From contig DASVOS010000011.1 in NCBI GenBank assembly GCA_036383255.1, positions 126,007 to 190,006 of the forward strand: DNA of 64,000 nt, read 5' to 3'. The DNA is from Gammaproteobacteria bacterium. Its GTDB lineage: Bacteria; Pseudomonadota; Gammaproteobacteria; Natronospirales; REEB76. The position numbers and the translations under genes are program-made. This document shows positions 1 through 64,000 of this stretch, piece by piece; positions within the stretch are counted from its first letter, which is position 1; each line of letters starts with the position of its first letter. Under the pieces are notes generated by a model that worked only from the letters and a program-made list of their open reading frames with translations, had not been told where the DNA came from and made no database searches.

Positions 1-866
1 CCGTGATCATCGGCGACCCCTCCCAGAAATCCGAGGCGCTGTTCCGCGCCTTCGGCCGCTTCGTGCAGTCGCTCGGCGGCCGCTACATCACCGCCGAGGA
101 CGTGAACACGGCCATCGCGGACATGGACTACATCTTCATGGAGACGGACTACGTGGCCGGCGTGCACCCGGTGCACGGCGGCAGCGGCGACCCCTCGCCC
201 TTCACCGCGTTCGGCACCATCCAGGGCATCAAGGCCTGCCTGATGAAGAAGTACGGCCACACCGACCTCGCCAAGGCGAGCTACGCGGTGCAGGGCTTGG
301 GCCACGTGGGCTTCCACGTGGTGAAGCACCTGCGAGACGCGGGCGCGAAGGTGTTCGTGACGGACATGCACAAGGACCGCATCGAGGAGTGCGTGAAGCT
401 CGGCGCCGAGGCGGTGAGCATGGACGACATCTACAAGGTGGATGCCAAGGTCTACGTGCCCTGCGCGCTCGGCGCCACGGTGAACGAGAAGACCATCCCG
501 CAGTTCAAGTTCGAGATCATCGCCGGCGCGGCCAACAACCAGCTCGCCACCAACGAGTGCGGCGACATCATCCACAAGAAGGGCATCCTGTACGCGCCGG
601 ACTACGCGATCAACGCCGGCGGCCTGATGAACGTGTCCATCGAGCTGCAGGGCTACGACCGGGAGCGGGCCAACCGCATGGTCACCGGCATCTACGACAT
701 CATGGGCAACATCTTCAAGCTGGCGGACAAGGACGGCATCCCCACCTACGTGGCCGCCGACCGCACCGCGGAAGCCCGCATCGCGGCCATGGGCCAGGTG
801 AAGCTGCCCACGGTGAACCAGCCCTACGAGCGGCACTTCTCCGGCCGCCGCAGCGCCAAGCACTGA
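1..866 (+). CDS. Leucine dehydrogenase (Glu/Leu/Phe/Val dehydrogenase family), 5'-truncated by window edge
   Basis: This cytoplasmic NAD-dependent enzyme oxidatively deaminates leucine (and valine/isoleucine) to the 2-oxo acid and ammonia. About 287 residues are visible, read in frame from base 3. The family is usually near 350-370 residues, so the N-terminal part with the glycine-rich catalytic-lysine segment lies outside the window. The GTG at base 3 is an internal codon, not the start. The Rossmann motif GLGHVG sits near visible residue 98, followed by a strand ending in TDMH. The conserved CALGATVN and AGAANNQL segments and the C-terminal YAINAGGLMNV block fit the family. It precedes isovaleryl-CoA dehydrogenase, so it probably supplies the first step of the leucine pathway encoded downstream. 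Phenylalanine or valine dehydrogenase activity cannot be excluded from sequence alone. Confidence 0.9.
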   Translation, partial: VIIGDPSQKSEALFRAFGRFVQSLGGRYITAEDVNTAIADMDYIFMETDYVAGVHPVHGGSGDPSPFTAFGTIQGIKACLMKKYGHTDLAKASYAVQGLGHVGFHVVKHLRDAGAKVFVTDMHKDRIEECVKLGAEAVSMDDIYKVDAKVYVPCALGATVNEKTIPQFKFEIIAGAANNQLATNECGDIIHKKGILYAPDYAINAGGLMNVSIELQGYDRERANRMVTGIYDIMGNIFKLADKDGIPTYVAADRTAEARIAAMGQVKLPTVNQPYERHFSGRRSAKH

Positions 867-944
867 CGCCTGAAGCCCTGCCCGCGCCGTCCCTGGCGCG
901 GGCAGGCGACGGTCAGCTCGCCGTGGCCGGTTGTACACTATCTA

Positions 945-956
945 TCTATATATAGA
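945..956. promoter_or_regulatory. 12-bp AT-rich palindrome just before isovaleryl-CoA dehydrogenase
   Basis: TCTATATATAGA is a perfect palindrome within an AT-rich stretch (931-957) in otherwise GC-rich DNA. It lies right at the start codon of the acyl-CoA dehydrogenase. It could be an operator or part of a promoter; this is inferred from position and composition only. Confidence 0.3.
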
Positions 957-957
957 G

Positions 958-2139
958 ATGCCCATGGATAGGATCGTGACCAACGACATCGGCGTCCGCA
1001 TCAACGAGGAACTCGACCTCCTGCGCGATACCGTGCGGCGCTTCGCCGAGGCCGAGATCGCCCCGCGCGCCGCCGAGATGGACGAGACGGGCGAGTTCCC
1101 CATGGACCTGTGGCGCAAGCTCGGGGAGCTGGGGCTGCTGGGCGTGACGGTGCCCACGGAGTACGGCGGCTCAGGGCTTAGCTACCTGGCCCACGTGGTG
1201 GCGATGGAGGAGATCTCCCGCGCCTCCGCCTCCGTCGGCCTCTCCTACGCGGCCCATTCCAACCTCTGCGTGAACAACCTCTACCTCAACGCCACCGAGG
1301 AGCAGAGGAAGAAGTACCTGCCCAAGCTCTGCTCCGGCGAATGGGTCGGCGCGCTGGCCATGTCCGAGCCGGGCGCCGGTTCCGACGTGGTGGGCTCCAT
1401 GAGCTGCCGCGCCGAGAAGAAGGGCGGCCACTGGGTCGCCAACGGCAGCAAGATGTGGATCACCAACGGGCCGGACGCGGACGTGGCCCTGGTGTACATG
1501 CGCACCGCCGGCAAGGACGCGGGCTCCAAGTGCATGAGCGCGTTCATCGTGGAGAAGGGCTTCAAGGGCTTCAGCAGCGCGCAGAAGCTGGACAAGCTGG
1601 GCATGCGCGGCTCCCACACCTCCGAGCTCGTGTTCCAGGACTGCGCCCTCCCCGAGGCGAACCTGCTGGGCAAGGCCAACGAGGCGGTCTATATATTGAT
1701 GCGGGGCCTGGACTCCGAGCGCCTGGTGCTCTCCGGCGGGCCCATCGGCATCATGCAGGCGGCACTGGACGTGGTGCTGCCCTACGTGCGCGAGCGCAAG
1801 CAGTTCGGCCGGCCCATCGGCGAGTTCGAGATCATGCAGGCCAAGGTCGCGGACATGTTCGTGGCCCTGCAGACGGCCCGGGCGTTCACCTACCGGGTCT
1901 GCGAGCGCTTCGACAAGGGCGAGCCCTCCCGTACCGAGGCGGCCGCTTCGCTGCTGTTCAGCTCCGAGAACGCGGTGAAGGTGGCGCTGGAGGCGATCCA
2001 GAGCCTGGGCGGCAACGGCTACATCAACGAGTACCCCACCGGGCGGCTGCTGCGGGATGCCAAGCTCTACGATATTGGCGCCGGCACGAACGAGATACGT
2101 CGCATGTTGATAGGACGTGAACTGTTTCACGGTTCCTGA
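958..2139 (+). CDS. liuA: Isovaleryl-CoA dehydrogenase
   Basis: This FAD enzyme oxidises isovaleryl-CoA to 3-methylcrotonyl-CoA in leucine breakdown and passes electrons to ETF. The 393-residue length fits. The segment MSEPGAGSDV is the acyl-CoA dehydrogenase flavin/substrate signature. LDSERLVLSGGP carries the glutamate that acts as catalytic base in isovaleryl-CoA dehydrogenases, as distinct from the C-terminal base of other family members. The C-terminal YDIGAGTNEIRRMLIGRE is also typical. The frame extends to a TTG at 931, but ATG at 958, or ATG at 964 which has a better spaced GAG, is more likely. The 3' end overlaps the next small ORF by 23 bases if that ORF starts at 2117. Electrons probably go to the ETF and ETF-QO encoded at 16.9-20.2 kb. 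Confidence 0.95.
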   Translation: MPMDRIVTNDIGVRINEELDLLRDTVRRFAEAEIAPRAAEMDETGEFPMDLWRKLGELGLLGVTVPTEYGGSGLSYLAHVVAMEEISRASASVGLSYAAHSNLCVNNLYLNATEEQRKKYLPKLCSGEWVGALAMSEPGAGSDVVGSMSCRAEKKGGHWVANGSKMWITNGPDADVALVYMRTAGKDAGSKCMSAFIVEKGFKGFSSAQKLDKLGMRGSHTSELVFQDCALPEANLLGKANEAVYILMRGLDSERLVLSGGPIGIMQAALDVVLPYVRERKQFGRPIGEFEIMQAKVADMFVALQTARAFTYRVCERFDKGEPSRTEAAASLLFSSENAVKVALEAIQSLGGNGYINEYPTGRLLRDAKLYDIGAGTNEIRRMLIGRELFHGS

Positions 2140-2470
2140 GCTCCGCTTCGTGGACGATACCGTCAGGGAAATCATCGTTATCGCCAAAGCGGTCATCGCC
2201 GGGGAAACCGGGCTGGCCGAGGGTTCGATGAAGCTTGGGTATCTGGGCTTCCAGCACAGTAACCTAGACCATGACCCCGATTTTCTTCCCTTCGCTGCGA
2301 TCAATTCGGATATTGGCCATTTGCCCTTCGGCTCTGTCCGTGAGAATTGGACATCCGAAGCGCTCGTTAAAGCCGATTTGGAACTGCGCCAGATCGAGGA
2401 ACACTACAGGCCGACGGTAATCGAAGGCTGTAAGAATCTGATACGTAAATTCGACAAATCTGGAGTTTGA
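2117..2470 (+). CDS. Small acidic hypothetical protein, compositional outlier
   Basis: A 117-residue protein of unknown function. It is acidic, contains a DPDFLPF...INSDIGHLPFG stretch with several Asp/Glu, and has no signal peptide or membrane segment. It reads like small cytoplasmic proteins of the immunity/hypothetical type, but I do not recognise the family with certainty. The likely start is GTG at 2117, overlapping the isovaleryl-CoA dehydrogenase end; GTG at 2150 would remove the overlap. It ends one base before the thiolase ATG. Codon use is clearly more A/T-rich at third positions than in its neighbours, which suggests a later insertion into the pathway cluster. It is probably co-transcribed with the dehydrogenase and thiolase. 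Confidence 0.6.
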   Translation: MNCFTVPELRFVDDTVREIIVIAKAVIAGETGLAEGSMKLGYLGFQHSNLDHDPDFLPFAAINSDIGHLPFGSVRENWTSEALVKADLELRQIEEHYRPTVIEGCKNLIRKFDKSGV

Positions 2471-2471
2471 A

Positions 2472-3653
2472 ATGTCCGACCCCGTCGTCATCGTCTCCGC
2501 GCGCCGCACCGCCATCGGCTCCTTCCAGGGCCAGTTCTCCCACGTGACTTCCACGCAGCTGGGCTCCGCCGCCATCGAGGCCGCGGTGGCCGACGCGGGC
2601 GTGCAGAAGGAGCAGCTCTCCGAGCTCATCATGGGCTGCGTGCTGCCGGCGGGCTTAGGGCAAGCGCCCGCGCGCCAGGCTTCCCTCGGCGCGGGCCTGC
2701 CCAAGGGCCTGCCCTGCACCACCATCAACAAGGTGTGCGGCTCGGGCATGAAGGCGGTGATGCTGGGCCATGACCTGATCCAGGCGGGCTCCGCGAACAT
2801 CGTGGTGGCGGGCGGCATGGAGAGCATGAGCAACGCCCCCTACCTCATCCCCGGCGCCCGCGCCGGCCTGCGCATGGGCCACAGCAAGCTGATCGACCAC
2901 ATGTTCTTCGACGGCCTGCAGAATCCCTACGACGGGGAGATGATGGGCCACTTCGGCGAGATCTGCGCGGACAAGTACAAGTTCAGCCGCGAGGAGCAGG
3001 ACAAGTTCGCCATCGAGTCCGTGAAGCGCGCCCAGCTCGCGCTCGCCAACGGCCTGTTCAAGGCCGAGACGGTGCCGGTGACCGTGAAGAGCCGCAAGGG
3101 CGACTACCTCGTGGACAAGGACGAGGAACCGGTGAAGTGCGACATCAAGAAGATTCCGACGCTCAGGCCCGCGTTCAAGAAGGAAGGCGGCACCGTGACG
3201 GCGGCGACCTCCAGTTCCATCTCCGACGGCGCGGCGGCGCTGGTGCTGATGAGCGCCTCGGAGGCCAAGAAGCAGGACTCCGCGCCGCTGGCCCGCATCG
3301 TGGGCCACGCGAGCTTCGCCCATGAACCGGCGTGGTTCACCACGGCCCCCGTCAGCGCCATGAACAAGCTACTGAAGCAGGTGGGCTGGAGCGTGAAGGA
3401 CGTGGACCTCTTCGAGGTGAACGAGGCCTTCGCGGTGGTGGCCATGGCCGCCATGACCGAGCTCAAGATCGATCACTCGAAGATCAACGTGCATGGCGGC
3501 GCCTGCGCGCTCGGCCACCCCATCGGCGCCTCCGGTGCGCGCATCATCGTGACGCTGATCCATGCGCTGAAGCAGCGCGGCGGGAAGCGGGGTGTGGCCT
3601 CTCTGTGCATCGGCGGCGGTGAAGCTACAGCTGTTGCTGTAGAACTTACGTAG
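2472..3653 (+). CDS. Acetyl-CoA C-acetyltransferase (thiolase)
   Basis: This biosynthetic-type thiolase interconverts acetoacetyl-CoA and two acetyl-CoA in the cytoplasm. At 393 residues it has standard length. The acyl-accepting cysteine is Cys89 in [10 protein letters not shown], the active-site histidine is His349 in [10 protein letters not shown], and the proton-transferring cysteine is Cys379 in CIGGGEATA. The ATG follows the upstream small ORF with a one-base gap. In this context it can cleave the acetoacetyl-CoA that acetoacetyl-CoA synthetase (23.3 kb) makes from acetoacetate. A role in polyhydroxybutyrate synthesis is possible, but no phaB or phaC gene is present here. Confidence 0.93.
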
Positions 3654-3671
3654 GAGCTGCTGCGCTCGGCA

Positions 3672-3752
3672 GGGCGTTGTTGGGCTTCGGACTCGCAGTC
3701 GGTCATGCACACCAAGAGTGCACTCCCTCCTGCTCGCCTCGCCCGCCTAGCC
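3672..3752 (-). repeat. Dispersed repeat copy 1 (matches 16798-16876)
   Basis: On the minus strand this stretch matches 16798-16876 nearly base for base, including GAGGGAGTGCACTCTTGG, then TGCATGACCGACTGCGAG and a weaker CAACAACGCC tail. It lies in the 199-bp gap between the thiolase and the FMN reductase. The two copies are in opposite orientation. Confidence 0.75.
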
Positions 3753-3852
3753 CTGCCTTCGCTCGCGACGCTCCTGCATCGTAGACGTGGTTCATCTCCC
3801 ATCGGATGCGACTAGTGCGAAGCTTGTGACGCTCCGGCGAAACAGAGATACA

Positions 3853-4401
3853 GTGGTAAAGATACTTGCACTCTCCGGAAGCATCCGGAAAGACTCCACC
3901 AACTCCGCGCTCCTGCGCGCCGCCCTCGAGGCGGCGCCGCAGGGCGTGGCGCTCTCGCTCTATACCGGCATGGGCGCCCTGCCCATCTTCAGCCCCGATC
4001 TCGCGGAGCAGCCGCCTGCCACCGTGACGAAGCTGCGTGAGTCGCTCGTGGCCTGCGACGGCCTGCTCATCTCCGCGCCCGAGTACGCCCATGGCGTGCC
4101 CGGCGGGCTCAAGAACCTGCTGGACTGGGTGGTGGGCTGGGGCGAGATGGCGGAGACGCCGGTGGCGCTCTGGCATGCCTCCGTGTACGGCGAGCATGCC
4201 AAGGCTTCCCTGGCCGAGATCCTCAAGACGATGTCGATGCGGCTGGTGCCGGAGGCGTCTTTGACCCTGCACCTGCGCGGCAAGAAGCCTGCAGAGATGG
4301 CGCCTATCCTGACAGATGCCTCGAACCTGAAAACGCTACACGACGCCTTGGCGATGTTTGCCGGATCCATACGCGCAAGACCCAGGCCTGTGATTTCCTG
4401 A
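3853..4401 (+). CDS. NAD(P)H-dependent FMN reductase family flavoprotein
   Basis: A flavodoxin-like fold enzyme expected to reduce FMN or quinones with NAD(P)H. The N-terminal strand and phosphate loop, ILALSGSIRKDSTNSALLRA, is the FMN-phosphate binding signature of the family. SAPEYAHGVPGGLKNLLDW is the second conserved block that contacts the isoalloxazine ring. The 182-residue length fits. The frame is open back to 3787, but GTG at 3853 starts exactly at the conserved strand and has AGAG a few bases upstream. It is transcribed with the leucine cluster direction, but the 199-bp repeat-containing gap before it suggests a separate unit. The substrate is unknown. Confidence 0.8.
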   Translation: MVKILALSGSIRKDSTNSALLRAALEAAPQGVALSLYTGMGALPIFSPDLAEQPPATVTKLRESLVACDGLLISAPEYAHGVPGGLKNLLDWVVGWGEMAETPVALWHASVYGEHAKASLAEILKTMSMRLVPEASLTLHLRGKKPAEMAPILTDASNLKTLHDALAMFAGSIRARPRPVIS

Positions 4402-4467
4402 GAAGCGAAGATTCCGGGTGACTACGTCACCTGCCCCGCTACGCTCCTGCTACGCGGGCGGCACAGC

Positions 4468-4486
4468 CCGGGCTTTCCCTGCCCGG
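4468..4486. repeat. Hairpin with TTTCCCT loop (REP-like)
   Basis: CCGGGC-TTTCCCT-GCCCGG forms a 6-bp stem. It sits in the gap between the FMN reductase and the small lipoprotein and resembles the TCCC-loop hairpins seen elsewhere in the window. Confidence 0.45.
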
Positions 4487-4564
4487 TCGTTCGCAGCTTC
4501 GCTGCTCACCCGGATCCATTAGGGTGAGACCGAGGCCCGTCATCTCCTGAGCAGGGCAAAGAAG

Positions 4565-4570
4565 CTATAC
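4565..4570 (+). promoter_or_regulatory. Putative -10 box of the small lipoprotein gene
   Basis: TATACT lies 29 bases before the ATG at 4600. No good -35 element is visible. Confidence 0.35.
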
Positions 4571-4599
4571 TGCCCCGGGGACTTAACGGGACGGGGACC

Positions 4600-4929
4600 A
4601 TGAAGCACATCCTGACGCTGGCCGCGCTGCTCGCCCTCTCCGGCTGTTCCACCTATGGCCCCGGCGAGGACATGTACGGCCAGCAGCTGCGGGTGAAGAC
4701 CCTGCCGGTGCTGGAGGCGATGCACTCTTACATGGACGACACCGCCCGCGTGCCCCCCAACCTGAGGGTGCTGGTGCCCAAGTACCTGGACGCGCTCCCC
4801 ACCGAACCCGTGGTGGTCTACGACTTCAAGACCAGCACCCTGTACTTCCAGTACCAGCAGAAAGACCACAACGGTTCCACCGTGACCTGCCACGCCCTGG
4901 TGGGTCAGCTGCAGTGGGTGTGCATCTAG
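4600..4929 (+). CDS. Small lipoprotein, function unknown
   Basis: A 109-residue protein with a lipoprotein signal peptide: [16 protein letters not shown], lipobox LSGC with Cys16 as the lipidated residue. The mature part is about 94 residues and contains two further cysteines (in TCHALV and the C-terminal WVCI) that could form a disulphide in the periplasm. No known domain is recognised. Its own -10-like TATACT precedes it. It lies 62 bases ahead of the carboxylase beta gene and on the same strand, so read-through is possible, but a functional link to leucine breakdown is not evident. Confidence 0.75.
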
Positions 4930-4991
4930 CCCCTGAGCGGGCAAATCCCCCGGCGAGCCTTCATAATAGGCGGACCTCAACGGGGGCTGAC

Positions 4992-6602
<1,611 letters not shown>

Positions 6603-6610
6603 GGCTTGGT

Positions 6611-6711
6611 CTTTTCCGCGATAACTTCGTTGCAGGATTTTCTCGGATGCTCATTTACTACAATGTAAACTCCGCTCCTCGAAAATCCTGCGCCTCGTTC
6701 TCGCGAAAAAT
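6611..6711. repeat. Long imperfect hairpin between carboxylase beta and hydratase genes
   Basis: GCAGGATTTTC (6632-6642) pairs perfectly with GAAAATCCTGC (6681-6691). Inside it TTTAC pairs with GTAAA around 6654-6669. Outside it TTTTC.GCG pairs with CGCGAAAAA. It fills most of the 133-bp gap within the pathway operon. It could be a REP-type insertion, an RNA-processing site or an attenuator. Confidence 0.6.
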
Positions 6712-6735
6712 CCCGGCGCCCTATGGGGTAGAAAA

Positions 6736-7518
6736 ATGAGCGAAACAGTACTTCTTCACACCGATCCCCACGGCGTCGCCACGCTGACGCTGAATCGCGC
6801 CGACAAGCACAACGCCTTCGATGACGCCATCATCGCGGAGCTCACGGCGAAGCTGAAACAGGTGGATGCGGACGATTCCGTGCGGGTGGTGGTGCTCACC
6901 GGCGCGGGCCGCAGCTTCTCCGCCGGCGGGGACTTGAACTGGATGCGTTCCATGGCCTCCTTCAGCGAGAAGGAGAACGTGGAAGACGCCCTGAAGCTCG
7001 CGGAGCTGATGGAGACGCTGGATACGCTCAGGAAGCCCACCATCGCCCGCGTGAACGGCCCCGCCTACGGCGGCGGCGTGGGCCTGGTGGCCTGCTGCGA
7101 CGTGGCCATCGCCGTGGAGAGCGCGAAGTTCGCCCTTACGGAGGTGCGCCTGGGCCTCATCCCCGCGGTGATCTCGCCCTACGTGATCGCCGCCATCGGC
7201 CCGCGCCAGGCGCGCCGCTACTTTCTGAGCGCCGAGCCCATCGAGGCGAAGCTGGCCTGCCAGATCGGCCTGGTGCACGAGGTGGTGACCGCGGACATCC
7301 TGGACGAGACGGTGAACATGGTGGCGGGCAACCTGCTGAAGGGCGGCCCCAAGGCGCTGCTGGCCGCCAAACGCTTCATCGCCGAGCAATCGCCTGCGGA
7401 CCGCAAGGCCATCAAGAAACACAGCGCCCAGCTCATCGCCGAGCTGCGCGCCTCGAGAGAAGGCCAGGAAGGACTATCTGCCTTCCTGGAGAAACGTCCG
7501 CCCGATTGGATCAAATAA
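6736..7518 (+). CDS. liuC: Methylglutaconyl-CoA hydratase (enoyl-CoA hydratase family)
   Basis: A crotonase-fold enzyme expected to hydrate 3-methylglutaconyl-CoA to HMG-CoA, the step after methylcrotonyl-CoA carboxylase. At 260 residues it has family length. GAGRSFSAGGDLNWM is the CoA-binding/oxyanion segment, and ARVNGPAYGGGVGLVACCDVAIA is the second signature. The usual catalytic glutamate region follows in FALTEVRLGLIPAVISPYV. It stands four bases before the carboxylase alpha gene, so the two are surely co-transcribed. Assignment to this substrate rather than a general enoyl-CoA hydratase rests on position between the two carboxylase genes. Confidence 0.9.
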   Translation: MSETVLLHTDPHGVATLTLNRADKHNAFDDAIIAELTAKLKQVDADDSVRVVVLTGAGRSFSAGGDLNWMRSMASFSEKENVEDALKLAELMETLDTLRKPTIARVNGPAYGGGVGLVACCDVAIAVESAKFALTEVRLGLIPAVISPYVIAAIGPRQARRYFLSAEPIEAKLACQIGLVHEVVTADILDETVNMVAGNLLKGGPKALLAAKRFIAEQSPADRKAIKKHSAQLIAELRASREGQEGLSAFLEKRPPDWIK

Positions 7519-7522
7519 CCTG

Positions 7523-9427
<1,905 letters not shown>

Positions 9428-9429
9428 AC

Positions 9430-10344
9430 ATGAACCAGTCCCCCAAGTCCGTGAAGATCGTCGAGGTGGGTCCGCGGGACGGCCTGCAGAACGAGAAGGG
9501 CATCATCCCCGCCGCGGACAAGGTGAGGTTCATCGACATGCTGTCGGAGACGGGCCTCAAGACCATCGAGGCCACGAGCTTCGTGAGTCCCAAGTGGGTA
9601 CCGCAGCTCGCGGATGCGGAAGAGGTCTTCAAGGGCATCCACAGAAAGCCCGGCGTCAGCTACCCGGTGCTGGTGCCCAACGACAAGGGCATGGAGAGGG
9701 CGCTGGCGGCGGGCGTGAAGGAGATCGCGGTGTTCACCGCGGCTTCGGAGAGCTTCAACCAGAAGAACATCAACGCCTCCATCGCCGAGTCCATCGAGCG
9801 CTTCAAGCCCGTGATGGCCATGGCGGCGAAGGCCGGCGTGAAGGTGCGCGGCTACGTGTCCACGGTGATCGGCTGCCCCTACGAGGGCGCCATCCGGCCG
9901 GAAGCAGTGGCACGGGTCGCGAAGGACCTGGCCGCCCTCGGCTGCTATGAGATCTCGCTGGGGGACACCATCGGCGTCGGCACGCCGGTGAAGGCGCAGG
10001 CGATGCTGAAGGCCGCGGCGGCGGAAGTGCCCATGGGCAAGCTCGCGGTGCACTTCCATGACACCTACGGCCAGGCCCTCGCCAACATCCATGCCTGCCT
10101 GGAGCTCGGCGTGGCGGTGGTGGATTCCTCCACCTCGGGGCTGGGGGGCTGCCCCTATGCGAAGGGCGCCACCGGCAACGTGGCCACGGAGGACGTGCTG
10201 TTCATGCTCACGGGCATGGGCATCGAGACCGGCGTGGACATGGCGAAGCTCTTGGCTGCAGGCAGCTTTATCAGTGGCGTGCTCAACCGTGCGCCCGAGA
10301 GCAAGCTGGGTAGGATTCCTGCTGATTCTCGTCGTAACCCATAA
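9430..10344 (+). CDS. liuE: Hydroxymethylglutaryl-CoA lyase
   Basis: This enzyme cleaves HMG-CoA to acetoacetate and acetyl-CoA, the last step of leucine breakdown. It is 304 residues long. [11 protein letters not shown] near residue 12 carries the catalytic Arg-Asp pair of the DRE-TIM lyases. [15 protein letters not shown] supplies the metal-binding His residues. [18 protein letters not shown] is the family signature with the catalytic cysteine. ATG at 9430 has AGAG five bases upstream; a GTG at 9424 overlapping the previous stop is the alternative. The acetoacetate formed can be activated by the acetoacetyl-CoA synthetase at 23.3 kb. Confidence 0.95.
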
Positions 10345-10351
10345 CGATCGG

Positions 10352-10399
10352 CACAGCACCATCCCTGGTCTTGTGTCCAGCCCCGCCATCCCTGGCGGG
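10352..10399. repeat. Two adjacent TCCC-loop hairpins
   Basis: The first (10352-10375) has CACA/TGTG outer and ACCA/TGGT inner pairing around TCCC. The second (10382-10399) is CCCGCCA-TCCC-TGGCGGG, a perfect 7-bp stem. They follow the HMG-CoA lyase stop and could stabilise the 3' end of the operon transcript or be REP-like elements. Confidence 0.5.
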
Positions 10400-10465
10400 C
10401 CGTGTGCAGCTACGCAGCACACCCTGTAGATAGCCGTCGGGCCCCTTGATGAGAAGGAGACTCAC

Positions 10466-10999
10466 ATGCGACTTGCCCTGATCGCCGCCGCCTTCGCCGC
10501 ATTCCCTGCACTGGCCGCCGATTTCCCGCCATTGGCACCACAGCTCAAGGCCCTCGATGCCCAGGCCGGGCACTGGATCTACCACGGCACCACCACCGAT
10601 TCCGCCACGGGCAAGACCGGCACCTTCACCTGGGACGAGCATTGCTCCTGGTCCTCCGACAAGTTGTTCCTAAATTGCAGCTTCGACAACGACTGGTCCG
10701 GCGAGAAGGTGCAGTCCGAGGTGGTGGACACCTGGAATGCCAAGGACCAGGCCTACTGGCACTACGAGTTCTTCGCCGTGGGCGCCTCCGGGGACAAGCC
10801 CTTCTCCTCGAAGATGACCATCCAGGGCAACACCTGGACGGAGCTCGGCGAGGACGACGACGGCGGCAAGAAGAGCTTCGACCGCATCAGCTACGTCTAC
10901 ACCTCAGCGACCGAAGTGAAGGTCAAGATCGAGGTGTCGCCGGATCAAAAGCGGTGGAAGGTCGTCCTCGAGGGCGCCGGCATCAAGCAGCCGGATTAG
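10466..10999 (+). CDS. Secreted hypothetical protein (DUF1579-like)
   Basis: A 177-residue exported protein. The N-terminus MRLALIAAAFAAFPALA-AD looks like a signal peptide cleaved after ALA, and AAGGAG precedes the ATG. The mature chain has the pattern of small lipocalin-like DUF1579 domains: an opening Leu-x-x-Gln-x-G-x-W motif (LDAQAGHWIYHGTTTDSATGK), many aromatic beta strands, and a TWTE...RISYVYTS end. The two cysteines in CSW and NCSF are close enough to form a disulphide. The substrate or role is unknown. Its stop overlaps the stop of the convergent cupredoxin gene by four bases. Confidence 0.7.
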   Translation: MRLALIAAAFAAFPALAADFPPLAPQLKALDAQAGHWIYHGTTTDSATGKTGTFTWDEHCSWSSDKLFLNCSFDNDWSGEKVQSEVVDTWNAKDQAYWHYEFFAVGASGDKPFSSKMTIQGNTWTELGEDDDGGKKSFDRISYVYTSATEVKVKIEVSPDQKRWKVVLEGAGIKQPD

Positions 11000-11352
11000 T
11001 CGCCCGCCGGTATCGCCGGCGTCACCACCACCTTGCCCTTCATGAACGGATGCAGCGTGCAGTAGTAGCTGTACGTGCCCGGCTTGGTGAAGGTGTAGGA
11101 GTAGGTGTCCCCCGTGTCCAGCCCGGGCGAGGCCGGGAAGCCCTGGTCGCTGCTGGCGACGGTGTGGGGGATCTCGTCCTTGTTGGTCCAGGTGACGGTG
11201 GTGCCCACCGGCACCGTGACCGTCTCCGCGTCGAACTTGTAGTTGAAGATGCTCACCTGCACGGTGGACGCCTTGTCCGCGGCCTGCACCGTGCCGGTGA
11301 CCGATGCGGCACCGGCGACGGCCAGCATCAGGATGCTAAAGAACTGTCTCAT
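10996..11352 (-). CDS. Periplasmic cupredoxin (plastocyanin-like copper protein)
   Basis: A 118-residue exported type-I copper protein. The signal peptide ends near VQA-AD (about residue 25). Copper ligands are all visible: the histidine in DEIPHTVAS, and the Cys, His and Met of YYCTLHPFMKG near the C-terminus. The KPGTYSYYC pattern is typical of plastocyanin/amicyanin-type domains. It probably carries electrons in the periplasm. It lies 11 bases downstream of the metallophosphoesterase gene on the same strand, so the two form an operon. The electron partner cannot be told from the sequence. Confidence 0.88.
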   Translation of the reverse strand: MRQFFSILMLAVAGAASVTGTVQAADKASTVQVSIFNYKFDAETVTVPVGTTVTWTNKDEIPHTVASSDQGFPASPGLDTGDTYSYTFTKPGTYSYYCTLHPFMKGKVVVTPAIPAGD

Positions 11353-11363
11353 GTCTCATTCCT

Positions 11364-12305
11364 TCAGATAGCGAGGCTGGTGTCGGTGACCGCCAGCGGG
11401 CCCTTGATGTTCACGTGGGTCACCTCGCGGATGCCGAGGTAGCTGCCGAGTTGGCCGGCAGGCACTTTGAGCGGACCGGGGCTCGGGGCGGCACCCGGCT
11501 GCGGCTGCGGATAGGCGGTGCCGCGGGCCGTGTAGAAGGTCATGTTGCCTTCGATCTTCTGCTGGATCTGGTGGATGTGGCCGTTCAGCACCGTCACCGA
11601 GCCGAAGCGGCGCAGGTAGGAGTAGAGCCGCGGCGCGTCGGAGGTGCCCCAGCCCCAGGGCTCGTACACCGTCCACAGCGGGATGTGGGCGAACACCAGG
11701 ATGGGCGTGCTGGAGGAGACGCGCTCGAGGTCATCCTCCACCCACTCCAGCTGCTCGTCGCCCAGCGCCACCAGGGCGCCGTTCTGGAAGTTCAGTACGT
11801 TCACGAGGCAGATGCAGTGCATGCCGCGGTAGTCGAAGCTGTACCAGCCCTTGCCGTTCACGCCGCCGCCGAAGCGCTTGAAGAACTCCGCGCCGTTGTC
11901 GCCGATGGTGTCGTGCTCGCCCGGGGTGAAGAACCAGTTGTCGGTCTTGATGCCCTTCAGGGCCTGCTGGGCGGCATCGAACTGCTCCGGCTTGGAGAGA
12001 TGCGACACATCGCCGGTGTGGATGGCGAAGGCCGGCGCGCGGCCGAGGCCGTTCACGTGGGCGATGGCGCTCTGCAGCGTGGCCAGCACGTCGGGGTTCG
12101 CTTCCTGGTGGAAGCCGACATGGGTGTCGCTGATCTGGATGAAGCTGAAGTCCGCGTCCGCCGGGGCCGCGAGGCCGTCCAGGGTCTTGGCCTGGAGCAC
12201 GCCGCCCTTCATGGTCCAGAGCAGGCCGCCGCCGGCCCATGCCAGGCAGGTGAGCAGCTTGCGGCGCTCGCTGTCCTTGAGCTTCTCGTCGTGAATCTTG
12301 TCCAT
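11364..12305 (-). CDS. Calcineurin-like metallophosphoesterase, probably exported
   Basis: A 313-residue two-metal phosphoesterase. The motif order is that of the family: ISDTHVGFH (D-x-H), HTGDVSHL (GD), PGEHDTIGD (GNHD variant with Glu in place of Asn), FAHIPLW (H) and NGHIHQIQQ (GH-x-H). The N-terminus carries SERRKLLTCLAWAGGGLLW, which resembles a twin-arginine or hydrophobic export signal. ATG at 12305 is chosen because GGAGA lies at suitable distance; the open frame continues to 12353. It heads an operon with the cupredoxin. The substrate is unknown; pairing with a copper protein suggests a periplasmic role. Confidence 0.85.
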   Translation of the reverse strand: MDKIHDEKLKDSERRKLLTCLAWAGGGLLWTMKGGVLQAKTLDGLAAPADADFSFIQISDTHVGFHQEANPDVLATLQSAIAHVNGLGRAPAFAIHTGDVSHLSKPEQFDAAQQALKGIKTDNWFFTPGEHDTIGDNGAEFFKRFGGGVNGKGWYSFDYRGMHCICLVNVLNFQNGALVALGDEQLEWVEDDLERVSSSTPILVFAHIPLWTVYEPWGWGTSDAPRLYSYLRRFGSVTVLNGHIHQIQQKIEGNMTFYTARGTAYPQPQPGAAPSPGPLKVPAGQLGSYLGIREVTHVNIKGPLAVTDTSLAI

Positions 12306-12438
12306 GCGGGTCTCCGAGAGGGGTTTCTCCTGCAAGACCCGCATACCGGCCACACTTATTCCGGCTGCCCGCGCCGGGAATAAGAAATTCCCGGGGAATA
12401 AACCACGCCACGGGTTTTTTGCCTCCGAATCAGTCGGT

Positions 12439-12444
12439 TATAAT
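12439..12444 (+). promoter_or_regulatory. -10 box of the ddl promoter
   Basis: A consensus TATAAT lies 32 bases ahead of the ddl ATG. The -35 region is poor (TTTTTG at 17-bp spacing). Confidence 0.5.
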
Positions 12445-12475
12445 GACGCTCCGTCCAGCGCCTTACCCTCGCGAA

Positions 12476-13573
12476 ATGGCAAACAAGATCCGGGTCGGCA
12501 TCCTCTTCGGCGGCAAGTCGGCCGAGCACGAGATCTCGCTGCTCTCCGCCAAGAACGTCATCGACGCCCTCGACCGCTCCAAGTACGAGCCGGTGCTCAT
12601 CGGCATCGACAAGTCCGGCCACTGGGTCACCAGCGAGCCTTCCAGGTTCCTGCTGAACCACACCGACCCCAAGCTCGTGGCGCTCAACAAGGCGGCCAGC
12701 AAGGACGTGGCGCTCATCCCCCAGAGCGAAGGCAGGCTCACGCCGCTGGAAGCCGGGGGCCTCGAACAGAGCGTGGACGTGGTGTTCCCCATCCTGCACG
12801 GCCCCCTGGGCGAGGACGGCGCGGTGCAGGGCCTGCTCAAGCTCGCCAACGTGCCCTTCGTGGGCGCGGGCGTGCTGGGTTCGGCCGTGGGCATGGACAA
12901 GGACGTGATGAAGCGCCTGCTGCGGGACGCCGGCATCCCGGTCTCCAAGTTCCTGGTGTTCCGCCGCGGCCAGCAGCCTGACTATGCCGCGGTGACGAAA
13001 GAACTCGGTTCGCCGGTGTTCGTGAAGCCCGCGAACCTGGGCTCCTCCGTAGGTATCAGCAAGGCGAAGGACGCCGCGGGCTTCGGGAAGGCCGTGCGCG
13101 AGGCCTTCCGCTACGACACCAAGATCGTGATCGAGGAGAACGTGCCGGGCCGCGAGATCGAGTGCGCGGTGCTCGGCAACGAGGACCCCAAGGCCTCCAT
13201 CGCCGGTGAGATCATCCCCACCCACGAGTTCTACTCCTACGAGGCCAAGTACCTGGACGCCGACGGCGCCCGCCTGGAGATCCCGGCGAAGATAGATGCC
13301 CCCACGCTCAAGCGAGTGCAGGAGATGGCGGTGCGGACCTTCAAGGCCCTCAACTGCGAGGGCATGGGCCGCGTGGACTTCTTCCTGACGCAGGATGGCA
13401 AGCTCTTCGTCAACGAGATCAACACCATCCCTGGCTTCACCAAGATCAGCATGTACCCCAAGCTCTGGGAGGCCACGGGCATCGGCTACAGCGAGCTCAT
13501 CAGCCGCTTGATCGGCCTCGCCATAGAGCGCTTCGAGCATGAACAGACCCTCTCATCCTCTTACGACGGTTGA
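12476..13573 (+). CDS. ddl: D-alanine--D-alanine ligase (DdlA type)
   Basis: This ATP-grasp ligase makes D-Ala-D-Ala for peptidoglycan. The start at 12476 gives [20 protein letters not shown], the family N-terminus, and a 365-residue chain. That is DdlA-like length, longer than the DdlB of division clusters. [12 protein letters not shown] carries the substrate-binding His-Gly-Pro. [16 protein letters not shown] is the ATP-grasp block, and the metal-binding segment [26 protein letters not shown] is complete. Nothing suggests a D-Ala-D-Lac (vancomycin-resistance) ligase cluster. It stands alone of cell-division genes and is followed four bases later by gpmA, probably co-transcribed. Confidence 0.95.
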
Positions 13574-13577
13574 GTAC

Positions 13578-14333
13578 ATGAAGAACAACACCCCCAAGCT
13601 GGTCCTGCTCCGCCACGGCTTCAGCGAATGGAACAAGTCCAACCGCTTCACCGGCTGGACCGACGTGGACCTGGCGCCGGAAGGCATCGCCGAGGCGAAG
13701 GAGGCCGCGCGCCTCCTGAAGCAGGAGGGCTTCGGCTTCGACGTGGCCTACACCTCGGTCCTGAAGCGCGCGATCCGCACCCTGTGGGTGGTGCAGGAAG
13801 AGCTGGACCTCATGTGGATCCCGGTCATCAAGGACTGGCGCCTGAACGAGCGCCACTACGGCGCGCTGCAGGGCCTCAACAAGGCCGAGACCGTGAAGCA
13901 GTACGGCGAGGAGCAGGTGAAGGTCTGGCGCCGCAGCTACGACATCCCGCCGCCGGCCCTCAAGAAGACCGACGAGCGCCATCCCAGGCACGACCCGCGC
14001 TACGCGGACCTTAGGCCTAAGGACCTGCCCGCCACCGAGAGCCTGAAGGAGACGGTGGCGCGCTTCGTGCCCTACTGGAAGTCGAAGATCCTGCCCGCCA
14101 TGAAGCGCGGCGAGCGGGTGCTGATCGTGGCCCACGGCAACTCGCTGAGAGCCCTGGTGAAGCACCTGGACGGCATGGGCGAGGACGAGATCGTGGCGCT
14201 CAACATCCCGACGGCGGTGCCGCTGGTGTACGAGTTCGACCGGGCCCTCAAGCCCAAGAAGCACTACTATCTGGGCGACGCGGCCAAGGTGGCCGCCGCC
14301 GCCGCGGCCGTGGCGAACCAGACCAAGGGGTAG
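13578..14333 (+). CDS. gpmA: 2,3-bisphosphoglycerate-dependent phosphoglycerate mutase
   Basis: This glycolytic/gluconeogenic enzyme interconverts 3- and 2-phosphoglycerate. It is 251 residues long. The phosphorylated histidine is in [13 protein letters not shown], and [11 protein letters not shown] is characteristic of GpmA. The general acid glutamate is in [14 protein letters not shown]. The second active-site histidine is in [16 protein letters not shown]. The ATG at 13578 starts 18 residues before the RHG motif; the longer open frame overlapping ddl adds no conserved sequence. The C-terminus ends in an Ala-rich tail ([13 protein letters not shown]). Confidence 0.95.
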
Positions 14334-14391
14334 ACAACCCTTCCGCATCCGAAATAATTCCCCACTGCCCCGGTCCGGACGAGGCAACATA

Positions 14392-14410
14392 CTTTAGACT
14401 ACGTCTAAAG
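14392..14410. promoter_or_regulatory. 19-bp palindrome upstream of the ECF sigma gene, candidate operator/promoter
   Basis: CTTTAGAC-TAC-GTCTAAAG is a perfect inverted repeat with a 3-bp centre, ending 19 bases before the sigma gene start. GGCAAC lies just upstream (14383-14388) and could be a -35 element of the ECF type, with GTCTAA as a -10. The palindrome may bind a dimeric regulator or be an autoregulated promoter. Confidence 0.5.
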
Positions 14411-14429
14411 AGGGACAGGTCATAAGGTC

Positions 14430-14957
14430 ATGGGAACTCCCGGCAAACTGGGACAGTTCGAGCAGACGGTGCTTCCGCACCTGGATGCGGCCTATAACCT
14501 TGCCCGCTGGCTCACCCGCAACGACCACGACGCCGAAGATGTGGTGCAGGAGGCCGTCCTGAGGGCCTTCCGCTTCTTCGACACCTTCCAGGGCGGCGAA
14601 TCCCGCCACTGGCTCCTGAAGATCGTCCGTAATACCTTCTATACCTGGTACGAGAAGAACCGGCGCCACGCCCAGACCGAGGCCTTGGGGGACGAGGTCA
14701 TGGACCTGCCCGGGAATGAACCGGGGCCGGAAGAGGTATTGATAAAGGAGCACGGGGCGCAGACGGTCCGCGAGGCCATCCAGACCCTGCCCCTGGAGTT
14801 CCGAGAAGTCCTGCTGCTGCGGGAGTTCGAGGGCTACTCATATAAAGAGATCGCCGACATCGTCGAGGTGCCCATCGGCACGGTGATGTCCCGCCTGTCG
14901 CGGGCACGCCAGCACCTCAGGCACCGGCTGGCACGGGTCGAAGGAGTGAATACGTGA
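14430..14957 (+). CDS. ECF-family RNA polymerase sigma factor
   Basis: A 175-residue alternative sigma factor containing only regions 2 and 4, as in the ECF group. Region 2 includes AAYNLARWLTRNDHDAEDVVQEAVLRAFRFFDTF, which binds the core enzyme and the -10 element. Region 4 is the C-terminal EVLLLREFEGYSYKEIADIVEVPIGTVMSRLSRARQHL helix-turn-helix. The stop overlaps the start of the anti-sigma gene, so their synthesis is coupled. The perfect palindrome upstream suggests auto- or repressor control. The stress that activates it cannot be read from the sequence. Confidence 0.93.
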   Translation: MGTPGKLGQFEQTVLPHLDAAYNLARWLTRNDHDAEDVVQEAVLRAFRFFDTFQGGESRHWLLKIVRNTFYTWYEKNRRHAQTEALGDEVMDLPGNEPGPEEVLIKEHGAQTVREAIQTLPLEFREVLLLREFEGYSYKEIADIVEVPIGTVMSRLSRARQHLRHRLARVEGVNT

Positions 14958-15703
14958 ATTGTCAGGAGCTGGAAGCCCTGCTGCATCCCTACCTGGACGG
15001 CGAACTCGATGCCGCCCAGCGCCGGGACGTGGACGCGCACCTCTCCGGCTGTTCGGCCTGCAGCCGGCAGCTCCAGGACTTCCGCACCCTCTCCGCGGCC
15101 ATGAAGTCGCCGGAGCTGCGCTACCCCGCCGGCGACCTGCTCAAGCAGCGCCTCAAGTTCCAGCTCAGGGAGGCCGCCGGCCGCTCCGCGAGCCCGCGCT
15201 GGCCGAGGTTCGCCGCGGCGGCCGCCGTGACCCTGATGGCGCTCGCCGTGGGCTGGGGCGTGCAGCACCACGAGGCCGAGGAGCAGGAGGACGCCATGGT
15301 GGAAGCCGTGGTGGACCAGCAGGCGGACGCCGTCAGCCACGGCCATCCCACGGACTTCGCCTCCTCCGATCCCGCTGCCGTCGGCGCCTGGTTCAAGGGC
15401 AAGCTCGCCTATGCGCCGCCGGTGCCGGACCTGAGCGCCCAGGGCTTCGCGCTGGTGGGCGCGCGCCTGGAGAAGGTCGAGGATCAGCCCGCCGCCGCCC
15501 TGGTCTACCAGCGGGATGGCGAGTACCTCACGGTGTTCGTCTGCGCCGCCACCGAGTCCGGTGACACGGACCTGGACGAGGACACCGAGGACGACTACCA
15601 CGTGGCCTACTGGACCCAAGGGCCCCTGAGCTTCTGGGTCGTGTCCAAGCTCGATCCGGACGCGGTGCGCCGCGCCGGCGAGGAGCTGCGCCGCGCAGGT
15701 TGA
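14954..15703 (+). CDS. Zinc-finger anti-sigma factor, single-pass membrane protein
   Basis: A 249-residue partner of the ECF sigma factor. The cytoplasmic N-terminus has a ZAS-type zinc site: Cys3, then His29-x3-Cys33-x2-Cys36 in DAHLSGCSACSRQ. One membrane helix follows at about residues 85-104 (FAAAAAVTLMALAVGWGV). The remaining ~145 residues are predicted periplasmic and contain an acidic stretch (DTDLDEDTEDD). The GTG start lies inside the sigma stop (GTGA overlap). The layout fits a membrane sensor that holds the sigma factor and releases it on an envelope or redox signal. The zinc thiols could themselves be redox-sensitive. Confidence 0.9.
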   Translation: MNCQELEALLHPYLDGELDAAQRRDVDAHLSGCSACSRQLQDFRTLSAAMKSPELRYPAGDLLKQRLKFQLREAAGRSASPRWPRFAAAAAVTLMALAVGWGVQHHEAEEQEDAMVEAVVDQQADAVSHGHPTDFASSDPAAVGAWFKGKLAYAPPVPDLSAQGFALVGARLEKVEDQPAAALVYQRDGEYLTVFVCAATESGDTDLDEDTEDDYHVAYWTQGPLSFWVVSKLDPDAVRRAGEELRRAG

Positions 15704-15748
15704 GCCTTAAGGGCTCGCCCCGCCGGCCTGAAGCAGGCCTCCTGAATC

Positions 15749-15843
15749 GACTACAAAAGTCCCTCCTGGACTTTTGCAGCTAGGCGAACCCGGTACATGC
15801 CCGGGTTCGCCTACGCTTCGCGAGCGGCACATCCCTGTGCCGC
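15749..15843. repeat. Cluster of three intergenic hairpins
   Basis: The 198-bp gap after the anti-sigma gene contains CAAAAGTCC/GGACTTTTG, then AGGCGAACCCGG/CCGGGTTCGCCT, then GCGGCACA-TCCC-TGTGCCGC (15824-15843). None has a clear U-tract, so they look more like REP/BIME-type elements than terminators. Confidence 0.5.
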
Positions 15844-15901
15844 CGTCCGCTCATGACCTCCTGTAAAATAAGCCCCCTCAGAAATCCACGGGACGGCTTC
15901 C

Positions 15902-16669
15902 ATGCGCTTCGAAAAGCTAAACGCCATCGTCTCCGGCGGCGCCTCCGGCCTCGGTCTCGCCACCTGCGAGCGCGTGGTCAAGGCCGGCGGCAAGGTCGCC
16001 ATCCTGGACATGAATGAGGAGCAGGGCCAGGCCGCCGCCAAGCAGATCGGCGCCCACGCGCTCTTCATCAAGACCGACGTGAGCAAGGGCCAGGACGTGG
16101 ATGCCGCCGTGGCGCGCGCGAAGGATGCCTTCGGCAGCCTGCAGCTCGCGGTGAACTGCGCCGGCATCCTCGGCGCCGGCCGGGTGCTGGGCAAGGAAGG
16201 TCCCATGGCCACGGATTTCTTCGCCAAGGTCATCAGCGTGAACCTGGTGGGCAGCTTCAACCTCATCAAGGCCGCCGCCAACGTGATGCAGGCCAACAGC
16301 CCCAGCGAGGACGGCGAGCGCGGCGTGATCGTGAACACCGCCTCGGTGGCGGCCTACGAGGGCCAGATCGGCCAGGCTGCCTACTCCGCCTCCAAGGGCG
16401 GCGTGGTGGGGATGACCCTGCCGATCGCCCGCGAGTTCGCCCGCTTCGGCATCCGGGTCATGACCATCGCCCCCGGCATCTTCTGGACCCCCATGATGGC
16501 CGGCATGTCCGAGGAGGTGCAGAAGTCCCTGGGCGCCCAGGTGCCCTTCCCTTCCCGCCTCGGCAAGCCCGAGGAATACGCCCAGCTGGTGCAGCAGATC
16601 TGCGAGAGCGTGATGCTGAACGGCGGCACCATCCGCCTGGATGGCGCCATCCGGATGCAGCCTAAATAG
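15902..16669 (+). CDS. SDR-family 3-hydroxyacyl-CoA dehydrogenase (HSD10-like)
   Basis: A 255-residue NAD-dependent short-chain dehydrogenase. The cofactor motif is VSGGASGLG at residues 10-18, and AILDM marks the NAD-type acidic end of strand 2. NTASVAAYEGQIGQAAYSASKGG holds the catalytic Ser, Tyr and Lys. The IAPGIFWTPMMAGM and C-terminal LNGGTIRLDGAIRMQPK segments resemble type-2 3-hydroxyacyl-CoA dehydrogenase (HSD17B10-like). That family oxidises 2-methyl-3-hydroxybutyryl-CoA in isoleucine breakdown, which fits the branched-chain context. The exact substrate is inferred. A -10-like TAAAAT at 15864 precedes it, and a strong terminator follows. Confidence 0.85.
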   Translation: MRFEKLNAIVSGGASGLGLATCERVVKAGGKVAILDMNEEQGQAAAKQIGAHALFIKTDVSKGQDVDAAVARAKDAFGSLQLAVNCAGILGAGRVLGKEGPMATDFFAKVISVNLVGSFNLIKAAANVMQANSPSEDGERGVIVNTASVAAYEGQIGQAAYSASKGGVVGMTLPIAREFARFGIRVMTIAPGIFWTPMMAGMSEEVQKSLGAQVPFPSRLGKPEEYAQLVQQICESVMLNGGTIRLDGAIRMQPK

Positions 16670-16711
16670 GCGGTTAGGAAGCCGCCCCCAAGGGCGGTAA
16701 AATAGCCTCCC

Positions 16712-16744
16712 GCGAGCCCCCGTCCTCGGGGGCTCGCCGTTTTT
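16712..16744 (+). terminator. Rho-independent terminator after the SDR gene
   Basis: An 11-bp GC stem (GCGAGCCCCCG pairing with CGGGGGCTCGC, loop TCCT) is followed by CGTTTTT. Confidence 0.8.
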
Positions 16745-16797
16745 GGCGCTTAGAACCGCCCGGCAGATGGCCTGAGAAATTAGAGATTTTGGCCGCT

Positions 16798-16876
16798 GGC
16801 TAGGCGCGCGAGGCGAGCAGGAGGGAGTGCACTCTTGGTGTGCATGACCGACTGCGAGCCGGAGCGCAACAACGCC
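16798..16876 (+). repeat. Dispersed repeat copy 2 (matches 3672-3752, opposite strand)
   Basis: Near-identical inverted copy of 3672-3752, located in the gap before the ETF-QO gene. It includes GAGTGCACTC and GTGCATGACCGACTGCGAG. No ORF in it is conserved. Confidence 0.75.
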
Positions 16877-16911
16877 AGCGGGCAAAAGATCAATTTCGCG
16901 AAAAAGAACTA

Positions 16912-18510
16912 ATGGACATTCAACGCGACGTAATGAGCTATGACGTGGTGGTCGTCGGCGCCGGTCCCGCCGGCCTCGCCTGCGCCATCCGCCTGAAGCA
17001 GCTCGCCCCCGCCAAGACCGTCTGCGTGCTGGAGAAAGGCTCCCAGGTCGGTGCCCACATCATGTCCGGCTGCGCCCTCGAACCCGCCGCCCTGGATGCG
17101 CTGCTGCCGGACTGGCGCAAGACGCCGCCGGAGATCTGCGTGCCGGCCTCGGAAGACCAGTTCCTGCTCTTCACCAAGACCGGTAGCTGGCGCCTGCCCA
17201 CGCCGCCGCAGATGAAGAACCACGGCAACTTCATCATCTCCTTAGGAAGCCTCTGCGCCTGGCTCGGCAAGCAGGCGGAGGCGCTCGGCGTGGACGTGTT
17301 CCCCGGCTTCGCCGCCGCCCATCCGCTGGTGGAAGGCGGCAAGGTCATCGGCGTGCGCTGCGGCGACATGGGCGTAAACAAGGACGGCACACCGGGACCC
17401 AACTTCGCCGCGGGCGTGGACATCCACGCCGGCACCACGGTGCTGGCGGAAGGCTGCCGCGGCAACGTCAGCAAGAAACTCATCATGGAGTTCCGCCTGG
17501 GCGCGGACTCCTCGCCCCAGACCTACGGTCTCGGCATGAAGGAACTGTGGCGGGTGCCGCCGGGACGCGTGAAGCCCGGCCTCATCCAGCACAGCGTCGG
17601 CTGGCCGCTGGACAGCAAGACCTACGGCGGCAGCCTGGTGTACCACCTGGACCAGGACCGGGTGTACGTGGGCTTCGTGGTGGGCCTCGACTATGAGGAC
17701 ACGGACCTCACGCCCTTCGAGGTGTTCCAGCAGTTCAAGAACCATCCCAGCATCAAGCAGCTGCTGGAGGGCGGCGAGATCCTCTCCGCCGGCGCCCGCT
17801 CCATCGTCGAGGGCGGCCTGCAGTCCCTCCCGAAGCTCGACATGCCCGGCGCGATGCTGGTGGGCGACGCGGGCGGCACGCTGAACGTACCCAAGATCAA
17901 GGGTGTGCACATGGCGCTACGCTCCGGCATGCTCGCCGCCGAGCACCTGGCGGAGCACGGCACCAGCGCCGGTTTCGACGCCGCCTGGCGCAGCTCGCCT
18001 TCCGCCCGGGAGCTGCATAAGGTGCGCAACATCCGCCCCGGCTTCCGGTGGGGCATCTGGCCGGGGCTCATCAACGCCGCGCTGGAGACCATCACCCTGG
18101 GCCTCTTGCCCTGGACCCTCAAGAACCATGCGGACTGGTCGAACCTGAAGCTGAAGGGCAAGGCCGACAACAAGCGCGACTACGTGGCACGTACGCTGCC
18201 GCCCAAGGACAGGCTCTCCTCGGTGTATTTCGCCGCCACCTCCCACGACGAACATCAGCCCGCCCACTTGAAGGTATTGGACACCAACATCTGCGTGGGC
18301 CGCTGCGCCGAGGAGTTCGGCAACCCCTGCACCCGCTTCTGCCCGGCCCAGGTCTACGAGATGGTGGACGACGGCGCCGGCAAGAAGCGCCTGCAGATCA
18401 ATGCCGCCAACTGCGTGCACTGCAAGGCCTGCGACATCAAGGACCCCTACGAGATCATCAACTGGACAACGCCCGAGGGCGGGTCCGGACCGAACTACCA
18501 GAATCTCTAA
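16912..18510 (+). CDS. Electron transfer flavoprotein-ubiquinone oxidoreductase
   Basis: This membrane-associated FAD/4Fe-4S enzyme passes electrons from reduced ETF to ubiquinone. The 532-residue chain opens with the FAD motif VVVVGAGPAGLACAI. LVGDAGGTLNVPKIKGVHMALRSG is the second FAD contact region. The C-terminal domain carries the cluster cysteines in CVGRCAEEFGNPCTRFCPAQVYE and ANCVHCKACDIKDP, and the family ending GGSGPNYQNL. ATG at 16912 begins MDIQRDVMSYD; the open frame to 16840 reads through the dispersed repeat and is not used. The etfB and etfA genes follow after 15 bases, so all electrons from the acyl-CoA dehydrogenases here have a complete route to the quinone pool. Confidence 0.96.
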   Translation: MDIQRDVMSYDVVVVGAGPAGLACAIRLKQLAPAKTVCVLEKGSQVGAHIMSGCALEPAALDALLPDWRKTPPEICVPASEDQFLLFTKTGSWRLPTPPQMKNHGNFIISLGSLCAWLGKQAEALGVDVFPGFAAAHPLVEGGKVIGVRCGDMGVNKDGTPGPNFAAGVDIHAGTTVLAEGCRGNVSKKLIMEFRLGADSSPQTYGLGMKELWRVPPGRVKPGLIQHSVGWPLDSKTYGGSLVYHLDQDRVYVGFVVGLDYEDTDLTPFEVFQQFKNHPSIKQLLEGGEILSAGARSIVEGGLQSLPKLDMPGAMLVGDAGGTLNVPKIKGVHMALRSGMLAAEHLAEHGTSAGFDAAWRSSPSARELHKVRNIRPGFRWGIWPGLINAALETITLGLLPWTLKNHADWSNLKLKGKADNKRDYVARTLPPKDRLSSVYFAATSHDEHQPAHLKVLDTNICVGRCAEEFGNPCTRFCPAQVYEMVDDGAGKKRLQINAANCVHCKACDIKDPYEIINWTTPEGGSGPNYQNL

Positions 18511-18525
18511 GAATCAGGACTCAAG

Positions 18526-19275
18526 ATGAAGATCCTTGTCGGCATCAAGCGCGTGGTGGACTTCAACGTCCGCATCCAGGTGAAGAAGGACGGCTCGGGC
18601 GTCGAGCTCGGCGGCGTCAAGCTCTCCATCAACCCCTTCGATGAGATCGCGCTGGAGGAAGCGCTGCGCATCCGCGAGAAGGGCGTGCAGGCCGAGGTCA
18701 TCGCCGTGAGCATCGGCCCCGCCGACGTGCAGCAGCAGCTGCGCACCGCTCTTGCCATGGGCGCGGACCGGGCCGTGCTCGTGGAGACCGCCGACGCCCT
18801 GCAGCCCCTCATGGCGGCGCGCGTGCTGCTGGAGATGGCCAAGCGCGAGAACGCGGACCTGGTGATCCTGGGCAAGCAAGCCATCGACGACGACTGCAAC
18901 CAGACCGGCCAGATGCTGGCCGCTCTCTGGGACCGGCCCCAGGCGACCTTCGCCTCCGCCGTGGACCTCAAGGGCAAGACCCTGAGGGTCACCCGCGAGG
19001 TGGACGCCGGTCTCGAAGTCATCGAGGTGGACCTGCCCGCCGTGGTCACCACGGACCTGCGCCTGAACACCCCGCGCTTCGTGAAGATGCCGGACATCAT
19101 GAAGGCCAAGTCCAAGCCCCTCGCGACCCTGAAGCTCGCGGAGCTGAACGTGGCCGCCGCGCCGGCGCTGGAGGCCGTCTCCTACGCCGCGCCCGCAGCG
19201 CGCAAGGGCGGCCACAAGGTGGCGGACGTACAGGCCCTGATAAAAGAATTGCACGACCGGGGGGTGCTGGCATGA
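18526..19275 (+). CDS. etfB: Electron transfer flavoprotein beta subunit
   Basis: A 249-residue AMP-binding subunit of the soluble ETF heterodimer, which collects electrons from acyl-CoA dehydrogenases such as isovaleryl-CoA dehydrogenase and FadE. MKILVGIKRVVDFNVRI is the standard N-terminus. NPFDEIALEEALRI and ADLVILGKQAIDDDCNQTGQMLAALW match the family, the latter forming the AMP site. The C-terminal part contains the recognition-loop region. It lies 15 bases after ETF-QO, and its TGA overlaps the etfA ATG by four bases. Confidence 0.96.
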   Translation: MKILVGIKRVVDFNVRIQVKKDGSGVELGGVKLSINPFDEIALEEALRIREKGVQAEVIAVSIGPADVQQQLRTALAMGADRAVLVETADALQPLMAARVLLEMAKRENADLVILGKQAIDDDCNQTGQMLAALWDRPQATFASAVDLKGKTLRVTREVDAGLEVIEVDLPAVVTTDLRLNTPRFVKMPDIMKAKSKPLATLKLAELNVAAAPALEAVSYAAPAARKGGHKVADVQALIKELHDRGVLA

Positions 19276-20216
19276 GCAAGATCCTGGTCATCGCCGAGCA
19301 TGACGGCGAGAAGCTGAACTCCAGCACCGCCCGCGCCGTGAGCTGCGCCGCCGCCATCGGCGGAGACATCGAGGTGGCGGTGTTCGCCGCGGACGGCAAG
19401 GCCGTGTGCGCCGCCGCCGCGAAGCTCAAGGGCGTGAAGAAGGTGCTGCGGGTGGCGCGCGCCGAGAATGCGAAGCCTCTCGCCGCGGTGCTGGCACCCC
19501 AGGTGGCGAAGCTCGCCGCCGGCTACAGCCACCTGCTGGCCCCCTCCACCACCTTCGGCAAGGACCTCCTGCCCCGTGCCGCCGCGCTCTTGGGCGCGCC
19601 CCAGGTGAGCGACATCATGAAGGTCGTGGATCCCCTCACCTTCGAGCGGCCCATCTATGCCGGCAACGCCATCGTCACCGTGAAGGCGCCGGAGAAGCCC
19701 TGCGTGGTGGCCACCGTGCGCACCGCCTCCTGGGCGGCCTGCGGCGAAGGCGGCAGCGCCGAGGTGGCGGACATCGCCGTGGATGCGGCCCTGCCAAGCC
19801 ATTCCCGCTACGTGGAACTCAAGCGCGACGCCACCGACCGGCCGGACCTGCAGTCCGCCGCGCGGGTGGTGTCCGGCGGGCGCGGCGTGGGCAGCAAGGA
19901 GAACTTCGCCATCGTCTACAAGCTCGCGGACAAGCTCGGCGCCGCCGTGGGCGCCTCCCGTGCCGCGGTGGACGCGGGCTACGTGCCCAACGACCTGCAG
20001 GTGGGCCAGACCGGCAAGATCATCGCGCCGGATCTCTACGTCGCGGTGGGCATCTCCGGCGCCATCCAGCACCTCACCGGCATCAAGGACGCGCGTACCA
20101 TCGTGGCCATCAACAAGGATCCGGAGGCCCCCATCTTCCAAGTGGCGGACTTAGGCCTCGTGGGCGACCTGTTCCAGATCCTGCCGGAGCTGGAGCAGGC
20201 CCTGGACAAGCGCTGA
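19272..20216 (+). CDS. etfA: Electron transfer flavoprotein alpha subunit
   Basis: A 314-residue FAD-carrying subunit of ETF. The FAD signature is complete: [12 protein letters not shown] near residue 200, then [20 protein letters not shown] and [20 protein letters not shown] towards the C-terminus. The ATG overlaps the etfB stop (ATGA), so the two subunits are translationally coupled. It is the last gene of the ETF-QO/etfB/etfA operon. Confidence 0.96.
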
Positions 20217-20315
20217 GCCGGAACCAACCGCGCCCCCGGCGGTCTTAGAGACACGCCCGCCGGCGGGGAGCCGGCGGACCCCCTTTTCACTCCGCATCCC
20301 AAAAGAGGCAACTCC

Positions 20316-21869
20316 ATGAAACTGCTACGTTTCCTGCCCGCCCTGCTGCTGGCGGTGGCCCTGCCGGCCCTGGCCGACGACGCCCCGAAGGGCGATGACG
20401 CCGCCAAGGCCAACTCGGCCCAGACCAAGCCCCAGCTCTCCGTGACCTCGGGCTCCGTCACCGTCGGCGGCCAGAAGATCGGCTACAAGGCCAACACCGG
20501 CACGCTGGTGCTCAAGAACGACAAGAACGAACCCACCGTGAGCATGTTCTACGTGTACTACGCCAAGGAAGGCGCGAACCCGGCGAACCGCCCGGTCACG
20601 TTCTTCTTCAACGGCGGCCCCGGCTCCGCCACCATCTGGCTGCACATGGGCGCCTTCGGCCCCGAGCGCGTGCGCACCGCCGATGACAGCCACACCCCCG
20701 GCGCGCCCTACACGCTCGCCAACAACGACGTGAGCCTGATGGACGTCACCGACGAGGTGTTCATCGACGCCCCCGGCACCGGCTTCAGCCGCGTGCTGGA
20801 CAAGGACCTGGGCGGCAAGGGCGAGGGCAAGGACTTCTACGGCGTGGACCAGGACGCCAAGGCCTTCTCCGACTTCATCCAGCAGTTCCTCTCCAAGTAC
20901 GGCCGCTGGAACTCGCCCAAGTACATCTTCGGCGAGAGCTACGGCACCATCCGCGGCCCGGTGCTGGCGCTGAACCTGCAGAACGCGGCGGTGGACATCA
21001 ACGGCCTGATCCTGCTCTCGGCGATCCCCAACACCGAGATCAGCCCGGACGGCGACGGCCTCAACCCGTCCATCGACATCCCGTTCGCGCTGGTGCTGCC
21101 GACCCAGGCCGCCACCGCCTGGTACCACGACAAGATCCCGAACAAGCCCGCCAAGCTCGAGGACTTCCTCGCGCAGGTGGAGAAGTTCGCCATGGGCGAG
21201 TACCTCACGGCCCTGAACCAGGGCTCGCTGCTGGACCCGGCCGAGAAGCGCCAGGTGGCCCAAAAGCTCGCCTCCTTCACCGGCCTCTCCGCCGACTACT
21301 GGGTGAAGGCGAACCTGCGCGTCTCCGGCGGCCAGTTCGAGCACGAGCTGCTGCGTGACTCCAACCGCCTGGCCGGCCGCCTGGACAGCCGCTTCTCGGG
21401 CTATGCCCTGGACCCCCTGGGCGAGTACTCCGAGTACGACCCGCAGTCCTCGGGCATCAGCTCCGCCTACGTGTCGCTGTTCAACGACTACGTGCGCAAG
21501 ACGCTGAAGTACGGCGAGGACCAGACCTACATCCCGCTCTCCTTCCAGGTGAACGGCGGCTGGGACTTCAAGCACCAGAACCCGTTCGGGCAGGCCTTCC
21601 CCGGCGCCACCAACGTGCTGCCGGACCTGGCCGTCGCCATGGGCCAGAACCCGACCATGAAGGTGATGCTGACCGGCGGCTACTACGACCTGGCCACGGC
21701 GTTCTACGCCGCGGAGTTCCAGATGCACCACCTGCCGATGGACGACAAGCTCCAGGCCAACATCAGCTACGCCTGGTACCCGTCGGGCCACATGGTGTAC
21801 GCGAACGAGGCCTCCGCGAAGAAGCTCCACGACGACGTGGCGAAGTTCATCGAAGGCTCCCACAAGTGA
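20316..21869 (+). CDS. Secreted S10-family serine carboxypeptidase
   Basis: A 517-residue exported peptidase. The signal peptide is [20 protein letters not shown], with cleavage near residue 20. [16 protein letters not shown] gives the oxyanion/substrate-binding region, and the nucleophile is Ser208 in [11 protein letters not shown]. The catalytic histidine is in SGHMVY near the C-terminus, with the aspartate likely in the [13 protein letters not shown] segment. S10 enzymes remove C-terminal residues from peptides, usually at acid pH. Here it would release free amino acids in the periplasm or outside, feeding the amino-acid catabolism genes around it. A GGCAACTCC leader and AAAGAGG RBS precede the ATG. 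Confidence 0.92.
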
Positions 21870-21899
21870 TTTAAGAGCTGTTCAGTCCAGTGCATTTGA

Positions 21900-21928
21900 G
21901 GGCCGCCGCAAGGCGGCCCTTCTTTTTT
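21900..21928 (+). terminator. Rho-independent terminator after the S10 peptidase
   Basis: GGGCCGCC-GCAA-GGCGGCCC is followed by TTCTTTTTT. Confidence 0.85.
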
Positions 21929-22029
21929 GCTGCCACTGCTTTGAACACCTACGCGATTTTACGCGTCAAGTCCCTCCCTATTTCGAGGAGGGGATAGCCA
22001 ACCGCTCAAAAGACAGGAATGCTGGGCTT

Positions 22030-22275
22030 ATGAATGAAAAGGAAACTCTTCAAAAAACGAAAGTCGGCCAAGCCGGAGAGGAAACCCATACCCTTCAACG
22101 AAACCCTCAAGAGAGCATAAAGTGCGAGGAGAAAGTTACCAAAGAAATGATAAAGGTCGGAATGCGCGCGATTAGTCTTTTCTGCGATCCTCATTCTTCG
22201 GCCGCTTCACTAAATGAGGCTGAATTGGCTCATGTTTATAGAGAAATGCGTGCCCTAGATAAGGATCTTCTTTAG
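22030..22275 (+). CDS. Possible small hypothetical protein in a low-GC islet
   Basis: An 81-residue hydrophilic, Lys/Glu-rich frame with no signal, membrane segment or known motif. It lies in a stretch visibly richer in A/T than the rest of the window. It would end convergently inside the 3' end of the minus-strand gene at 22172-22783, overlapping it by 104 bases. One of the two 3' ends may therefore be misjudged. No strong RBS is visible ahead of ATG 22030. Confidence 0.3.
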   Translation: MNEKETLQKTKVGQAGEETHTLQRNPQESIKCEEKVTKEMIKVGMRAISLFCDPHSSAASLNEAELAHVYREMRALDKDLL

Positions 22276-22783
22276 TTCGCTCTTCAAGGGTTTTCTCGGG
22301 CTCCAGGAGAAATGAAGAGCAGTGACTGGCGATTTTCAGCAAATCAGAAGTCATTTTGCTAAGCATTTCAGGGGACACTCGGAGTTCTCTAATTTGCTGT
22401 GGAGTAGCGGCTCTCGCTTGTGTAGTAGACATTCTATCGCCATCTTCGGTTCTGCGAGATGCGTAGTGAATAACGATGTTGCGCGCATCATTGATATGCT
22501 TCATCTGTGCTAATACGGAATCAAATTCTTTGAATACATGCTCAGCAGGAGGTCGAACAGCCCAAACTTTACGGATGGTTTCAACAATTGCATCCGTCCG
22601 ATCAAAAGAGGTGAGAGCCTTTGCAAGCGGTAACGTAAGACCAGCCTGATCTTGGAGTAGATAAAATATCCACAGCTCAGTGGTGGCAAAAATTTCAATG
22701 AAACGACCGAGGTATTTCCAATATTCTGTGGCATCCCCGAATAATTTTTCCACCAGAATATTGGTATCGGTATTCTCAGTCAT
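22172..22783 (-). CDS. Hypothetical protein in low-GC islet
   Basis: A 203-residue, apparently cytoplasmic helical protein with unknown function. ATG at 22783 is preceded by a G-rich Shine-Dalgarno-like run; the frame is open to 22858. The segment YWKYLGRFIEIFATTELWIFYLLQ is amphipathic/aromatic, and MKHINDARNIVIHYASRR resembles the R-N-x-x-x-H core seen in HEPN/RiboL-PSP-like helical bundles (here RNIVIHY). That comparison is tentative. Base composition is clearly lower in GC than the flanking genes, suggesting acquisition. The gene sits alone between a terminator and a repeat-rich gap, with no toxin partner recognised except possibly the small ORF opposite. Confidence 0.65.
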   Translation of the reverse strand: MTENTDTNILVEKLFGDATEYWKYLGRFIEIFATTELWIFYLLQDQAGLTLPLAKALTSFDRTDAIVETIRKVWAVRPPAEHVFKEFDSVLAQMKHINDARNIVIHYASRRTEDGDRMSTTQARAATPQQIRELRVSPEMLSKMTSDLLKIASHCSSFLLEPEKTLEERTKEDPYLGHAFLYKHEPIQPHLVKRPKNEDRRKD

Positions 22784-22876
22784 AACCCCCCCCAATGAGT
22801 CGGCAATAATCTTAGTCAGTTTACTTCGTAGTTTTTGTAGCGTAACTCGATCTCGCAAAAAAGGCTTCTCACCCGC

Positions 22877-23260
22877 ATGGCGAGTGGGGCAGGTTATCTC
22901 TTAGTTCTTACCCCCGTAGCGCGAGCCGAGCACTGGACTGAGCAAGGCAAGCCCCGCAGGGGGCGAAGCCAGGGATGGCGAGCTTCCGCACGCGGCATAG
23001 GGATATGCCGTGTGCGGAACTCCGTAGCGAAGGAAGCGCGCAGGGAAGCCGTGGCTTCCACGGCCCGCGCTCCGGGCGGGCGCTTTTGGTTACTTTTGGC
23101 GCGCCAAAAGTAACCCGTCCGCGGGGCGGAACACCGCCCTCTTGATCAGTGGCGGCCAAAGGCCGCACCAATAAACCTGGATTCCAGGCCTTCGCCGGAA
23201 TGACGGAAAAGCCACCTACCCCGTTGGGCAGCTCTTTTTGCCTGCGCCTGTAAACCTGAG
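22877..23260. repeat. Repeat-rich intergenic region with several hairpins and a 28-bp palindrome
   Basis: This ~400-bp gap before acetoacetyl-CoA synthetase holds no convincing gene. It contains GCCA-GGGA-TGGC (22968-22979), a 16-bp stem around GGGA at 22984-23019, and a perfect 28-bp palindrome at 23088-23115 centred on GGCGCGCC. An imperfect inverted repeat ATTCCAGGC/GCCGGAAT follows near 23183-23203. The mix looks like nested REP/MITE-type elements. Confidence 0.7.
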
Positions 23261-23299
23261 ATAATTCGTGCCTCGAATTATCCCAGCGGCCCCAAGAGC

Positions 23300-25246
<1,947 letters not shown>

Positions 25247-25247
25247 C

Positions 25248-26339
25248 GTGAACGGCACCGGGACCCCGCGCCAGCGCTACGAAGCTGAGCTCGCCGGGCA
25301 CGGCTTCGTGCGCGACGCGGCCCAGGAACGCGCCGTCGCGGCCCTCGACCAGCTCCACACCCGCCTCGTCCATACGCCGCGCCCCTCCCCCTGGCGCCGG
25401 CTGCTGGGCCGCGGCGCGGCGCCGGTGAAGGGACTGTACCTCTGGGGCGGCGTGGGCCGCGGCAAGACCTGGCTCATGGACCTGTTCTTCGAGGGCCTGC
25501 CGTCCGACGACAAGCTGCGCCTGCACTTCCACCGCTTCATGCGCGAGGTGCACGCGGGCCTGAAGCGCCATCCGGACGAGACGGACCCGCTGCGCGCCGT
25601 GGCCGCGGAGTTCCGTGCGCGGGCCCGGGTGATCTGCTTCGACGAGTTCTTCGTCTCGGACATCACCGACGCCATGCTGCTGGGCCGGCTGTTCCAGCAC
25701 CTCTTCTCCCTCGGCGTGACGCTGGTGGCCACTTCCAACGTGCCGCCGGACGAGCTCTACAAGGACGGCCTGCAGCGGGCACGCTTCCTGCCCGCCATCC
25801 GCGAGCTCAAGGCCCACACCCAGGTGCTGAACGTGGATGGCGGCACCGATTACCGCCTGCGCCACATGCAGGGGACCCAGCTCTTCTACGTGCCCGCCGG
25901 CCGGCAGGCGGATGCGCACCTCGGCGAGGTGTTCGCGCGGCTCACCGGCCACCATCGCGCGGACAGCGGCGACCTGGATGTGAACGGCCGTCCCATCCCC
26001 ACCCTCCGGCACGCGGACGGCGTGGCCTGGTTCGGCTTCGAGGCGCTCTGCGAGGGCCCGCGCAGCCAGGAGGACTACATCGAGCTCGCCCGGGGTTTCC
26101 ACACGGTGCTGCTCTCGGGCATCCCCCGCTTCGACCGGGACCGGGAGGACGCGGCGCGCCGTTTCATCGCCCTGGTGGATGAGTTCTATGACCGACGCGT
26201 CAAGCTCGCGGCCTCCGCCGCAGTGCCCCTGGACGGGCTATACGCCGGCAAGCGCCTGGCGTTCGAGTTCCAGCGCACCGTGAGCCGCCTGACGGAGATG
26301 CAGACCCGGGAGTATCTCTCCCTGCCCCACTTACCGTAA
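25248..26339 (+). CDS. zapE: Cell division protein ZapE (AFG1-like ATPase)
   Basis: A 363-residue AAA+-type ATPase. The Walker A is GGVGRGKTWLMD near residue 66. The Walker B region is VICFDEFFVSDITDAMLLGRL, and LVATSNVPPDELYKDGLQRARFLP is the sensor-1 region. All are hallmarks of the AFG1/ZapE family, which associates with the Z-ring under stress in gammaproteobacteria. The GTG start at 25248 lies one base after the acetoacetyl-CoA synthetase stop, so it is co-transcribed. The pairing with ketone-body activation has no obvious functional logic. Confidence 0.92.
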   Translation: MNGTGTPRQRYEAELAGHGFVRDAAQERAVAALDQLHTRLVHTPRPSPWRRLLGRGAAPVKGLYLWGGVGRGKTWLMDLFFEGLPSDDKLRLHFHRFMREVHAGLKRHPDETDPLRAVAAEFRARARVICFDEFFVSDITDAMLLGRLFQHLFSLGVTLVATSNVPPDELYKDGLQRARFLPAIRELKAHTQVLNVDGGTDYRLRHMQGTQLFYVPAGRQADAHLGEVFARLTGHHRADSGDLDVNGRPIPTLRHADGVAWFGFEALCEGPRSQEDYIELARGFHTVLLSGIPRFDRDREDAARRFIALVDEFYDRRVKLAASAAVPLDGLYAGKRLAFEFQRTVSRLTEMQTREYLSLPHLP

Positions 26340-26369
26340 AATCCGCCTTCCTGAATTCCGAGGTTTCCC

Positions 26370-26840
26370 ATGGCTTTCGATGAACAGGCCTTCGCCGAGT
26401 GGCACAAGGCCCAGCAACAGCAGGTGGCCGACTACCTGCGCCGCCTGCAGATCTTCGACTCCGACATCACGGGCGAATGGCTGTGGATCATCCCGCACCG
26501 CGCCATGCTGGGCCGCGTGTGGCCCAAGCACGGCACCTCGCCCAAGCTCTGGGTCATCACCGGGGTGGTGCCCACGGACCACGCCGAGGCCGGCGCCGCG
26601 CGCAGCTGCCGCGAGGCGGCCCGCTACTTCGCCCTGAAATGGCAGCTCGAGGCCGCGCGCCTCGGCAAGGGCAACCAGGAGACGCCCCAGGTGGGCGACG
26701 CGAAGGTGGACTGGAAGGAGATGGAAGGCAACATCGCGCGCCGCGCCGAATGGCTGCACGACCTCATGCAGGACAACCGCCGCTGGATGCCGGATGGGCT
26801 GCCCCTCTTCCGCATGGACCACGAAGCGGCTCAGCTCTGA
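26370..26840 (+). CDS. DUF4826-like conserved hypothetical protein
   Basis: A 156-residue soluble protein. The block PKLWVITGVVPTDHAEAGAARSCREAARYFALKWQLEA resembles DUF4826 proteins of gammaproteobacteria as I remember them, with an invariant-looking W-x-I-T/S-G-x-x-P-T-D motif. No catalytic motif, signal or membrane segment is present. It starts 30 bases after zapE with a TAAAAT-like sequence in between, so it may have its own promoter or share the operon. A bidirectional terminator follows. Confidence 0.7.
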   Translation: MAFDEQAFAEWHKAQQQQVADYLRRLQIFDSDITGEWLWIIPHRAMLGRVWPKHGTSPKLWVITGVVPTDHAEAGAARSCREAARYFALKWQLEAARLGKGNQETPQVGDAKVDWKEMEGNIARRAEWLHDLMQDNRRWMPDGLPLFRMDHEAAQL

Positions 26841-26862
26841 GCCGCTGCCAAAGACGCAAAAG

Positions 26863-26890
26863 AAAAGGCCGGCTTAAAGCCGGCCTTTTT
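26863..26890. terminator. Bidirectional rho-independent terminator between convergent genes
   Basis: AAAAGGCCGGCTT pairs with AAGCCGGCCTTTT, with T- and A-runs on both flanks. It separates the DUF4826-like gene from the convergent fadE. Confidence 0.85.
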
Positions 26891-26906
26891 ATTCAGTACT
26901 CGCCAT

Positions 26907-29333
26907 TCAAGTCAGTTTGGCGAAGTCATCCACCTTGATTGCCTCACGCCGCAGCGCCTCCGCGGAGCGCAGCGCAGCCGCCTCGCCGGGGGTGATGAGG
27001 CCTTTCTGCATCGCCTCATCGATCTGGGCCTCGCCCCGCGCCTGGAGGATCTTATCCTTCGCGGCGGCCTTGAGCTTCTCCCGGAGCGGCCGCGTCTCCA
27101 CCGCCTGCTGGAACGCCTCGTCCAGGAGCCGCACCTTCTCCTTCATGTCCGCGGGCAGGTACATGCCCGCAGTGAGGCGGTCCCGCTGCGGCGAAGGCCG
27201 CAGGATCGCTGCCGCGAGCTGGTGTTCCAGCGCGTCGGAAGGCGCCCGGTAAGGCATGCCCAGGGGGAACACCACCACGCGCAGCGCGGCCGCCAGCCAG
27301 CGGTTCGGCAGGTTCTTGAACAGGGCGTCGAAGCTCTGCTGGATGCGCCACAGGCTGTCCTCGCAGACCCACTGCACCAGCGGCAGGTCCTCGCGGGGGT
27401 TACCCTGGTCGTGGAAGTGCTTGAGCGCGGCCGAGGCGATGTAGAGCTGGCTGATCACGTCCGCCATGCGCGCCGAGAGCCGCTCGCGGCGCTTGAGCTC
27501 GCCGCGCAGCGTGAGCAGCAGGGCGTCGGTCACGTAGGCGAAGGCCGCGCTCATGCGCGTGAGCTGCTGGTAGTGGTGCTTGAGCGCGTCCGGCGCCGTG
27601 GGCGCGCTCACGAAGGCCGCGCCGGTGAGGCCATGCAGGAAGGCGCGCGCCTTGTTGTTGGCGATGAAGCCCATGTGCCCCAGCAGCGCCTGGTCGAAGT
27701 CGCGCCGCGCAGCGCGCTCATCGGTGTTCGCCGCGGCCTGCAGCTCCTTCAGGAGATAGGGATGGCAACGGATAGCGCCCTGACCGAAGGTGATGAGGTT
27801 GCGGGAGAGGATGTTGTGCCCCTCCACCGTGATGCCCATCTGCGGGTAGCTGTGATAAGGCCCCAGCGGGTTGCGCGGCCCCAGGGAGAGCGCGGCGCCG
27901 CCGTGCACGTCCATGGCGTCGTTCACCACCTGCCGCGCCCGGTCCGTGAGGTTGTACTTCACGATGGCCGAGATCACCGCCGGCTTGTGGCCCTGGTCCA
28001 GGGCCGCGAGGGTGGTGAGCCGCGCCCCGTCCATGGCGTAGGTGTTGCCGGCGAGACGCGCCAGGGCCTCGCGCACGCCCTCGAACTGGCTGATGGGCAG
28101 CTTGAACTGGCGGCGCACCCGCGCGTAGGCGCCAGTGACGCGTGTGGCGAGCTTGGCGGTGGCGGTGCTGAGCGCCGGCAGGGAGATCGCGCGGCCGTCC
28201 GTCAGGCACTCCATCAGCATGCGCCAGCCCTTGCCGGCCATCGGCTGGCCGCCGATGAGCATGTCCAGGGGGATGAACACGTCCTTGCCGAACAGGGGGC
28301 CGTTCATGAACGCCATGTGCAGCTGGTCGTGGCGGGTGCCGGTGCGCACGCCCTCCGCCTTGGCCGGCACCAGGGCCAGGGTGATGCCGAGGTGGGTCTT
28401 CTCGCCCAGCAGGTGGTCCGGATCCTCCAGCTTGAACGCGAGGCCCAGCACCGTGGCGATGGGCCCCATGGAGATGTAGCGCTTCTCGAAGCTGAGGCGG
28501 ATGCCGAGGGTGCCCTGGGCGTCCTTGCACACCACGCCCACGTCCGGGATGGCGCCGGCGTCGCTGCCCGCCTCGGGGCCGGTGAGCGCGAAGCAGGGGA
28601 TCTCCTCGCCCCGCGCCAGGCGCGGCAGCCAGTGGTCCTTCTGGGCCTCGGTGCCGTACTTGAGCAGGAGCTTACCGGGGCCCACGGAGTTCGGGATCAT
28701 CACCGTGAGCGCGGCGCTGATGCTGCGGCTCGCGATCTTCATGATCACCGCCGCGTGGCCCATGTTGGAGAAGGCGAAGCCACCGTACTCCTTGGGGATC
28801 ATCATGCCGAAGAAACCGCGCTCCTTGATGAAGCGCCAGGTCTCGGGCGTGAGGTCCTTGTCCACGTTGCAGATGCGGTGGTCGTCCAGCATCGCGCAGA
28901 GCTGCTCCACCGGGCCGTCCAGGAAGGCCTGTTCCTCCGCCGACAGCTTCGCCGCCGGGAAGTCCAGGAACTCCTGCCAGCGGGGCGCGCCGCCGAAGAG
29001 CTCCGCGTCCCACCACACGGTGCCCGCTTCCAGCGCGTCCCGCTCGGTGGCGGAGATCTCCGGCATGGCGGCCCGGTAGAACTTCAGGAGCGGAGTGCTG
29101 ATGAGGAGGCGCCTGAGGGGCGCCACGTACAGCAGCACCACCAGGATGGCGTAGAGGATCCAGAGCAGCGCCTTGATACCACCGGAGGCGGCGCTGATGC
29201 CGCCGAAGAAGCCGAGCAGCACGGCGAGGCTCACGAGCCAGACGGCCCGGGCCGGACGCGCGGCGGCGAAGCCGAGCGCGGCCAGGATGAACACCGGCCA
29301 CCAGAAGAAGCCGTGGGTGAAGAAGTCGGCCAT
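26907..29333 (-). CDS. fadE: Acyl-CoA dehydrogenase FadE, membrane-anchored long form
   Basis: An 808-residue acyl-CoA dehydrogenase of the gammaproteobacterial FadE type, for the first oxidation of fatty acyl-CoA in beta-oxidation. The N-terminus has about three hydrophobic helices (residues 5-70). The dehydrogenase core includes ALTGPEAGSDAGAIPD and the flavin-binding VTGAYARVRRQFKLPISQFEG. DAMDVHGGAALSLGPRNPLGPYH and TVEGHNILSRNLITFGQGAIR follow. The long C-terminal extension after about residue 520 corresponds to the FadE-specific C-terminal domain. It lies 24 bases downstream of maiA, so it is probably the last gene of the tyrosine operon transcript. Electrons again go to ETF. Confidence 0.95.
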   Translation of the reverse strand: MADFFTHGFFWWPVFILAALGFAAARPARAVWLVSLAVLLGFFGGISAASGGIKALLWILYAILVVLLYVAPLRRLLISTPLLKFYRAAMPEISATERDALEAGTVWWDAELFGGAPRWQEFLDFPAAKLSAEEQAFLDGPVEQLCAMLDDHRICNVDKDLTPETWRFIKERGFFGMMIPKEYGGFAFSNMGHAAVIMKIASRSISAALTVMIPNSVGPGKLLLKYGTEAQKDHWLPRLARGEEIPCFALTGPEAGSDAGAIPDVGVVCKDAQGTLGIRLSFEKRYISMGPIATVLGLAFKLEDPDHLLGEKTHLGITLALVPAKAEGVRTGTRHDQLHMAFMNGPLFGKDVFIPLDMLIGGQPMAGKGWRMLMECLTDGRAISLPALSTATAKLATRVTGAYARVRRQFKLPISQFEGVREALARLAGNTYAMDGARLTTLAALDQGHKPAVISAIVKYNLTDRARQVVNDAMDVHGGAALSLGPRNPLGPYHSYPQMGITVEGHNILSRNLITFGQGAIRCHPYLLKELQAAANTDERAARRDFDQALLGHMGFIANNKARAFLHGLTGAAFVSAPTAPDALKHHYQQLTRMSAAFAYVTDALLLTLRGELKRRERLSARMADVISQLYIASAALKHFHDQGNPREDLPLVQWVCEDSLWRIQQSFDALFKNLPNRWLAAALRVVVFPLGMPYRAPSDALEHQLAAAILRPSPQRDRLTAGMYLPADMKEKVRLLDEAFQQAVETRPLREKLKAAAKDKILQARGEAQIDEAMQKGLITPGEAAALRSAEALRREAIKVDDFAKLT

Positions 29334-29357
29334 GGTCCCTAATTCCCCGGTAAGTCT

Positions 29358-30008
29358 TTAAGCCTCGAAATCAGGTTGCTTCGAGGGGTGAGCATCCTGG
29401 AAGGCTTTCAGCGTCTGGCAGTGGTCGTCGATGCGCCGCAGCGTCTCGAAGGGCGTCACGTCCACGCCGAAGCGGCGCGCGCTGAACATCTGCGGGATCA
29501 GGAGCGCATCCGCCATGGTGGGCGTGTCGCCATGGCAGCACTTGCCGGCGCCGCCGGCGGCGGTGATGAGCTGCTCCAGGGCGGTGAACCCGTCGGTGAT
29601 CCAGCGGATGGTCCACTGCTTGCGGGCGGCCTCGTCCACCTTCAGCGTCTGCTCCAGGTACTTGCTGATGCGCGTGTTCTGGAGGGGATGGATGTCTGCG
29701 GCGATCACCAGTGCCATGGCCCGCACTTGGGCCCGGGCCACCGGGTCCTTGGGCAGGAGCGGCGGGTTCGGGTGGGTCTCTTCCAGGTATTCGATGATGG
29801 CGATGGACTGGGTGAGGACATGGTCCTGGTCGTCCACCAGCGCCGGCACGAAGCCCTGGGGGTTCACTGCCCGGAACTCCGGCTTGTGCTGCTGGCCGCC
29901 CTCCTTCACCAGGTGCACGAAGCGCTGCTCGGGCTTGAGGCCCTTGAGGTTGAGGGCGATGCGCACCCGGTAGGCGGCGGAACTGCGGAAGTAGGTATAG
30001 AGCCTCAT
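29358..30008 (-). CDS. maiA: Maleylacetoacetate isomerase (zeta-class glutathione transferase)
   Basis: A 216-residue glutathione-dependent isomerase that turns maleylacetoacetate into fumarylacetoacetate in tyrosine degradation. The N-terminal motif YFRSSAAYRVRIALNLKGL is the zeta-class active-site segment. The eukaryotic SSCSWR is here SSAAYR, so the motif cysteine is absent. VNPQGFVPALVDDQDHVLTQSIAIIEYLEE is the glutathione-binding cis-Pro and Gln-Ser region. The ATG overlaps the stop of the fumarylacetoacetase gene by four bases, so the two are translationally coupled. Confidence 0.94.
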   Translation of the reverse strand: MRLYTYFRSSAAYRVRIALNLKGLKPEQRFVHLVKEGGQQHKPEFRAVNPQGFVPALVDDQDHVLTQSIAIIEYLEETHPNPPLLPKDPVARAQVRAMALVIAADIHPLQNTRISKYLEQTLKVDEAARKQWTIRWITDGFTALEQLITAAGGAGKCCHGDTPTMADALLIPQMFSARRFGVDVTPFETLRRIDDHCQTLKAFQDAHPSKQPDFEA

Positions 30009-30985
30009 GCCTTCTCCACCTTCTGCTCGATGGCGCCGAACAGCGTCGCGCCGGCGGCGTCGAACATCTCGATGCGCACCGTGTCGCCGAACTTCATGAA
30101 CGGCGTCACCGCCTTGCCGCCCTTGATGATCTCCAGCACCCGCTTCTCGGCGAGGCAGGAGGAGCCCTTCGACTCGTCCTGGTTCGCGATGGTGCCGGAA
30201 CCGACGAGGGAACCCGCCGCCATGGGCCGGGTCTTGGCGGCATGGGCCACGAGCTGCGGGAAGCTGAACTGCATGTCCACGCCCGCCTCCGGCGCGCCGA
30301 ACGTCTGGCCGTTGAGGTGCGTGACGAGCGGCAGGTGCAGCTTGCCGTCCTTCCAGGCGGGGCCGAGCTCGTCCGGCGTGAGGGCGATGGGCGAGAGGGC
30401 CGAGCGCGGCTTGCTCTGCAGGAAGCCGAAACCCTTGGCGAGCTCGTCCGGGATGAGGTTGCGCAGGGACACGTCGTTGATGAGCACCACCAGCTTGATG
30501 TGCTTCGCGGCATCCGCGGCGGAGACGTGCTGGGGCACGTCATCCACCAGCACGCCAACCTCGGACTCGAAGTCGATGCCCCAGGCTTCGTCGTTCATGC
30601 GGATGGGATCGAGGGGCGGTATGAAGCCGTCGCTCACCGCCTGGTACATGAGGGGATCGTGGAAGAAGCTCTCGGGCACCTCGGCGCCGCGGGCCTTGCG
30701 CACCCGTTCCACGTGGGGGAGATAGGCGCTGCCATCCACGAACTGCGGCGCGCGGGGCTGCACGGCCGCCAGATCGCTCATCTCGAGCTGGAACGCGTCT
30801 TTGGCCTTCCCCGAATTGAGTGACTCGTAGACGGACTTGAGCTTGGGTTCCGCCATGGCCCAGTTCTCCAGGGCCTGCTGGAGCGAATGGGCGATCTCCG
30901 GCACCTTCACGGCGTTCTGGAGTTTCTTGTCCACTACCACCAGCGTGCCGTCGCGGCCGCCGGACTTAAGGCTTGCGAGTTTCAC
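30005..30985 (-). CDS. fahA: Fumarylacetoacetate hydrolase (bacterial type)
   Basis: A 326-residue FAH-family hydrolase that splits fumarylacetoacetate to fumarate and acetoacetate. The metal-binding and catalytic segments are visible: the IDFESEVGVLVDDVP block with metal-binding acidic residues, VVLINDVSLRNLIPDELAKGFGFLQSKP, and SLVGSGTIANQDESKGSSCLAEKR near residue 255. The N-terminus MKLASLKSGGRDGTLVVVDK is typical of the proteobacterial tyrosine-pathway enzyme. It sits between a small lipoprotein gene and maiA. Its acetoacetate product joins the leucine pathway at acetoacetyl-CoA synthetase. Confidence 0.93.
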   Translation of the reverse strand: MKLASLKSGGRDGTLVVVDKKLQNAVKVPEIAHSLQQALENWAMAEPKLKSVYESLNSGKAKDAFQLEMSDLAAVQPRAPQFVDGSAYLPHVERVRKARGAEVPESFFHDPLMYQAVSDGFIPPLDPIRMNDEAWGIDFESEVGVLVDDVPQHVSAADAAKHIKLVVLINDVSLRNLIPDELAKGFGFLQSKPRSALSPIALTPDELGPAWKDGKLHLPLVTHLNGQTFGAPEAGVDMQFSFPQLVAHAAKTRPMAAGSLVGSGTIANQDESKGSSCLAEKRVLEIIKGGKAVTPFMKFGDTVRIEMFDAAGATLFGAIEQKVEKA

Positions 30986-31001
30986 AAATTCTCCTGATTT
31001 C

Positions 31002-31376
31002 TTATCCGCAGACTATAAGCCGATTGAAGTCCCCGACTTCCCACTGCGAATCTCTCCAGATAAACTCAAATGCCTGATCACCGCACCCGTTGTCATAGCC
31101 ACGGCGATATTCCTGGAAATAGACCAGATAATCTTTCGATCCGCGCTGAAACCAAGTCGTCCTGTAATCCGAACTATTCAGCAGCTCTCGGATATGCACG
31201 CTCCGCTCATCCACGGCAATCATCGCTGCGCTATCGGATGGTGGTGCGGCCATACGCACCCAGCCGTCTTGAGGCTCAATCATCCGGAATGCATCAGGTT
31301 TATCGAGAACTGAAGTACATGCTGCAAGAAGCGCAAAAGACAGAATTGCGCCCGAAGTGACGCGCATAAAACGCAT
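31002..31376 (-). CDS. Small lipoprotein of unknown function within the tyrosine operon
   Basis: A 124-residue predicted lipoprotein. ATG at 31376 gives [22 protein letters not shown], with lipobox LAAC. The open frame extends to 31421, but that part overlaps hmgA and lacks a signal. The ATG shares one base with the hmgA stop (TGATG), implying translational coupling. The mature part has two Cys (NGCGD and the C-terminal VCG) that may bridge, and aromatic-rich strands (YLVYFQEY, AFEFIWRDSQW). No family is recognised. Codon use is more A/T-rich than that of hmgA, so it may be a recent insertion. Confidence 0.75.
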   Translation of the reverse strand: MRFMRVTSGAILSFALLAACTSVLDKPDAFRMIEPQDGWVRMAAPPSDSAAMIAVDERSVHIRELLNSSDYRTTWFQRGSKDYLVYFQEYRRGYDNGCGDQAFEFIWRDSQWEVGDFNRLIVCG

Positions 31377-32725
31377 CAACGCCGCTTCGGATCGAAATGC
31401 TTCTTGATGCCCTGCCAGCACTCGTAGTAGTCGCCCTGCAGCTCCTTGGCTTCCAGGGCCTGCTTGGTGGGGCGGATCACGGCGCGGGTCTCGAACATGA
31501 AGGCCATGGTGTCCACGATGTGCAGGGGCTTGGAGGTGTCGCCCGCCACCGCCTTCTCGTAGCTGCCGGCGTCGGGACCGTGGCCGCTCATGCAGTTGTG
31601 CAGCGAGGCGCCGCCCGGCACGAAGCCGCCGCTCTCCTTCGCGTCGTACACGCCGGTGATGAGGCCCATGAACTCCGAGGCCACGTTGCGGTGGAACCAG
31701 GGCGGACGGAAGGTATCCTCCGCCACCAGCCAGCGGGGCGGGAACACCACGAAGTCCATGTTCGCGGTGCCGGGCGTGTCGCTCGCCGAGGTCAGCACCG
31801 TGAAGATGGACGGATCCGGATGGTCGTAGCTGATGGAGCCGATGGTGTTGAAGCGGCGCAGGTCGTACTTGTAGGGGGCGTGGTTGCCGTGCCAGCCCGC
31901 CACGTCCAGGGGCGAGTGGCCGATGGCGGCGGACCAGAGCTTGCCCTGGAACTTGCCCACTAATTCGAAATCCCCCTCCACGTCCTCGTAGGCCGCTTTC
32001 GGGTACAGGAAGTCACGGGCGTTGGCCAGGGCGTTGGAACCGATGGGCCCCAGCTCCGGCAGGCGCAGGGTGGCGCCGAAGTTCTCGGCCACGTAGCCGC
32101 GGGCGCTGCCGTCCGGCAACTCCACCTTGAAGCGGATGCCCCGGGGGATCACCGCGATCTCCAGCGGCATCACGTTCAGCACGCCGAGTTCGGTGGAGAT
32201 CTTGAGGCGCCCTTCCTGCGGCACGATCAGCAGCTCGCCGTCCGCGTCGTAGAAGTAGCGGCCCTGCATGGGCGTGTTCACCGCATACATGTGGATGCCC
32301 ACGCCCGCCTGGCCCGCGGGGCCGCCGTTGCCCGCCACCGTCGTCAGGCCCGCGATGAAATCCGTGGGCGCGCTCGGGATGGGGAACGGGCTCCAGCGCA
32401 GCTGGTTGGGCGTCGCCGGGACCTCGTCGAAGCGGTTGTGGAAACGCCCTTCCGGCATGGCCTTGAAGGGCTTGTGCACCGCGGCGGGACGGATGCGGTA
32501 GAGCCAGCTGCGGCGATTGGCGTGGCGCGGTGCCGTGAAGGCGGTGCCGGAGATCTGTTCCGCGTAGAGGCCGTAGGGGACCTTCTGGGGGGAGTTGCGG
32601 CCTTCCGGCAGCACGCCGGGCAGCGCCTCGGTGGCGAACTCGTTGCCGAAGCCGGACTGGTAGCTGGCCGCATCGGCGGCAGCCGCCGCGAGCTTGGGTT
32701 CCATGGCGCTGACTTTCTGGCTCAT
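31376..32725 (-). CDS. hmgA: Homogentisate 1,2-dioxygenase
   Basis: A 449-residue non-haem iron dioxygenase that opens the ring of homogentisate to maleylacetoacetate. The sequence [26 protein letters not shown] is the family N-terminus. [18 protein letters not shown] carries the iron-ligand His and Glu, and [12 protein letters not shown] the second iron-ligand His. The gene follows hppD by 16 bases and ends on the start codon of the small lipoprotein. The operon order hppD-hmgA-(lipoprotein)-fahA-maiA gives the complete route from 4-hydroxyphenylpyruvate. Confidence 0.97.
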
Positions 32726-32741
32726 GCCCGGCTCCGGATGT

Positions 32742-33830
32742 TTAGAGGACGCCCCGCTTCATCTGGTCTCGCTCGATACTCTCGAACAGCGCCTGGAAGT
32801 TGCCCTCGCCGAAGCCCTCGTTGCCCTTGCGCTGGATGATCTCGAAGAACACCGGGCCGATGACGTTCTGGGTGAAGATCTGCAGGAGCAGCTTCTTCTT
32901 GGTCTCCCGGTCCGCGTCGATGAGGATCTTGTTCTTGGCGAGGCGGGGCACGTCCTCGCCGTGGTTCGGCACCCGCTCGTCCACCATCTCGAAGTAGGCG
33001 TCGGGGGTGTCCAGGAACTGCAGGCCGGCCTTGCGCATGGCCTCCACCGTGGCGTAGATGTCGTCGGTGAAGCAGGCGATGTGCTGGATGCCCTCGCCCT
33101 TGTACTCGTTCAGGTACTCGTTGATCTGACTCTTGGGGTCGCTGGACTCGTTCAAGGGGATGCGCACCATGCCGTCCGGCGCGGTCATGGCCTTGGAGAT
33201 GAGGCCGGTCTTCACGCCCTTGATGTCGAAGTAGCGGATCTCGCGGAAGTTGAACAGCTGCTCGTAGAACTTCGCGAACTTCTCCATGTTGCCGAAGTAC
33301 AGGTTGTGGGTCAGGTGGTCCACGAAGGTGAGGCCGAAGCCCTTGGGGTGCTTGTCCACGCCCGGCAGGTACTCGAACTCGGCGCCGTAGACCTCGCCCT
33401 TGGCGCCGTAGCGGTCCACGAGGTACAGCATGCTGCCGCCGATGCCCTTGATGACCGGCACGTCCACGGCCTTGGTGGATTCCAGGGACTCGATGGCCTC
33501 GCCGCCGTTCTTGAGGGCGGCGGCCTTCACCTGGTCGGCGGGCTTGGCGAAACGGATGGCGAAGCCGCAGGCCGAGGGGCCGTGCTGCTTGGCGAACTGG
33601 GCGGCGAAGGAGCCGGGCTCCTCGTTCACCAGGAAGTTGCACTCGCCCTGGCGGTAGAGCGTGATCGCCTTCTTCTTGTGCTTGGCGACGGCGGTGAACC
33701 CGAGGCGCGGGAACAGGCCGTGCAGCAGCTTCGCGTCCGGGGCGGCGAACTCCACGAACTCGAAACCGTCCACCCCCATGGGGTTCTCGAACTGCACCGG
33801 CTTGATGCCGACGTTGGGCTGCGCACTCAT
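32742..33830 (-). CDS. hppD: 4-Hydroxyphenylpyruvate dioxygenase
   Basis: An iron(II) dioxygenase that converts 4-hydroxyphenylpyruvate to homogentisate. ATG at 33830 gives [29 protein letters not shown] and a 362-residue chain; GAGGTGA lies just upstream. The longer open frame to 33923 is not used. The three iron ligands are visible: the His of [13 protein letters not shown], the His of [16 protein letters not shown], and the Glu of [12 protein letters not shown]. The C-terminus [21 protein letters not shown] is typical. It stands 108 bases after kynA. Confidence 0.97.
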
Positions 33831-33938
33831 TTCTGTCACCTCGGGTCTGAAGCCCGCCCGCTCGTGCCGGGAAGGCTGAGAAGTCAATCGCTTATTATAC
33901 CGCCGGGGTCCGGCACGTCCCAAACCGCCGGAAATCAG

Positions 33939-34793
33939 CTACTTAACGACGCCTATCTCTGTGCGCACATCGATGAGTTCGGGGAAGAACGTCAGGGACA
34001 GGGCCTTCTCCAGGAACTTCACGCCCGAGGAGCCGCCGGTGCCCTGCTTGTGGCCGATGATGCGCTCCACGGTCTTCATGTGCCGGAAGCGCCAGAGCTG
34101 GAAGTACTCTTCCACGTCCACGAGCTTCTCGCACATCTCGTAGGCGTCCCACCACTCGCGGGTGCCCTCGTAGACCTTCTTGAACACTTGGGTCACGCCC
34201 GGGTGCCGCTCGTAGGGCTGCGACCAGTCCCGCTCCACCCGCTCCTGCGGGACCGGCAGGCCGCGACGCTTCAGGTAGCGCAGGAACTCGTCGTAGAGGC
34301 TCGGGCGGTTCAGGAGCTCCGTGAGCAGCGCGTGGACCTTGGGGTCATAGCGGAACACGCCCACGAGCTCGGCGGACTTGTTGCCCAGCATGAACTCCAG
34401 CGCCCGGTACTGGTGCGACTGGAAGCCGGAGGCGGTGCCGAGAGCCGAGCGGAACTCGGCATACTCGGTGGGGGTGAGGGTCTCCAGCACCGCCCACTGG
34501 TTGAAGAGCTGCATCTGGATCTGCTTCACCCGGGACAGGATCTTGAAGCAGGGCTCCAGCTGGTCCTTCTGGATGTGGCGGATGGCGGCATCCAGCTCGT
34601 GCAGCAGCAGCTTGATCCAGAGCTCGGAGGTCTGGTGCTGGATGATGAACAGCATCTCGTCGTGGTGCAGCGGGCTCGTCACCGGCTGCTGGGCCGAGAA
34701 CAGCACGTCGAGCTTGAGGTACCCGGAATAGGTCTCCTGGGGCTTCAGGTCCCGGTGGATGCCCTGCTCCAGCTCGCGTTTGTTGCCGCTCAT
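33939..34793 (-). CDS. kynA: Tryptophan 2,3-dioxygenase
   Basis: A 284-residue haem dioxygenase that opens the tryptophan indole ring to N-formylkynurenine. [46 protein letters not shown] is the family signature with substrate-binding residues. [19 protein letters not shown] and the C-terminal [18 protein letters not shown], containing the haem-ligand His and substrate loop, are complete. No kynurenine formamidase or kynureninase gene is in the window. It is the first gene on the minus-strand aromatic amino acid cluster. Confidence 0.96.
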
Positions 34794-34916
34794 GCCTGTT
34801 TCCAGCCTGAAAGTGCCGCCATTCTACCCGACCCCCCTGTTTCGACCCCCGGCTGGCGGGTCCCGGCCCCCCTGCCCGGGCCGCCGGTCCCCATCAGGAC
34901 CAAAAAGGGTGTCATG

Positions 34917-34922
34917 TATAAT
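34917..34922 (+). promoter_or_regulatory. Putative -10 box of the 2-oxo acid dehydrogenase operon
   Basis: A consensus TATAAT lies in the 249-bp divergent gap between kynA and the E1alpha gene. No clear -35 element is seen. A second AT-rich spot (CTATCTATATAAG, about 34961-34973) is nearer the gene. Confidence 0.4.
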
Positions 34923-35042
34923 TGCGCCCCCGCCCGGCCCCCATGCCGGGCGCTATCTATATAAGCACTCCCCGCCGGCGGGCCCGCAGGACCCCATGAG
35001 GTCCTCAAAGAGCCCCGGGCGGCTTTCCAGGAGCTAAAAGCC

Positions 35043-36122
35043 TTGAAGACCGCCGCCACCTTCGAGATCAAGTACCAGCAGTATCTCGACCACGAAGCCA
35101 AGCTCGTGCAGAAGGACCTCCCCAAGTTCGCCAAGGACAAGGAGGAGCTGCTGAAGATGTACCGCGCGATGACCTTCGTGCGGGTCTTCGACACCAAGGC
35201 CATCGCCCTGCAGCGCACCGGCCAGCTCGGCACCTACGCCTCCAGCCTCGGCCACGAGGCCACCCACGTGGGCATCGGCGCCGCCATGAAGCAGGAAGAC
35301 GCGTTCTTCCCCATGTACCGCGAGTACGGCACCCAGTTCTACCGCGGCGTGAAGCCCCATGAGGTGCTCCTGTTCTGGGGCGGCGACGAGCGCGGCAACA
35401 ACTTCTCGGGTCCCAAGCATGACTTCGCCTGGTGCGTGCCCATCGCCACCCAGTACCACCACGCGGCCGGCGCCGCGACGGCGTTCAAGCTGCGCAAGGA
35501 GAAGCGCGCGGCGGTGACGGTGATCGGCGACGGCGGCACCTCCCAGGGCGACTATTACGAGGCCATCAACTGCGCCGGCGCCTGGCAGCTGCCGGTGGTG
35601 TTCGTGGTGTGCAACAACAAGTGGGCCATCTCGGTGCCCCTCTCCGCCCAGACCGCCTGCGAGACCCTGGCCCAGAAGGCCATCGCCGGCGGCATCGAGG
35701 GCATCCAGGTGGACGGCAACGACATCATCGCCGTGCGCGACGTGATGGATAAGGCGCTGGAGAAGGCGCGCGCAGGCAAGGGCCCGACCCTGGTGGAGGC
35801 CCTCACCTACCGCCTGCACGACCACACCACGGCGGATGACGCCACCCGCTACCGCCCCAAGGGCGAGGTCGAGGGCGAGTGGAAGAAGGAGCCCCTGGTC
35901 CGGATCCGCAAGTACCTCATGGACATCGGCGCCTGGGACCAGAAGAAGGAGGACGCCCTGCTGGCCGAGTGCGCCGAGCGGGTGGACGCCGAGGTGAAGC
36001 TATATAAGGAAGCCGGCAAGCCGCCGGTGGAGAGCATGTTCGACCACATGTTCGCGAACCTGCCGGAGGCGCTCGTCGCCCAGCGCGAAGAGGCGGTCGA
36101 GGAGGGTTCCCACCATGGCTAA
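35043..36122 (+). CDS. 2-Oxo acid dehydrogenase E1 component, alpha subunit
   Basis: The thiamine diphosphate-binding E1alpha of a pyruvate or branched-chain 2-oxo acid dehydrogenase complex (359 residues). The ThDP motif is VTVIGDGGTSQGDYYEAINCAGAWQLPVVFVVCNN. The E1alpha phosphorylation-loop equivalent YRLHDHTTADDATRYR follows. The start appears to be TTG at 35043 with AGGAG upstream; no in-frame ATG lies near. It overlaps E1beta by eight bases. The heterotetrameric E1 and the leucine genes nearby favour the branched-chain substrate, but a pyruvate dehydrogenase of this architecture is equally compatible. Confidence 0.92.
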   Translation: MKTAATFEIKYQQYLDHEAKLVQKDLPKFAKDKEELLKMYRAMTFVRVFDTKAIALQRTGQLGTYASSLGHEATHVGIGAAMKQEDAFFPMYREYGTQFYRGVKPHEVLLFWGGDERGNNFSGPKHDFAWCVPIATQYHHAAGAATAFKLRKEKRAAVTVIGDGGTSQGDYYEAINCAGAWQLPVVFVVCNNKWAISVPLSAQTACETLAQKAIAGGIEGIQVDGNDIIAVRDVMDKALEKARAGKGPTLVEALTYRLHDHTTADDATRYRPKGEVEGEWKKEPLVRIRKYLMDIGAWDQKKEDALLAECAERVDAEVKLYKEAGKPPVESMFDHMFANLPEALVAQREEAVEEGSHHG

Positions 36123-37092
36123 GGTCACGATGGTCGAAGCCATCACCATGGCGATGGCCCACGAGATGGAGAGAGACCCTTCCGTGGTGGTGCTGGGCGA
36201 GGACGTGGGCCTCAACGGCGGCGTGTTCCGCGCCACCCTCGGCCTGCAGCAGCGCTTCGGCAAGGACCGGGTGATGGACACGCCGCTGGCCGAGGCGCTC
36301 ATCGCCGGCATCTCCATCGGCATGGCGACCCAGGGCATGAAGCCCATCGCCGAGATCCAGTTCTCCGGCTTCATCTATCCCGCCGTGGACCAGATGATCA
36401 ACCACGCCGGCCGCCTGCGCACCCGCACCCGCGGCCGCCTGCACGTGCCCATGGTGCTGCGCGCCCCCTCGGGCGGCGGCATCCACGCGCCGGAACACCA
36501 TTCCGAGAGCAACGAGGCGATGTTCGCCCACATGCCGGGCATCCGCACCGTGATGCCCTCCTCCCCGTCCCGCGCCTACGGCCTGCTGCTCGCCGCCATC
36601 CGCGACCCGGATCCGGTGGTGTTCCTGGAGCCGACGCGCCTGTACCGCCTGAACAAGGCGGAAGTGGAGGATGACGGCAAGGCGCTGCCGCTGGACACCT
36701 GCTTCGTGCTGCGGGAAGGCGAGGACGTGACGCTGGTGTCCTGGGGCGCCATGGTCCACGAGACCCTGCAGGCCGCCGCCAAGCTGGGCGAGGAAGGCGT
36801 GAGCTGCGACGTGATCGACCTGGCCACCGTCGCGCCCATCGACTTCGACACCATCCTGGAATCCGTGGAGAAGACCGGCCGCCTGGTCATCATCCACGAG
36901 GCCCCGCGCAACTGCGGCGTGGGCGCCGAGATCGCCGCCACCGTGGCGGAGAAGGTCATCTACTCCCTGAAGGCGCCGATCCAGCGCGTCACGGGTTATG
37001 ACATACCGATGCCGCTCTTCAAGCTGGAGCATGATTACATGCCGAGCGTGGACCGCGTGGTCAAGGGCATCCGCAAGGCGCTGGAGGCATAA
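36115..37092 (+). CDS. 2-Oxo acid dehydrogenase E1 component, beta subunit
   Basis: A 325-residue transketolase-like subunit that completes the alpha2beta2 E1. VVVLGEDVGLNGGVFRATLGLQQRFG and DTPLAEALIAGISIGMATQGMKPIAEIQFSGF are the pyrimidine-domain signatures; the Glu of LGEDVG contacts the ThDP aminopyrimidine. The C-terminal domain includes VSWGAMVHETLQAA and RLVIIHEAPRNCGVGAEIAA. Its ATG lies within the end of E1alpha, and E2 follows after five bases. Confidence 0.93.
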   Translation: MAKVTMVEAITMAMAHEMERDPSVVVLGEDVGLNGGVFRATLGLQQRFGKDRVMDTPLAEALIAGISIGMATQGMKPIAEIQFSGFIYPAVDQMINHAGRLRTRTRGRLHVPMVLRAPSGGGIHAPEHHSESNEAMFAHMPGIRTVMPSSPSRAYGLLLAAIRDPDPVVFLEPTRLYRLNKAEVEDDGKALPLDTCFVLREGEDVTLVSWGAMVHETLQAAAKLGEEGVSCDVIDLATVAPIDFDTILESVEKTGRLVIIHEAPRNCGVGAEIAATVAEKVIYSLKAPIQRVTGYDIPMPLFKLEHDYMPSVDRVVKGIRKALEA

Positions 37093-37097
37093 CAAGC

Positions 37098-38357
37098 ATG
37101 AAGACGTTCAACCTCCCGGACCTGGGCGAAGGCCTGCAGGAAGCCGAGATCGTCAGCTGGCACGTGAAGGAAGGCGACACCGTGAAGGTGGACCAGCCCC
37201 TCGTGTCCGTCGAGACCGCCAAGGCCGTGGTGGACGTGCCGTCCCCCTACGCCGGCAAGATCGCCAAGCTCTACGGCAAGAACGGCGACATCATCCCCAC
37301 CCACTCCGCGCTGGTGGACTTCGACATCGACGGGGGCGGCGCTGCCGCGCCGGCGCCGAAGGCCAAGGCTGAAGAGGCCGCGGCCCAGAAGGCCGCGCCG
37401 GACGCCAAGAAGACCACTCCGGTCGCCGAGGACAGCGGCACCGTGGTGGGCAACGTGCCCACCAGCAACGCCGTGGTGGCCGAGACCGCCATCATCCGCA
37501 AGAAGCAGAAGCAGGAACCGCAGCGCGTGAAAGCGCTGCCCTCCGTGCGCATCCTCGCCAAGCAGATGGGCGTGGACCTCTCCGGCATCCCGCCCACCGG
37601 CAAGAACGACACCATCAGCGCCGACGACGTGCGCAACGCGGCGGGCGGCCGTGGCGGCGCCGCTCCTTCCGCGCCGCAGGCGCGCTGGGACGTGCCGCCC
37701 AAGCGCGCCGACGTGAAGTACGGCGTGGCGGAGCCCCTGCGCGGCCCGCGCCGCGCCATGCACGCCAGCATGACCAAGTCACGCTCGGAAGTCGCCGAAT
37801 GCACCCTGTTCGACGACGCCGACATCCACGGCTGGATGCCGGGCCAGGACATCACGGTGCGCATCGTGCGCGCCATCGTGGCCGGCTGCCGCGCCGAGCC
37901 CGAGCTCAACGCCTGGTACGACGGCGAGAAGCTGGAGCGCACCATCCACGAGCGCGTGGACCTCGCCATGGCGGTGGACACGCCGGACGGGCTGATCGTG
38001 CCCATCCTGCGCCGCGTGGAGAGCAAGAACGCCCAGCAGCTGCGCGACGATCTGAACCGCATCAAGGAAGCCACCCGCAACCGCACCGTGGCCCCGGCGG
38101 ACATGAAGGACCCGACCATCACCCTCTCGAACTTCGGGATGATGGCCGGCCGCTACGCCACCCCGGTGGTGGTGCCGCCGCAGGTGGCCATCCTCGGCAC
38201 CGGCGGCCTGCGCCACGACGTGGTGCCGGTCATGGGCGGCATCGAGGTGCACAAGCGCATCCCGCTCTCCATCACCTTCGACCACCGCTGCATCACCGGC
38301 GGCACCGCCTGCCGCTGGCTGGCCGCCGTGATCAAGGACCTGGAAAAGGCGCAATGA
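37098..38357 (+). CDS. 2-Oxo acid dehydrogenase E2 component (dihydrolipoyl acyltransferase)
   Basis: A 419-residue acyltransferase core of the complex. A single N-terminal lipoyl domain carries the lipoylated lysine in VSVETAKAVVDVPSPYAGK (Lys near residue 43). An Ala/Lys-rich linker leads to the peripheral-subunit-binding domain (VKALPSVRILAKQMGVDLSGIPPTG). The catalytic domain ends with SITFDHRCITGGTACRWL. The active-site His is present, but the usual DHRxxDG aspartate is Thr (DHRCITGG), a variant seen in some related E2 chains. No E3 (lipoamide dehydrogenase) gene is in the window, so E3 must come from elsewhere. Confidence 0.92.
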   Translation: MKTFNLPDLGEGLQEAEIVSWHVKEGDTVKVDQPLVSVETAKAVVDVPSPYAGKIAKLYGKNGDIIPTHSALVDFDIDGGGAAAPAPKAKAEEAAAQKAAPDAKKTTPVAEDSGTVVGNVPTSNAVVAETAIIRKKQKQEPQRVKALPSVRILAKQMGVDLSGIPPTGKNDTISADDVRNAAGGRGGAAPSAPQARWDVPPKRADVKYGVAEPLRGPRRAMHASMTKSRSEVAECTLFDDADIHGWMPGQDITVRIVRAIVAGCRAEPELNAWYDGEKLERTIHERVDLAMAVDTPDGLIVPILRRVESKNAQQLRDDLNRIKEATRNRTVAPADMKDPTITLSNFGMMAGRYATPVVVPPQVAILGTGGLRHDVVPVMGGIEVHKRIPLSITFDHRCITGGTACRWLAAVIKDLEKAQ

Positions 38358-38469
38358 CCGCCTTATGACGCAAGCCGCGGACGGCGACCCCAGGGTCGCC
38401 GTTTGCATATCCAGCGCAGTAAAATACCGCTCCTAACCCCAAGAACACGCCCGCAAAAGGCCCGCCTCC

Positions 38470-41400
38470 ATGCCGCAACGGAAATCGCCCCCCAAGGACA
38501 AGCACCTGGAGAAGGTGATCGCCCTCGCCAAGAAGCATTCCGCCGCGGCCGACCTCGAGAGGTTCATCGTCTCCTACTACGCCGACATCGCCGAGGAGGA
38601 CATCCTGGCGCAGTCGCCGGAGGACCTGTACGGCGCGGTGCTGAGCCACTGGGAGTTCGGCGCCAAGCGCCTGCCGGGCGAGACCAAGGTGCGGGTGTTC
38701 AACCCCGACCCGAAGAAGGACGGCTGGAAGAGCCCCCACACCATCATCGAGATGGTGAACGACGACATGCCGTTCCTGGTGGACACCACCACCATGACCC
38801 TGAGCCGGCTCGGCGCCGGCATCCACCTCACCGTGCACCCGATCTACCACGTGAAGCGCGACGCGCGCGGCACGCTCACGCGCGTGGACGGCGAGCGCGG
38901 CGAGGGCATGATCACCGAGTCCTGGATGCACATCGAGGTGGACAGCCAGGGGGGCGCCGAGACCCTCGCCAAGCTGGAGGCCGCGCTGCAGAGCGCCATG
39001 CGCGACGTGCGCGCCACCATCGGCGACTGGCAGGCGATGCGCGACAAGCTCAAGCAGGTGCGCGAGGCAGTGCAGGCGCACCGCAGCGTGCTCGGCGACG
39101 CCGCGGTGGACGAGGGCCTGAAGTTCCTGGAGTGGCTGGGCGACAACCACTTCACCTTCCTCGGCGTGCGCGAGTACGTGCTTGGCGAGGAGAACGGCGA
39201 GGAGGTGCTGAAGCTGGTGCCGGACTCCGGCCTCGGCATCCTGCGCGACAGCCACGCCAAGGTCTCGCAGAGCTTCCTGGTGCTGCCCAAGGACGTGCGC
39301 AAGCGCGCCCGCGCCAAGGAGTTCATGATCATCACCAAGGCCAACTCCCAGGCCACGGTGCACCGCCCCGGCTACCTCGACTACGTGGGCGTGAAGCGCT
39401 TCGGCGCCGACGGCCAGGTGCTGGGCGAGTGGCGCTTCCTCGGCCTCTTCACCACCAGCGCCTACGCCACCAGCCCGCGCGACATACCGGTGCTGCGCGA
39501 GAAGGTCGCCGAGGTGATGCGCCGCTCCGAGCTTCCGGCCAACAGCCACGACGGCAAGGCGCTGATGCACATCCTCGAGACGCTGCCGCGCGACGAGCTG
39601 TTCCAGAGCACCACCGACGAGCTGTTCGAGACCGCCATGGGCGTGGTGCAACTGCAGGAGCGCCAGCGCGTCAAGCTGTTCATCCGCCGCGACAGCTTCG
39701 GCCGCTTCTTCTCCTGCCTCATCTACGTGCCGCGCGACCGCTACACCACACAGGTGCGCCAGAAGATCGAGAACGTGCTGTACCAGGCGCTCAACGGCAA
39801 GAGCGCCGAGCACACCGTGGCGCTGTCGGATTCCGCGCTCGCCCGCCTGCACGTGATCGTGCGCACCACCCCCTGGCAGCTCCCGCAGTTCGAGCGCTCC
39901 GCGCTCGAGAAGGACATCCAGCGCGCGGTGCGCTCCTGGCAGGACGAGCTCAAGGACGCCCTGGTGGAGAAGCTCGGCGAGGAGCACGGCTTGAAGCTCT
40001 TCGCCCGCTACGGCAACCACTTCCCCGCCGCCTACCAGGAGGACATCAAGCCCAAGGCGGCGGTGTTCGACGTGGAGGAGGTGGACGCGCTCAGCGCCAG
40101 CGAGGGCCTGCGCATGAGCCTGTACCGGCCGCTCAACGCGCCGCCGGGCTACCTGCGCTTCAAGACCTTCCACCGCGAGCAGACCATCCCCATCTCAGAC
40201 GCGCTGCCGATGCTGGAGAACATGGGCGTGCGGGTCATCAGCGAGCGCCCCTACGAGCTGGAGCTCGCCGACGGCAGCCTGGTGTGGATCCAGGACTTCG
40301 AGCTCATCCGCCCCGGCGATCTCGACGTGGAGGCGGTCAAGGTCGCGTTCCAGGAGCAGTTCGCCCGCGTCTGGCGCGGCGAGGCGGAGAGCGACGGCTT
40401 CAACCGGCTGGTGCTGGGCGCCGGCCTCGACTGGCGCCAGACCATGCTGCTGCGCGCCTACTGCAAGTACCTCTTGCAGACCGGCATCAGCTTCAGCCAG
40501 GCCTACATGGAGCGGGCGCTCTATACGCACCCCGCCCTCGCCGCCTCCCTGGTGCACCTGTTCGAGGCGCGCAACGACCCGGCCAAGACCCAGCGCCGCG
40601 ACCACCTCACCCAGCAGCATGCGACCGAGATCGCGGGCGCCCTGGAGCAGGTGTCGAGCCTGGACGACGACCGCATCATCCGCCTGTTCCTGGCCACCAT
40701 CATGGCCACGCTGCGCACCAACTACTTCCAGAAGGACGCGAACGGCGGCCACAAGGCCCACGTGTCCTTCAAGTTCGACCCGGCGCAGCTCGAGCTGCCC
40801 CTGCCCAAGCCCATGTTCGAGATCTGGGTGTACTCGCCCCGCGTCGAGGGCGTGCACCTGCGCATGGGCAAGGTGGCGCGCGGCGGCCTGCGCTGGTCGG
40901 ACCGGCGCGAGGACTTCCGTACCGAGGTGCTGGGCCTCGTCAAGGCGCAGAACGTCAAGAACACCGTGATCGTGCCGGTGGGCGCCAAGGGCGGCTTCTA
41001 CGTGAAGCGCCCGCCCGCGGGCGGCGACCGCGAGGCGGTGCTGAAGGAGGGCGTGGCCTGCTACCAGACCTTCCTGCGCGGCCTGCTCGACATCACCGAC
41101 AACCTGGCCGGCACCAAGGTGGTGCCGCCCAAGGACGTGGTGCGCCATGACCAGGACGACCCGTACCTCGTGGTCGCGGCCGACAAGGGCACCGCCACCT
41201 TCTCCGACATCGCCAACGGCGTGTCGGCGGAGTACGGCTTCTGGCTCGGCGACGCGTTCGCCTCCGGCGGCTCCGCGGGCTACGACCACAAGAAGATGGG
41301 CATCACCGCCAAGGGCGGCTGGGAGTCGGTCAAGCGCCACTTCCGCGAGCTCGGCGTGGACATCCAGGCCACCGACTTCACGGTGGTGGGCGTCGGCGAC

Positions 41401-43275
41401 ATGTCCGGCGACGTGTTCGGCAACGGCATGCTGCTGTCGCGCCACATCCGCCTGCTGGCGGCGTTCGACCACCGCCACGTGTTCATCGACCCGAACCCGG
41501 ATGCGGAGAAGAGCTTCGTCGAGCGCGAGCGCATGTTCAACCTGCCGCGTTCCTCCTGGGCCGACTACGACGCGAAATTGATATCCGGCGGCGGCGGCGT
41601 GTGGCCGCGCAGCGCCAAGAGCATCCCCCTGAGCAAGGAGGCCGCGGGCGTGCTGGGCGTGGACCCGGGCAACTACGCCCCGGCCGAGGTGCTGCGCTTC
41701 ATCCTCAAGGCCCAGGTGGACCTGCTGTGGAACGGCGGCATCGGCACCTACGTGAAGGCCGCGAGCGAGTCCCACGCCGAGGTGGGCGACCGCGCCAACG
41801 ACGCGATCCGCCTCAACGGCAACGAGCTGCGCTGCAAGGTCGTAGGCGAAGGCGGCAACCTGGGCTGCACCCAGCGCGGCCGCATCGAGTACGCCCTGGC
41901 CGGCGGGCGCATCAACACCGACTTCATCGACAACTCGGCGGGCGTGGACTGCTCCGACCACGAGGTCAACATCAAGATCCTGCTGAACCTGGTCTCCTCG
42001 GAGAAGAATCTGGGCGAAGCCGCCCGCAACAAACTGCTGGCGGAGATGACCGACGAGGTCGGCGCGCTGGTGCTGCGCGACAACTACATGCAGTCCCAGG
42101 CCATCTCCATCGCCGAGGTGCAGGCGCCGGGCCGCATCAGCGAGCACGCGTACCTGATCCGCGCGCTGGAGAAGACCGGCATGCTGAACCGCGCCATCGA
42201 GTTCCTGCCCTCCGACGAGGGGCTCAAGGAGCGGCGCAAGGCCGGCAAGGGCCTCACCCGCCCCGAACTCGCGGTGGTGCTGGCCTACAGCAAGATCGAC
42301 ATCTACAACGGCCTGCTGGCCGGCGACGTGGCGGAGGACCCCTACCTCGCCAACGAGCTGGAGACCTACTTCCCGACCCCGCTGCAGAAGCGCTACGGCG
42401 ACCTGATGCCCAAGCACCGGCTGCGCCGCGAGATCATCTGCACCGCGGTGACCAACAGCATCGTCAACCGCATGGGCTCCACCTTCGCGCACCGCATGCA
42501 GGAGGAGACCGGCGTGGATGCCTCCACCGTGGCGCGCGCCTATACCATCGCCCGCGAGAGCCTGGCCATGCCGGCGCTGTGGGAGGCGGTGGAGGCGCTC
42601 GACAACAAGGTGCCGGCCGCCGTGCAGGTCTCGATGGCGGTGCAGAGCTCGCGCATGCTCAAGCACGTCACCCGCTGGCTCATCGACCGCATGCGCGACA
42701 AGCTCGACATCGCCGCCACGGTGCCGCTGTACCAGCCGGGGCTGGCGACGCTGGTGCAGCACATGCCGGGCGTGCTCAGCGACGACCTGGCCGAGAACTT
42801 CACCCGCGGCGTGCAGCAGTACACTGACGTGGGCGTGCCGGACGCGCTGGCGCGGCGCATCGCCGCCATCGGCCCGCTCTACGCCGGCCTCGATGTCGTG
42901 GACGTGGCGCGCGAGGGCAAGCTGCCGGTGGAGGTCGTGGCCAAGGTCTATTTCCACATCGGCCGCGAGCTCAGGCTCGACTGGCTGCGCGCCCGCATCG
43001 AGGAGCTCTCGGTGGAAGGGCACTGGCAGGCGGTGGCCCGCGGCACCCTGCGCGAGGACCTCTACGCCCAGCAACGGGCGCTCGCGGCCCAGGCGCTACA
43101 GGGTGCCCGGGACAGTCACACAGCCATGAAGCAGCTGGAACAGTGGCTGGCTGCCCACGCCGGACGCCTCGAGCACGCGCGCCGGGTGCTGTCGGACATG
43201 CAGGCGGCGAACATCGCCGACTTCCCCAGCTTGTCCGTGGCGCTGCAGGAGATCAGGAAGCTGGCGCGTCTGTGA
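38470..43275 (+). CDS. gdhB: NAD-specific glutamate dehydrogenase, 180-kDa class
   Basis: A 1601-residue catabolic glutamate dehydrogenase that deaminates glutamate to 2-oxoglutarate with NAD. It has the full large-GDH layout: a long N-terminal regulatory part (to about residue 700), then the catalytic core. The core includes [25 protein letters not shown] with substrate-binding residues and [33 protein letters not shown] is the nucleotide-binding segment, and the C-terminal helical region follows. It lies 112 bases after E2 with a weak hairpin (38383-38400) between. It drains amino nitrogen from transamination linked to the amino-acid catabolic genes around it. Confidence 0.96.
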   Translation: [1601 protein letters not shown]

Positions 43276-43281
43276 GCCGAC

Positions 43282-43315
43282 CGAAGCCCCCTGTGAAAGG
43301 GGGCTTCGCTTTTCT
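43282..43315 (+). terminator. Rho-independent terminator after glutamate dehydrogenase
   Basis: CGAAGCCCCC pairs with GGGGGCTTCG across a 7-base loop and is followed by CTTTTCT. Confidence 0.75.
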
Positions 43316-43350
43316 GGCGCCTGCCCGGCGCGGCGAGTACTCTTAGAGGC

Positions 43351-44646
43351 ATGAGCGCCGCCGACACCCAGGTCAACTACAGGCAGACCCTCCGGGACCT
43401 GTCCGAGCGCATCGTCGCCGCCCAGAAGCCCATCCGCATCCTCGACCACATCAAGTGGGACGCGTCCATCCAGGAGCAGTTCGTCCAGGGCGGCGGCCGC
43501 GAGTTGCCGCGGGTGGATGCCGCCTACTACGCCGGCCGGCCGCTCGGCTTCGATCCCTCCGCCAAGCGCCAGGAGTTCCACGAGATCGAGCGGGACATCA
43601 CCCGCCAGCTCGGCCAGTTCAACTCCCTGGGCGGCATCATGCGCCGCATGTGCCGGGAGTACACGCAGGTGGTGCGCATGCTGGAAGGGCGCGGCACAGC
43701 CGAGTTCGGCGTCATCTCCGAGGAGCTCTACGGCTCCGCCAGCGACGCCTTCCACGAGGGCGGGCCGACCCTGGCCGACCTCGGCCAGATACTCGGCGAC
43801 GCCATCGCCAGCATCGACCAGAGCGAGCTCCTGAAGCCGGAGGCGAAGACCATCAGCGGCGAACAGGCGGTGGAGATCCTGCAGCACCGCATCAACAAGG
43901 CCTTCCACGAGTCCGAGGGCACCATGCGCGTGCTGCTCTCCGACGGCATCGTGGCGGACGCCGCCGCCGGCGCCGACTACATCAAGATCCGCAAGGAAGC
44001 CAAGTTCAACGAGCGTGACCTCAAGGTGCTGGAGGTGCATGAGGGCTGGGTCCACCTCGGCACCACCCTCAACGGCAGCCAGCAGCCGGTGTGCACGTTC
44101 CTCTCCAAGGGGCCGCCCTCCTCCACCGTGACCCAGGAGGGGCTCGCGATCCTGATGGAGATCATCACCTTCGCCTCCTATCCGAGCCGCCTGCGCCGCC
44201 TCGCCAACCGCATCCGCGCGGTGGACATGGCCGAGAAGGGCGGCGACTTCCTGGACGTCTACCGCTTCTTCCTGGAGCAGGGGCTGACGGAGGGGGAAGC
44301 CTACGGCAACTCTGCCCGCATCTTCCGCGGCAGCACGCCCACGGGACGGCCCTTCACCAAGGACCTGTCCTATAACAAGGGCTTCATCATGATCTACAAC
44401 TACATGCGCCTGGCGGTGCGCAAGGGCATGCTGGACCGCATCCCCATGCTGTTCTGCGGCAAGACCACCCTGGAGGACGTGCGCACCCTGTCCCAGGGCG
44501 TGGCCGAGGGCGTCATCAGCCCGCCCCGCTTCCTGCCGCCCCAGATCGCCGACCTGAACGCCATCACCGCCTGGATGTGCTACTCCAACTTCCTGAACCG
44601 CCTGGACCTGGGGCGCATCCAGGACGATTACGCCGCCATCCTCTGA
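43351..44646 (+). CDS. QEGLA-motif protein (DUF1704), putative zinc metallopeptidase related to MATCAP
   Basis: A 431-residue protein of the family called flavohaemoglobin expression-modulating QEGLA-motif proteins. The name-giving TQEGLAIL is at about residue 260, shortly after VHEGWVHLG, an HExxxH metal-binding motif. The same HExxxH...QEGLA arrangement defines DUF1704, the family of the eukaryotic tubulin tyrosine carboxypeptidase MATCAP (KIAA0895L), so a zinc peptidase activity is likely. A further block is FRGSTPTGRPFTKDLSYNKGF. No signal peptide or membrane helix is seen. It stands alone between terminator and promoter. In bacteria its substrate is unknown to me, and glutathione synthetase-like partners often seen with it are absent here. 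Confidence 0.85.
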   Translation: MSAADTQVNYRQTLRDLSERIVAAQKPIRILDHIKWDASIQEQFVQGGGRELPRVDAAYYAGRPLGFDPSAKRQEFHEIERDITRQLGQFNSLGGIMRRMCREYTQVVRMLEGRGTAEFGVISEELYGSASDAFHEGGPTLADLGQILGDAIASIDQSELLKPEAKTISGEQAVEILQHRINKAFHESEGTMRVLLSDGIVADAAAGADYIKIRKEAKFNERDLKVLEVHEGWVHLGTTLNGSQQPVCTFLSKGPPSSTVTQEGLAILMEIITFASYPSRLRRLANRIRAVDMAEKGGDFLDVYRFFLEQGLTEGEAYGNSARIFRGSTPTGRPFTKDLSYNKGFIMIYNYMRLAVRKGMLDRIPMLFCGKTTLEDVRTLSQGVAEGVISPPRFLPPQIADLNAITAWMCYSNFLNRLDLGRIQDDYAAIL

Positions 44647-44741
44647 CCCCCGGGGTCCGGGACCTGACAACCCGCCCGGCCCAGACGCGTTATGTGCCCT
44701 GAGGGCCCGTTTCCAGGGCTTTTACAGGGGGTCTAGAGCCC

Positions 44742-44771
44742 TTGGTGGGCAGGGGCCCCTGCCCCTACAAT
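44742..44771 (+). promoter_or_regulatory. Sigma-70-like promoter of the periplasmic coiled-coil protein gene
   Basis: TTGGTG (44742-44747) and TACAAT (44766-44771) with an 18-bp spacer, 37 bases before the ATG at 44809. Confidence 0.5.
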
Positions 44772-44808
44772 AGCCGCCTGGATTTTGAACCCGAACCCGA
44801 GGTTTTCC

Positions 44809-45486
44809 ATGAAAAGCATGCGTATCCCCCTGATCACCCTGGCGCTGGCCGGCGCCATGACTGCCGCCTGGGGCGCCGAGTCGGTGATGAATCTCATCAG
44901 CTCCGGCGAGGCCGTGCAGAAGGAAGTGGTGGACAACAAGGCCAAGATGGACGCCGCCCAGCAGAAGAACAAGGACCTGGCCGGCCAGGGCAAGGCCATC
45001 CAGTCCGACAAGGCCAAGATCCTCGCGGACCTGGATGCCTGGAACAAGCAGAACGACTCGGTGAAGCAGCGCGTGGCTGACTACCAGACCAAGTGCGGCC
45101 CGGACAAGAAGCTGAACCAGGACGAGTTCAAGGCCTGCACCGCCGAGAAGGACCAGCTCAACGTCGACATCGCCAAGGTCAACAGCGACGTGGCGGAGAT
45201 CAACAAGCGCAACGAGTCGCTGAACGCCCGCATCCCGGCCTACAACGACGCCATCCAGAAGTCGCCTGAGGAGATCAAGGCCGCCTTCGCCGACTACAAC
45301 GCCTCCCTCAAGAAGGAAGCGGCGTGGCTCGACCAGGCCCGCGGCCAGATGTCCAGCGACGCGTTCAAGTCCTACGGCAAGAAGGCCGGCTGCCCCGACG
45401 TGAGCAAGCCCGCCAAGACCGCCGAAGTGATGATCAAGATGACCGACGACGTCATCGCCTGCCTCAAGAAGGTCTCGAACTCCTGA
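44809..45486 (+). CDS. Exported coiled-coil protein of unknown function
   Basis: A 225-residue protein with a signal peptide (MKSMRIPLITLALAGAMTAAWGAES, cleavage near Gly-Ala-Glu). The mature part is Lys/Asp/Gln-rich and strongly helical, with heptad-like stretches (VQKEVVDNKAKMDAAQQKNKDLAGQGKAIQSD and VDIAKVNSDVAEINKRNESLNARI). It also has four well-spaced cysteines that could form two disulphides. ATG at 44809 is chosen because GAGG lies seven bases upstream. It is monocistronic: a promoter precedes and a terminator follows. It has no recognisable family; a structural or chaperone-like periplasmic role is only a guess. Confidence 0.75.
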   Translation: MKSMRIPLITLALAGAMTAAWGAESVMNLISSGEAVQKEVVDNKAKMDAAQQKNKDLAGQGKAIQSDKAKILADLDAWNKQNDSVKQRVADYQTKCGPDKKLNQDEFKACTAEKDQLNVDIAKVNSDVAEINKRNESLNARIPAYNDAIQKSPEEIKAAFADYNASLKKEAAWLDQARGQMSSDAFKSYGKKAGCPDVSKPAKTAEVMIKMTDDVIACLKKVSNS

Positions 45487-45511
45487 TCCGGAGTTTCAGG
45501 ACACGCAAAGC

Positions 45512-45543
45512 AAGACGCCCGGGGTGACCCGGGCGTCTTTTTT
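45512..45543. terminator. Bidirectional rho-independent terminator
   Basis: AGACGCCCGGG-GTGA-CCCGGGCGTCT followed by a T-run, between the coiled-coil protein gene and the convergent OmpA-family gene. Confidence 0.85.
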
Positions 45544-45565
45544 CATGCCTTGATTCCAGCGCTTT

Positions 45566-46327
45566 TCAGCGGCCTTTCGCGTCGGCCTCGTGGTCCCGGG
45601 TGGCCAGCTTCTCGCTGGAGCCGAGCGGCGGGGCCAGCCAGACCCTGAGGTCCACGTAGCGGTTGTCTGCGTCGTTCCTGGCATCGGGGTGCGGGATCGC
45701 CATGCCCACGCCGCCCTGGGCGATGCTGCCGCGCGGGATGCCGAGCTTGGCGAGGTAGTACACCACCGACTCGGCGCGCCACTTGGAGAGCTGCAGGTTG
45801 TAGGCCGCGGAACCCTTGTTGTCGGTGTGGCCGGTGACCGCCACCGACACCACCTTGATGCCGCGGCTCTGCCAGTCGCTGAAGGAGGTGCGCAGCGCCA
45901 CGCGGTTGCGGCTCGAGAGGTGGGCCTTGTTGAACTCGAAGGGCAGCGCCGTGTAGATCTGGTGGATGTAGGGCAGCGTCGCCATGTCCGGCTTGTTGTT
46001 CGCCAGCGTCTCGGCATCCGAGGGCGAAGGCACCAGGCTGTAGGCGGTCTGGGCCGTGGGCTCGACCTTGGGGTACAGGAACGCGAACTCGTTCGCGTCC
46101 AGCACCTCGTAGTGGTGGCGCTTCTGGTAGACCTCGGTCATCACGTCGTAGCAGAAGCCCTTCTTCTCGTCCTGCGCCAGCGGGCGCAGCTGCATGCACT
46201 TGCCGTCCGGACCGACCCAGGGCGCATCGCCCTGCATAAGCCAGGCGGTCTTGGAGGGCGCGGACTCGCAGGCGGCGAGCAGCACAGTGGTGAAGGCCAA
46301 AGCGGCGATACGCATGCTCATGGGCAT
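45566..46327 (-). CDS. OmpA-family peptidoglycan-binding lipoprotein
   Basis: A 253-residue outer-membrane lipoprotein. ATG at 46327 (AGGAGA upstream) gives MPMSMRIAALAFTTVLLAACES, with lipobox LAAC. The first ~120 mature residues are unassigned. The C-terminal OmpA domain is clear: VVSVAVTGHTDNKGSAAYNLQLSKWRAESVVYYLAKLGIPRGSIAQGGVG, with the TGHTDxxG motif that contacts diaminopimelate, and NRYVDLRVW in place of the usual NRRVEI. It would tether the outer membrane to peptidoglycan. The open frame continues far upstream (to 46633) but without signal or homology. Confidence 0.88.
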   Translation of the reverse strand: MPMSMRIAALAFTTVLLAACESAPSKTAWLMQGDAPWVGPDGKCMQLRPLAQDEKKGFCYDVMTEVYQKRHHYEVLDANEFAFLYPKVEPTAQTAYSLVPSPSDAETLANNKPDMATLPYIHQIYTALPFEFNKAHLSSRNRVALRTSFSDWQSRGIKVVSVAVTGHTDNKGSAAYNLQLSKWRAESVVYYLAKLGIPRGSIAQGGVGMAIPHPDARNDADNRYVDLRVWLAPPLGSSEKLATRDHEADAKGR

Positions 46328-46667
46328 GTCTCCTTCGTCTCGTGGTGGCGGGCAGGTGCCATCGGTGGCGCCCTGCCGGACCACCCCTGGTCCGGCGTCC
46401 CTGTCAGGACGCGTACATAACTTGACAATAGTACTGCACCCCATCGAAGACTGCAGCGTCCAGGCCTTTATGGGCTTGCAGAAAGAGCGGCGGGTCCGGT
46501 TTCGGCCCCGCTCCTGGAGCCGCTCCAAAGAGCCTATGGGACGCACAGGCGCATCCTTCCAACCCAGGGCAGGCCGGCATTGCAGCCAAATAGGGCCGGG
46601 GTGGCGACCCATAACCGATTGATTTAATGGCAATTTAAATAAAGCTTAAAGAACGTGACGTATTTAC

Positions 46668-46696
46668 TTTACATAATATCGTGTAGGTGCTAGGAT
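46668..46696 (+). promoter_or_regulatory. Sigma-70 promoter driving the c-di-GMP riboswitch
   Basis: TTTACA (46668-46673) and TAGGAT (46691-46696) are separated by exactly 17 bp in an AT-rich stretch. Transcription would start just at the 5' edge of the riboswitch. Confidence 0.65.
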
Positions 46697-46703
46697 GTAT
46701 CTA

Positions 46704-46796
46704 ACCGATCAAGGCAAACCCGGTGAAAGCCGGGGACGCAAAGTCACCGGCCTACAGGGTGCATCCACCCCAAGGTAGCGGGACCGCCGGATCAGA
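46704..46796 (+). ncRNA. Cyclic di-GMP-I riboswitch (GEMM-I)
   Basis: The conserved GEMM-I core is present in order. First come GGCAAACC, a P2 stem capped by GAAA (CCGG-TGAAAG-CCGG) and GGGACGCAAAG. Then follow CACCGGCCTA, a P3 arm AGGGTG-CATC-CACCCC, and AAGGTAGCGGG before the closing strand. GATC at 46707-46710 can pair with GATC near 46790 to close P1. Aligned by eye with the Vibrio Vc2 aptamer, the ligand-contacting position 20 is G (46713), which is the c-di-GMP form; the cGAMP-preferring variant has A there. No U-tract terminator follows before the ATG at 46862, so control may be translational or Rho-dependent. Confidence 0.93.
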
Positions 46797-46861
46797 GGCC
46801 GCCGCCTGCGCGTCCTCGCCCTGGCCTGCCTTGCGGTCCCTATGTGGGCACGAGGTGGACC

Positions 46862-47743
46862 ATGGGCGACCAGACCGACTCCAAGCAGATCAACTTCCTC
46901 CACGGCACCTGGCGCGCCCTGCTGCACGACCAGACGGAGCCTTTCGAGAAGGACCTGCTCAAGGACTATGTGAGCAGCAACGTGATCGGCCGCCTGCCGC
47001 GCCAGACCACCCTCACCAACGTGATGCACGAGTGCCAAGCCCAGGGCGCATTCCAGGAGAGCTACATCAAGTCCTTCCTGGCGCTGCCCAAGGCCTGGGA
47101 CAAGCTCACCCCCGAGTCGCGCCACACCATCCTGGTCTACGTCCAGAAGTGCGGCCTGCACAAGAATGCCGGCATCCGCCTCAAGCCGCTGGAGGACGAC
47201 GAGGCTGCCCTCACCATCCGCTGGGATACCGCCAATCGACTGTACGCGGCCGCCCGCGACCAGGCCTTCCAGGCCTGCCGGCGCCTCGGCCTCGAGGTGA
47301 CCCAGCCGCGGAGCCGGCCCCGCCCCAACGAGTTCGCCACCCTCGCCCAACTCGGCCAGGAGATCCTGATCAAGCTCTTGCGCGAGCGCGTCAATATCGA
47401 CAAGACTGCCGTCACCATGGCGGTGGGCTACGTCACCCCGGTGGCGAGCGCCAAGCTCGGCTACCACCTGCGCAGCGCCTATGCCGAGTGCCGCGACGCC
47501 CTCTACGCCGCGCTGCTGCACTGGGCGTTCCATCACCCCTCCGAGGTCCTGGGCGGCGGCGAAGTCGGCGCGCGGCTGACCGCGGAACAGGAAGCGGCGC
47601 TGGACCTGCGCGTGCGCGAGCAACTCAAGCCCTTCGAATACCAGTTCGAGGGGCTCTGTGCCGACCTCGAGAACATGTCTTCGGAACCCACGATCTACGA
47701 GAAGGTGCGCCGCTGCTTCCAGGAGGCCGTGGTGCTGCACTGA
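46862..47743 (+). CDS. Unrecognised protein under c-di-GMP riboswitch control
   Basis: A 293-residue, probably cytoplasmic protein with no signal peptide or membrane helix. I do not recognise a family or catalytic motif. Visible traits are a Lys/Asp-rich N-terminus, PESRHTILVYVQKCGLHKNAGIRLKPLEDDEAAL in the middle, and the paired Cys of YAECRD and GLCADLE. The C-terminus is mostly helical and acidic. ATG at 46862 has CGAGGTGGA upstream; GTG at 46844 is the alternative. The riboswitch ends 66 bases before the start. The gene is monocistronic and followed by a terminator. It is therefore a candidate c-di-GMP output protein, for example for surface attachment or motility, but this is inference from regulation alone. 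Confidence 0.85.
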   Translation: MGDQTDSKQINFLHGTWRALLHDQTEPFEKDLLKDYVSSNVIGRLPRQTTLTNVMHECQAQGAFQESYIKSFLALPKAWDKLTPESRHTILVYVQKCGLHKNAGIRLKPLEDDEAALTIRWDTANRLYAAARDQAFQACRRLGLEVTQPRSRPRPNEFATLAQLGQEILIKLLRERVNIDKTAVTMAVGYVTPVASAKLGYHLRSAYAECRDALYAALLHWAFHHPSEVLGGGEVGARLTAEQEAALDLRVREQLKPFEYQFEGLCADLENMSSEPTIYEKVRRCFQEAVVLH

Positions 47744-47794
47744 CGTTCACTGGAGGTGATGGGGGCAGGCCGGGTCAGCGGCCTGCGATACCTG

Positions 47795-47822
47795 AAGCCC
47801 GCCGCGAGGCGGGCTTTTTTAT
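47795..47822 (+). terminator. Rho-independent terminator after the riboswitch-controlled gene
   Basis: AAGCCCGCC-GCGA-GGCGGGCTT followed by TTTTT. Confidence 0.9.
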
Positions 47823-47912
47823 TTCAGCCTGCAGCAGGATGACGGGAATAGATGGCGAAATCCGTCAGTCGTGGACCTTCCCTCACCGGGAAGGTGGCAC
47901 CTGCCAGGAACT

Positions 47913-47935
47913 TGTACTACTATTTTCATAGTACA
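47913..47935. promoter_or_regulatory. 23-bp dyad (TGTACTA-N9-TAGTACA) upstream of a secreted protein gene
   Basis: A perfect 7-bp inverted repeat with a CTATTTTCA centre lies 25 bases before the ATG at 47960. A related dyad with the same TATTTTC centre stands before the TonB-dependent receptor (58985-59004). It is probably an operator for a dimeric regulator. Confidence 0.5.
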
Positions 47936-47959
47936 CACCTGCCTCCATGAGGAACCACC

Positions 47960-48559
47960 ATGCGCATCCGCCAGTCTTGCCTGATCCTGATTCCGCTGCT
48001 CGCCGCCCTGTCCTGCTTCTCCGCCCGGGCAGCAGATCCCGACTCCGAAGCCGATTACGGCACGAGCGTCCTCTACCTCGGCAAGATCGGCGTGACCGGT
48101 CAGGAAGCCATCTTGGGCGCGCTGCAAGACATCAAACTGGCCCTGGCGCAGCCCCTCTCCAATGACCCGAGACTCGCGGACGTGATGGTCTGCCGCCTGG
48201 CGGATGACATCGGCACCCACGCCAAGCAACTCCTGATCTGCGGCACCAACCGCGTGCTCAACCAGAACCGCGCGCTGTTGCAGGCGACCATGAGCTCGTT
48301 CCTCGGCAATGCCAATCCACCCGCGGGTGGCGACGGTCATGGCGGGTCCTCCACCGCCTGCAGCGCCTCCAGCTGTTTTGAAGAGGACGTAGGAATCCTC
48401 AACGAGACCGTCAACAGCCAGTCCCAGCACTACATCAAGCAGCAGGTGAATGGCGCAGCCCTGCGCGCCCTGTTGGCGAAGCTTCCCTATCCCCAGCAGA
48501 TTGCTGTCCCGGCAGCCGCCACGGTGCCGGCACCGACGGCGGTGACGGCACATCTCTGA
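47960..48559 (+). CDS. Exported hypothetical protein
   Basis: A 199-residue protein with a signal peptide (MRIRQSCLILIPLLAALSCFSARA, cleavage near residue 24). A Ser-Cys in the hydrophobic part is not a good lipobox. The mature part contains four or more cysteines (VMVCRLADDIG, LLICGTN, TACSASSCFEED), a Gly-rich spacer (PPAGGDGHGGSS) and a C-terminal Ala/Pro/Thr-rich tail. No domain is recognised. AUG is preceded by GAGGAACC. A striking dyad lies just upstream, and a terminator follows the stop. Disulphide-bonded periplasmic or surface localisation is inferred. Confidence 0.7.
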   Translation: MRIRQSCLILIPLLAALSCFSARAADPDSEADYGTSVLYLGKIGVTGQEAILGALQDIKLALAQPLSNDPRLADVMVCRLADDIGTHAKQLLICGTNRVLNQNRALLQATMSSFLGNANPPAGGDGHGGSSTACSASSCFEEDVGILNETVNSQSQHYIKQQVNGAALRALLAKLPYPQQIAVPAAATVPAPTAVTAHL

Positions 48560-48581
48560 ATCTAAGGCGTGATGAAAATAA

Positions 48582-48610
48582 AAAAGCCCACCTGATCAAG
48601 GTGGGCTTTT
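48582..48610. terminator. Rho-independent terminator (bidirectional)
   Basis: AAAAGCCCACC pairs with GGTGGGCTTTT across a TGATCAA loop. It serves the secreted protein gene on + and could also stop read-through from the tRNA-Arg element on the minus strand. Confidence 0.8.
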
Positions 48611-48616
48611 CATTGA

Positions 48617-48838
48617 TGGCGCGCCCGGAGGATTACGGCGGGCTATCCCTGCCCGCCGCCCTTCGGGCCAGCGCCGAAGCGGCGCTGTTCAAAATCGTTC
48701 TAAGCTCGGATATCCCTTCCTCGCTAAGAACCCAGGGTTTGCCATCCATGGCAAACCCGCTCAGCGCTACGCGCTGAGCCCCGGCGATTTTGTCGAACTC
48801 GCCGATTGAAACGTCGGGAGTTCGAATCTCCCGGGCGC
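48617..48838 (-). repeat. tRNA-associated composite element, Arg copy
   Basis: It is read on the minus strand, 3' of tRNA-Arg and its terminator. It starts with an inverted copy of the tRNA-Arg T-arm and acceptor (48813-48838; 18 identical bases, then one deletion). GTTCGACAAAATCGCC (48783-48798) follows, then about 90 bases with two private hairpins. Next is the shared block from TTTTGAACAGCGCCGC to CGTAATCC (48694 to 48630). It ends with a direct copy of the tRNA-Arg 3' end including the CCA (48617-48630). The Ser copy at 59494-59622 has the same plan. Confidence 0.8.
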
Positions 48839-48841
48839 ATG

Positions 48842-48873
48842 AAAAAAGCCCGCCTAAAAGGCGGGTTTTTTGC
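48842..48873 (-). terminator. Rho-independent terminator of tRNA-Arg
   Basis: CCCGCC/GGCGGG stem flanked by A- and T-runs, seven bases beyond the tRNA CCA on the minus strand. Confidence 0.75.
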
Positions 48874-48879
48874 TTTAGA

Positions 48880-48956
48880 TGGCGCGCCCGGAGAGATTCG
48901 AACTCCCGACCACCTGGTTCGTAGCCAGGTACTCTATCCAGCTGAGCTACGGGCGC
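48880..48956 (-). tRNA. tRNA-Arg (anticodon ACG)
   Basis: A 77-base gene with encoded CCA. The acceptor GCGCCCG pairs with CGGGCGC, the D arm is GCTCAGCTGGATAGAGT, and the anticodon stem-loop is CCTGG-CTACGAA-CCAGG with ACG. The T arm is GGGAG-TTCGAAT-CTCTC, and the discriminator is G. ACG, modified to ICG, reads the CGN arginine codons. Partial extra copies of this gene lie on both sides (48617-48838 and 49113-49177). Confidence 0.97.
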
Positions 48957-49025
48957 TTAGAACTGTCTGTCTAAATCTAGTCTCGTCCTTCCCTGGTATT
49001 CATCCAGCTCGGCTCCCTGCCTCGC

Positions 49026-49064
49026 GCGAGCCGCATGCGGCTCGCCCACCTCGGCATCCCTGCC
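49026..49064. repeat. 20-bp palindrome plus TCCC-loop hairpin
   Basis: GCGAGCCGCATGCGGCTCGC (49026-49045) is a perfect palindrome. GGCA-TCCC-TGCC (49053-49064) follows. Both lie between intact tRNA-Arg and the upstream tRNA fragments. Confidence 0.5.
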
Positions 49065-49112
49065 TCAGCTTCGCCGGGCGAAGCTATCGCTTCGCTGGGG
49101 AGGCCGGCTCAG

Positions 49113-49177
49113 CCAGCTGAGCTACGGGCGCTTGGATCGAGCAGAACCCATGACCACCTGGTTCGTAGCCAGGTACT
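49113..49177 (-). pseudogene. tRNA-Arg fragments (5' part and anticodon arm)
   Basis: Bases 49113-49133 are identical to the 5' acceptor/D-arm part of tRNA-Arg (48938-48958). Bases 49152-49177 are identical to its anticodon arm and variable region (48908-48933). On the minus strand the anticodon arm comes before the 5' part, so these are pieces of two degraded tandem copies, not one gene. The remaining stretch between the tRNA and the regulator gene holds no other feature. Confidence 0.75.
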
Positions 49178-49277
49178 TAATAAGGGCTCGGCGAAGGGCG
49201 TGAATTATCCCGGCTTGGCCCCGCCGGGTCAAGGAAAACGGCCCAAAAGCCCGTTAAAACAGGCTCTTGGACCGTTC

Positions 49278-51203
49278 CTATTGGGGCAGGCAACCGATCT
49301 GGCCGAGCCGCTTGGTGAGACTGAGGAAGTCAGAACGGGTGCACAGGGGCTTCAGGCTCGGCCACACGCTGAGGAACGGCACCAGGGTGCTCACGTCCTT
49401 GTCCCGCACCGCCCCCGCCAGCACCGTATAGGCCTGGTCGGGTTTGCCGAGGTGCATGTAGGCGTCCGCCAGGAACACCGCGCTGTGCTTGTCCGCCGGC
49501 GCGCGGGCAGCCTGGTCCGCGTACCAGTTGAAGTAGCTCACCAGCGAACCGTGGCCGCTGCCCTTCACCCTGGCTATGTCCGCGGCCGGGGCCTGCAGCA
49601 CCTGCATCTCCACCGCGGCCTGCTGGGCGGCCTCGGCGTACTTGCCGGCGCCGAGCAGGCTCAAGGTCAGCAGGTGCTGCGCGAGCCGGTCCTGGGGGTT
49701 GAGGCCTGCGTTGGTGCGGGCGCTGCTCTCGGCCTTGGCGTACTGGCCGGTGAGGTAGGAGACCAGCGCCAGATCGTCGGTGGCGCTCACCGAGGCCGGG
49801 TCCAGCGCGCGCGCCGTGTCCATGGCGTTCTGCATGCCGCTGTTCTGGCCTACCGCCACCAGGTACTCGCCGTAGGCCTGCCATGCCCAGGCATCGCCCG
49901 GGTTGAGGCGCAGGGAATCCTTGAACTCGGGACCCGCCTTGGCGAGGTCCCAGTCGTAGTACATGTCCAGCTCGCCCTTGAGCAGCTTGGACTCGGCCGA
50001 GCCCCCGTCCAGGCTCAGCGCGCGCGCCACCAGCTTGCGCACGTCGTCGAGGTCGGCGCGCTTCATGTCCTGCTCGCGCAGCAGTGCGCGGGCGGCACAG
50101 GCGTAGGCGGCGGCGAAACCCGGGTCAAGAGCGATGGCCTTCTGGCAGCCGTCATAGGCCTCGTCGAGCTTGCCCTGGCCGATGAGGTAGCGGCCGGTCT
50201 GGAAGGCGATGGCGGCATCGCGGTTGTTGGTGAACGCGAGCGGCTTCACCGTGGCGTTGGGCGCGAGCAGCGTCGCCACTTGGGTCGCGATGCGGATCAC
50301 CAGCTGGCGGTAGGCGCCGCCGGAGTAGTTGGTATCGAGGTCGTACTCGTCACCCCACACGTAGCTCTGGTCCACCGAGCGGATGAGCCGCGCCGAGATG
50401 CGGTAGCCCTGGGCCTGGCGGGTGATGGAGCCCTCCAGCACGAAGTTCGCGCCCAGCTCCTGGCCGATCTGCTTGATGGTCTCGCCGCCCTTGAGGTAGT
50501 GGGCCGACGAGGTGCTGGCGATCACGCCCAGGCGCTCGGGTGCGATGGGACCGAGCAGGTTGATGACCTCGTTGGAGATGGAGGCGCCCAGGATCGCATC
50601 GCCCTGGTTCGGCGAGAGATCGTTGAACGGTAGCACCGCCACCACGGTGGCCGGGCTGCCCTCGGCGCCGGGCACGTAGCCCGTGCCGCGCTGCTTGTAG
50701 AGCATGAAGGCGACCAGCACCAGGATCAGCACCGGCACCAGCACCGCCGCCAGGTGCACCGGGCGCAGGCCGGGGACAGCGGCGGGCGGCGCAGCCGGGA
50801 CGGCGGCAGGCATGGCCGCGGCGGCGGCCTGGGCGCGGCGCTCCAGCGCCTGGCCGTCCTCGCTCACGCTCACGGGGAACACGAACTTGTAGCCGCGCCG
50901 CGAGATGGTCTGGATGTAACGCGTGCCTGAGGCGCCGTCGTTGAGCGCGATGCGCAGCTGCCGCACGCAGGCGCTGATCCCCTCCTCGAACTCCACCACG
51001 ATGTGGCTGCCCCACAGGTGGTTCTTGATCTCCTCGCGCGAGACGGTGGTGTTGGCCTTGCGCAGCAGCAGTTCCAGCAGCTTCGCCACCTGCGGGCGCA
51101 GCTGCGCGGTCTTCTGGCCGTCGTTGAGCTCGCCGCTGTGCGGGTCGAAGACGTATTGGCCGAACGTATACTGCACTCGGGTCGGCTCCTGAACGCTGTT
51201 CAT
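49278..51203 (-). CDS. CadC/ToxR-type membrane regulator: winged helix, one membrane helix, TPR sensor
   Basis: A 641-residue one-component transmembrane regulator. Residues 11-110 form an OmpR/PhoB-type winged helix: TFGQYVFDPHSGEL, RPQVAKLLELLLRKANTTVSREEI, GISACVRQLRIALND and YIQTISRRGYKFVFPV. An Ala/Pro linker leads to a single membrane helix at about 149-169 (HLAAVLVPVLILVLVAFMLY). The periplasmic part has a TolB/adenylate-cyclase-like beta region, with VVAVLPFNDLSPNQGDAILGASISNEVINLL, and then several TPR units. ATG at 51203 is the likely start; the open frame reaches 51341. It lies next to Sel1 and TPR genes and convergent with none. The signal and targets are unknown. Confidence 0.85.
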   Translation of the reverse strand: MNSVQEPTRVQYTFGQYVFDPHSGELNDGQKTAQLRPQVAKLLELLLRKANTTVSREEIKNHLWGSHIVVEFEEGISACVRQLRIALNDGASGTRYIQTISRRGYKFVFPVSVSEDGQALERRAQAAAAAMPAAVPAAPPAAVPGLRPVHLAAVLVPVLILVLVAFMLYKQRGTGYVPGAEGSPATVVAVLPFNDLSPNQGDAILGASISNEVINLLGPIAPERLGVIASTSSAHYLKGGETIKQIGQELGANFVLEGSITRQAQGYRISARLIRSVDQSYVWGDEYDLDTNYSGGAYRQLVIRIATQVATLLAPNATVKPLAFTNNRDAAIAFQTGRYLIGQGKLDEAYDGCQKAIALDPGFAAAYACAARALLREQDMKRADLDDVRKLVARALSLDGGSAESKLLKGELDMYYDWDLAKAGPEFKDSLRLNPGDAWAWQAYGEYLVAVGQNSGMQNAMDTARALDPASVSATDDLALVSYLTGQYAKAESSARTNAGLNPQDRLAQHLLTLSLLGAGKYAEAAQQAAVEMQVLQAPAADIARVKGSGHGSLVSYFNWYADQAARAPADKHSAVFLADAYMHLGKPDQAYTVLAGAVRDKDVSTLVPFLSVWPSLKPLCTRSDFLSLTKRLGQIGCLPQ

Positions 51204-51440
51204 GCCGCGGCTGTCGGCCGCGCCACCGGGCTCGGCACCCCGGACCGCCAGCGCCACCCGCGCCTGGGGCCCGGGCCTGCGCATCACATCATATCCAGCC
51301 TCGCCGGGCGGGGCTATGCGCTCCAAGGACGTCGGATTCACGTGTGGCTCCCCTGCATGTCCGGAAGATCACATGGGTGCTGCCGCCGCCGGCGGTGCGC
51401 GGGACGCGCCCGCCGGCCGGCAGATCCGCGCCGGAAACCG

Positions 51441-52211
51441 TCACTGCCTCTTGTACGCGTCAGGAGCGACGTACAGGGTGCGGCTGAGTTTCTCCGCTGC
51501 CTGTATCTGTTCCTCGCTCATGCCGTCGGTGATGATGGGCTTGGCCTCCGCGATGTCCACGCCGCCGCGCTGGGCCAGGAGCAGCCAGGCATAGGCCCGC
51601 ACGTCATCCTGCTGCTCGACGCCCTCGGCGTTGTGGTACATCACAGCCAGGTTGTACTGCGCGGCGGGCAGGCCCTGGCTCGCAGCCTTGGTGTACCAGC
51701 GCATCTCGGCGGCGGGATCCGCGTCCATGCCCTTGCCGTCGCCGTACATCATGCCGAGCTGGAACTCCGCATATGGATCGTTGCGGCGGGCCGCGAGCTC
51801 GAACCAGTGACGCGCCTGGGCGTAGTCCTGAGGGAAGCCCTGGCCGTTGTAGTAGAGCGTGCCGAGGTTATAAGCGGCGGTGGCGATGCCCATGTCGGCG
51901 GCGCGCTTGTACCAGGCGGCGGCCTCCGCGTACTTGCCGCGGGTGGTGAGCATCACGCCCAGGTTCGCCTGGGCCTCCGCATCACCGAGCCTGGCGAGTT
52001 CCTCCGCCTGCTCGATATCCTGGTCGGTATAGGTGGTGTTGCCCGGCACCTTGTCCACGTAGGCCGGCGGATGGATGTAGATCACCCTGACCCCGGGGGG
52101 CAGATGGTCGTCGGCGGACGCCAGCGGCGCCGCCAGTGCCAGCGCCAAGCCCATGAGGGCGAGCAAGGCCGGCTTGTACGAATCGGAGAGCAGTTTCGGG
52201 TCGCGGTTCAT
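51441..52211 (-). CDS. Exported Sel1-repeat protein
   Basis: A 256-residue protein. The signal peptide runs to about residue 33 ([20 protein letters not shown]) if ATG 52211 is the start. At least three Sel1-like repeats are visible: [66 protein letters not shown] and [36 protein letters not shown]. Such repeats form a protein-binding solenoid. It is upstream of the winged-helix/TPR regulator on the same strand with a 237-bp gap, so it may be a periplasmic partner of that regulator. Confidence 0.85.
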
Positions 52212-52297
52212 GACGGAAATCCTCCAGGGGTACCTGTCGCTTACGACCACAGGTATAGCCGAGGAGTCCCCGGGACAGGCCGAAAATCTTCTGATTT

Positions 52298-52735
52298 ATG
52301 GCTGATTCATATATTTGGGCCCTGCGGGGCCAGGCCATAGGCAGGATCGCCCCGTCAGCTTGTCAGCATCGCCGCTGCCCCGCGGTGGCGGCTTCTGCGA
52401 AGGTGGCGGCGTCATCCCGACCGGTATGGAGGTACCGTCCGGTGGCGCAAGCCCATGACTCCTGGCGGCAGACCCGTGCGCAGGCACGCTGGCGGGACGA
52501 ACTCGCGCAGTGCGAACAGGCGTTGCGCGAGGTACCCGGCGTGGACGCGCTCTGGCGCCTCGCCCGCGTGCGGCTCGCCCTGGGCCAGCGTGGGGAGGCG
52601 CGGCGACTGCTGGAACTCGCCCTGGAGCAGGATCCAGCCAGCGTGGAGGCGCGCTTCTATCTCTCGGTGGCGTCGTTCATCGCGGCCGAGCCTGCAGTGG
52701 AACGGCCGGCGGCCGTCCCGCTCCGGGCGGCTTGA
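52298..52735 (+). CDS. Possible small TPR protein
   Basis: A 145-residue frame whose C-terminal half (RWRDELAQCEQALREVPGVDALWRLARVRLALGQRGEARRLLELALEQDPASVEARFYLSVA) reads like two TPR-type helical hairpins. The first ~55 residues are Arg/Ala-rich and unconvincing, so the real start may be a later GTG/ATG (for example near 52453). Its 3' end overlaps the stop region of the convergent Prc gene by 79 bases. A real but short gene is plausible. Confidence 0.4.
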   Translation: MADSYIWALRGQAIGRIAPSACQHRRCPAVAASAKVAASSRPVWRYRPVAQAHDSWRQTRAQARWRDELAQCEQALREVPGVDALWRLARVRLALGQRGEARRLLELALEQDPASVEARFYLSVASFIAAEPAVERPAAVPLRAA

Positions 52736-54804
52736 GACCCGGGCCGCGCCAGCTCGTGCATGTCGGCCACGATGGCCGCGCCCTCACGCAACGCCACATC
52801 CTGGGCGCTCGCCACCTCGCCGCCGCCACCCGGCGCCTCCGCCGGCGTGCCGCCGGTGAGCTTCTTCCAGGCCAGCTCGTCCTTGTCGCGCCAGGCCTGT
52901 TCCTGCTCTTCCACGTGCCGGCGCGCATCCAGCTTGAGTGAGAGGCTAGTGGCCGCGGCGTCCTGCTTCAGGTGCTCGACGTCGCCGATGTAGAGCCGGA
53001 ACAGCGGGTCGTCCTTGGCGCGCTGCTCGTGGCGCTTCTTCAGCTCCGGCAGTATCGCGTCCACCTTGTAGTCCAGCGCCTTGTAAGGCACCGGCGCGAT
53101 GGTGTCCCAGGGCAGCGGGTTGTCCTCGGTCTCCTCGCCGAACTGGGTCGGGTCGATCTGCGAGGGCAGGATGATGTCCGGAGCCACGCCCTTGTCCTGG
53201 GTGCTGGCGCCGGTGACGCGGTAGAACTTGTCCGAGACGAACATGAGCTGGCCGGCCTCCGCCTCCGCGTCGGTCATCTCCGAGAGGTCGGCGAACTGGG
53301 TGGCCACGCCCTTCCCGTAGGTGTCGTTGCCGATGATGACGCCGCGCCGGTAGTCCTGCACCGCCGCCGCGAAGATCTCCGAGGCCGAGGCGCTGAGGCG
53401 GTCCACCAGCACCGCCAGGGGGCCGGAGTACACCGGCGTGGTGCTGGAGCGCACCACCGTGACCCGGTCGCCGGAGCTGCGCAGCTGCACCATGGGGCCC
53501 CGCGGGATGAAGAGGCCGGCGAGGTCCGCCGCCTCCTGCAGCGAGCCGCCGCCGTTGTTGCGGATGTCGATGATCACGCCTTCCACGTGCCGGGACTTGA
53601 AGCCGTCCAGCAGGCGGCGCACGTCGCGCGTCACGCTGTTGTAGTCGGGCTTGCCGGCGGCGCGCTCGTCGAAGTCGGTGTAGAACTCGGGGATGCGGAC
53701 CACGCCGATGCGGGCCACGCCGCCGCCCTTGCGCGGCACCGTGATCACGTCGCTGCGGGCCGCCTGCTCGGCGAGCTTGATGGCGTCGCGCACCAGGCGG
53801 ATCGGCTTGGTCGCCGAACCCGCCCGTGCGCCGGCCGGCAGCACCTGCAGCCTGAGCACCGTGCCCTTGGGGCCGCGCGTGAGCCGCACCACGTCGTCCA
53901 GCCGCCAGCCCACCACGTCCACGAAGTCGCCGCCATCGCCCTGTCCCACCGCGGCGATGCGGTCGCCCGGGTGCAGCGCACCGCTCTTGGCGGCAGGGCT
54001 GCCAGGCAGCACCCGCGCGATCTTCACGTAGTCGTCGTCCGTCTGCAGCTCGACGCCGATGCCCTCGAGCTTGAGGCTCATCTGGGTCTTGAACTGGTCG
54101 TACTCCACCGGCGGGAAGTACTCGGTGTGCGGGTCCAGCGCCCGGGCATAGGCGTTCATGAAGGTCGCGAACACGTCGTCGCTGTCGAACTTGTCCACGC
54201 CGTCGCGCAGCGTGCTGTAGCGCTTCTTCAACAGCGCCTGCGCCTGCGGCCAGGTCTTGCCGTCCAGCATGAAGTCGATCACGTCGTTCTTGACGCGCTT
54301 GCGCCACAGGTCGTCGAGCGCCGCGGGATCCTTGGCCCAGGCCTTGGGCTTGTCGTCCAGCGGCAGGGACTCGTCCTGGCCCAGGTCCGGCTGGGCAGCG
54401 AGCTGGGCCAGCGCGTAGTCCATGCGCGCGTCGAAACGCTGCTTGAACACGGCGTAGATGGCGAACGCGGGCTTGAGGTCGCCGTCGCGGATGCTGTCCG
54501 CCAGCGTCAGGCGGTAGGACATGAAGGAGTCGATGTCCGACTGCAGGAAGTAGCCGTGGCTCTGGTCCAGGGTCTTCAGGTACTCGTCGAAGATCTTGAC
54601 CGCGAGCCCCGCGTCCAGCGGCTCGCGGCTGTAGTGGTAGTGGGTGAGCACGTAGGCCACCGCCTGATCCACGGCGGCCTGCCCCGGCTGCGGCGCGATG
54701 ACGGCCGGCGGGTTCTCGATGGTCGCGGACGCCGTCTGCGTGTGCGCGGCCGGATACAGCCAGGCGAGGTTCGAGACGAGCAGCAGCAGGAGCTTCTTGT
54801 TCAT
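52657..54804 (-). CDS. prc: Carboxy-terminal processing protease Prc (S41A, tail-specific protease)
   Basis: A 715-residue periplasmic serine protease that trims C-terminal tails and regulates peptidoglycan hydrolases. A signal peptide covers residues 1-25 (MNKKLLLLLVSNLAWLYPAAHTQTASA). The N-terminal helical domain precedes a PDZ domain at about 240-320 (GIGVELQTDDDYVKIARVLPGSPAAKSG). The S41 domain has EGVIIDIRNNGGGSLQEA, then the catalytic serine in LVDRLSASASEIFAAA (about 471-475) and the lysine in GNDTYGKG (about 498). ATG at 54804 is chosen over the upstream frame to 54855 because it starts the signal peptide. Confidence 0.94.
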   Translation of the reverse strand: MNKKLLLLLVSNLAWLYPAAHTQTASATIENPPAVIAPQPGQAAVDQAVAYVLTHYHYSREPLDAGLAVKIFDEYLKTLDQSHGYFLQSDIDSFMSYRLTLADSIRDGDLKPAFAIYAVFKQRFDARMDYALAQLAAQPDLGQDESLPLDDKPKAWAKDPAALDDLWRKRVKNDVIDFMLDGKTWPQAQALLKKRYSTLRDGVDKFDSDDVFATFMNAYARALDPHTEYFPPVEYDQFKTQMSLKLEGIGVELQTDDDYVKIARVLPGSPAAKSGALHPGDRIAAVGQGDGGDFVDVVGWRLDDVVRLTRGPKGTVLRLQVLPAGARAGSATKPIRLVRDAIKLAEQAARSDVITVPRKGGGVARIGVVRIPEFYTDFDERAAGKPDYNSVTRDVRRLLDGFKSRHVEGVIIDIRNNGGGSLQEAADLAGLFIPRGPMVQLRSSGDRVTVVRSSTTPVYSGPLAVLVDRLSASASEIFAAAVQDYRRGVIIGNDTYGKGVATQFADLSEMTDAEAEAGQLMFVSDKFYRVTGASTQDKGVAPDIILPSQIDPTQFGEETEDNPLPWDTIAPVPYKALDYKVDAILPELKKRHEQRAKDDPLFRLYIGDVEHLKQDAAATSLSLKLDARRHVEEQEQAWRDKDELAWKKLTGGTPAEAPGGGGEVASAQDVALREGAAIVADMHELARPGSQAARSGTAAGRSTAGSAAMNDATER

Positions 54805-54973
54805 GGCACCGGTCTTGGAGGGTAGGGAGCGGCGGGCGGCGCCGGCATGGCTCATTGTATCGGGCCCGGGGACCTCACGATTGGACCATGCCCGCCTCTG
54901 CCAGTTCAGTGGCGCAGGTCACAGCCGGCGCAGTGCGGCTTCACACGGGCTTCCGGTGCCCCGGGTGGCTACC

Positions 54974-55831
54974 CTAGCGATAGCCGCCCGGCGGCGGGGT
55001 GCTGGGTGCGGTCTCGGACGCGGGCGGAGGCTGCGGGGGCGTTGCCGGCGGCGGAGGCGCCGGCGGCGTGAACGTATAGACCAGCGAGAGGGCGGTCACC
55101 GCGTCGGTGTTCTTGAACCCCGGCAGCACGGCGCTGTTGTGGGTGACCGTATAGGACACCGACAGCGCGAAGCTGTTGTCCAGGTTCGCGGTGAGCGTGC
55201 TCACCGACTGGCTCAAGGTGTTGCTGGAGCCGTGCACCATGCTGAAGTTCTCGGTGAAGTTGCTGTTGGCGCTGAACTTCCACAGGTAGCTCGCCGCCAG
55301 CCGCTCCACCGGCTCGGACTCGCGCAGGCCCGTGGTGTAGTGCGTCTGGCGGCCGCCCACGCCGAACTCGACGTCGAGCTGCTGGGTGCTGGTGGTGAGC
55401 AGCCGGTGGCCGAGGCCCACCACCTCCGAGACGCGGCGCTCGTAACCGCTGAACACGTCGCGCAGGTAGTCGAGGTTGCCGAACAGGTAGTCGTTCGGGT
55501 CCAGGTTGTAGTCGGCCTGCCCGTTGAAGTTGAAGCTCTCGGCGATGAGGCCGCCGTCCTGGCTGGCCTTGAGGGTCTGCACCAGCACGGAGTCCTGCCA
55601 GTTGCCCGACCGGTAGCCCGCCAGCGCCTTGCCGTTGAAGGTGGAGCTGTTCACGTTGCCGGTGGTCTGCAGGTAGCCGAGCGCGACCGAGCCCTGCCAG
55701 CCCTCCGCCACCGCGGTCTGGCGCGCCGCGTCGGCGTTCGCCTGCAGGTCGGTGAGGTTCGCGTCGGCGCGCGCGCCACTCATGCCCAGCGCCGCAACCA
55801 GCGCCATCGCTACGATCCCTGCTCGCACCAT
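54974..55831 (-). CDS. DUF481 outer-membrane beta-barrel protein
   Basis: A 285-residue exported protein. The signal peptide is MVRAGIVAMALVAALGMSGARA. The mature chain shows the DUF481 pattern: GWQGSVALGYLQTTGNVNSSTFNGKALAGYRSGNW, then alternating beta strands (NFNGQADYNLDPNDYLFGNLDYLRD, VGLGHRLLTTSTQQLDVEFGVGGRQTHY) up to a final strand ending LSLVYTF. DUF481 proteins are predicted small outer-membrane barrels often induced by salt or pH stress. Unusual here is a Pro/Ala-rich tail (about 30 residues) after the terminal Phe that normally closes the barrel. The function is unknown. Confidence 0.85.
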   Translation of the reverse strand: MVRAGIVAMALVAALGMSGARADANLTDLQANADAARQTAVAEGWQGSVALGYLQTTGNVNSSTFNGKALAGYRSGNWQDSVLVQTLKASQDGGLIAESFNFNGQADYNLDPNDYLFGNLDYLRDVFSGYERRVSEVVGLGHRLLTTSTQQLDVEFGVGGRQTHYTTGLRESEPVERLAASYLWKFSANSNFTENFSMVHGSSNTLSQSVSTLTANLDNSFALSVSYTVTHNSAVLPGFKNTDAVTALSLVYTFTPPAPPPPATPPQPPPASETAPSTPPPGGYR

Positions 55832-55918
55832 GATCCGGGCGCCTCCATCCCATCCTGCACCGGATGATAAGGGAAGCGCCCGGGACGGGCGTTTTTACAT
55901 GACAGTATGCGGTCTACC

Positions 55919-58900
55919 TCAGAACTTCACCCCCGCCGTCACGTACAGGAAGCGCCCCGGCGTGCGGTAGAACGTGGGCAGGAAGCTGTTGGCGAAGGCG
56001 GACATGGCGATGGGCGGCTGCTTGTCGAACAGGTTGCGCACGCCCACGCCGAAGTCCGAGTCCAGCACGTCCACGTGGTAGGTCAGCTGCACGTCGTGGT
56101 AGACCGTCGCGCCGATATGGTTACCCGGCACCGGGCCGCTCTCGAACGGGAAGTCCACGGTGAGCGGACAGCGGCTCGGCGGGTCCACCACCACCGCGGC
56201 CGAGCAGTCCTCCACCAGCGCGCCGACGTACTGCACGTTCCAGCTCGCCGACCAGTCGCCGCGGCTCCAGTTGAGGTTGAGGGTGGCCCGCTGCTTGGGG
56301 ATGCCGCCCGTGACCGAGCTCGTGCCGGCGGTGCCGGCACCGTTGGTGGTGGTGCCGGAGAGCTCCTGGCTGCTGAAGTCGGTGCCGAACGCCAGGGTCG
56401 CCACGTACTGCTTGGTGAACGACCACTCCAGGCCGGCCTTGAAGTCCCCCACCGCGGTGGAGGGGAACTTGTAGTGCAGGCTCAGATCCATGCCCTCGAC
56501 CTTGATGCCGCTGGCATTGATGTTGAGGTTGTCGATGTTGGTGATGGCCCCGGGCGCGTTGGCGCCGTGGTCCCCGCCCGAGCGGGTGATGAGGCTGCAG
56601 TAGCGCGGCTGGCCGTGCACGTAGCAGCCGTCCAGGACCAGCTGCGCCGGGATCTGGCTGATGGCGTTCTGCAGGTTGATCTTGTAGTAGTCCGCGCTCA
56701 CATCGAACCCAGGCAGCCAGTCCGGGTCGTAGACGAAACCCACCGTCTGGGAGATGGCCCGCTCCGGCGTCAGGTTCGTGTTGCCGCCGATGGTGGTGTG
56801 GATCTCGCCGCTGCCCGGGAACTGCAGCGAGTACGGCCCGGCACCGCACTTCGGGGCCTTGACCGGGTTGGCGGGCGTGACCACGCAGGGATCGGTGAGG
56901 AACTGGAAGCTGTCGCTGTCCGCCAGGAACAGGTCGCTGATGCTGGGGATGCGGAAGCCCTGGGTCCAGGAGGCGCGCAGCAGCAGCTGGTCGTTGGACT
57001 GCCAGCGCAGCGAAGCGCTGCCGGTGGAGGCGCTGTCGGTGTGCGCCGCCAGGTTGCCCGTGTTCAGCGCCCCGCCCTTCCACTCGAAGTGCGACCAGCG
57101 GTTGGCGAGGTCCAGGTCCACCTTCTGCATGAACGGCAGGCCCGCAGCCAGCGGGATGTCGAACTCCACATACTCCGCCCGGGTGGTCTCGCGCCCCTCG
57201 GTGGGCGGGATCAGGCTGTTGGCGGTGTTCCCCTGGGTCACCAGCGCGTCCGGGTGCGAGAAGCCGTCGGTCTCCAGGTACTCGGCGCCCAATGCCATGC
57301 CGAGCGGCCCCGCCGGGAGGTCCGCCAGGGTGCTGCTGGTGTTGGCGGTGTAGTTGCGCATGTTCTGGGCCACCACGTCGTGCTGCTCGAACAGCACGTA
57401 GTTCAGCATCCCCGGCGTGATGGTGCCGTCGCCGCCGAAGATGTTGAGCGGGGTGCAGCCGGCTCCCGCGCCGGCGCAGGGCGCGGCCCCCGGCACGCCC
57501 AGCTCCTGCTGCAGCCGGAACGTGTTCACCACGCCGCCCGCCCGGTCGCTCTCGTAGTTGTTGCCGTAGGCGAAGCCGGCGTCCCAGTCCCACTCCTTGC
57601 CGAGGAAGCGGTAGTACCCCTCGAAGCCGCCGTTGAACTGGAAGTTCTTGACGGTCTGGGTGAACACCCGGTTGCCGCCTTCCGACAGGCGCCGGCCGAG
57701 GAACAGCAGCGAGTCGCAGCTGCCGGCGAAGATGCAGGCGTCGCTGGAGTTGCCCACCAGGTCCACGCCGAAGGGGTTGTAGGGGTTCTGGCCCGAGATG
57801 CCGACCGCCACGCCGTTCGCCTTGGCCTGGCCGAAGGCGCCCAGGGTCAGGGTGTTGGGCGCGAGCTGCTGGGAGGACTTGCGTTCGTTGAACAGCGCCT
57901 GGGTGCTGAAACTGAGGTTGTCGGCGATGTCGTAGTGCCCCTCCAGGTAGAAGGCGCTGCGCTCGCTGGGGATGGCGAGGAAGTTGGCGGGAGCGTAGTT
58001 GAAGCGGTCGCCGTTGCCGATGTCGCGGAAGTTGCTCAGCGAGGGGCCGTTGGAGCTGCCCGCATGCCCCGGCTTGGGCGTGTCGACCAGGGTCATGGAG
58101 CAGGTGCCGTAGCTCGTCAGCGTCGCGGAGCCGGGGCAGCCGTTCACGTCGAGGATGTTGAACAGCCCGCTGGGCGTGAGGAAGCTGCCTCCCCGGGAGC
58201 CCACCACGGGTTCCTTCGAGATTGTGCGGTCGCCGGCGAAGATCGGCGCCTCGTTCACGTAGGAGACGTTCATCACCGCGCCGCCGCGGTCGCCCGCGCT
58301 GCCGAGGGTGAAGTCGTATTGCTCCTCCTGCCCGTCCCAGCCGCCGCCGTCGGCGTGGGCGTCGTACTTGCCGAAGTGGGCGTTGGCCTCGGCTCCGTTG
58401 TAGCGCTTGAGGGTGATGATGTTGATGACGCCGGAGATGGCGTCGGAACCGTACAGCGAGGAGGCGCCATCCTGCAGGATCTCCACGTGGTCCACCACCG
58501 CCACCGGCACGGTGTTGAGGTCCACGTCGCCGCCCAGGCCGCTCACCACGCGCTTGCCGTCCAGCAGCACCAGCACGCGGTTCGCGCCCAGGTTGCGCAG
58601 GTCGATGTTGGTGCGGCCGCTGCCGCCGTTGTTGAACTGCCGGTTGGGCGCCGCGCCGGTGGAAGGCAGCTGCTGCAGCACGTCGCCGAGCGCGGTGAGG
58701 CCGGTGGCCTTGATCTGCTCCTGGGTCACGATGGTGATGGGGCGGGCTGCCTCCACGTCGGCACGCTTGATGCGCGTGCCGGTGACCTCGATCTTGCCGA
58801 GCTGGGCGCTGCCCGGCGGCGGGGCAGCCTCCTCCGGGGCGGGCTCCTGGGCCAGGGCAGGTGCGATCTGCAGCACGGCGCCCGTGAGCAGCAGGCCGCG

Positions 58901-58936
58901 GATGGTCTTCGACAGGGACAGCGAGCGGATTGCCAT
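55919..58936 (-). CDS. TonB-dependent outer-membrane receptor
   Basis: A 1005-residue active-uptake receptor. ATG at 58936 gives [30 protein letters not shown] as the signal peptide, with GGGGAGA upstream. The plug domain spans roughly residues 45-165. It carries [44 protein letters not shown] and [13 protein letters not shown], then [27 protein letters not shown]. The rest is a large barrel ending in a terminal aromatic (AGVKF), as needed for Bam recognition. It belongs to the long, Asn/Gly-rich TBDR class common in Xanthomonadales-type genomes, often used for complex carbohydrates, peptides or siderophores. The ligand cannot be told. A dyad at 58985-59004 lies about 50 bases upstream. Confidence 0.94.
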   Translation of the reverse strand: [1005 protein letters not shown]

Positions 58937-58984
58937 CTGATATCTCCCCAAGTCGTCGTTGTGGATGCTTCTCTGCGCGAGGCG

Positions 58985-59014
58985 AGTACTATTTTCGACG
59001 TACTATACTATTAG
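58985..59014. promoter_or_regulatory. AT-rich dyads upstream of the TonB-dependent receptor
   Basis: AGTAC-TATTTTCGAC-GTACT (58985-59004) is an inverted repeat sharing the TATTTTC centre of the dyad at 47913-47935. TACTA-T-TAGTA (59004-59014) is a second dyad. Both lie in an AT-rich patch within the 405-bp gap to tRNA-Ser. The rest of the gap has one hairpin (GCGAAGGCC/GGCCTTCGC, about 59248-59268) and no convincing gene. Confidence 0.45.
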
Positions 59015-59341
59015 TAGTAAGGGAGTAAAGTGGTTACCGCTGCGCGCGCGGAGAAGTGGCTTTGCCGGCGATAGGGGGTTACACGGGTGCGCCGCAGAGC
59101 GGAACGCGACGGTCAGTGCTGGCGGAGAGAGGAGCGAAGGCGGCGCTCCATGCGGGCATGGCGCGCATCCGCCGCCGGTGAAGCGGCTGTCTCTTTTTGA
59201 CCGGCCCGTGCCCTGCCCGGTATCATGCGCCCCCTGACCCCTTGGGCGAAGGCCGTAGGCCTTCGCAGCCGGACAGGGCGAGCCGCACAACGGCGAGCCG
59301 CTGGAAGGCACGTCAAGCGAAGCAAAAAATCCTGAGTTCTT

Positions 59342-59435
59342 GGAGAGGTGGCCGAGTGGTCGAAGGCGCGCCCCTGCTAAGGGCGTATACGGGCTAAAAC
59401 CTGTATCGAGGGTTCGAATCCCTCCCTCTCCGCCA
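59342..59435 (+). tRNA. tRNA-Ser (anticodon GCU)
   Basis: A 94-base class II tRNA with encoded CCA. The acceptor GGAGAGG pairs with CCTCTCC, discriminator G. The anticodon loop is CTGCTAA with GCT, for the AGC/AGU codons. A long variable arm (GTATACGGGCTAAAACCTGTATC) and the T arm GAGGG-TTCGAAT-CCCTC are intact. It lies next to csrA as in other gammaproteobacteria but on the opposite strand to csrA. Confidence 0.97.
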
Positions 59436-59438
59436 ATT

Positions 59439-59478
59439 CGATAAAAAAGGGCCTCCTCCGGGAGGCCCTTTTTTATCG
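59439..59478. terminator. Strong terminator directly after tRNA-Ser
   Basis: An 18-bp perfect stem with loop TCCG begins four bases after the CCA. A-runs on the left arm pair with T-runs on the right, so it works in both directions. Confidence 0.9.
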
Positions 59479-59493
59479 AACTTGGGGAGGCAG

Positions 59494-59622
59494 TTCGAAC
59501 CCTCGATGCATATAAGGCTGGTTCGACAAAATCGCCTGGAGCAATTTTGAACAGCGCCGCCTCGCGGCGCTGGCCCGCAGGGCGCCGGGCAGGATAGCCC
59601 GGCGTAATCCCTCCCTCTCCGC
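59494..59622 (+). repeat. tRNA-associated composite element, Ser copy
   Basis: It is read on the + strand, 3' of tRNA-Ser and its terminator. An inverted copy of the tRNA-Ser T-arm (59494-59510, 16 of 17 bases) is followed by GTTCGACAAAATCGCC (59521-59536) and the shared hairpin block (59545-59610). It ends in a 17-base direct copy of the tRNA-Ser 3' end (59606-59622 equals 59417-59433). The plan is the same as the Arg copy at 48617-48838 without the ~90-base insert. Confidence 0.8.
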
Positions 59623-59643
59623 ATCGATCCGGGATTCAAGCCC

Positions 59644-59675
59644 TCATAAAAAAGAGCCCTTCGAGGGCTCTTTTT
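59644..59675. terminator. Bidirectional terminator between the tRNA element and csrA
   Basis: AAAAAAGAGCCCT-TCG-AGGGCTCTTTTT; it can end both the + strand tRNA region and the minus-strand csrA transcript. Confidence 0.85.
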
Positions 59676-59738
59676 CATTGGATCCGAAAAGCATGGAAGC
59701 CCGCGTGCGGGCAGATCAACGCCTCGGGAAGCGGGGAT

Positions 59739-59939
59739 TCAGCTGTTGCCGGTCTCGGGCGGGGTGCCGCCTTCCTGCTCGCGGCGGATGCGCTCGTAGA
59801 TTTCCTCGCGGTGCACCGACACGGTGCGGGGCGCGTTCACCCCGAGCCGTACCTGGTTGCCCTTGACCCCGAGCACCGTCACCGTGACCTCGTCTCCGAT
59901 CATGAGCGTCTCGCCTACGCGACGCGTAAGGATCAGCAT
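59739..59939 (-). CDS. csrA: Carbon storage regulator CsrA
   Basis: A 66-residue RNA-binding dimer that controls translation and stability of mRNAs with GGA motifs, for example in biofilm and carbon metabolism. The sequence [51 protein letters not shown] is canonical, with the RNA-contacting Leu4/Arg6-7 and Arg44 regions present. ATG at 59939 has GGAG upstream; the frame open to 59972 is not used. It lies 120 bases downstream of lysC on the same strand. The C-terminal tail ([14 protein letters not shown]) is longer than in E. coli. Confidence 0.97.
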
Positions 59940-60059
59940 CTCTCGACTCCTTGAAGTAGCCCTATGTCCCAATCACCTCTGAGAAGTCCTTTTCTTCTTC
60001 TTCGTATCCGTCCTCTGCGGGACGTTTTGTGGCTATTCTGCGCCCATGGCCCGCCGGGC

Positions 60060-61313
60060 TCAACCCGCCGCGCCACGGTGCAGGAAATCCTCCCGGGGGG
60101 AGGCCGCGAGGCCGAAGGCTTGGTGCAGGGCGCGCACCCCCGCCTCCAGCTGCTTCTCGTCCACCACCACCGAGACCTTGATCTCGGAGGTGGCCACCAT
60201 GCGTATGTCGATGCCCTGCTCGGCCAGTGCCCGGAACAGGGTGCTCGCCACCCCAGCGTGGGAACGCATTCCCACGCCCACCACGGAGATCTTCACCACC
60301 CGCTCGTTGCCCTGCAGGTTCTGGGCGCCGATGCGGTTTAGGTTCGCACGCAAAATATCCATCACCTGCGGGTAGTCGTTGCGGTGGATGGTGAAGCTGA
60401 AATCCATGCGGCCGTCCCGCGCGACGTTCTGCACGATCATGTCCACTTCGATGTTCGCGTCCGACACCGGCCCCAGGATGCGGTAGGCGATGCCCGGCTC
60501 GTTCGGCACGCCGAGCAGCGAGACTTCCGCCTCGTCGCGGTTGAAGGCGATGCCTGAGACCACGGCGGCTTCCACGGCTTGATCCTCGTAGGTGATGAGG
60601 GTGCCCTCCCCTTCCTTGAAGGTGGACAGCACGCGCAGGGGCACATTGTATTTGCCGGCGAACTCCACTGCACGGATCTGCAGCACCTTGGAACCCTGGC
60701 TCGCGAGCTCCAGCATCTCCTCGAAGGTGATGCGCGGCAGGCGCCGGGCCTCGGGCACCAGGCGCGGGTCGGCGGTGTAGACGCCGTCCACGTCGGTGTA
60801 GATCTGGCATTCATCGGCCTTGAGCGCCGCCGCGAGGCCGACGGCGGTGGTGTCGCCGCCGCCGCGGCCGAGGGTGGTGATGTTGCCCTGCGGGTCCAGG
60901 CCCTGGAATCCCGCCACCACCGGCACACAGCCCGCGGCCAGGCACTCGCGCAGGGCCTGGGTGTCGATCTCCTGGATGCGCGCCTTGGTGTGGGCGCTGT
61001 CGGTGCGGATGCAGACCTGCCCCGCGGTGAAGGAGCGCGCCTTGAGGCCGCGCTTCTCGAGCGCGATGCAGAGCAGCGCGATGGAGACCTGCTCCCCGGT
61101 GGCGAGCAGCACGTCGAGCTCGCGCTGGTTCGGGCGCGGGACGAGACGATGGGCCAGGCCCAAGAGCCGGTCCGTCTCGCCGGCCATGGCCGAGACCGTC
61201 ACCACCACCTCATCGCCCTGCCCGAGGGTCGCGGCGACCTTGCCCGCCACATGCTCGATGCGGGCGCAGTCCGCCACCGAAGTGCCGCCGTACTTCTGGA
61301 CGATCAGAGCCAC
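60060..61313 (-). CDS. lysC: Aspartate kinase (monofunctional, lysine-sensitive type)
   Basis: A 417-residue enzyme catalysing ATP phosphorylation of aspartate, the entry to lysine, threonine, methionine and diaminopimelate synthesis. The nucleotide-binding N-terminus is LIVQKYGGTSVADCARIEHVA. The catalytic domain includes GRGGGDTTAVGLAAALKADECQIYTDVDGVYTADPR. Two C-terminal ACT domains follow (for example SLLGVPNEPGIAYRILGPVSDANIEVDMIVQN and VVKISVVGVGMRSHAGVASTLF), which bind feedback inhibitors. It is 16 bases downstream of alaS, in the alaS-lysC-csrA order. Confidence 0.96.
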   Translation of the reverse strand: MALIVQKYGGTSVADCARIEHVAGKVAATLGQGDEVVVTVSAMAGETDRLLGLAHRLVPRPNQRELDVLLATGEQVSIALLCIALEKRGLKARSFTAGQVCIRTDSAHTKARIQEIDTQALRECLAAGCVPVVAGFQGLDPQGNITTLGRGGGDTTAVGLAAALKADECQIYTDVDGVYTADPRLVPEARRLPRITFEEMLELASQGSKVLQIRAVEFAGKYNVPLRVLSTFKEGEGTLITYEDQAVEAAVVSGIAFNRDEAEVSLLGVPNEPGIAYRILGPVSDANIEVDMIVQNVARDGRMDFSFTIHRNDYPQVMDILRANLNRIGAQNLQGNERVVKISVVGVGMRSHAGVASTLFRALAEQGIDIRMVATSEIKVSVVVDEKQLEAGVRALHQAFGLAASPREDFLHRGAAG

Positions 61314-61329
61314 GGCGACGGCCGGACGA

Positions 61330-63951
<2,622 letters not shown>

Positions 63952-64000
63952 GGGCGGATATTATGAGGCCTTGGCCCCCGCCACCCAATAGAAACACCGG

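Follow-up and report, generated by a model that had tools for sequence, protein, structure and literature searches.

Does the RNA element that precedes a single gene of no recognized family at this locus belong to the riboswitches that respond to c-di-GMP and, if so, how would it act on that gene? The window, namely the whole 64,000-nucleotide stretch of DNA that was analyzed (G000:C11:126007-190006), is taken from a draft genome of 2.59 Mb. In a cmscan search, positions 46704-46792 (+) of the window matched RF03167 (c-di-GMP-I-GGC) with a score of 66.2 bits (gathering score 59), while the score of RF01051 (c-di-GMP-I) over the same positions was 75.9 bits (gathering score 35). Neither model matched in any of 14 control genomes. 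The covariance-model run that the initial annotation had proposed as a check on its assignment of the element to the GEMM-I class thus bore out that assignment, both scores lying well above the cut-offs. Moreover, when 19 of the 21 pairs of the RF03167 structure line were enforced in folding, all 19 proved to be standard pairs in the window aptamer; the other two comprise one standard pair (A46704-U46792) and one non-standard pair, A46742-C46785, located at the base of the second stem. Judged from its sequence, the element is almost certainly an ordinary, canonical c-di-GMP-I riboswitch aptamer.

The ligand would then be c-di-GMP. In the RF03167 alignment, the specificity position of the window aptamer (position 20) is occupied by guanine (AAGGCAAACC), as had been noted earlier, and a guanine at this equivalent position is what we take to be the mark of the c-di-GMP form of the GEMM-I aptamer. 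This guanine, the 75.9 bits obtained with the standard model RF01051 and the 29 GGDEF matches found in the same genome all argue against the aptamer sensing some other ligand, such as cGAMP, a reading considered very improbable. In its favor are the preference of cmscan for the variant model RF03167 and the existence within the GEMM collection of c-AMP-GMP-sensing variants, as described in PMC7266159.

Examination of the region upstream of the aptamer revealed a sigma-70-like promoter at 46668-46696 (+), comprising TTTACA (46668-46673) and TAGGAT (46691-46696) separated by a 17-base spacer, with TG before the second hexamer. This was the only promoter-like site detected on either strand of 46400-47960, where shuffles lead one to expect 0.3, and the aptamer starts just after it, in agreement with the earlier claim that the riboswitch has a promoter of its own. 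Transcription would begin at about position 46703, such that the aptamer would form the extreme 5' end of the RNA. The aptamer is accordingly part of the 5' leader of a sense gene, with the promoter upstream and a coding ORF that begins 69 bases further on, a count covering everything between the Rfam match and the ATG (46793-46861); the 66 bases previously given for this spacer need to be corrected. That the spacer holds no U-tract was, by contrast, correctly stated, since no T-run is found there and a terminator-like site appears only 3' of the gene. The latter, a stem-loop of 10 pairs (7 of them G-C) followed by a T-rich tail, is found at 47794-47817 (+), 50 bases past the stop codon; since shuffles of the region yield about 1.1 sites of this kind, it is weak on its own, yet its placement fits a single-gene unit. 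As read from the sequence, the unit is composed of promoter, aptamer, one gene and terminator.

Several features of the flanking DNA can be added. An ATAGTAC element is common to 46422-46435 and 47914-47934, being palindromic at the latter (GTACTA...TAGTAC). The former site lies upstream of an OmpA-family gene and the latter upstream of the gene at 47960; they could represent an operator flanking the riboswitch unit. The next gene downstream (47960-48559) encodes a protein of 199 residues with a signal peptide-like start and no Pfam or NCBIfam match. Because family matches of the upstream OmpA-family gene are only 27-44% identical, this gene was not used for placing orthologous intergenic regions.

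The ORF controlled by the putative riboswitch runs from an ATG at 46862 to a stop codon ending at 47743 (+; 293 codons) and is preceded by a ribosome-binding site, GAGGTGG, at 46852-46858 (+). Its GC content by codon position (0.67/0.41/0.92) resembles that of neighboring genes and, when six frames were scored against the codon usage of six other window ORFs, this frame gave +0.46, as opposed to -0.31 to -1.69 for the other five. By these measures, the 293-codon ORF is genuinely coding. That it is instead not a real gene, with the element being a stand-alone RNA like the related one found on contig C12 of the same genome (see below), is scarcely credible. Such a view could draw on the failure of every search to find a homolog of the protein, on the presence, in two of the other frames, of long ORFs overlapping this one and on the occurrence of apparently stand-alone GEMM-I RNAs in Natronospirales. 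Against it stand the codon-position GC content and codon scores just given, the well-placed GAGGTGG and the position of the terminator-like site, found only past the ORF. The window element was as such rejected as a stand-alone RNA, given the coding gene downstream and a spacer with neither terminator nor C-rich loop.

The initial annotation had recognized only one downstream gene, encoding 293 residues of no nameable family. Coding statistics upheld this description, as did searches of Pfam, NCBIfam, PHROGs and PADLOC, none of which returned a family match. Likewise, tblastn against 50,697 phage and 72,556 plasmid records gave no match at E 0.01, while pattern scans of genome contigs and viral contigs yielded 25 and 3 stretches, respectively, none of which was confirmed as a relative. 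In whole-genome searches at E 0.001, matches were obtained in one of 95 genomes of relatives and in one of 398 genomes of the phylum, in each case the genome itself. Relaxing the threshold to E 0.1 in a sample of 369 class genomes (overlapping with the other two samples) gave 15 with a match, namely the genome itself plus 14 in which the match was short (E 0.002-0.1). The 14 were taken for chance, the best of them (E 0.0023) spanning a stretch with two stop codons. Two PDB sequence matches (E 1 and 1.4) were likewise regarded as chance, and no paralog was found in the same genome at E 1. As the 11 other genomes of the family all belong to another genus, the term orphan means only that the gene has no relatives outside its own genus. 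Prediction of the protein structure, another of the checks initially proposed, proved unsuccessful, with single-sequence AlphaFold returning a mostly helical model with a mean pLDDT of 41, unusable for fold comparison. With no homolog found in anything searched, genomic context says nothing on the function of the protein. It is possible that the orphan protein is a new, lineage-specific c-di-GMP output; a role in motility, attachment or matrix formation, the kinds of target that the initial annotation had named as usual for GEMM-I, would be conjecture. A riboswitch shows directly which gene a signal acts on, here linking c-di-GMP to a protein without relatives, and a knock-out or reporter could give that protein a role beyond the reach of homology searches.

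Folding of the leader predicted a hairpin at 46816-46869 (+), in which 46827-46834 pairs with 46851-46858, i.e., the whole ribosome-binding site, and in which the start codon is part of the outer stem. The 58 bases at 46815-46872, boundaries set after the fold was seen, give -32.2 kcal/mol (z -3.2), a value as low as that of only 0.4% of 500 shuffles; wider or other stretches are weak (46793-46880: z -1.7, 5.4% of shuffles; 46793-46861: z +0.5). Bases -14 to +3 were unpaired with a mean probability of 0.18 in the orphan gene, as compared to 0.41-0.66 at five other starts in the window (GDH, acdh, ORF45, next and Sel1), with the OmpA and TPR rows (0.50 and 0.37 unpaired) being left out since their coordinates correspond to CCC and CAT, which are not start codons.

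The strand that would cover the ribosome-binding site is also complementary to the aptamer. The segment 46827-46837 (+) can form 11 pairs with the aptamer 5' strand (46704-46707 and 46710-46716), with p 0.018 in 1000 shuffles for a complementarity tested after it had appeared in a fold; presumably, the matched stretch includes the specificity G. In addition, 46833-46840 (+) is the exact complement of the aptamer 3' strand at 46780-46787 (GGGACCGC/GCGGTCCC), a match of 8 bases with p 0.06-0.09 by shuffles. The best fold with this second pairing enforced (-75.4 kcal/mol) is to be compared with that obtained with the aptamer enforced (-75.5 kcal/mol), and leaves the ribosome-binding site partly free (0.05-0.68 unpaired per base). 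As the transcript is extended, holding the aptamer together costs about 5 kcal/mol at first, then 11-13 kcal/mol after synthesis of 46836-46854 and 5 kcal/mol again from the point at which the hairpin can form. If the aptamer is enforced, pairing of the ribosome-binding site reaches 0.99 directly upon its synthesis and stays there for all lengths examined from 46860; with the aptamer not enforced, it is 0.61 paired at 46860 and 0.99 from 46872 on. Because equilibrium hides the site in both states, the switch would need to act during transcription, i.e., kinetically, or be absent.

The aptamer class, the promoter match, the coding gene, the predicted hairpin and the mutually exclusive complementarities were each demonstrated by calculation. 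A mechanism that would join them is as follows. An RNA made from its own promoter and carrying the aptamer at its 5' end would control translation of the one orphan gene. At low c-di-GMP levels, 46827-46837 would pair back onto the aptamer 5' strand and 46833-46840 might pair with the 3' strand, with the ribosome-binding site thereby being kept free during transcription. Bound c-di-GMP would instead hold both aptamer strands, such that 46827-46834 would close the hairpin at 46816-46869 over the site and the start codon, and translation would stop. It is plausible that a single 8-base segment thus chooses between the ribosome-binding site and the ligand-binding strand of the aptamer. The translational level and the OFF direction are what we infer from the predicted pairings, and the chain as a whole, namely an OFF riboswitch responding to c-di-GMP at the level of translation of the orphan gene, could equally well hold or fail. 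As compared to the riboswitches that RF01051 and RF03167 describe, the window element shares the sequence and structure of the aptamer, with both gathering scores exceeded, and its place ahead of a single gene, in the 5' leader; it differs in that the downstream gene is without family and in that the platform would be a predicted hairpin over the ribosome-binding site in place of a terminator.

The same calculations bear on two other ways in which the leader might work. Since the ribosome-binding site is already hidden in the unconstrained minimum-energy fold, the default could be OFF, and the unliganded, hairpin-closed leader would then be somehow opened by the ligand. Such an ON switch is unlikely, given that no aptamer-dependent pairing that frees the ribosome-binding site was found and that the site remains 0.99 paired at all lengths tested from 46860 when the aptamer is enforced. 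Control could also be exerted over transcript length, with the ligand deciding whether Rho loads onto the spacer, whose 69 bases are C-rich and without an intrinsic terminator; most of the spacer is predicted to be base-paired, however, and this possibility is considered quite unlikely. The initial annotation had held a translational or Rho-dependent platform to be likely. Of this, the absence of an intrinsic terminator from the spacer stands, and the predicted hairpin would favor the translational level, as in the OFF switch proposed above.

To what extent is pairing between aptamer and downstream sequence a general trait? GEMM-I matches number 18 in the order, that of the window included, and are distributed over 11 of 19 genomes. 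By a DNA pattern, three of these records were assigned to Natronospira sp., a Natronospiraceae bacterium and an unclassified gammaproteobacterium; since NCBI lists Natronospira under Natronospirales, the latter is taken here to be the order. When the second stem and 3' strand of each aptamer were compared to the downstream 120 bases at the window locus and the 17 related loci, p was 0.085 for the window, while all seven loci of an apparently stand-alone type (below) showed a duplex at p <=0.01. Nothing was detected at G001, G012, G015:C11, G016:C69b or G016:C63 and, with several of the 18 loci showing nothing, such pairing is not universal in the order. At two loci from the window's family (L029 and L037, in G007 and G005), the 3' strand of the GEMM-I aptamer reads AGGATGG, the complement of which, CCATCCT, occurs downstream and overlaps TCCTCC; the latter is in turn the complement of a GGAGGA that precedes a short ORF. 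The logic is that proposed for the window, although by shuffles the pairing is not significant (p 0.17-0.26).

The seven loci, including G000:C12:48900-48987 in the same genome as the window (the sibling L006:4901-5083, with relatives L023, L024, L025, L026, L033 and L034), have one architecture in common, in which a promoter-like pair is followed by the GEMM-I aptamer, a hairpin, a C-rich single strand and a terminator. At the promoter-like pairs, the best agreement was with 7 to 10 of 12 positions, in a scan of our own with no shuffle baseline. The C runs (4-8 C, runs within the terminator stem excluded) are 0.75-1.00 unpaired. The 5' arm of the terminator consists of the second stem and 3' strand of the aptamer itself, and in all seven siblings, the minimum-energy fold is the terminator state rather than the aptamer. 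When the 20 pairs of the terminator were compared across the seven loci (140 cells), 97.1% of the cells held standard pairs, as opposed to 43-53% in slid controls. The pairs covary, with 10 cells changed on both sides, a number reached by none of 500 shuffles. A model of this architecture, built from the seven loci, gave 100.6-141.1 bits in seven of the 19 genomes of the order; the next best scores were 27.8 (G001) and 26.0 bits (G007). Across 369 genomes of the class, scores above 33 bits were obtained only in the three sampled genomes of the sibling group. In the genome considered here, the model matched only at C12 and not at the window element. Both share the aptamer class and a downstream segment that competes with aptamer strands, yet the sibling terminator recruits the second stem of the aptamer and is accompanied by exposed C-rich runs, whereas the window leader has neither of these, contains no terminator in its spacer and runs into a coding gene.

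The siblings, found in three families of the order, thus apparently represent stand-alone small RNAs of 174-187 nt controlled by c-di-GMP, with low levels of the ligand being a situation that should favor the terminated RNA. Exposed C-rich stretches like theirs reportedly serve the trans-acting RNA sX13 of Xanthomonas, and by this analogy a trans-acting role can be proposed. Specifically, c-di-GMP would set the termination and hence accumulation of an RNA kept in Natronospirales and able to base-pair, in trans, with ribosome-binding sites rich in G, an idea offered tentatively, as a serious possibility rather than a probability. If true, this would link two layers of regulation, with c-di-GMP directly controlling a small RNA that acts in trans. 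As such, the sibling family is a more novel lead than the window riboswitch; in the literature searched, no paper was found that deals with both Natronospira and riboswitches, nor one that describes the sibling element. The rival view is that each RNA controls a neighboring gene, in sense or antisense. Genes for c-type cytochromes, with CxxCHG motifs, are found upstream of all seven siblings, and in five, a convergent ORF follows (DUF2721 in two, unnamed in three); in G017, the contig ends downstream of the sibling, while at C12, a sense gene for an LCM-family methyltransferase begins about 50 bases past the U-tract. Set beside the antisense-acting c-di-GMP riboswitches described in PMC9943018, the siblings are similar in having a convergent gene downstream at five of the seven loci; they differ in that this convergent gene varies by family while the RNA is kept, and in that the next gene at C12 is in sense. 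The closest stand-alone case is merRNA of Bdellovibrio bacteriovorus (PMC3627812), which is also a c-di-GMP riboswitch in a non-coding RNA with no evident cis target, and was proposed to serve as a c-di-GMP store and not as a trans regulator. At 445 nt and known only from Bdellovibrio (PMC3627812), merRNA is distinct from the siblings, with their shorter length, their presence in three families and their aptamer-overlapping terminator.

Finally, two tandem GEMM-I aptamers were noted on the minus strand in G016 (L032:7694-7948), before a gene for a secreted-looking protein with a poly-glycine stretch, and a third, single GEMM-I aptamer precedes a related protein at L035.

Follow-up and report, generated by a model that had tools for sequence, protein, structure and literature searches.

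The 64,000-nt stretch of DNA that we analyzed (the window) contains two tRNA genes according to ARAGORN: tRNA-Arg(ACG) at 48956-48880 on the minus strand and tRNA-Ser(GCT) at 59342-59435 on the plus strand. Both are intact, and each is adjoined on its 3′ side by a composite repeat with the same plan: a terminator (T1), an inverted copy of the T-arm, GTTCGACAAAATCGCC, a block of hairpins, the tRNA 3′ end repeated in direct orientation, and a second terminator (T2). Behind tRNA-Ser, on the plus strand, T1 (59443-59476) consists of GGGCCTCC and GGAGGCCC followed by a run of T residues. The inverted T-arm (59484-59507) comes next, and then the left target flank (59514-59526), which repeats the T-arm 5′ side in direct orientation and terminates in GGTTCGA. 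The core (59527-59606) is a palindromic element of four hairpins with a covariance model match of 72.3 bits; hairpin H1 (59527-59549) has GGA in its loop, and H4 (59583-59604) has CAGGA. The 3′ end of tRNA-Ser is repeated in direct orientation over 17 nt, AATCCCTCCCTCTCCGC, at 59606-59622, and T2 lies at 59648-59676. Judging from the occupied and empty sites compared below, this T2 is probably the resident terminator of tRNA-Ser, displaced from its original position. A gene that we read from its sequence as csrA also lies beside tRNA-Ser in the window, a tempting but unsupported coincidence.

The site behind tRNA-Arg, on the minus strand, has the same components. T1 (48841-48871) is followed by an inverted copy of the T-arm and acceptor side (48808-48839), the left target flank TCGGCGAGTTCGA (48793-48805), which duplicates the T-arm 5′ side in direct orientation, and a core of a longer form (48634-48792), in which the H1 loop holds extra hairpins, including GGGTTTGCCATGGATGGCAAACCC. 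The 3′ part of this core (48634-48697) is the block common to both window cores, and the long form also occurs in two relatives (L300 and L304). The direct copy of the tRNA-Arg 3′ end, AATC-CTCCGGGCGCGCCA (48617-48634), lacks two bases relative to the tRNA, and T2 lies at 48577-48610. In both window copies, a short direct T-arm copy with GTTCGA at its end precedes the hairpin core. Without the core, TTCGA would adjoin ATCC and the T-loop would be whole again, so the unit is best regarded as a partial copy of the tRNA that is interrupted exactly within the T-loop (...GTTCGA^core^ATCC...CCA).

Pattern, BLAST and covariance searches identified five copies in the 2.59-Mb genome, every one of them 3′ of a tRNA gene (Arg-ACG, Ser-GCT, Ser-CGA, Ser-TGA and Ser-GGA). 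The Ser-TGA copy has no inverted T-arm, and its flanks are like those of another Ser tRNA, so the rule has exceptions. Among the named genomes searched, an exact 27-nt pattern was present in 98 stretches from the Gammaproteobacteria and a few other groups. A covariance model of the core, R1, found matches in 30 of 56 relatives and in 39 of 150 genomes sampled from the phylum. In the relatives, 70 of 108 core matches lie within 450 nt of a tRNA, compared to about 2% expected by chance on our own estimate (45 tRNAs with roughly 1 kb each in 2.5 Mb). The observed fraction is biased upwards because both the model and the pattern were seeded with tRNA-linked copies. The core is about 70-80 nt long with four hairpins, and approximately 150-260 nt separate the repeated gene ends.

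An earlier reading of the window from sequence alone had described one composite plan behind both tRNAs, with a shared core and tRNA-specific flanks. The ARAGORN calls, the sequence and the five genomic copies bear out the common plan, and the flanks are indeed specific: over 67 tRNA-linked copies, which represent 14 isoacceptors, the longest identity between the downstream flank and the local tRNA end averages 13.9 nt, compared to 5.7 nt for other tRNAs, and in many copies it covers 19 of 19 nt. Cores from one genome resemble each other more across different tRNAs (similarity of 0.75) than do cores behind the same tRNA in different genomes (0.69), showing that copies do not simply follow their tRNA. 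This contradicts purely vertical descent by tRNA type, although gene conversion would give the same result. The tRNA-Arg cassette of three genomes (G000, G005 and G007) seems to have been inherited vertically, which leaves present-day mobility as no more than a possibility.

The hairpins of the core are under structural constraint. In an alignment of 108 matches, the covariation score was 0.539, compared to 0.139 ± 0.008 for shuffled and at most 0.082 for slid versions, and 19 of the 20 base pairs changed on both sides; the alignment was fitted to the structure, so the score leans towards it. The stems of H1 and H4 are variable, and GGA is found in the loop of H1 in 94 of 103 copies and of H4 in 93 of 98. 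The H4 loop often reads CAGGA(T/A/C)G, which we take to be the motif of CsrB repeats. The inverted T-arm is able to pair with the copied tail, and in 12 of 50 copies its own tail was the best partner, where 1.6 were expected. An intrinsic terminator separates the tRNA from the core in 26 of 45 and in 14 of 35 copies, and one can be seen by eye in both window copies. Where core units follow each other head to tail they are joined as GTA/CAAAATCG, a junction that fixes the borders of the core.

Within these borders, the core sits at a defined target, NNGA^A, which is mostly TCGA^A and is found in partial tRNA copies, within the T-loop, the D-loop or the anticodon loop. It is placed just as precisely in copies of the 5S rRNA 3′ end. 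The target sequence sets the orientation of the core. With TTCGAA as the T-loop, the core is in sense in 45 cases and antisense in one; with TTCGAG, TTCGAC, TTCGAT, TTCAAG or TTCAAC, it is antisense in 15 and in sense in two. The associated p value of 2e-11 treats copies as independent, and tandem copies exaggerate its significance, as the antisense cases stem from about eight loci in six genomes. The cassette plan is unchanged in antisense copies. Such a rule is what an NNGA^A target read on either strand predicts, and it is unexpected if only a sense RNA mattered. Since TTCGAA is palindromic, both orientations would be expected there, yet sense dominates, implying that more than the 5-mer matters.

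Empty sites had been proposed as a check on insertion at tRNA 3′ ends, and we found them in sister species. At tRNA-Arg, the occupied site of G007 and the empty site of its sister G009 are 80% identical over the aligned bases, and the downstream flank now lies behind the copy. The occupied rrnA and empty rrnG of Escherichia coli K-12 are 92% identical, as are the occupied tyrT of K-12 and the empty tyrT of strain SK1144. In all three pairs, the sequence that follows the gene at the empty site follows the copied end at the occupied one, and the gene itself keeps an intact 3′ end. This displacement places the incoming unit upstream of the resident 3′ end and indicates that it brought its own copy of that end; in the tRNA-Arg and rrnA pairs it also brought a new terminator. 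At tRNA-Ser(GCT) and tRNA-Arg, empty sites were found in further sister species. When E. coli genomes were searched by BLAST with joined flanks, coverage did not distinguish occupied rrnB or tyrT sites from empty ones. The proposal that an element inserts at the 3′ ends of tRNAs with duplication of its target was largely right, as the flanks match, the copies are mostly 3′ of tRNAs and sister species have empty sites.

The link to tRNA genes holds for most copies, but cores are also found without any gene-end repeat. In genes for IS91-type transposases the core interrupts TTCGA^A, and a homologue on a Klebsiella plasmid lacks it. Genes for BrxHI, the BREX helicase (PADLOC, E=0), contain the core in three unrelated genomes as an in-frame addition of 25 or 26 codons; core-free homologues read LFE or LF at the insertion point. 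The cores within both kinds of gene lie on the non-coding strand. One multi-copy genome, G046, carries the core in a MITE of about 200 bp. We considered this repeat as an autonomous parent and rejected it, as no transposase was seen in it. The copies in the IS91-type genes, the BrxHI genes and the MITE establish the core as an independent unit.

The layout had been thought to belong to no described family. This was wrong, because the RtT repeats of E. coli share it, and their counterpart behind 5S rRNA is the rrnB T1-T2 segment. The tyrT-tyrV region of K-12 contains four units of identical layout, which R1 matches with 14.7-26.2 bits: behind the tRNA come an inverted T-arm, TTCGA, a hairpin core and a tRNA 3′-end copy with CCA. 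RtT was the only Rfam family that fit, with matches to rsmX, mir and others far under their thresholds. The RtT model (RF00391) aligns over its full length to several loci of the relatives with 37-41 bits (E values of 1e-3 to 1e-6, depending on search size). Its gathering threshold of 45 bits is exceeded in three relatives (58.4, 46.0 and 45.6 bits), and the best scores in our own genome (27.8 bits) and for the window Ser copy (23.9 bits) are below it. E. coli rttR is annotated as an sRNA.

R1 also matches the T1-T2 segment of E. coli rrnA, rrnB and rrnD with 68.7 bits; comparison of the seven K-12 rrn ends showed that rrnC, rrnE, rrnG and rrnH lack the core. In the three operons that have it, the core interrupts a repeated 5S 3′ end (GAGTAGGA^core^AACTGCCAGGCATCAAAT, where the gene reads GAGTAGGGAACTGCCAGGCATCAAAT). 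The same plan recurs behind 5S in one genome from a different family, where an inverted copy immediately precedes the direct copy. The T1T2 cassette of rrnB is used in expression vectors. Among 5,426 complete E. coli genomes, 3,915 (about 72%) have the rrn core, in one to nine places each, and 1,921 (about 35%) have the first RtT unit at tyrT. Judged by their sequences, both the RtT repeats and the T1-T2 segment of rrnB are E. coli members of one family of hairpin cassettes behind tRNA and 5S genes. Earlier papers touch on RtT only in passing, for its covariation (PMC8250186), with rtT-like attenuators (PMC2965389) or by listing rttR as REP-bearing (PMC12306157). Our literature searches found no link between RtT and rrn T1-T2, and an earlier notice of the 5S repeat may exist in subscription literature. 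Within the literature that we could search, nobody appears to have brought together the wider family, its member at 5S/rrnB, the rule for orientation and the core that stands alone.

Taken together, these observations suggest that the composite repeat is probably an RtT-type "3′-end cassette" and its core a non-autonomous, target-specific palindromic insertion element moved in trans. Such a cassette comprises a copy of an RNA gene 3′ end, usually an intrinsic terminator, a short inverted and then direct copy of the gene, and the four-hairpin core of 70-80 nt. At TCGA^A sites, comparison with element-free homologues places the insertion 3′ of a short fixed target with no duplication. The short target, the lack of target duplication and the hairpin ends liken the core to IS200/IS605-type (HUH) elements, and a trans-acting enzyme that reads the target may move it in a similar way, perhaps on single-stranded DNA. 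Insertions into essential stable-RNA genes would persist only as cassettes that restore the gene 3′ end. This could come about if a cassette already bearing the gene end recombined at the shared ~19 nt, or if template switching rescued a gene-killing insertion, possibly leaving the inverted copy behind at the joint. Cassettes may persist because of their extra terminator. A broader proposal, that these are gene-less mobile cassettes specialized in stable-RNA genes, each bearing the 3′ end of its host gene and usually a new terminator, so that they swap the gene end harmlessly while the core jumps between gene families via NNGA^A on either strand, we offer tentatively, at somewhat short of an even chance.

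Our searches revealed no mobilizing enzyme, autonomous element or excision product. The Y1 transposase family (PF01797) has no match in the genome of the window, and its presence shows no association with the core (18 of 28 core-bearing and 37 of 67 other genomes, p=0.50), so we rejected a RAYT/Y1 transposase as resident mobilizer. Guide-type pairing between the target and the bases after H1, assessed in one simple layout, showed no excess over shuffles.

The sequence-only reading had offered an RNA module transcribed with the tRNA as its alternative. Here a transcript from the tRNA or rrn promoter would be processed to an RtT-like sRNA, whose GGA hairpins would bind a protein such as CsrA, and selection for this RNA would maintain the cassette structure. 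The sRNA annotation of rttR, the RtT model matches within the family at E values of 1e-4 to 1e-6, the strong covariation and the pairing of inverted T-arms with their own tails all speak for it, and the loops of H1 and H4 provide the multiple GGA hairpins of CsrA sponge RNAs of the CsrB/RsmX type, making them putative binding sites. It is weakened, however, by the terminator that precedes the core in many copies, including both in the window, and by the antisense copies that share the plan. Cores within protein genes are on the non-coding strand, and E. coli RtT itself has no GGA loops. We therefore consider this account unlikely for the family as a whole, although some members may still fit it, given their GGA loops, the covariation and the existence of the RttR RNA.

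The classical view of the tyrT repeats is passive tandem duplication, by which a palindromic repeat would have landed by chance in a redundant copy of a tRNA or 5S 3′ end. Near-identical tandem units at L014 and L256 are in keeping with this, as is the identity of the trailers before and after the copy at several loci. Yet at rrnA/rrnG and tRNA-Arg the terminator adjoining the gene is unlike the resident one, which implies that the unit carries foreign sequence. Most of the sister empty sites that we examined are without a core-free duplication of the 3′ end, and the core occupies one and the same T-loop position across the 14 isoacceptors, so passive duplication seems quite improbable. The displaced-end geometry and a repeat spanning T-loop to CCA recall tRNA-integrating elements, and integrase-like sequence, by our reading of the DNA, lies behind tRNA-Arg in some sisters. 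The cassettes might then be remnants of phages or ICEs with tyrosine integrases, their 19-nt repeats being attL and attR. At only about 150-260 nt, though, the units are too short to hold an integrase gene of their own, and none has one. The same core is found everywhere, inserts alone into IS91-type and BrxHI genes without a gene-end repeat, and uses 5S genes as hosts as well; we regard integrase remnants as very improbable.

Bacterial tRNA and 5S rRNA genes thus carry at their 3′ ends a widespread and little recognized family of hairpin cassettes. This links the RtT repeats of tyrT to the T1-T2 segment of rrnB, which have been separate subjects of study for decades. If cassette insertion is correct, terminators of rRNA and tRNA genes in the Gammaproteobacteria have been replaced repeatedly by mobile cassettes, and the polymorphism of the rrn core and the first tyrT unit among E. 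coli strains opens the way to direct testing. The in-frame insertions in the BREX helicase illustrate that a protein, too, can gain residues from this element.

Among known systems, RtT/rttR is the closest in layout: both have an inverted T-arm hairpin, the T-arm 5′ side up to TTCGA, a core ending in GAGTA and an exact tRNA 3′ end with CCA, and both form tandem units. In contrast to RtT, the window copies score under the gathering threshold and have different core hairpins with GGA loops, and the family has terminators between tRNA and core and occurs at many isoacceptors and 5S, whereas RtT is confined to tyrT. The T1-T2 segments of rrnA, rrnB and rrnD likewise have the core within a repeated 5S 3′ end, flanked by terminators on both sides; they differ in their host gene, in a target of AGGA^A instead of TCGA^A and in a short or degenerate inverted copy. 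Like REP/BIME elements and their RAYTs, the cores are short, GC-rich, imperfect palindromes that are non-coding and target-specific and do not duplicate their target. However, they lack the GTAG/GGAG head (theirs is NNGA^C, mostly TCGA^CAAA), have no tie to Y1 genes in the tested genomes and strongly prefer stable-RNA genes. Finally, as with phages and ICEs that integrate into tRNA genes, the incoming DNA restores the gene 3′ end and pushes the resident end behind it, but here the units are gene-less and only 150-260 nt in size, and one core serves various isoacceptors and 5S and can also insert alone.

Beyond its place at tRNA genes, the core (a palindromic element of about 70 to 80 nt that folds into four hairpins, H1 to H4) also sits inside protein-coding genes. 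IS91-type transposase genes from several divergent genomes carry it at an identical TTCGA site (L053, L057, L062, L071, L088, L112 and L126); most of the genes look broken. In three BrxHI genes, which encode a BREX helicase (L064, L107 and L111, from three unrelated genomes), the core is inserted in frame at a Leu-Phe-Glu site, where it contributes 25-26 extra residues (...GPSMDPAPAGPAWRLSKIAPGDF...). In genome G046, at four or more loci (L240, L243, L245 and L260), the core lies within a MITE-like repeat of approximately 200 bp whose inverted ends read GAGCTTGTGAA/TTCACAAGCTC. A further copy (L087) lies in a leader, immediately before an adenylosuccinate synthetase-like (purA-like) reading frame.

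At the window's tRNA-Arg cassette, a tRNA 3'-end copy split by the core, we found a long form (48634-48792, minus strand) with additional GGA-loop hairpins nested within the H1 loop, and this form is common to the tRNA-Arg cassettes of relatives (L300 and L304). In sister species G009 (L294) and G002 (L295), integrase-like sequence occurs 3' of the tRNA-Arg gene, as if this gene were also the attachment site for a conventional element. Downstream of a second tRNA-Arg isoacceptor in G008 (L302), a copy of the tRNA 3' end (CCGCCGGGCGCGCCA) is accompanied by other palindromes (CCCAGCCATCCATGGCTGGG) and no clear core; it may represent either a cassette that has decayed or a duplication lacking the core.

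Upstream of an intact tRNA-Ser(CGA) in G037 (L017/L189; contig 1, 458100-459900) lie tandem 5' pieces of that tRNA, which the core splits in the anticodon loop. The window's tRNA-Ser cassette, with CsrA-like GGA motifs in its hairpin loops, adjoins a gene that, judged by its sequence, looks csrA-like (59.74-59.9 kb, minus strand). Because alaS-csrA-tRNA-Ser is the usual gene order, this proximity is probably coincidental.
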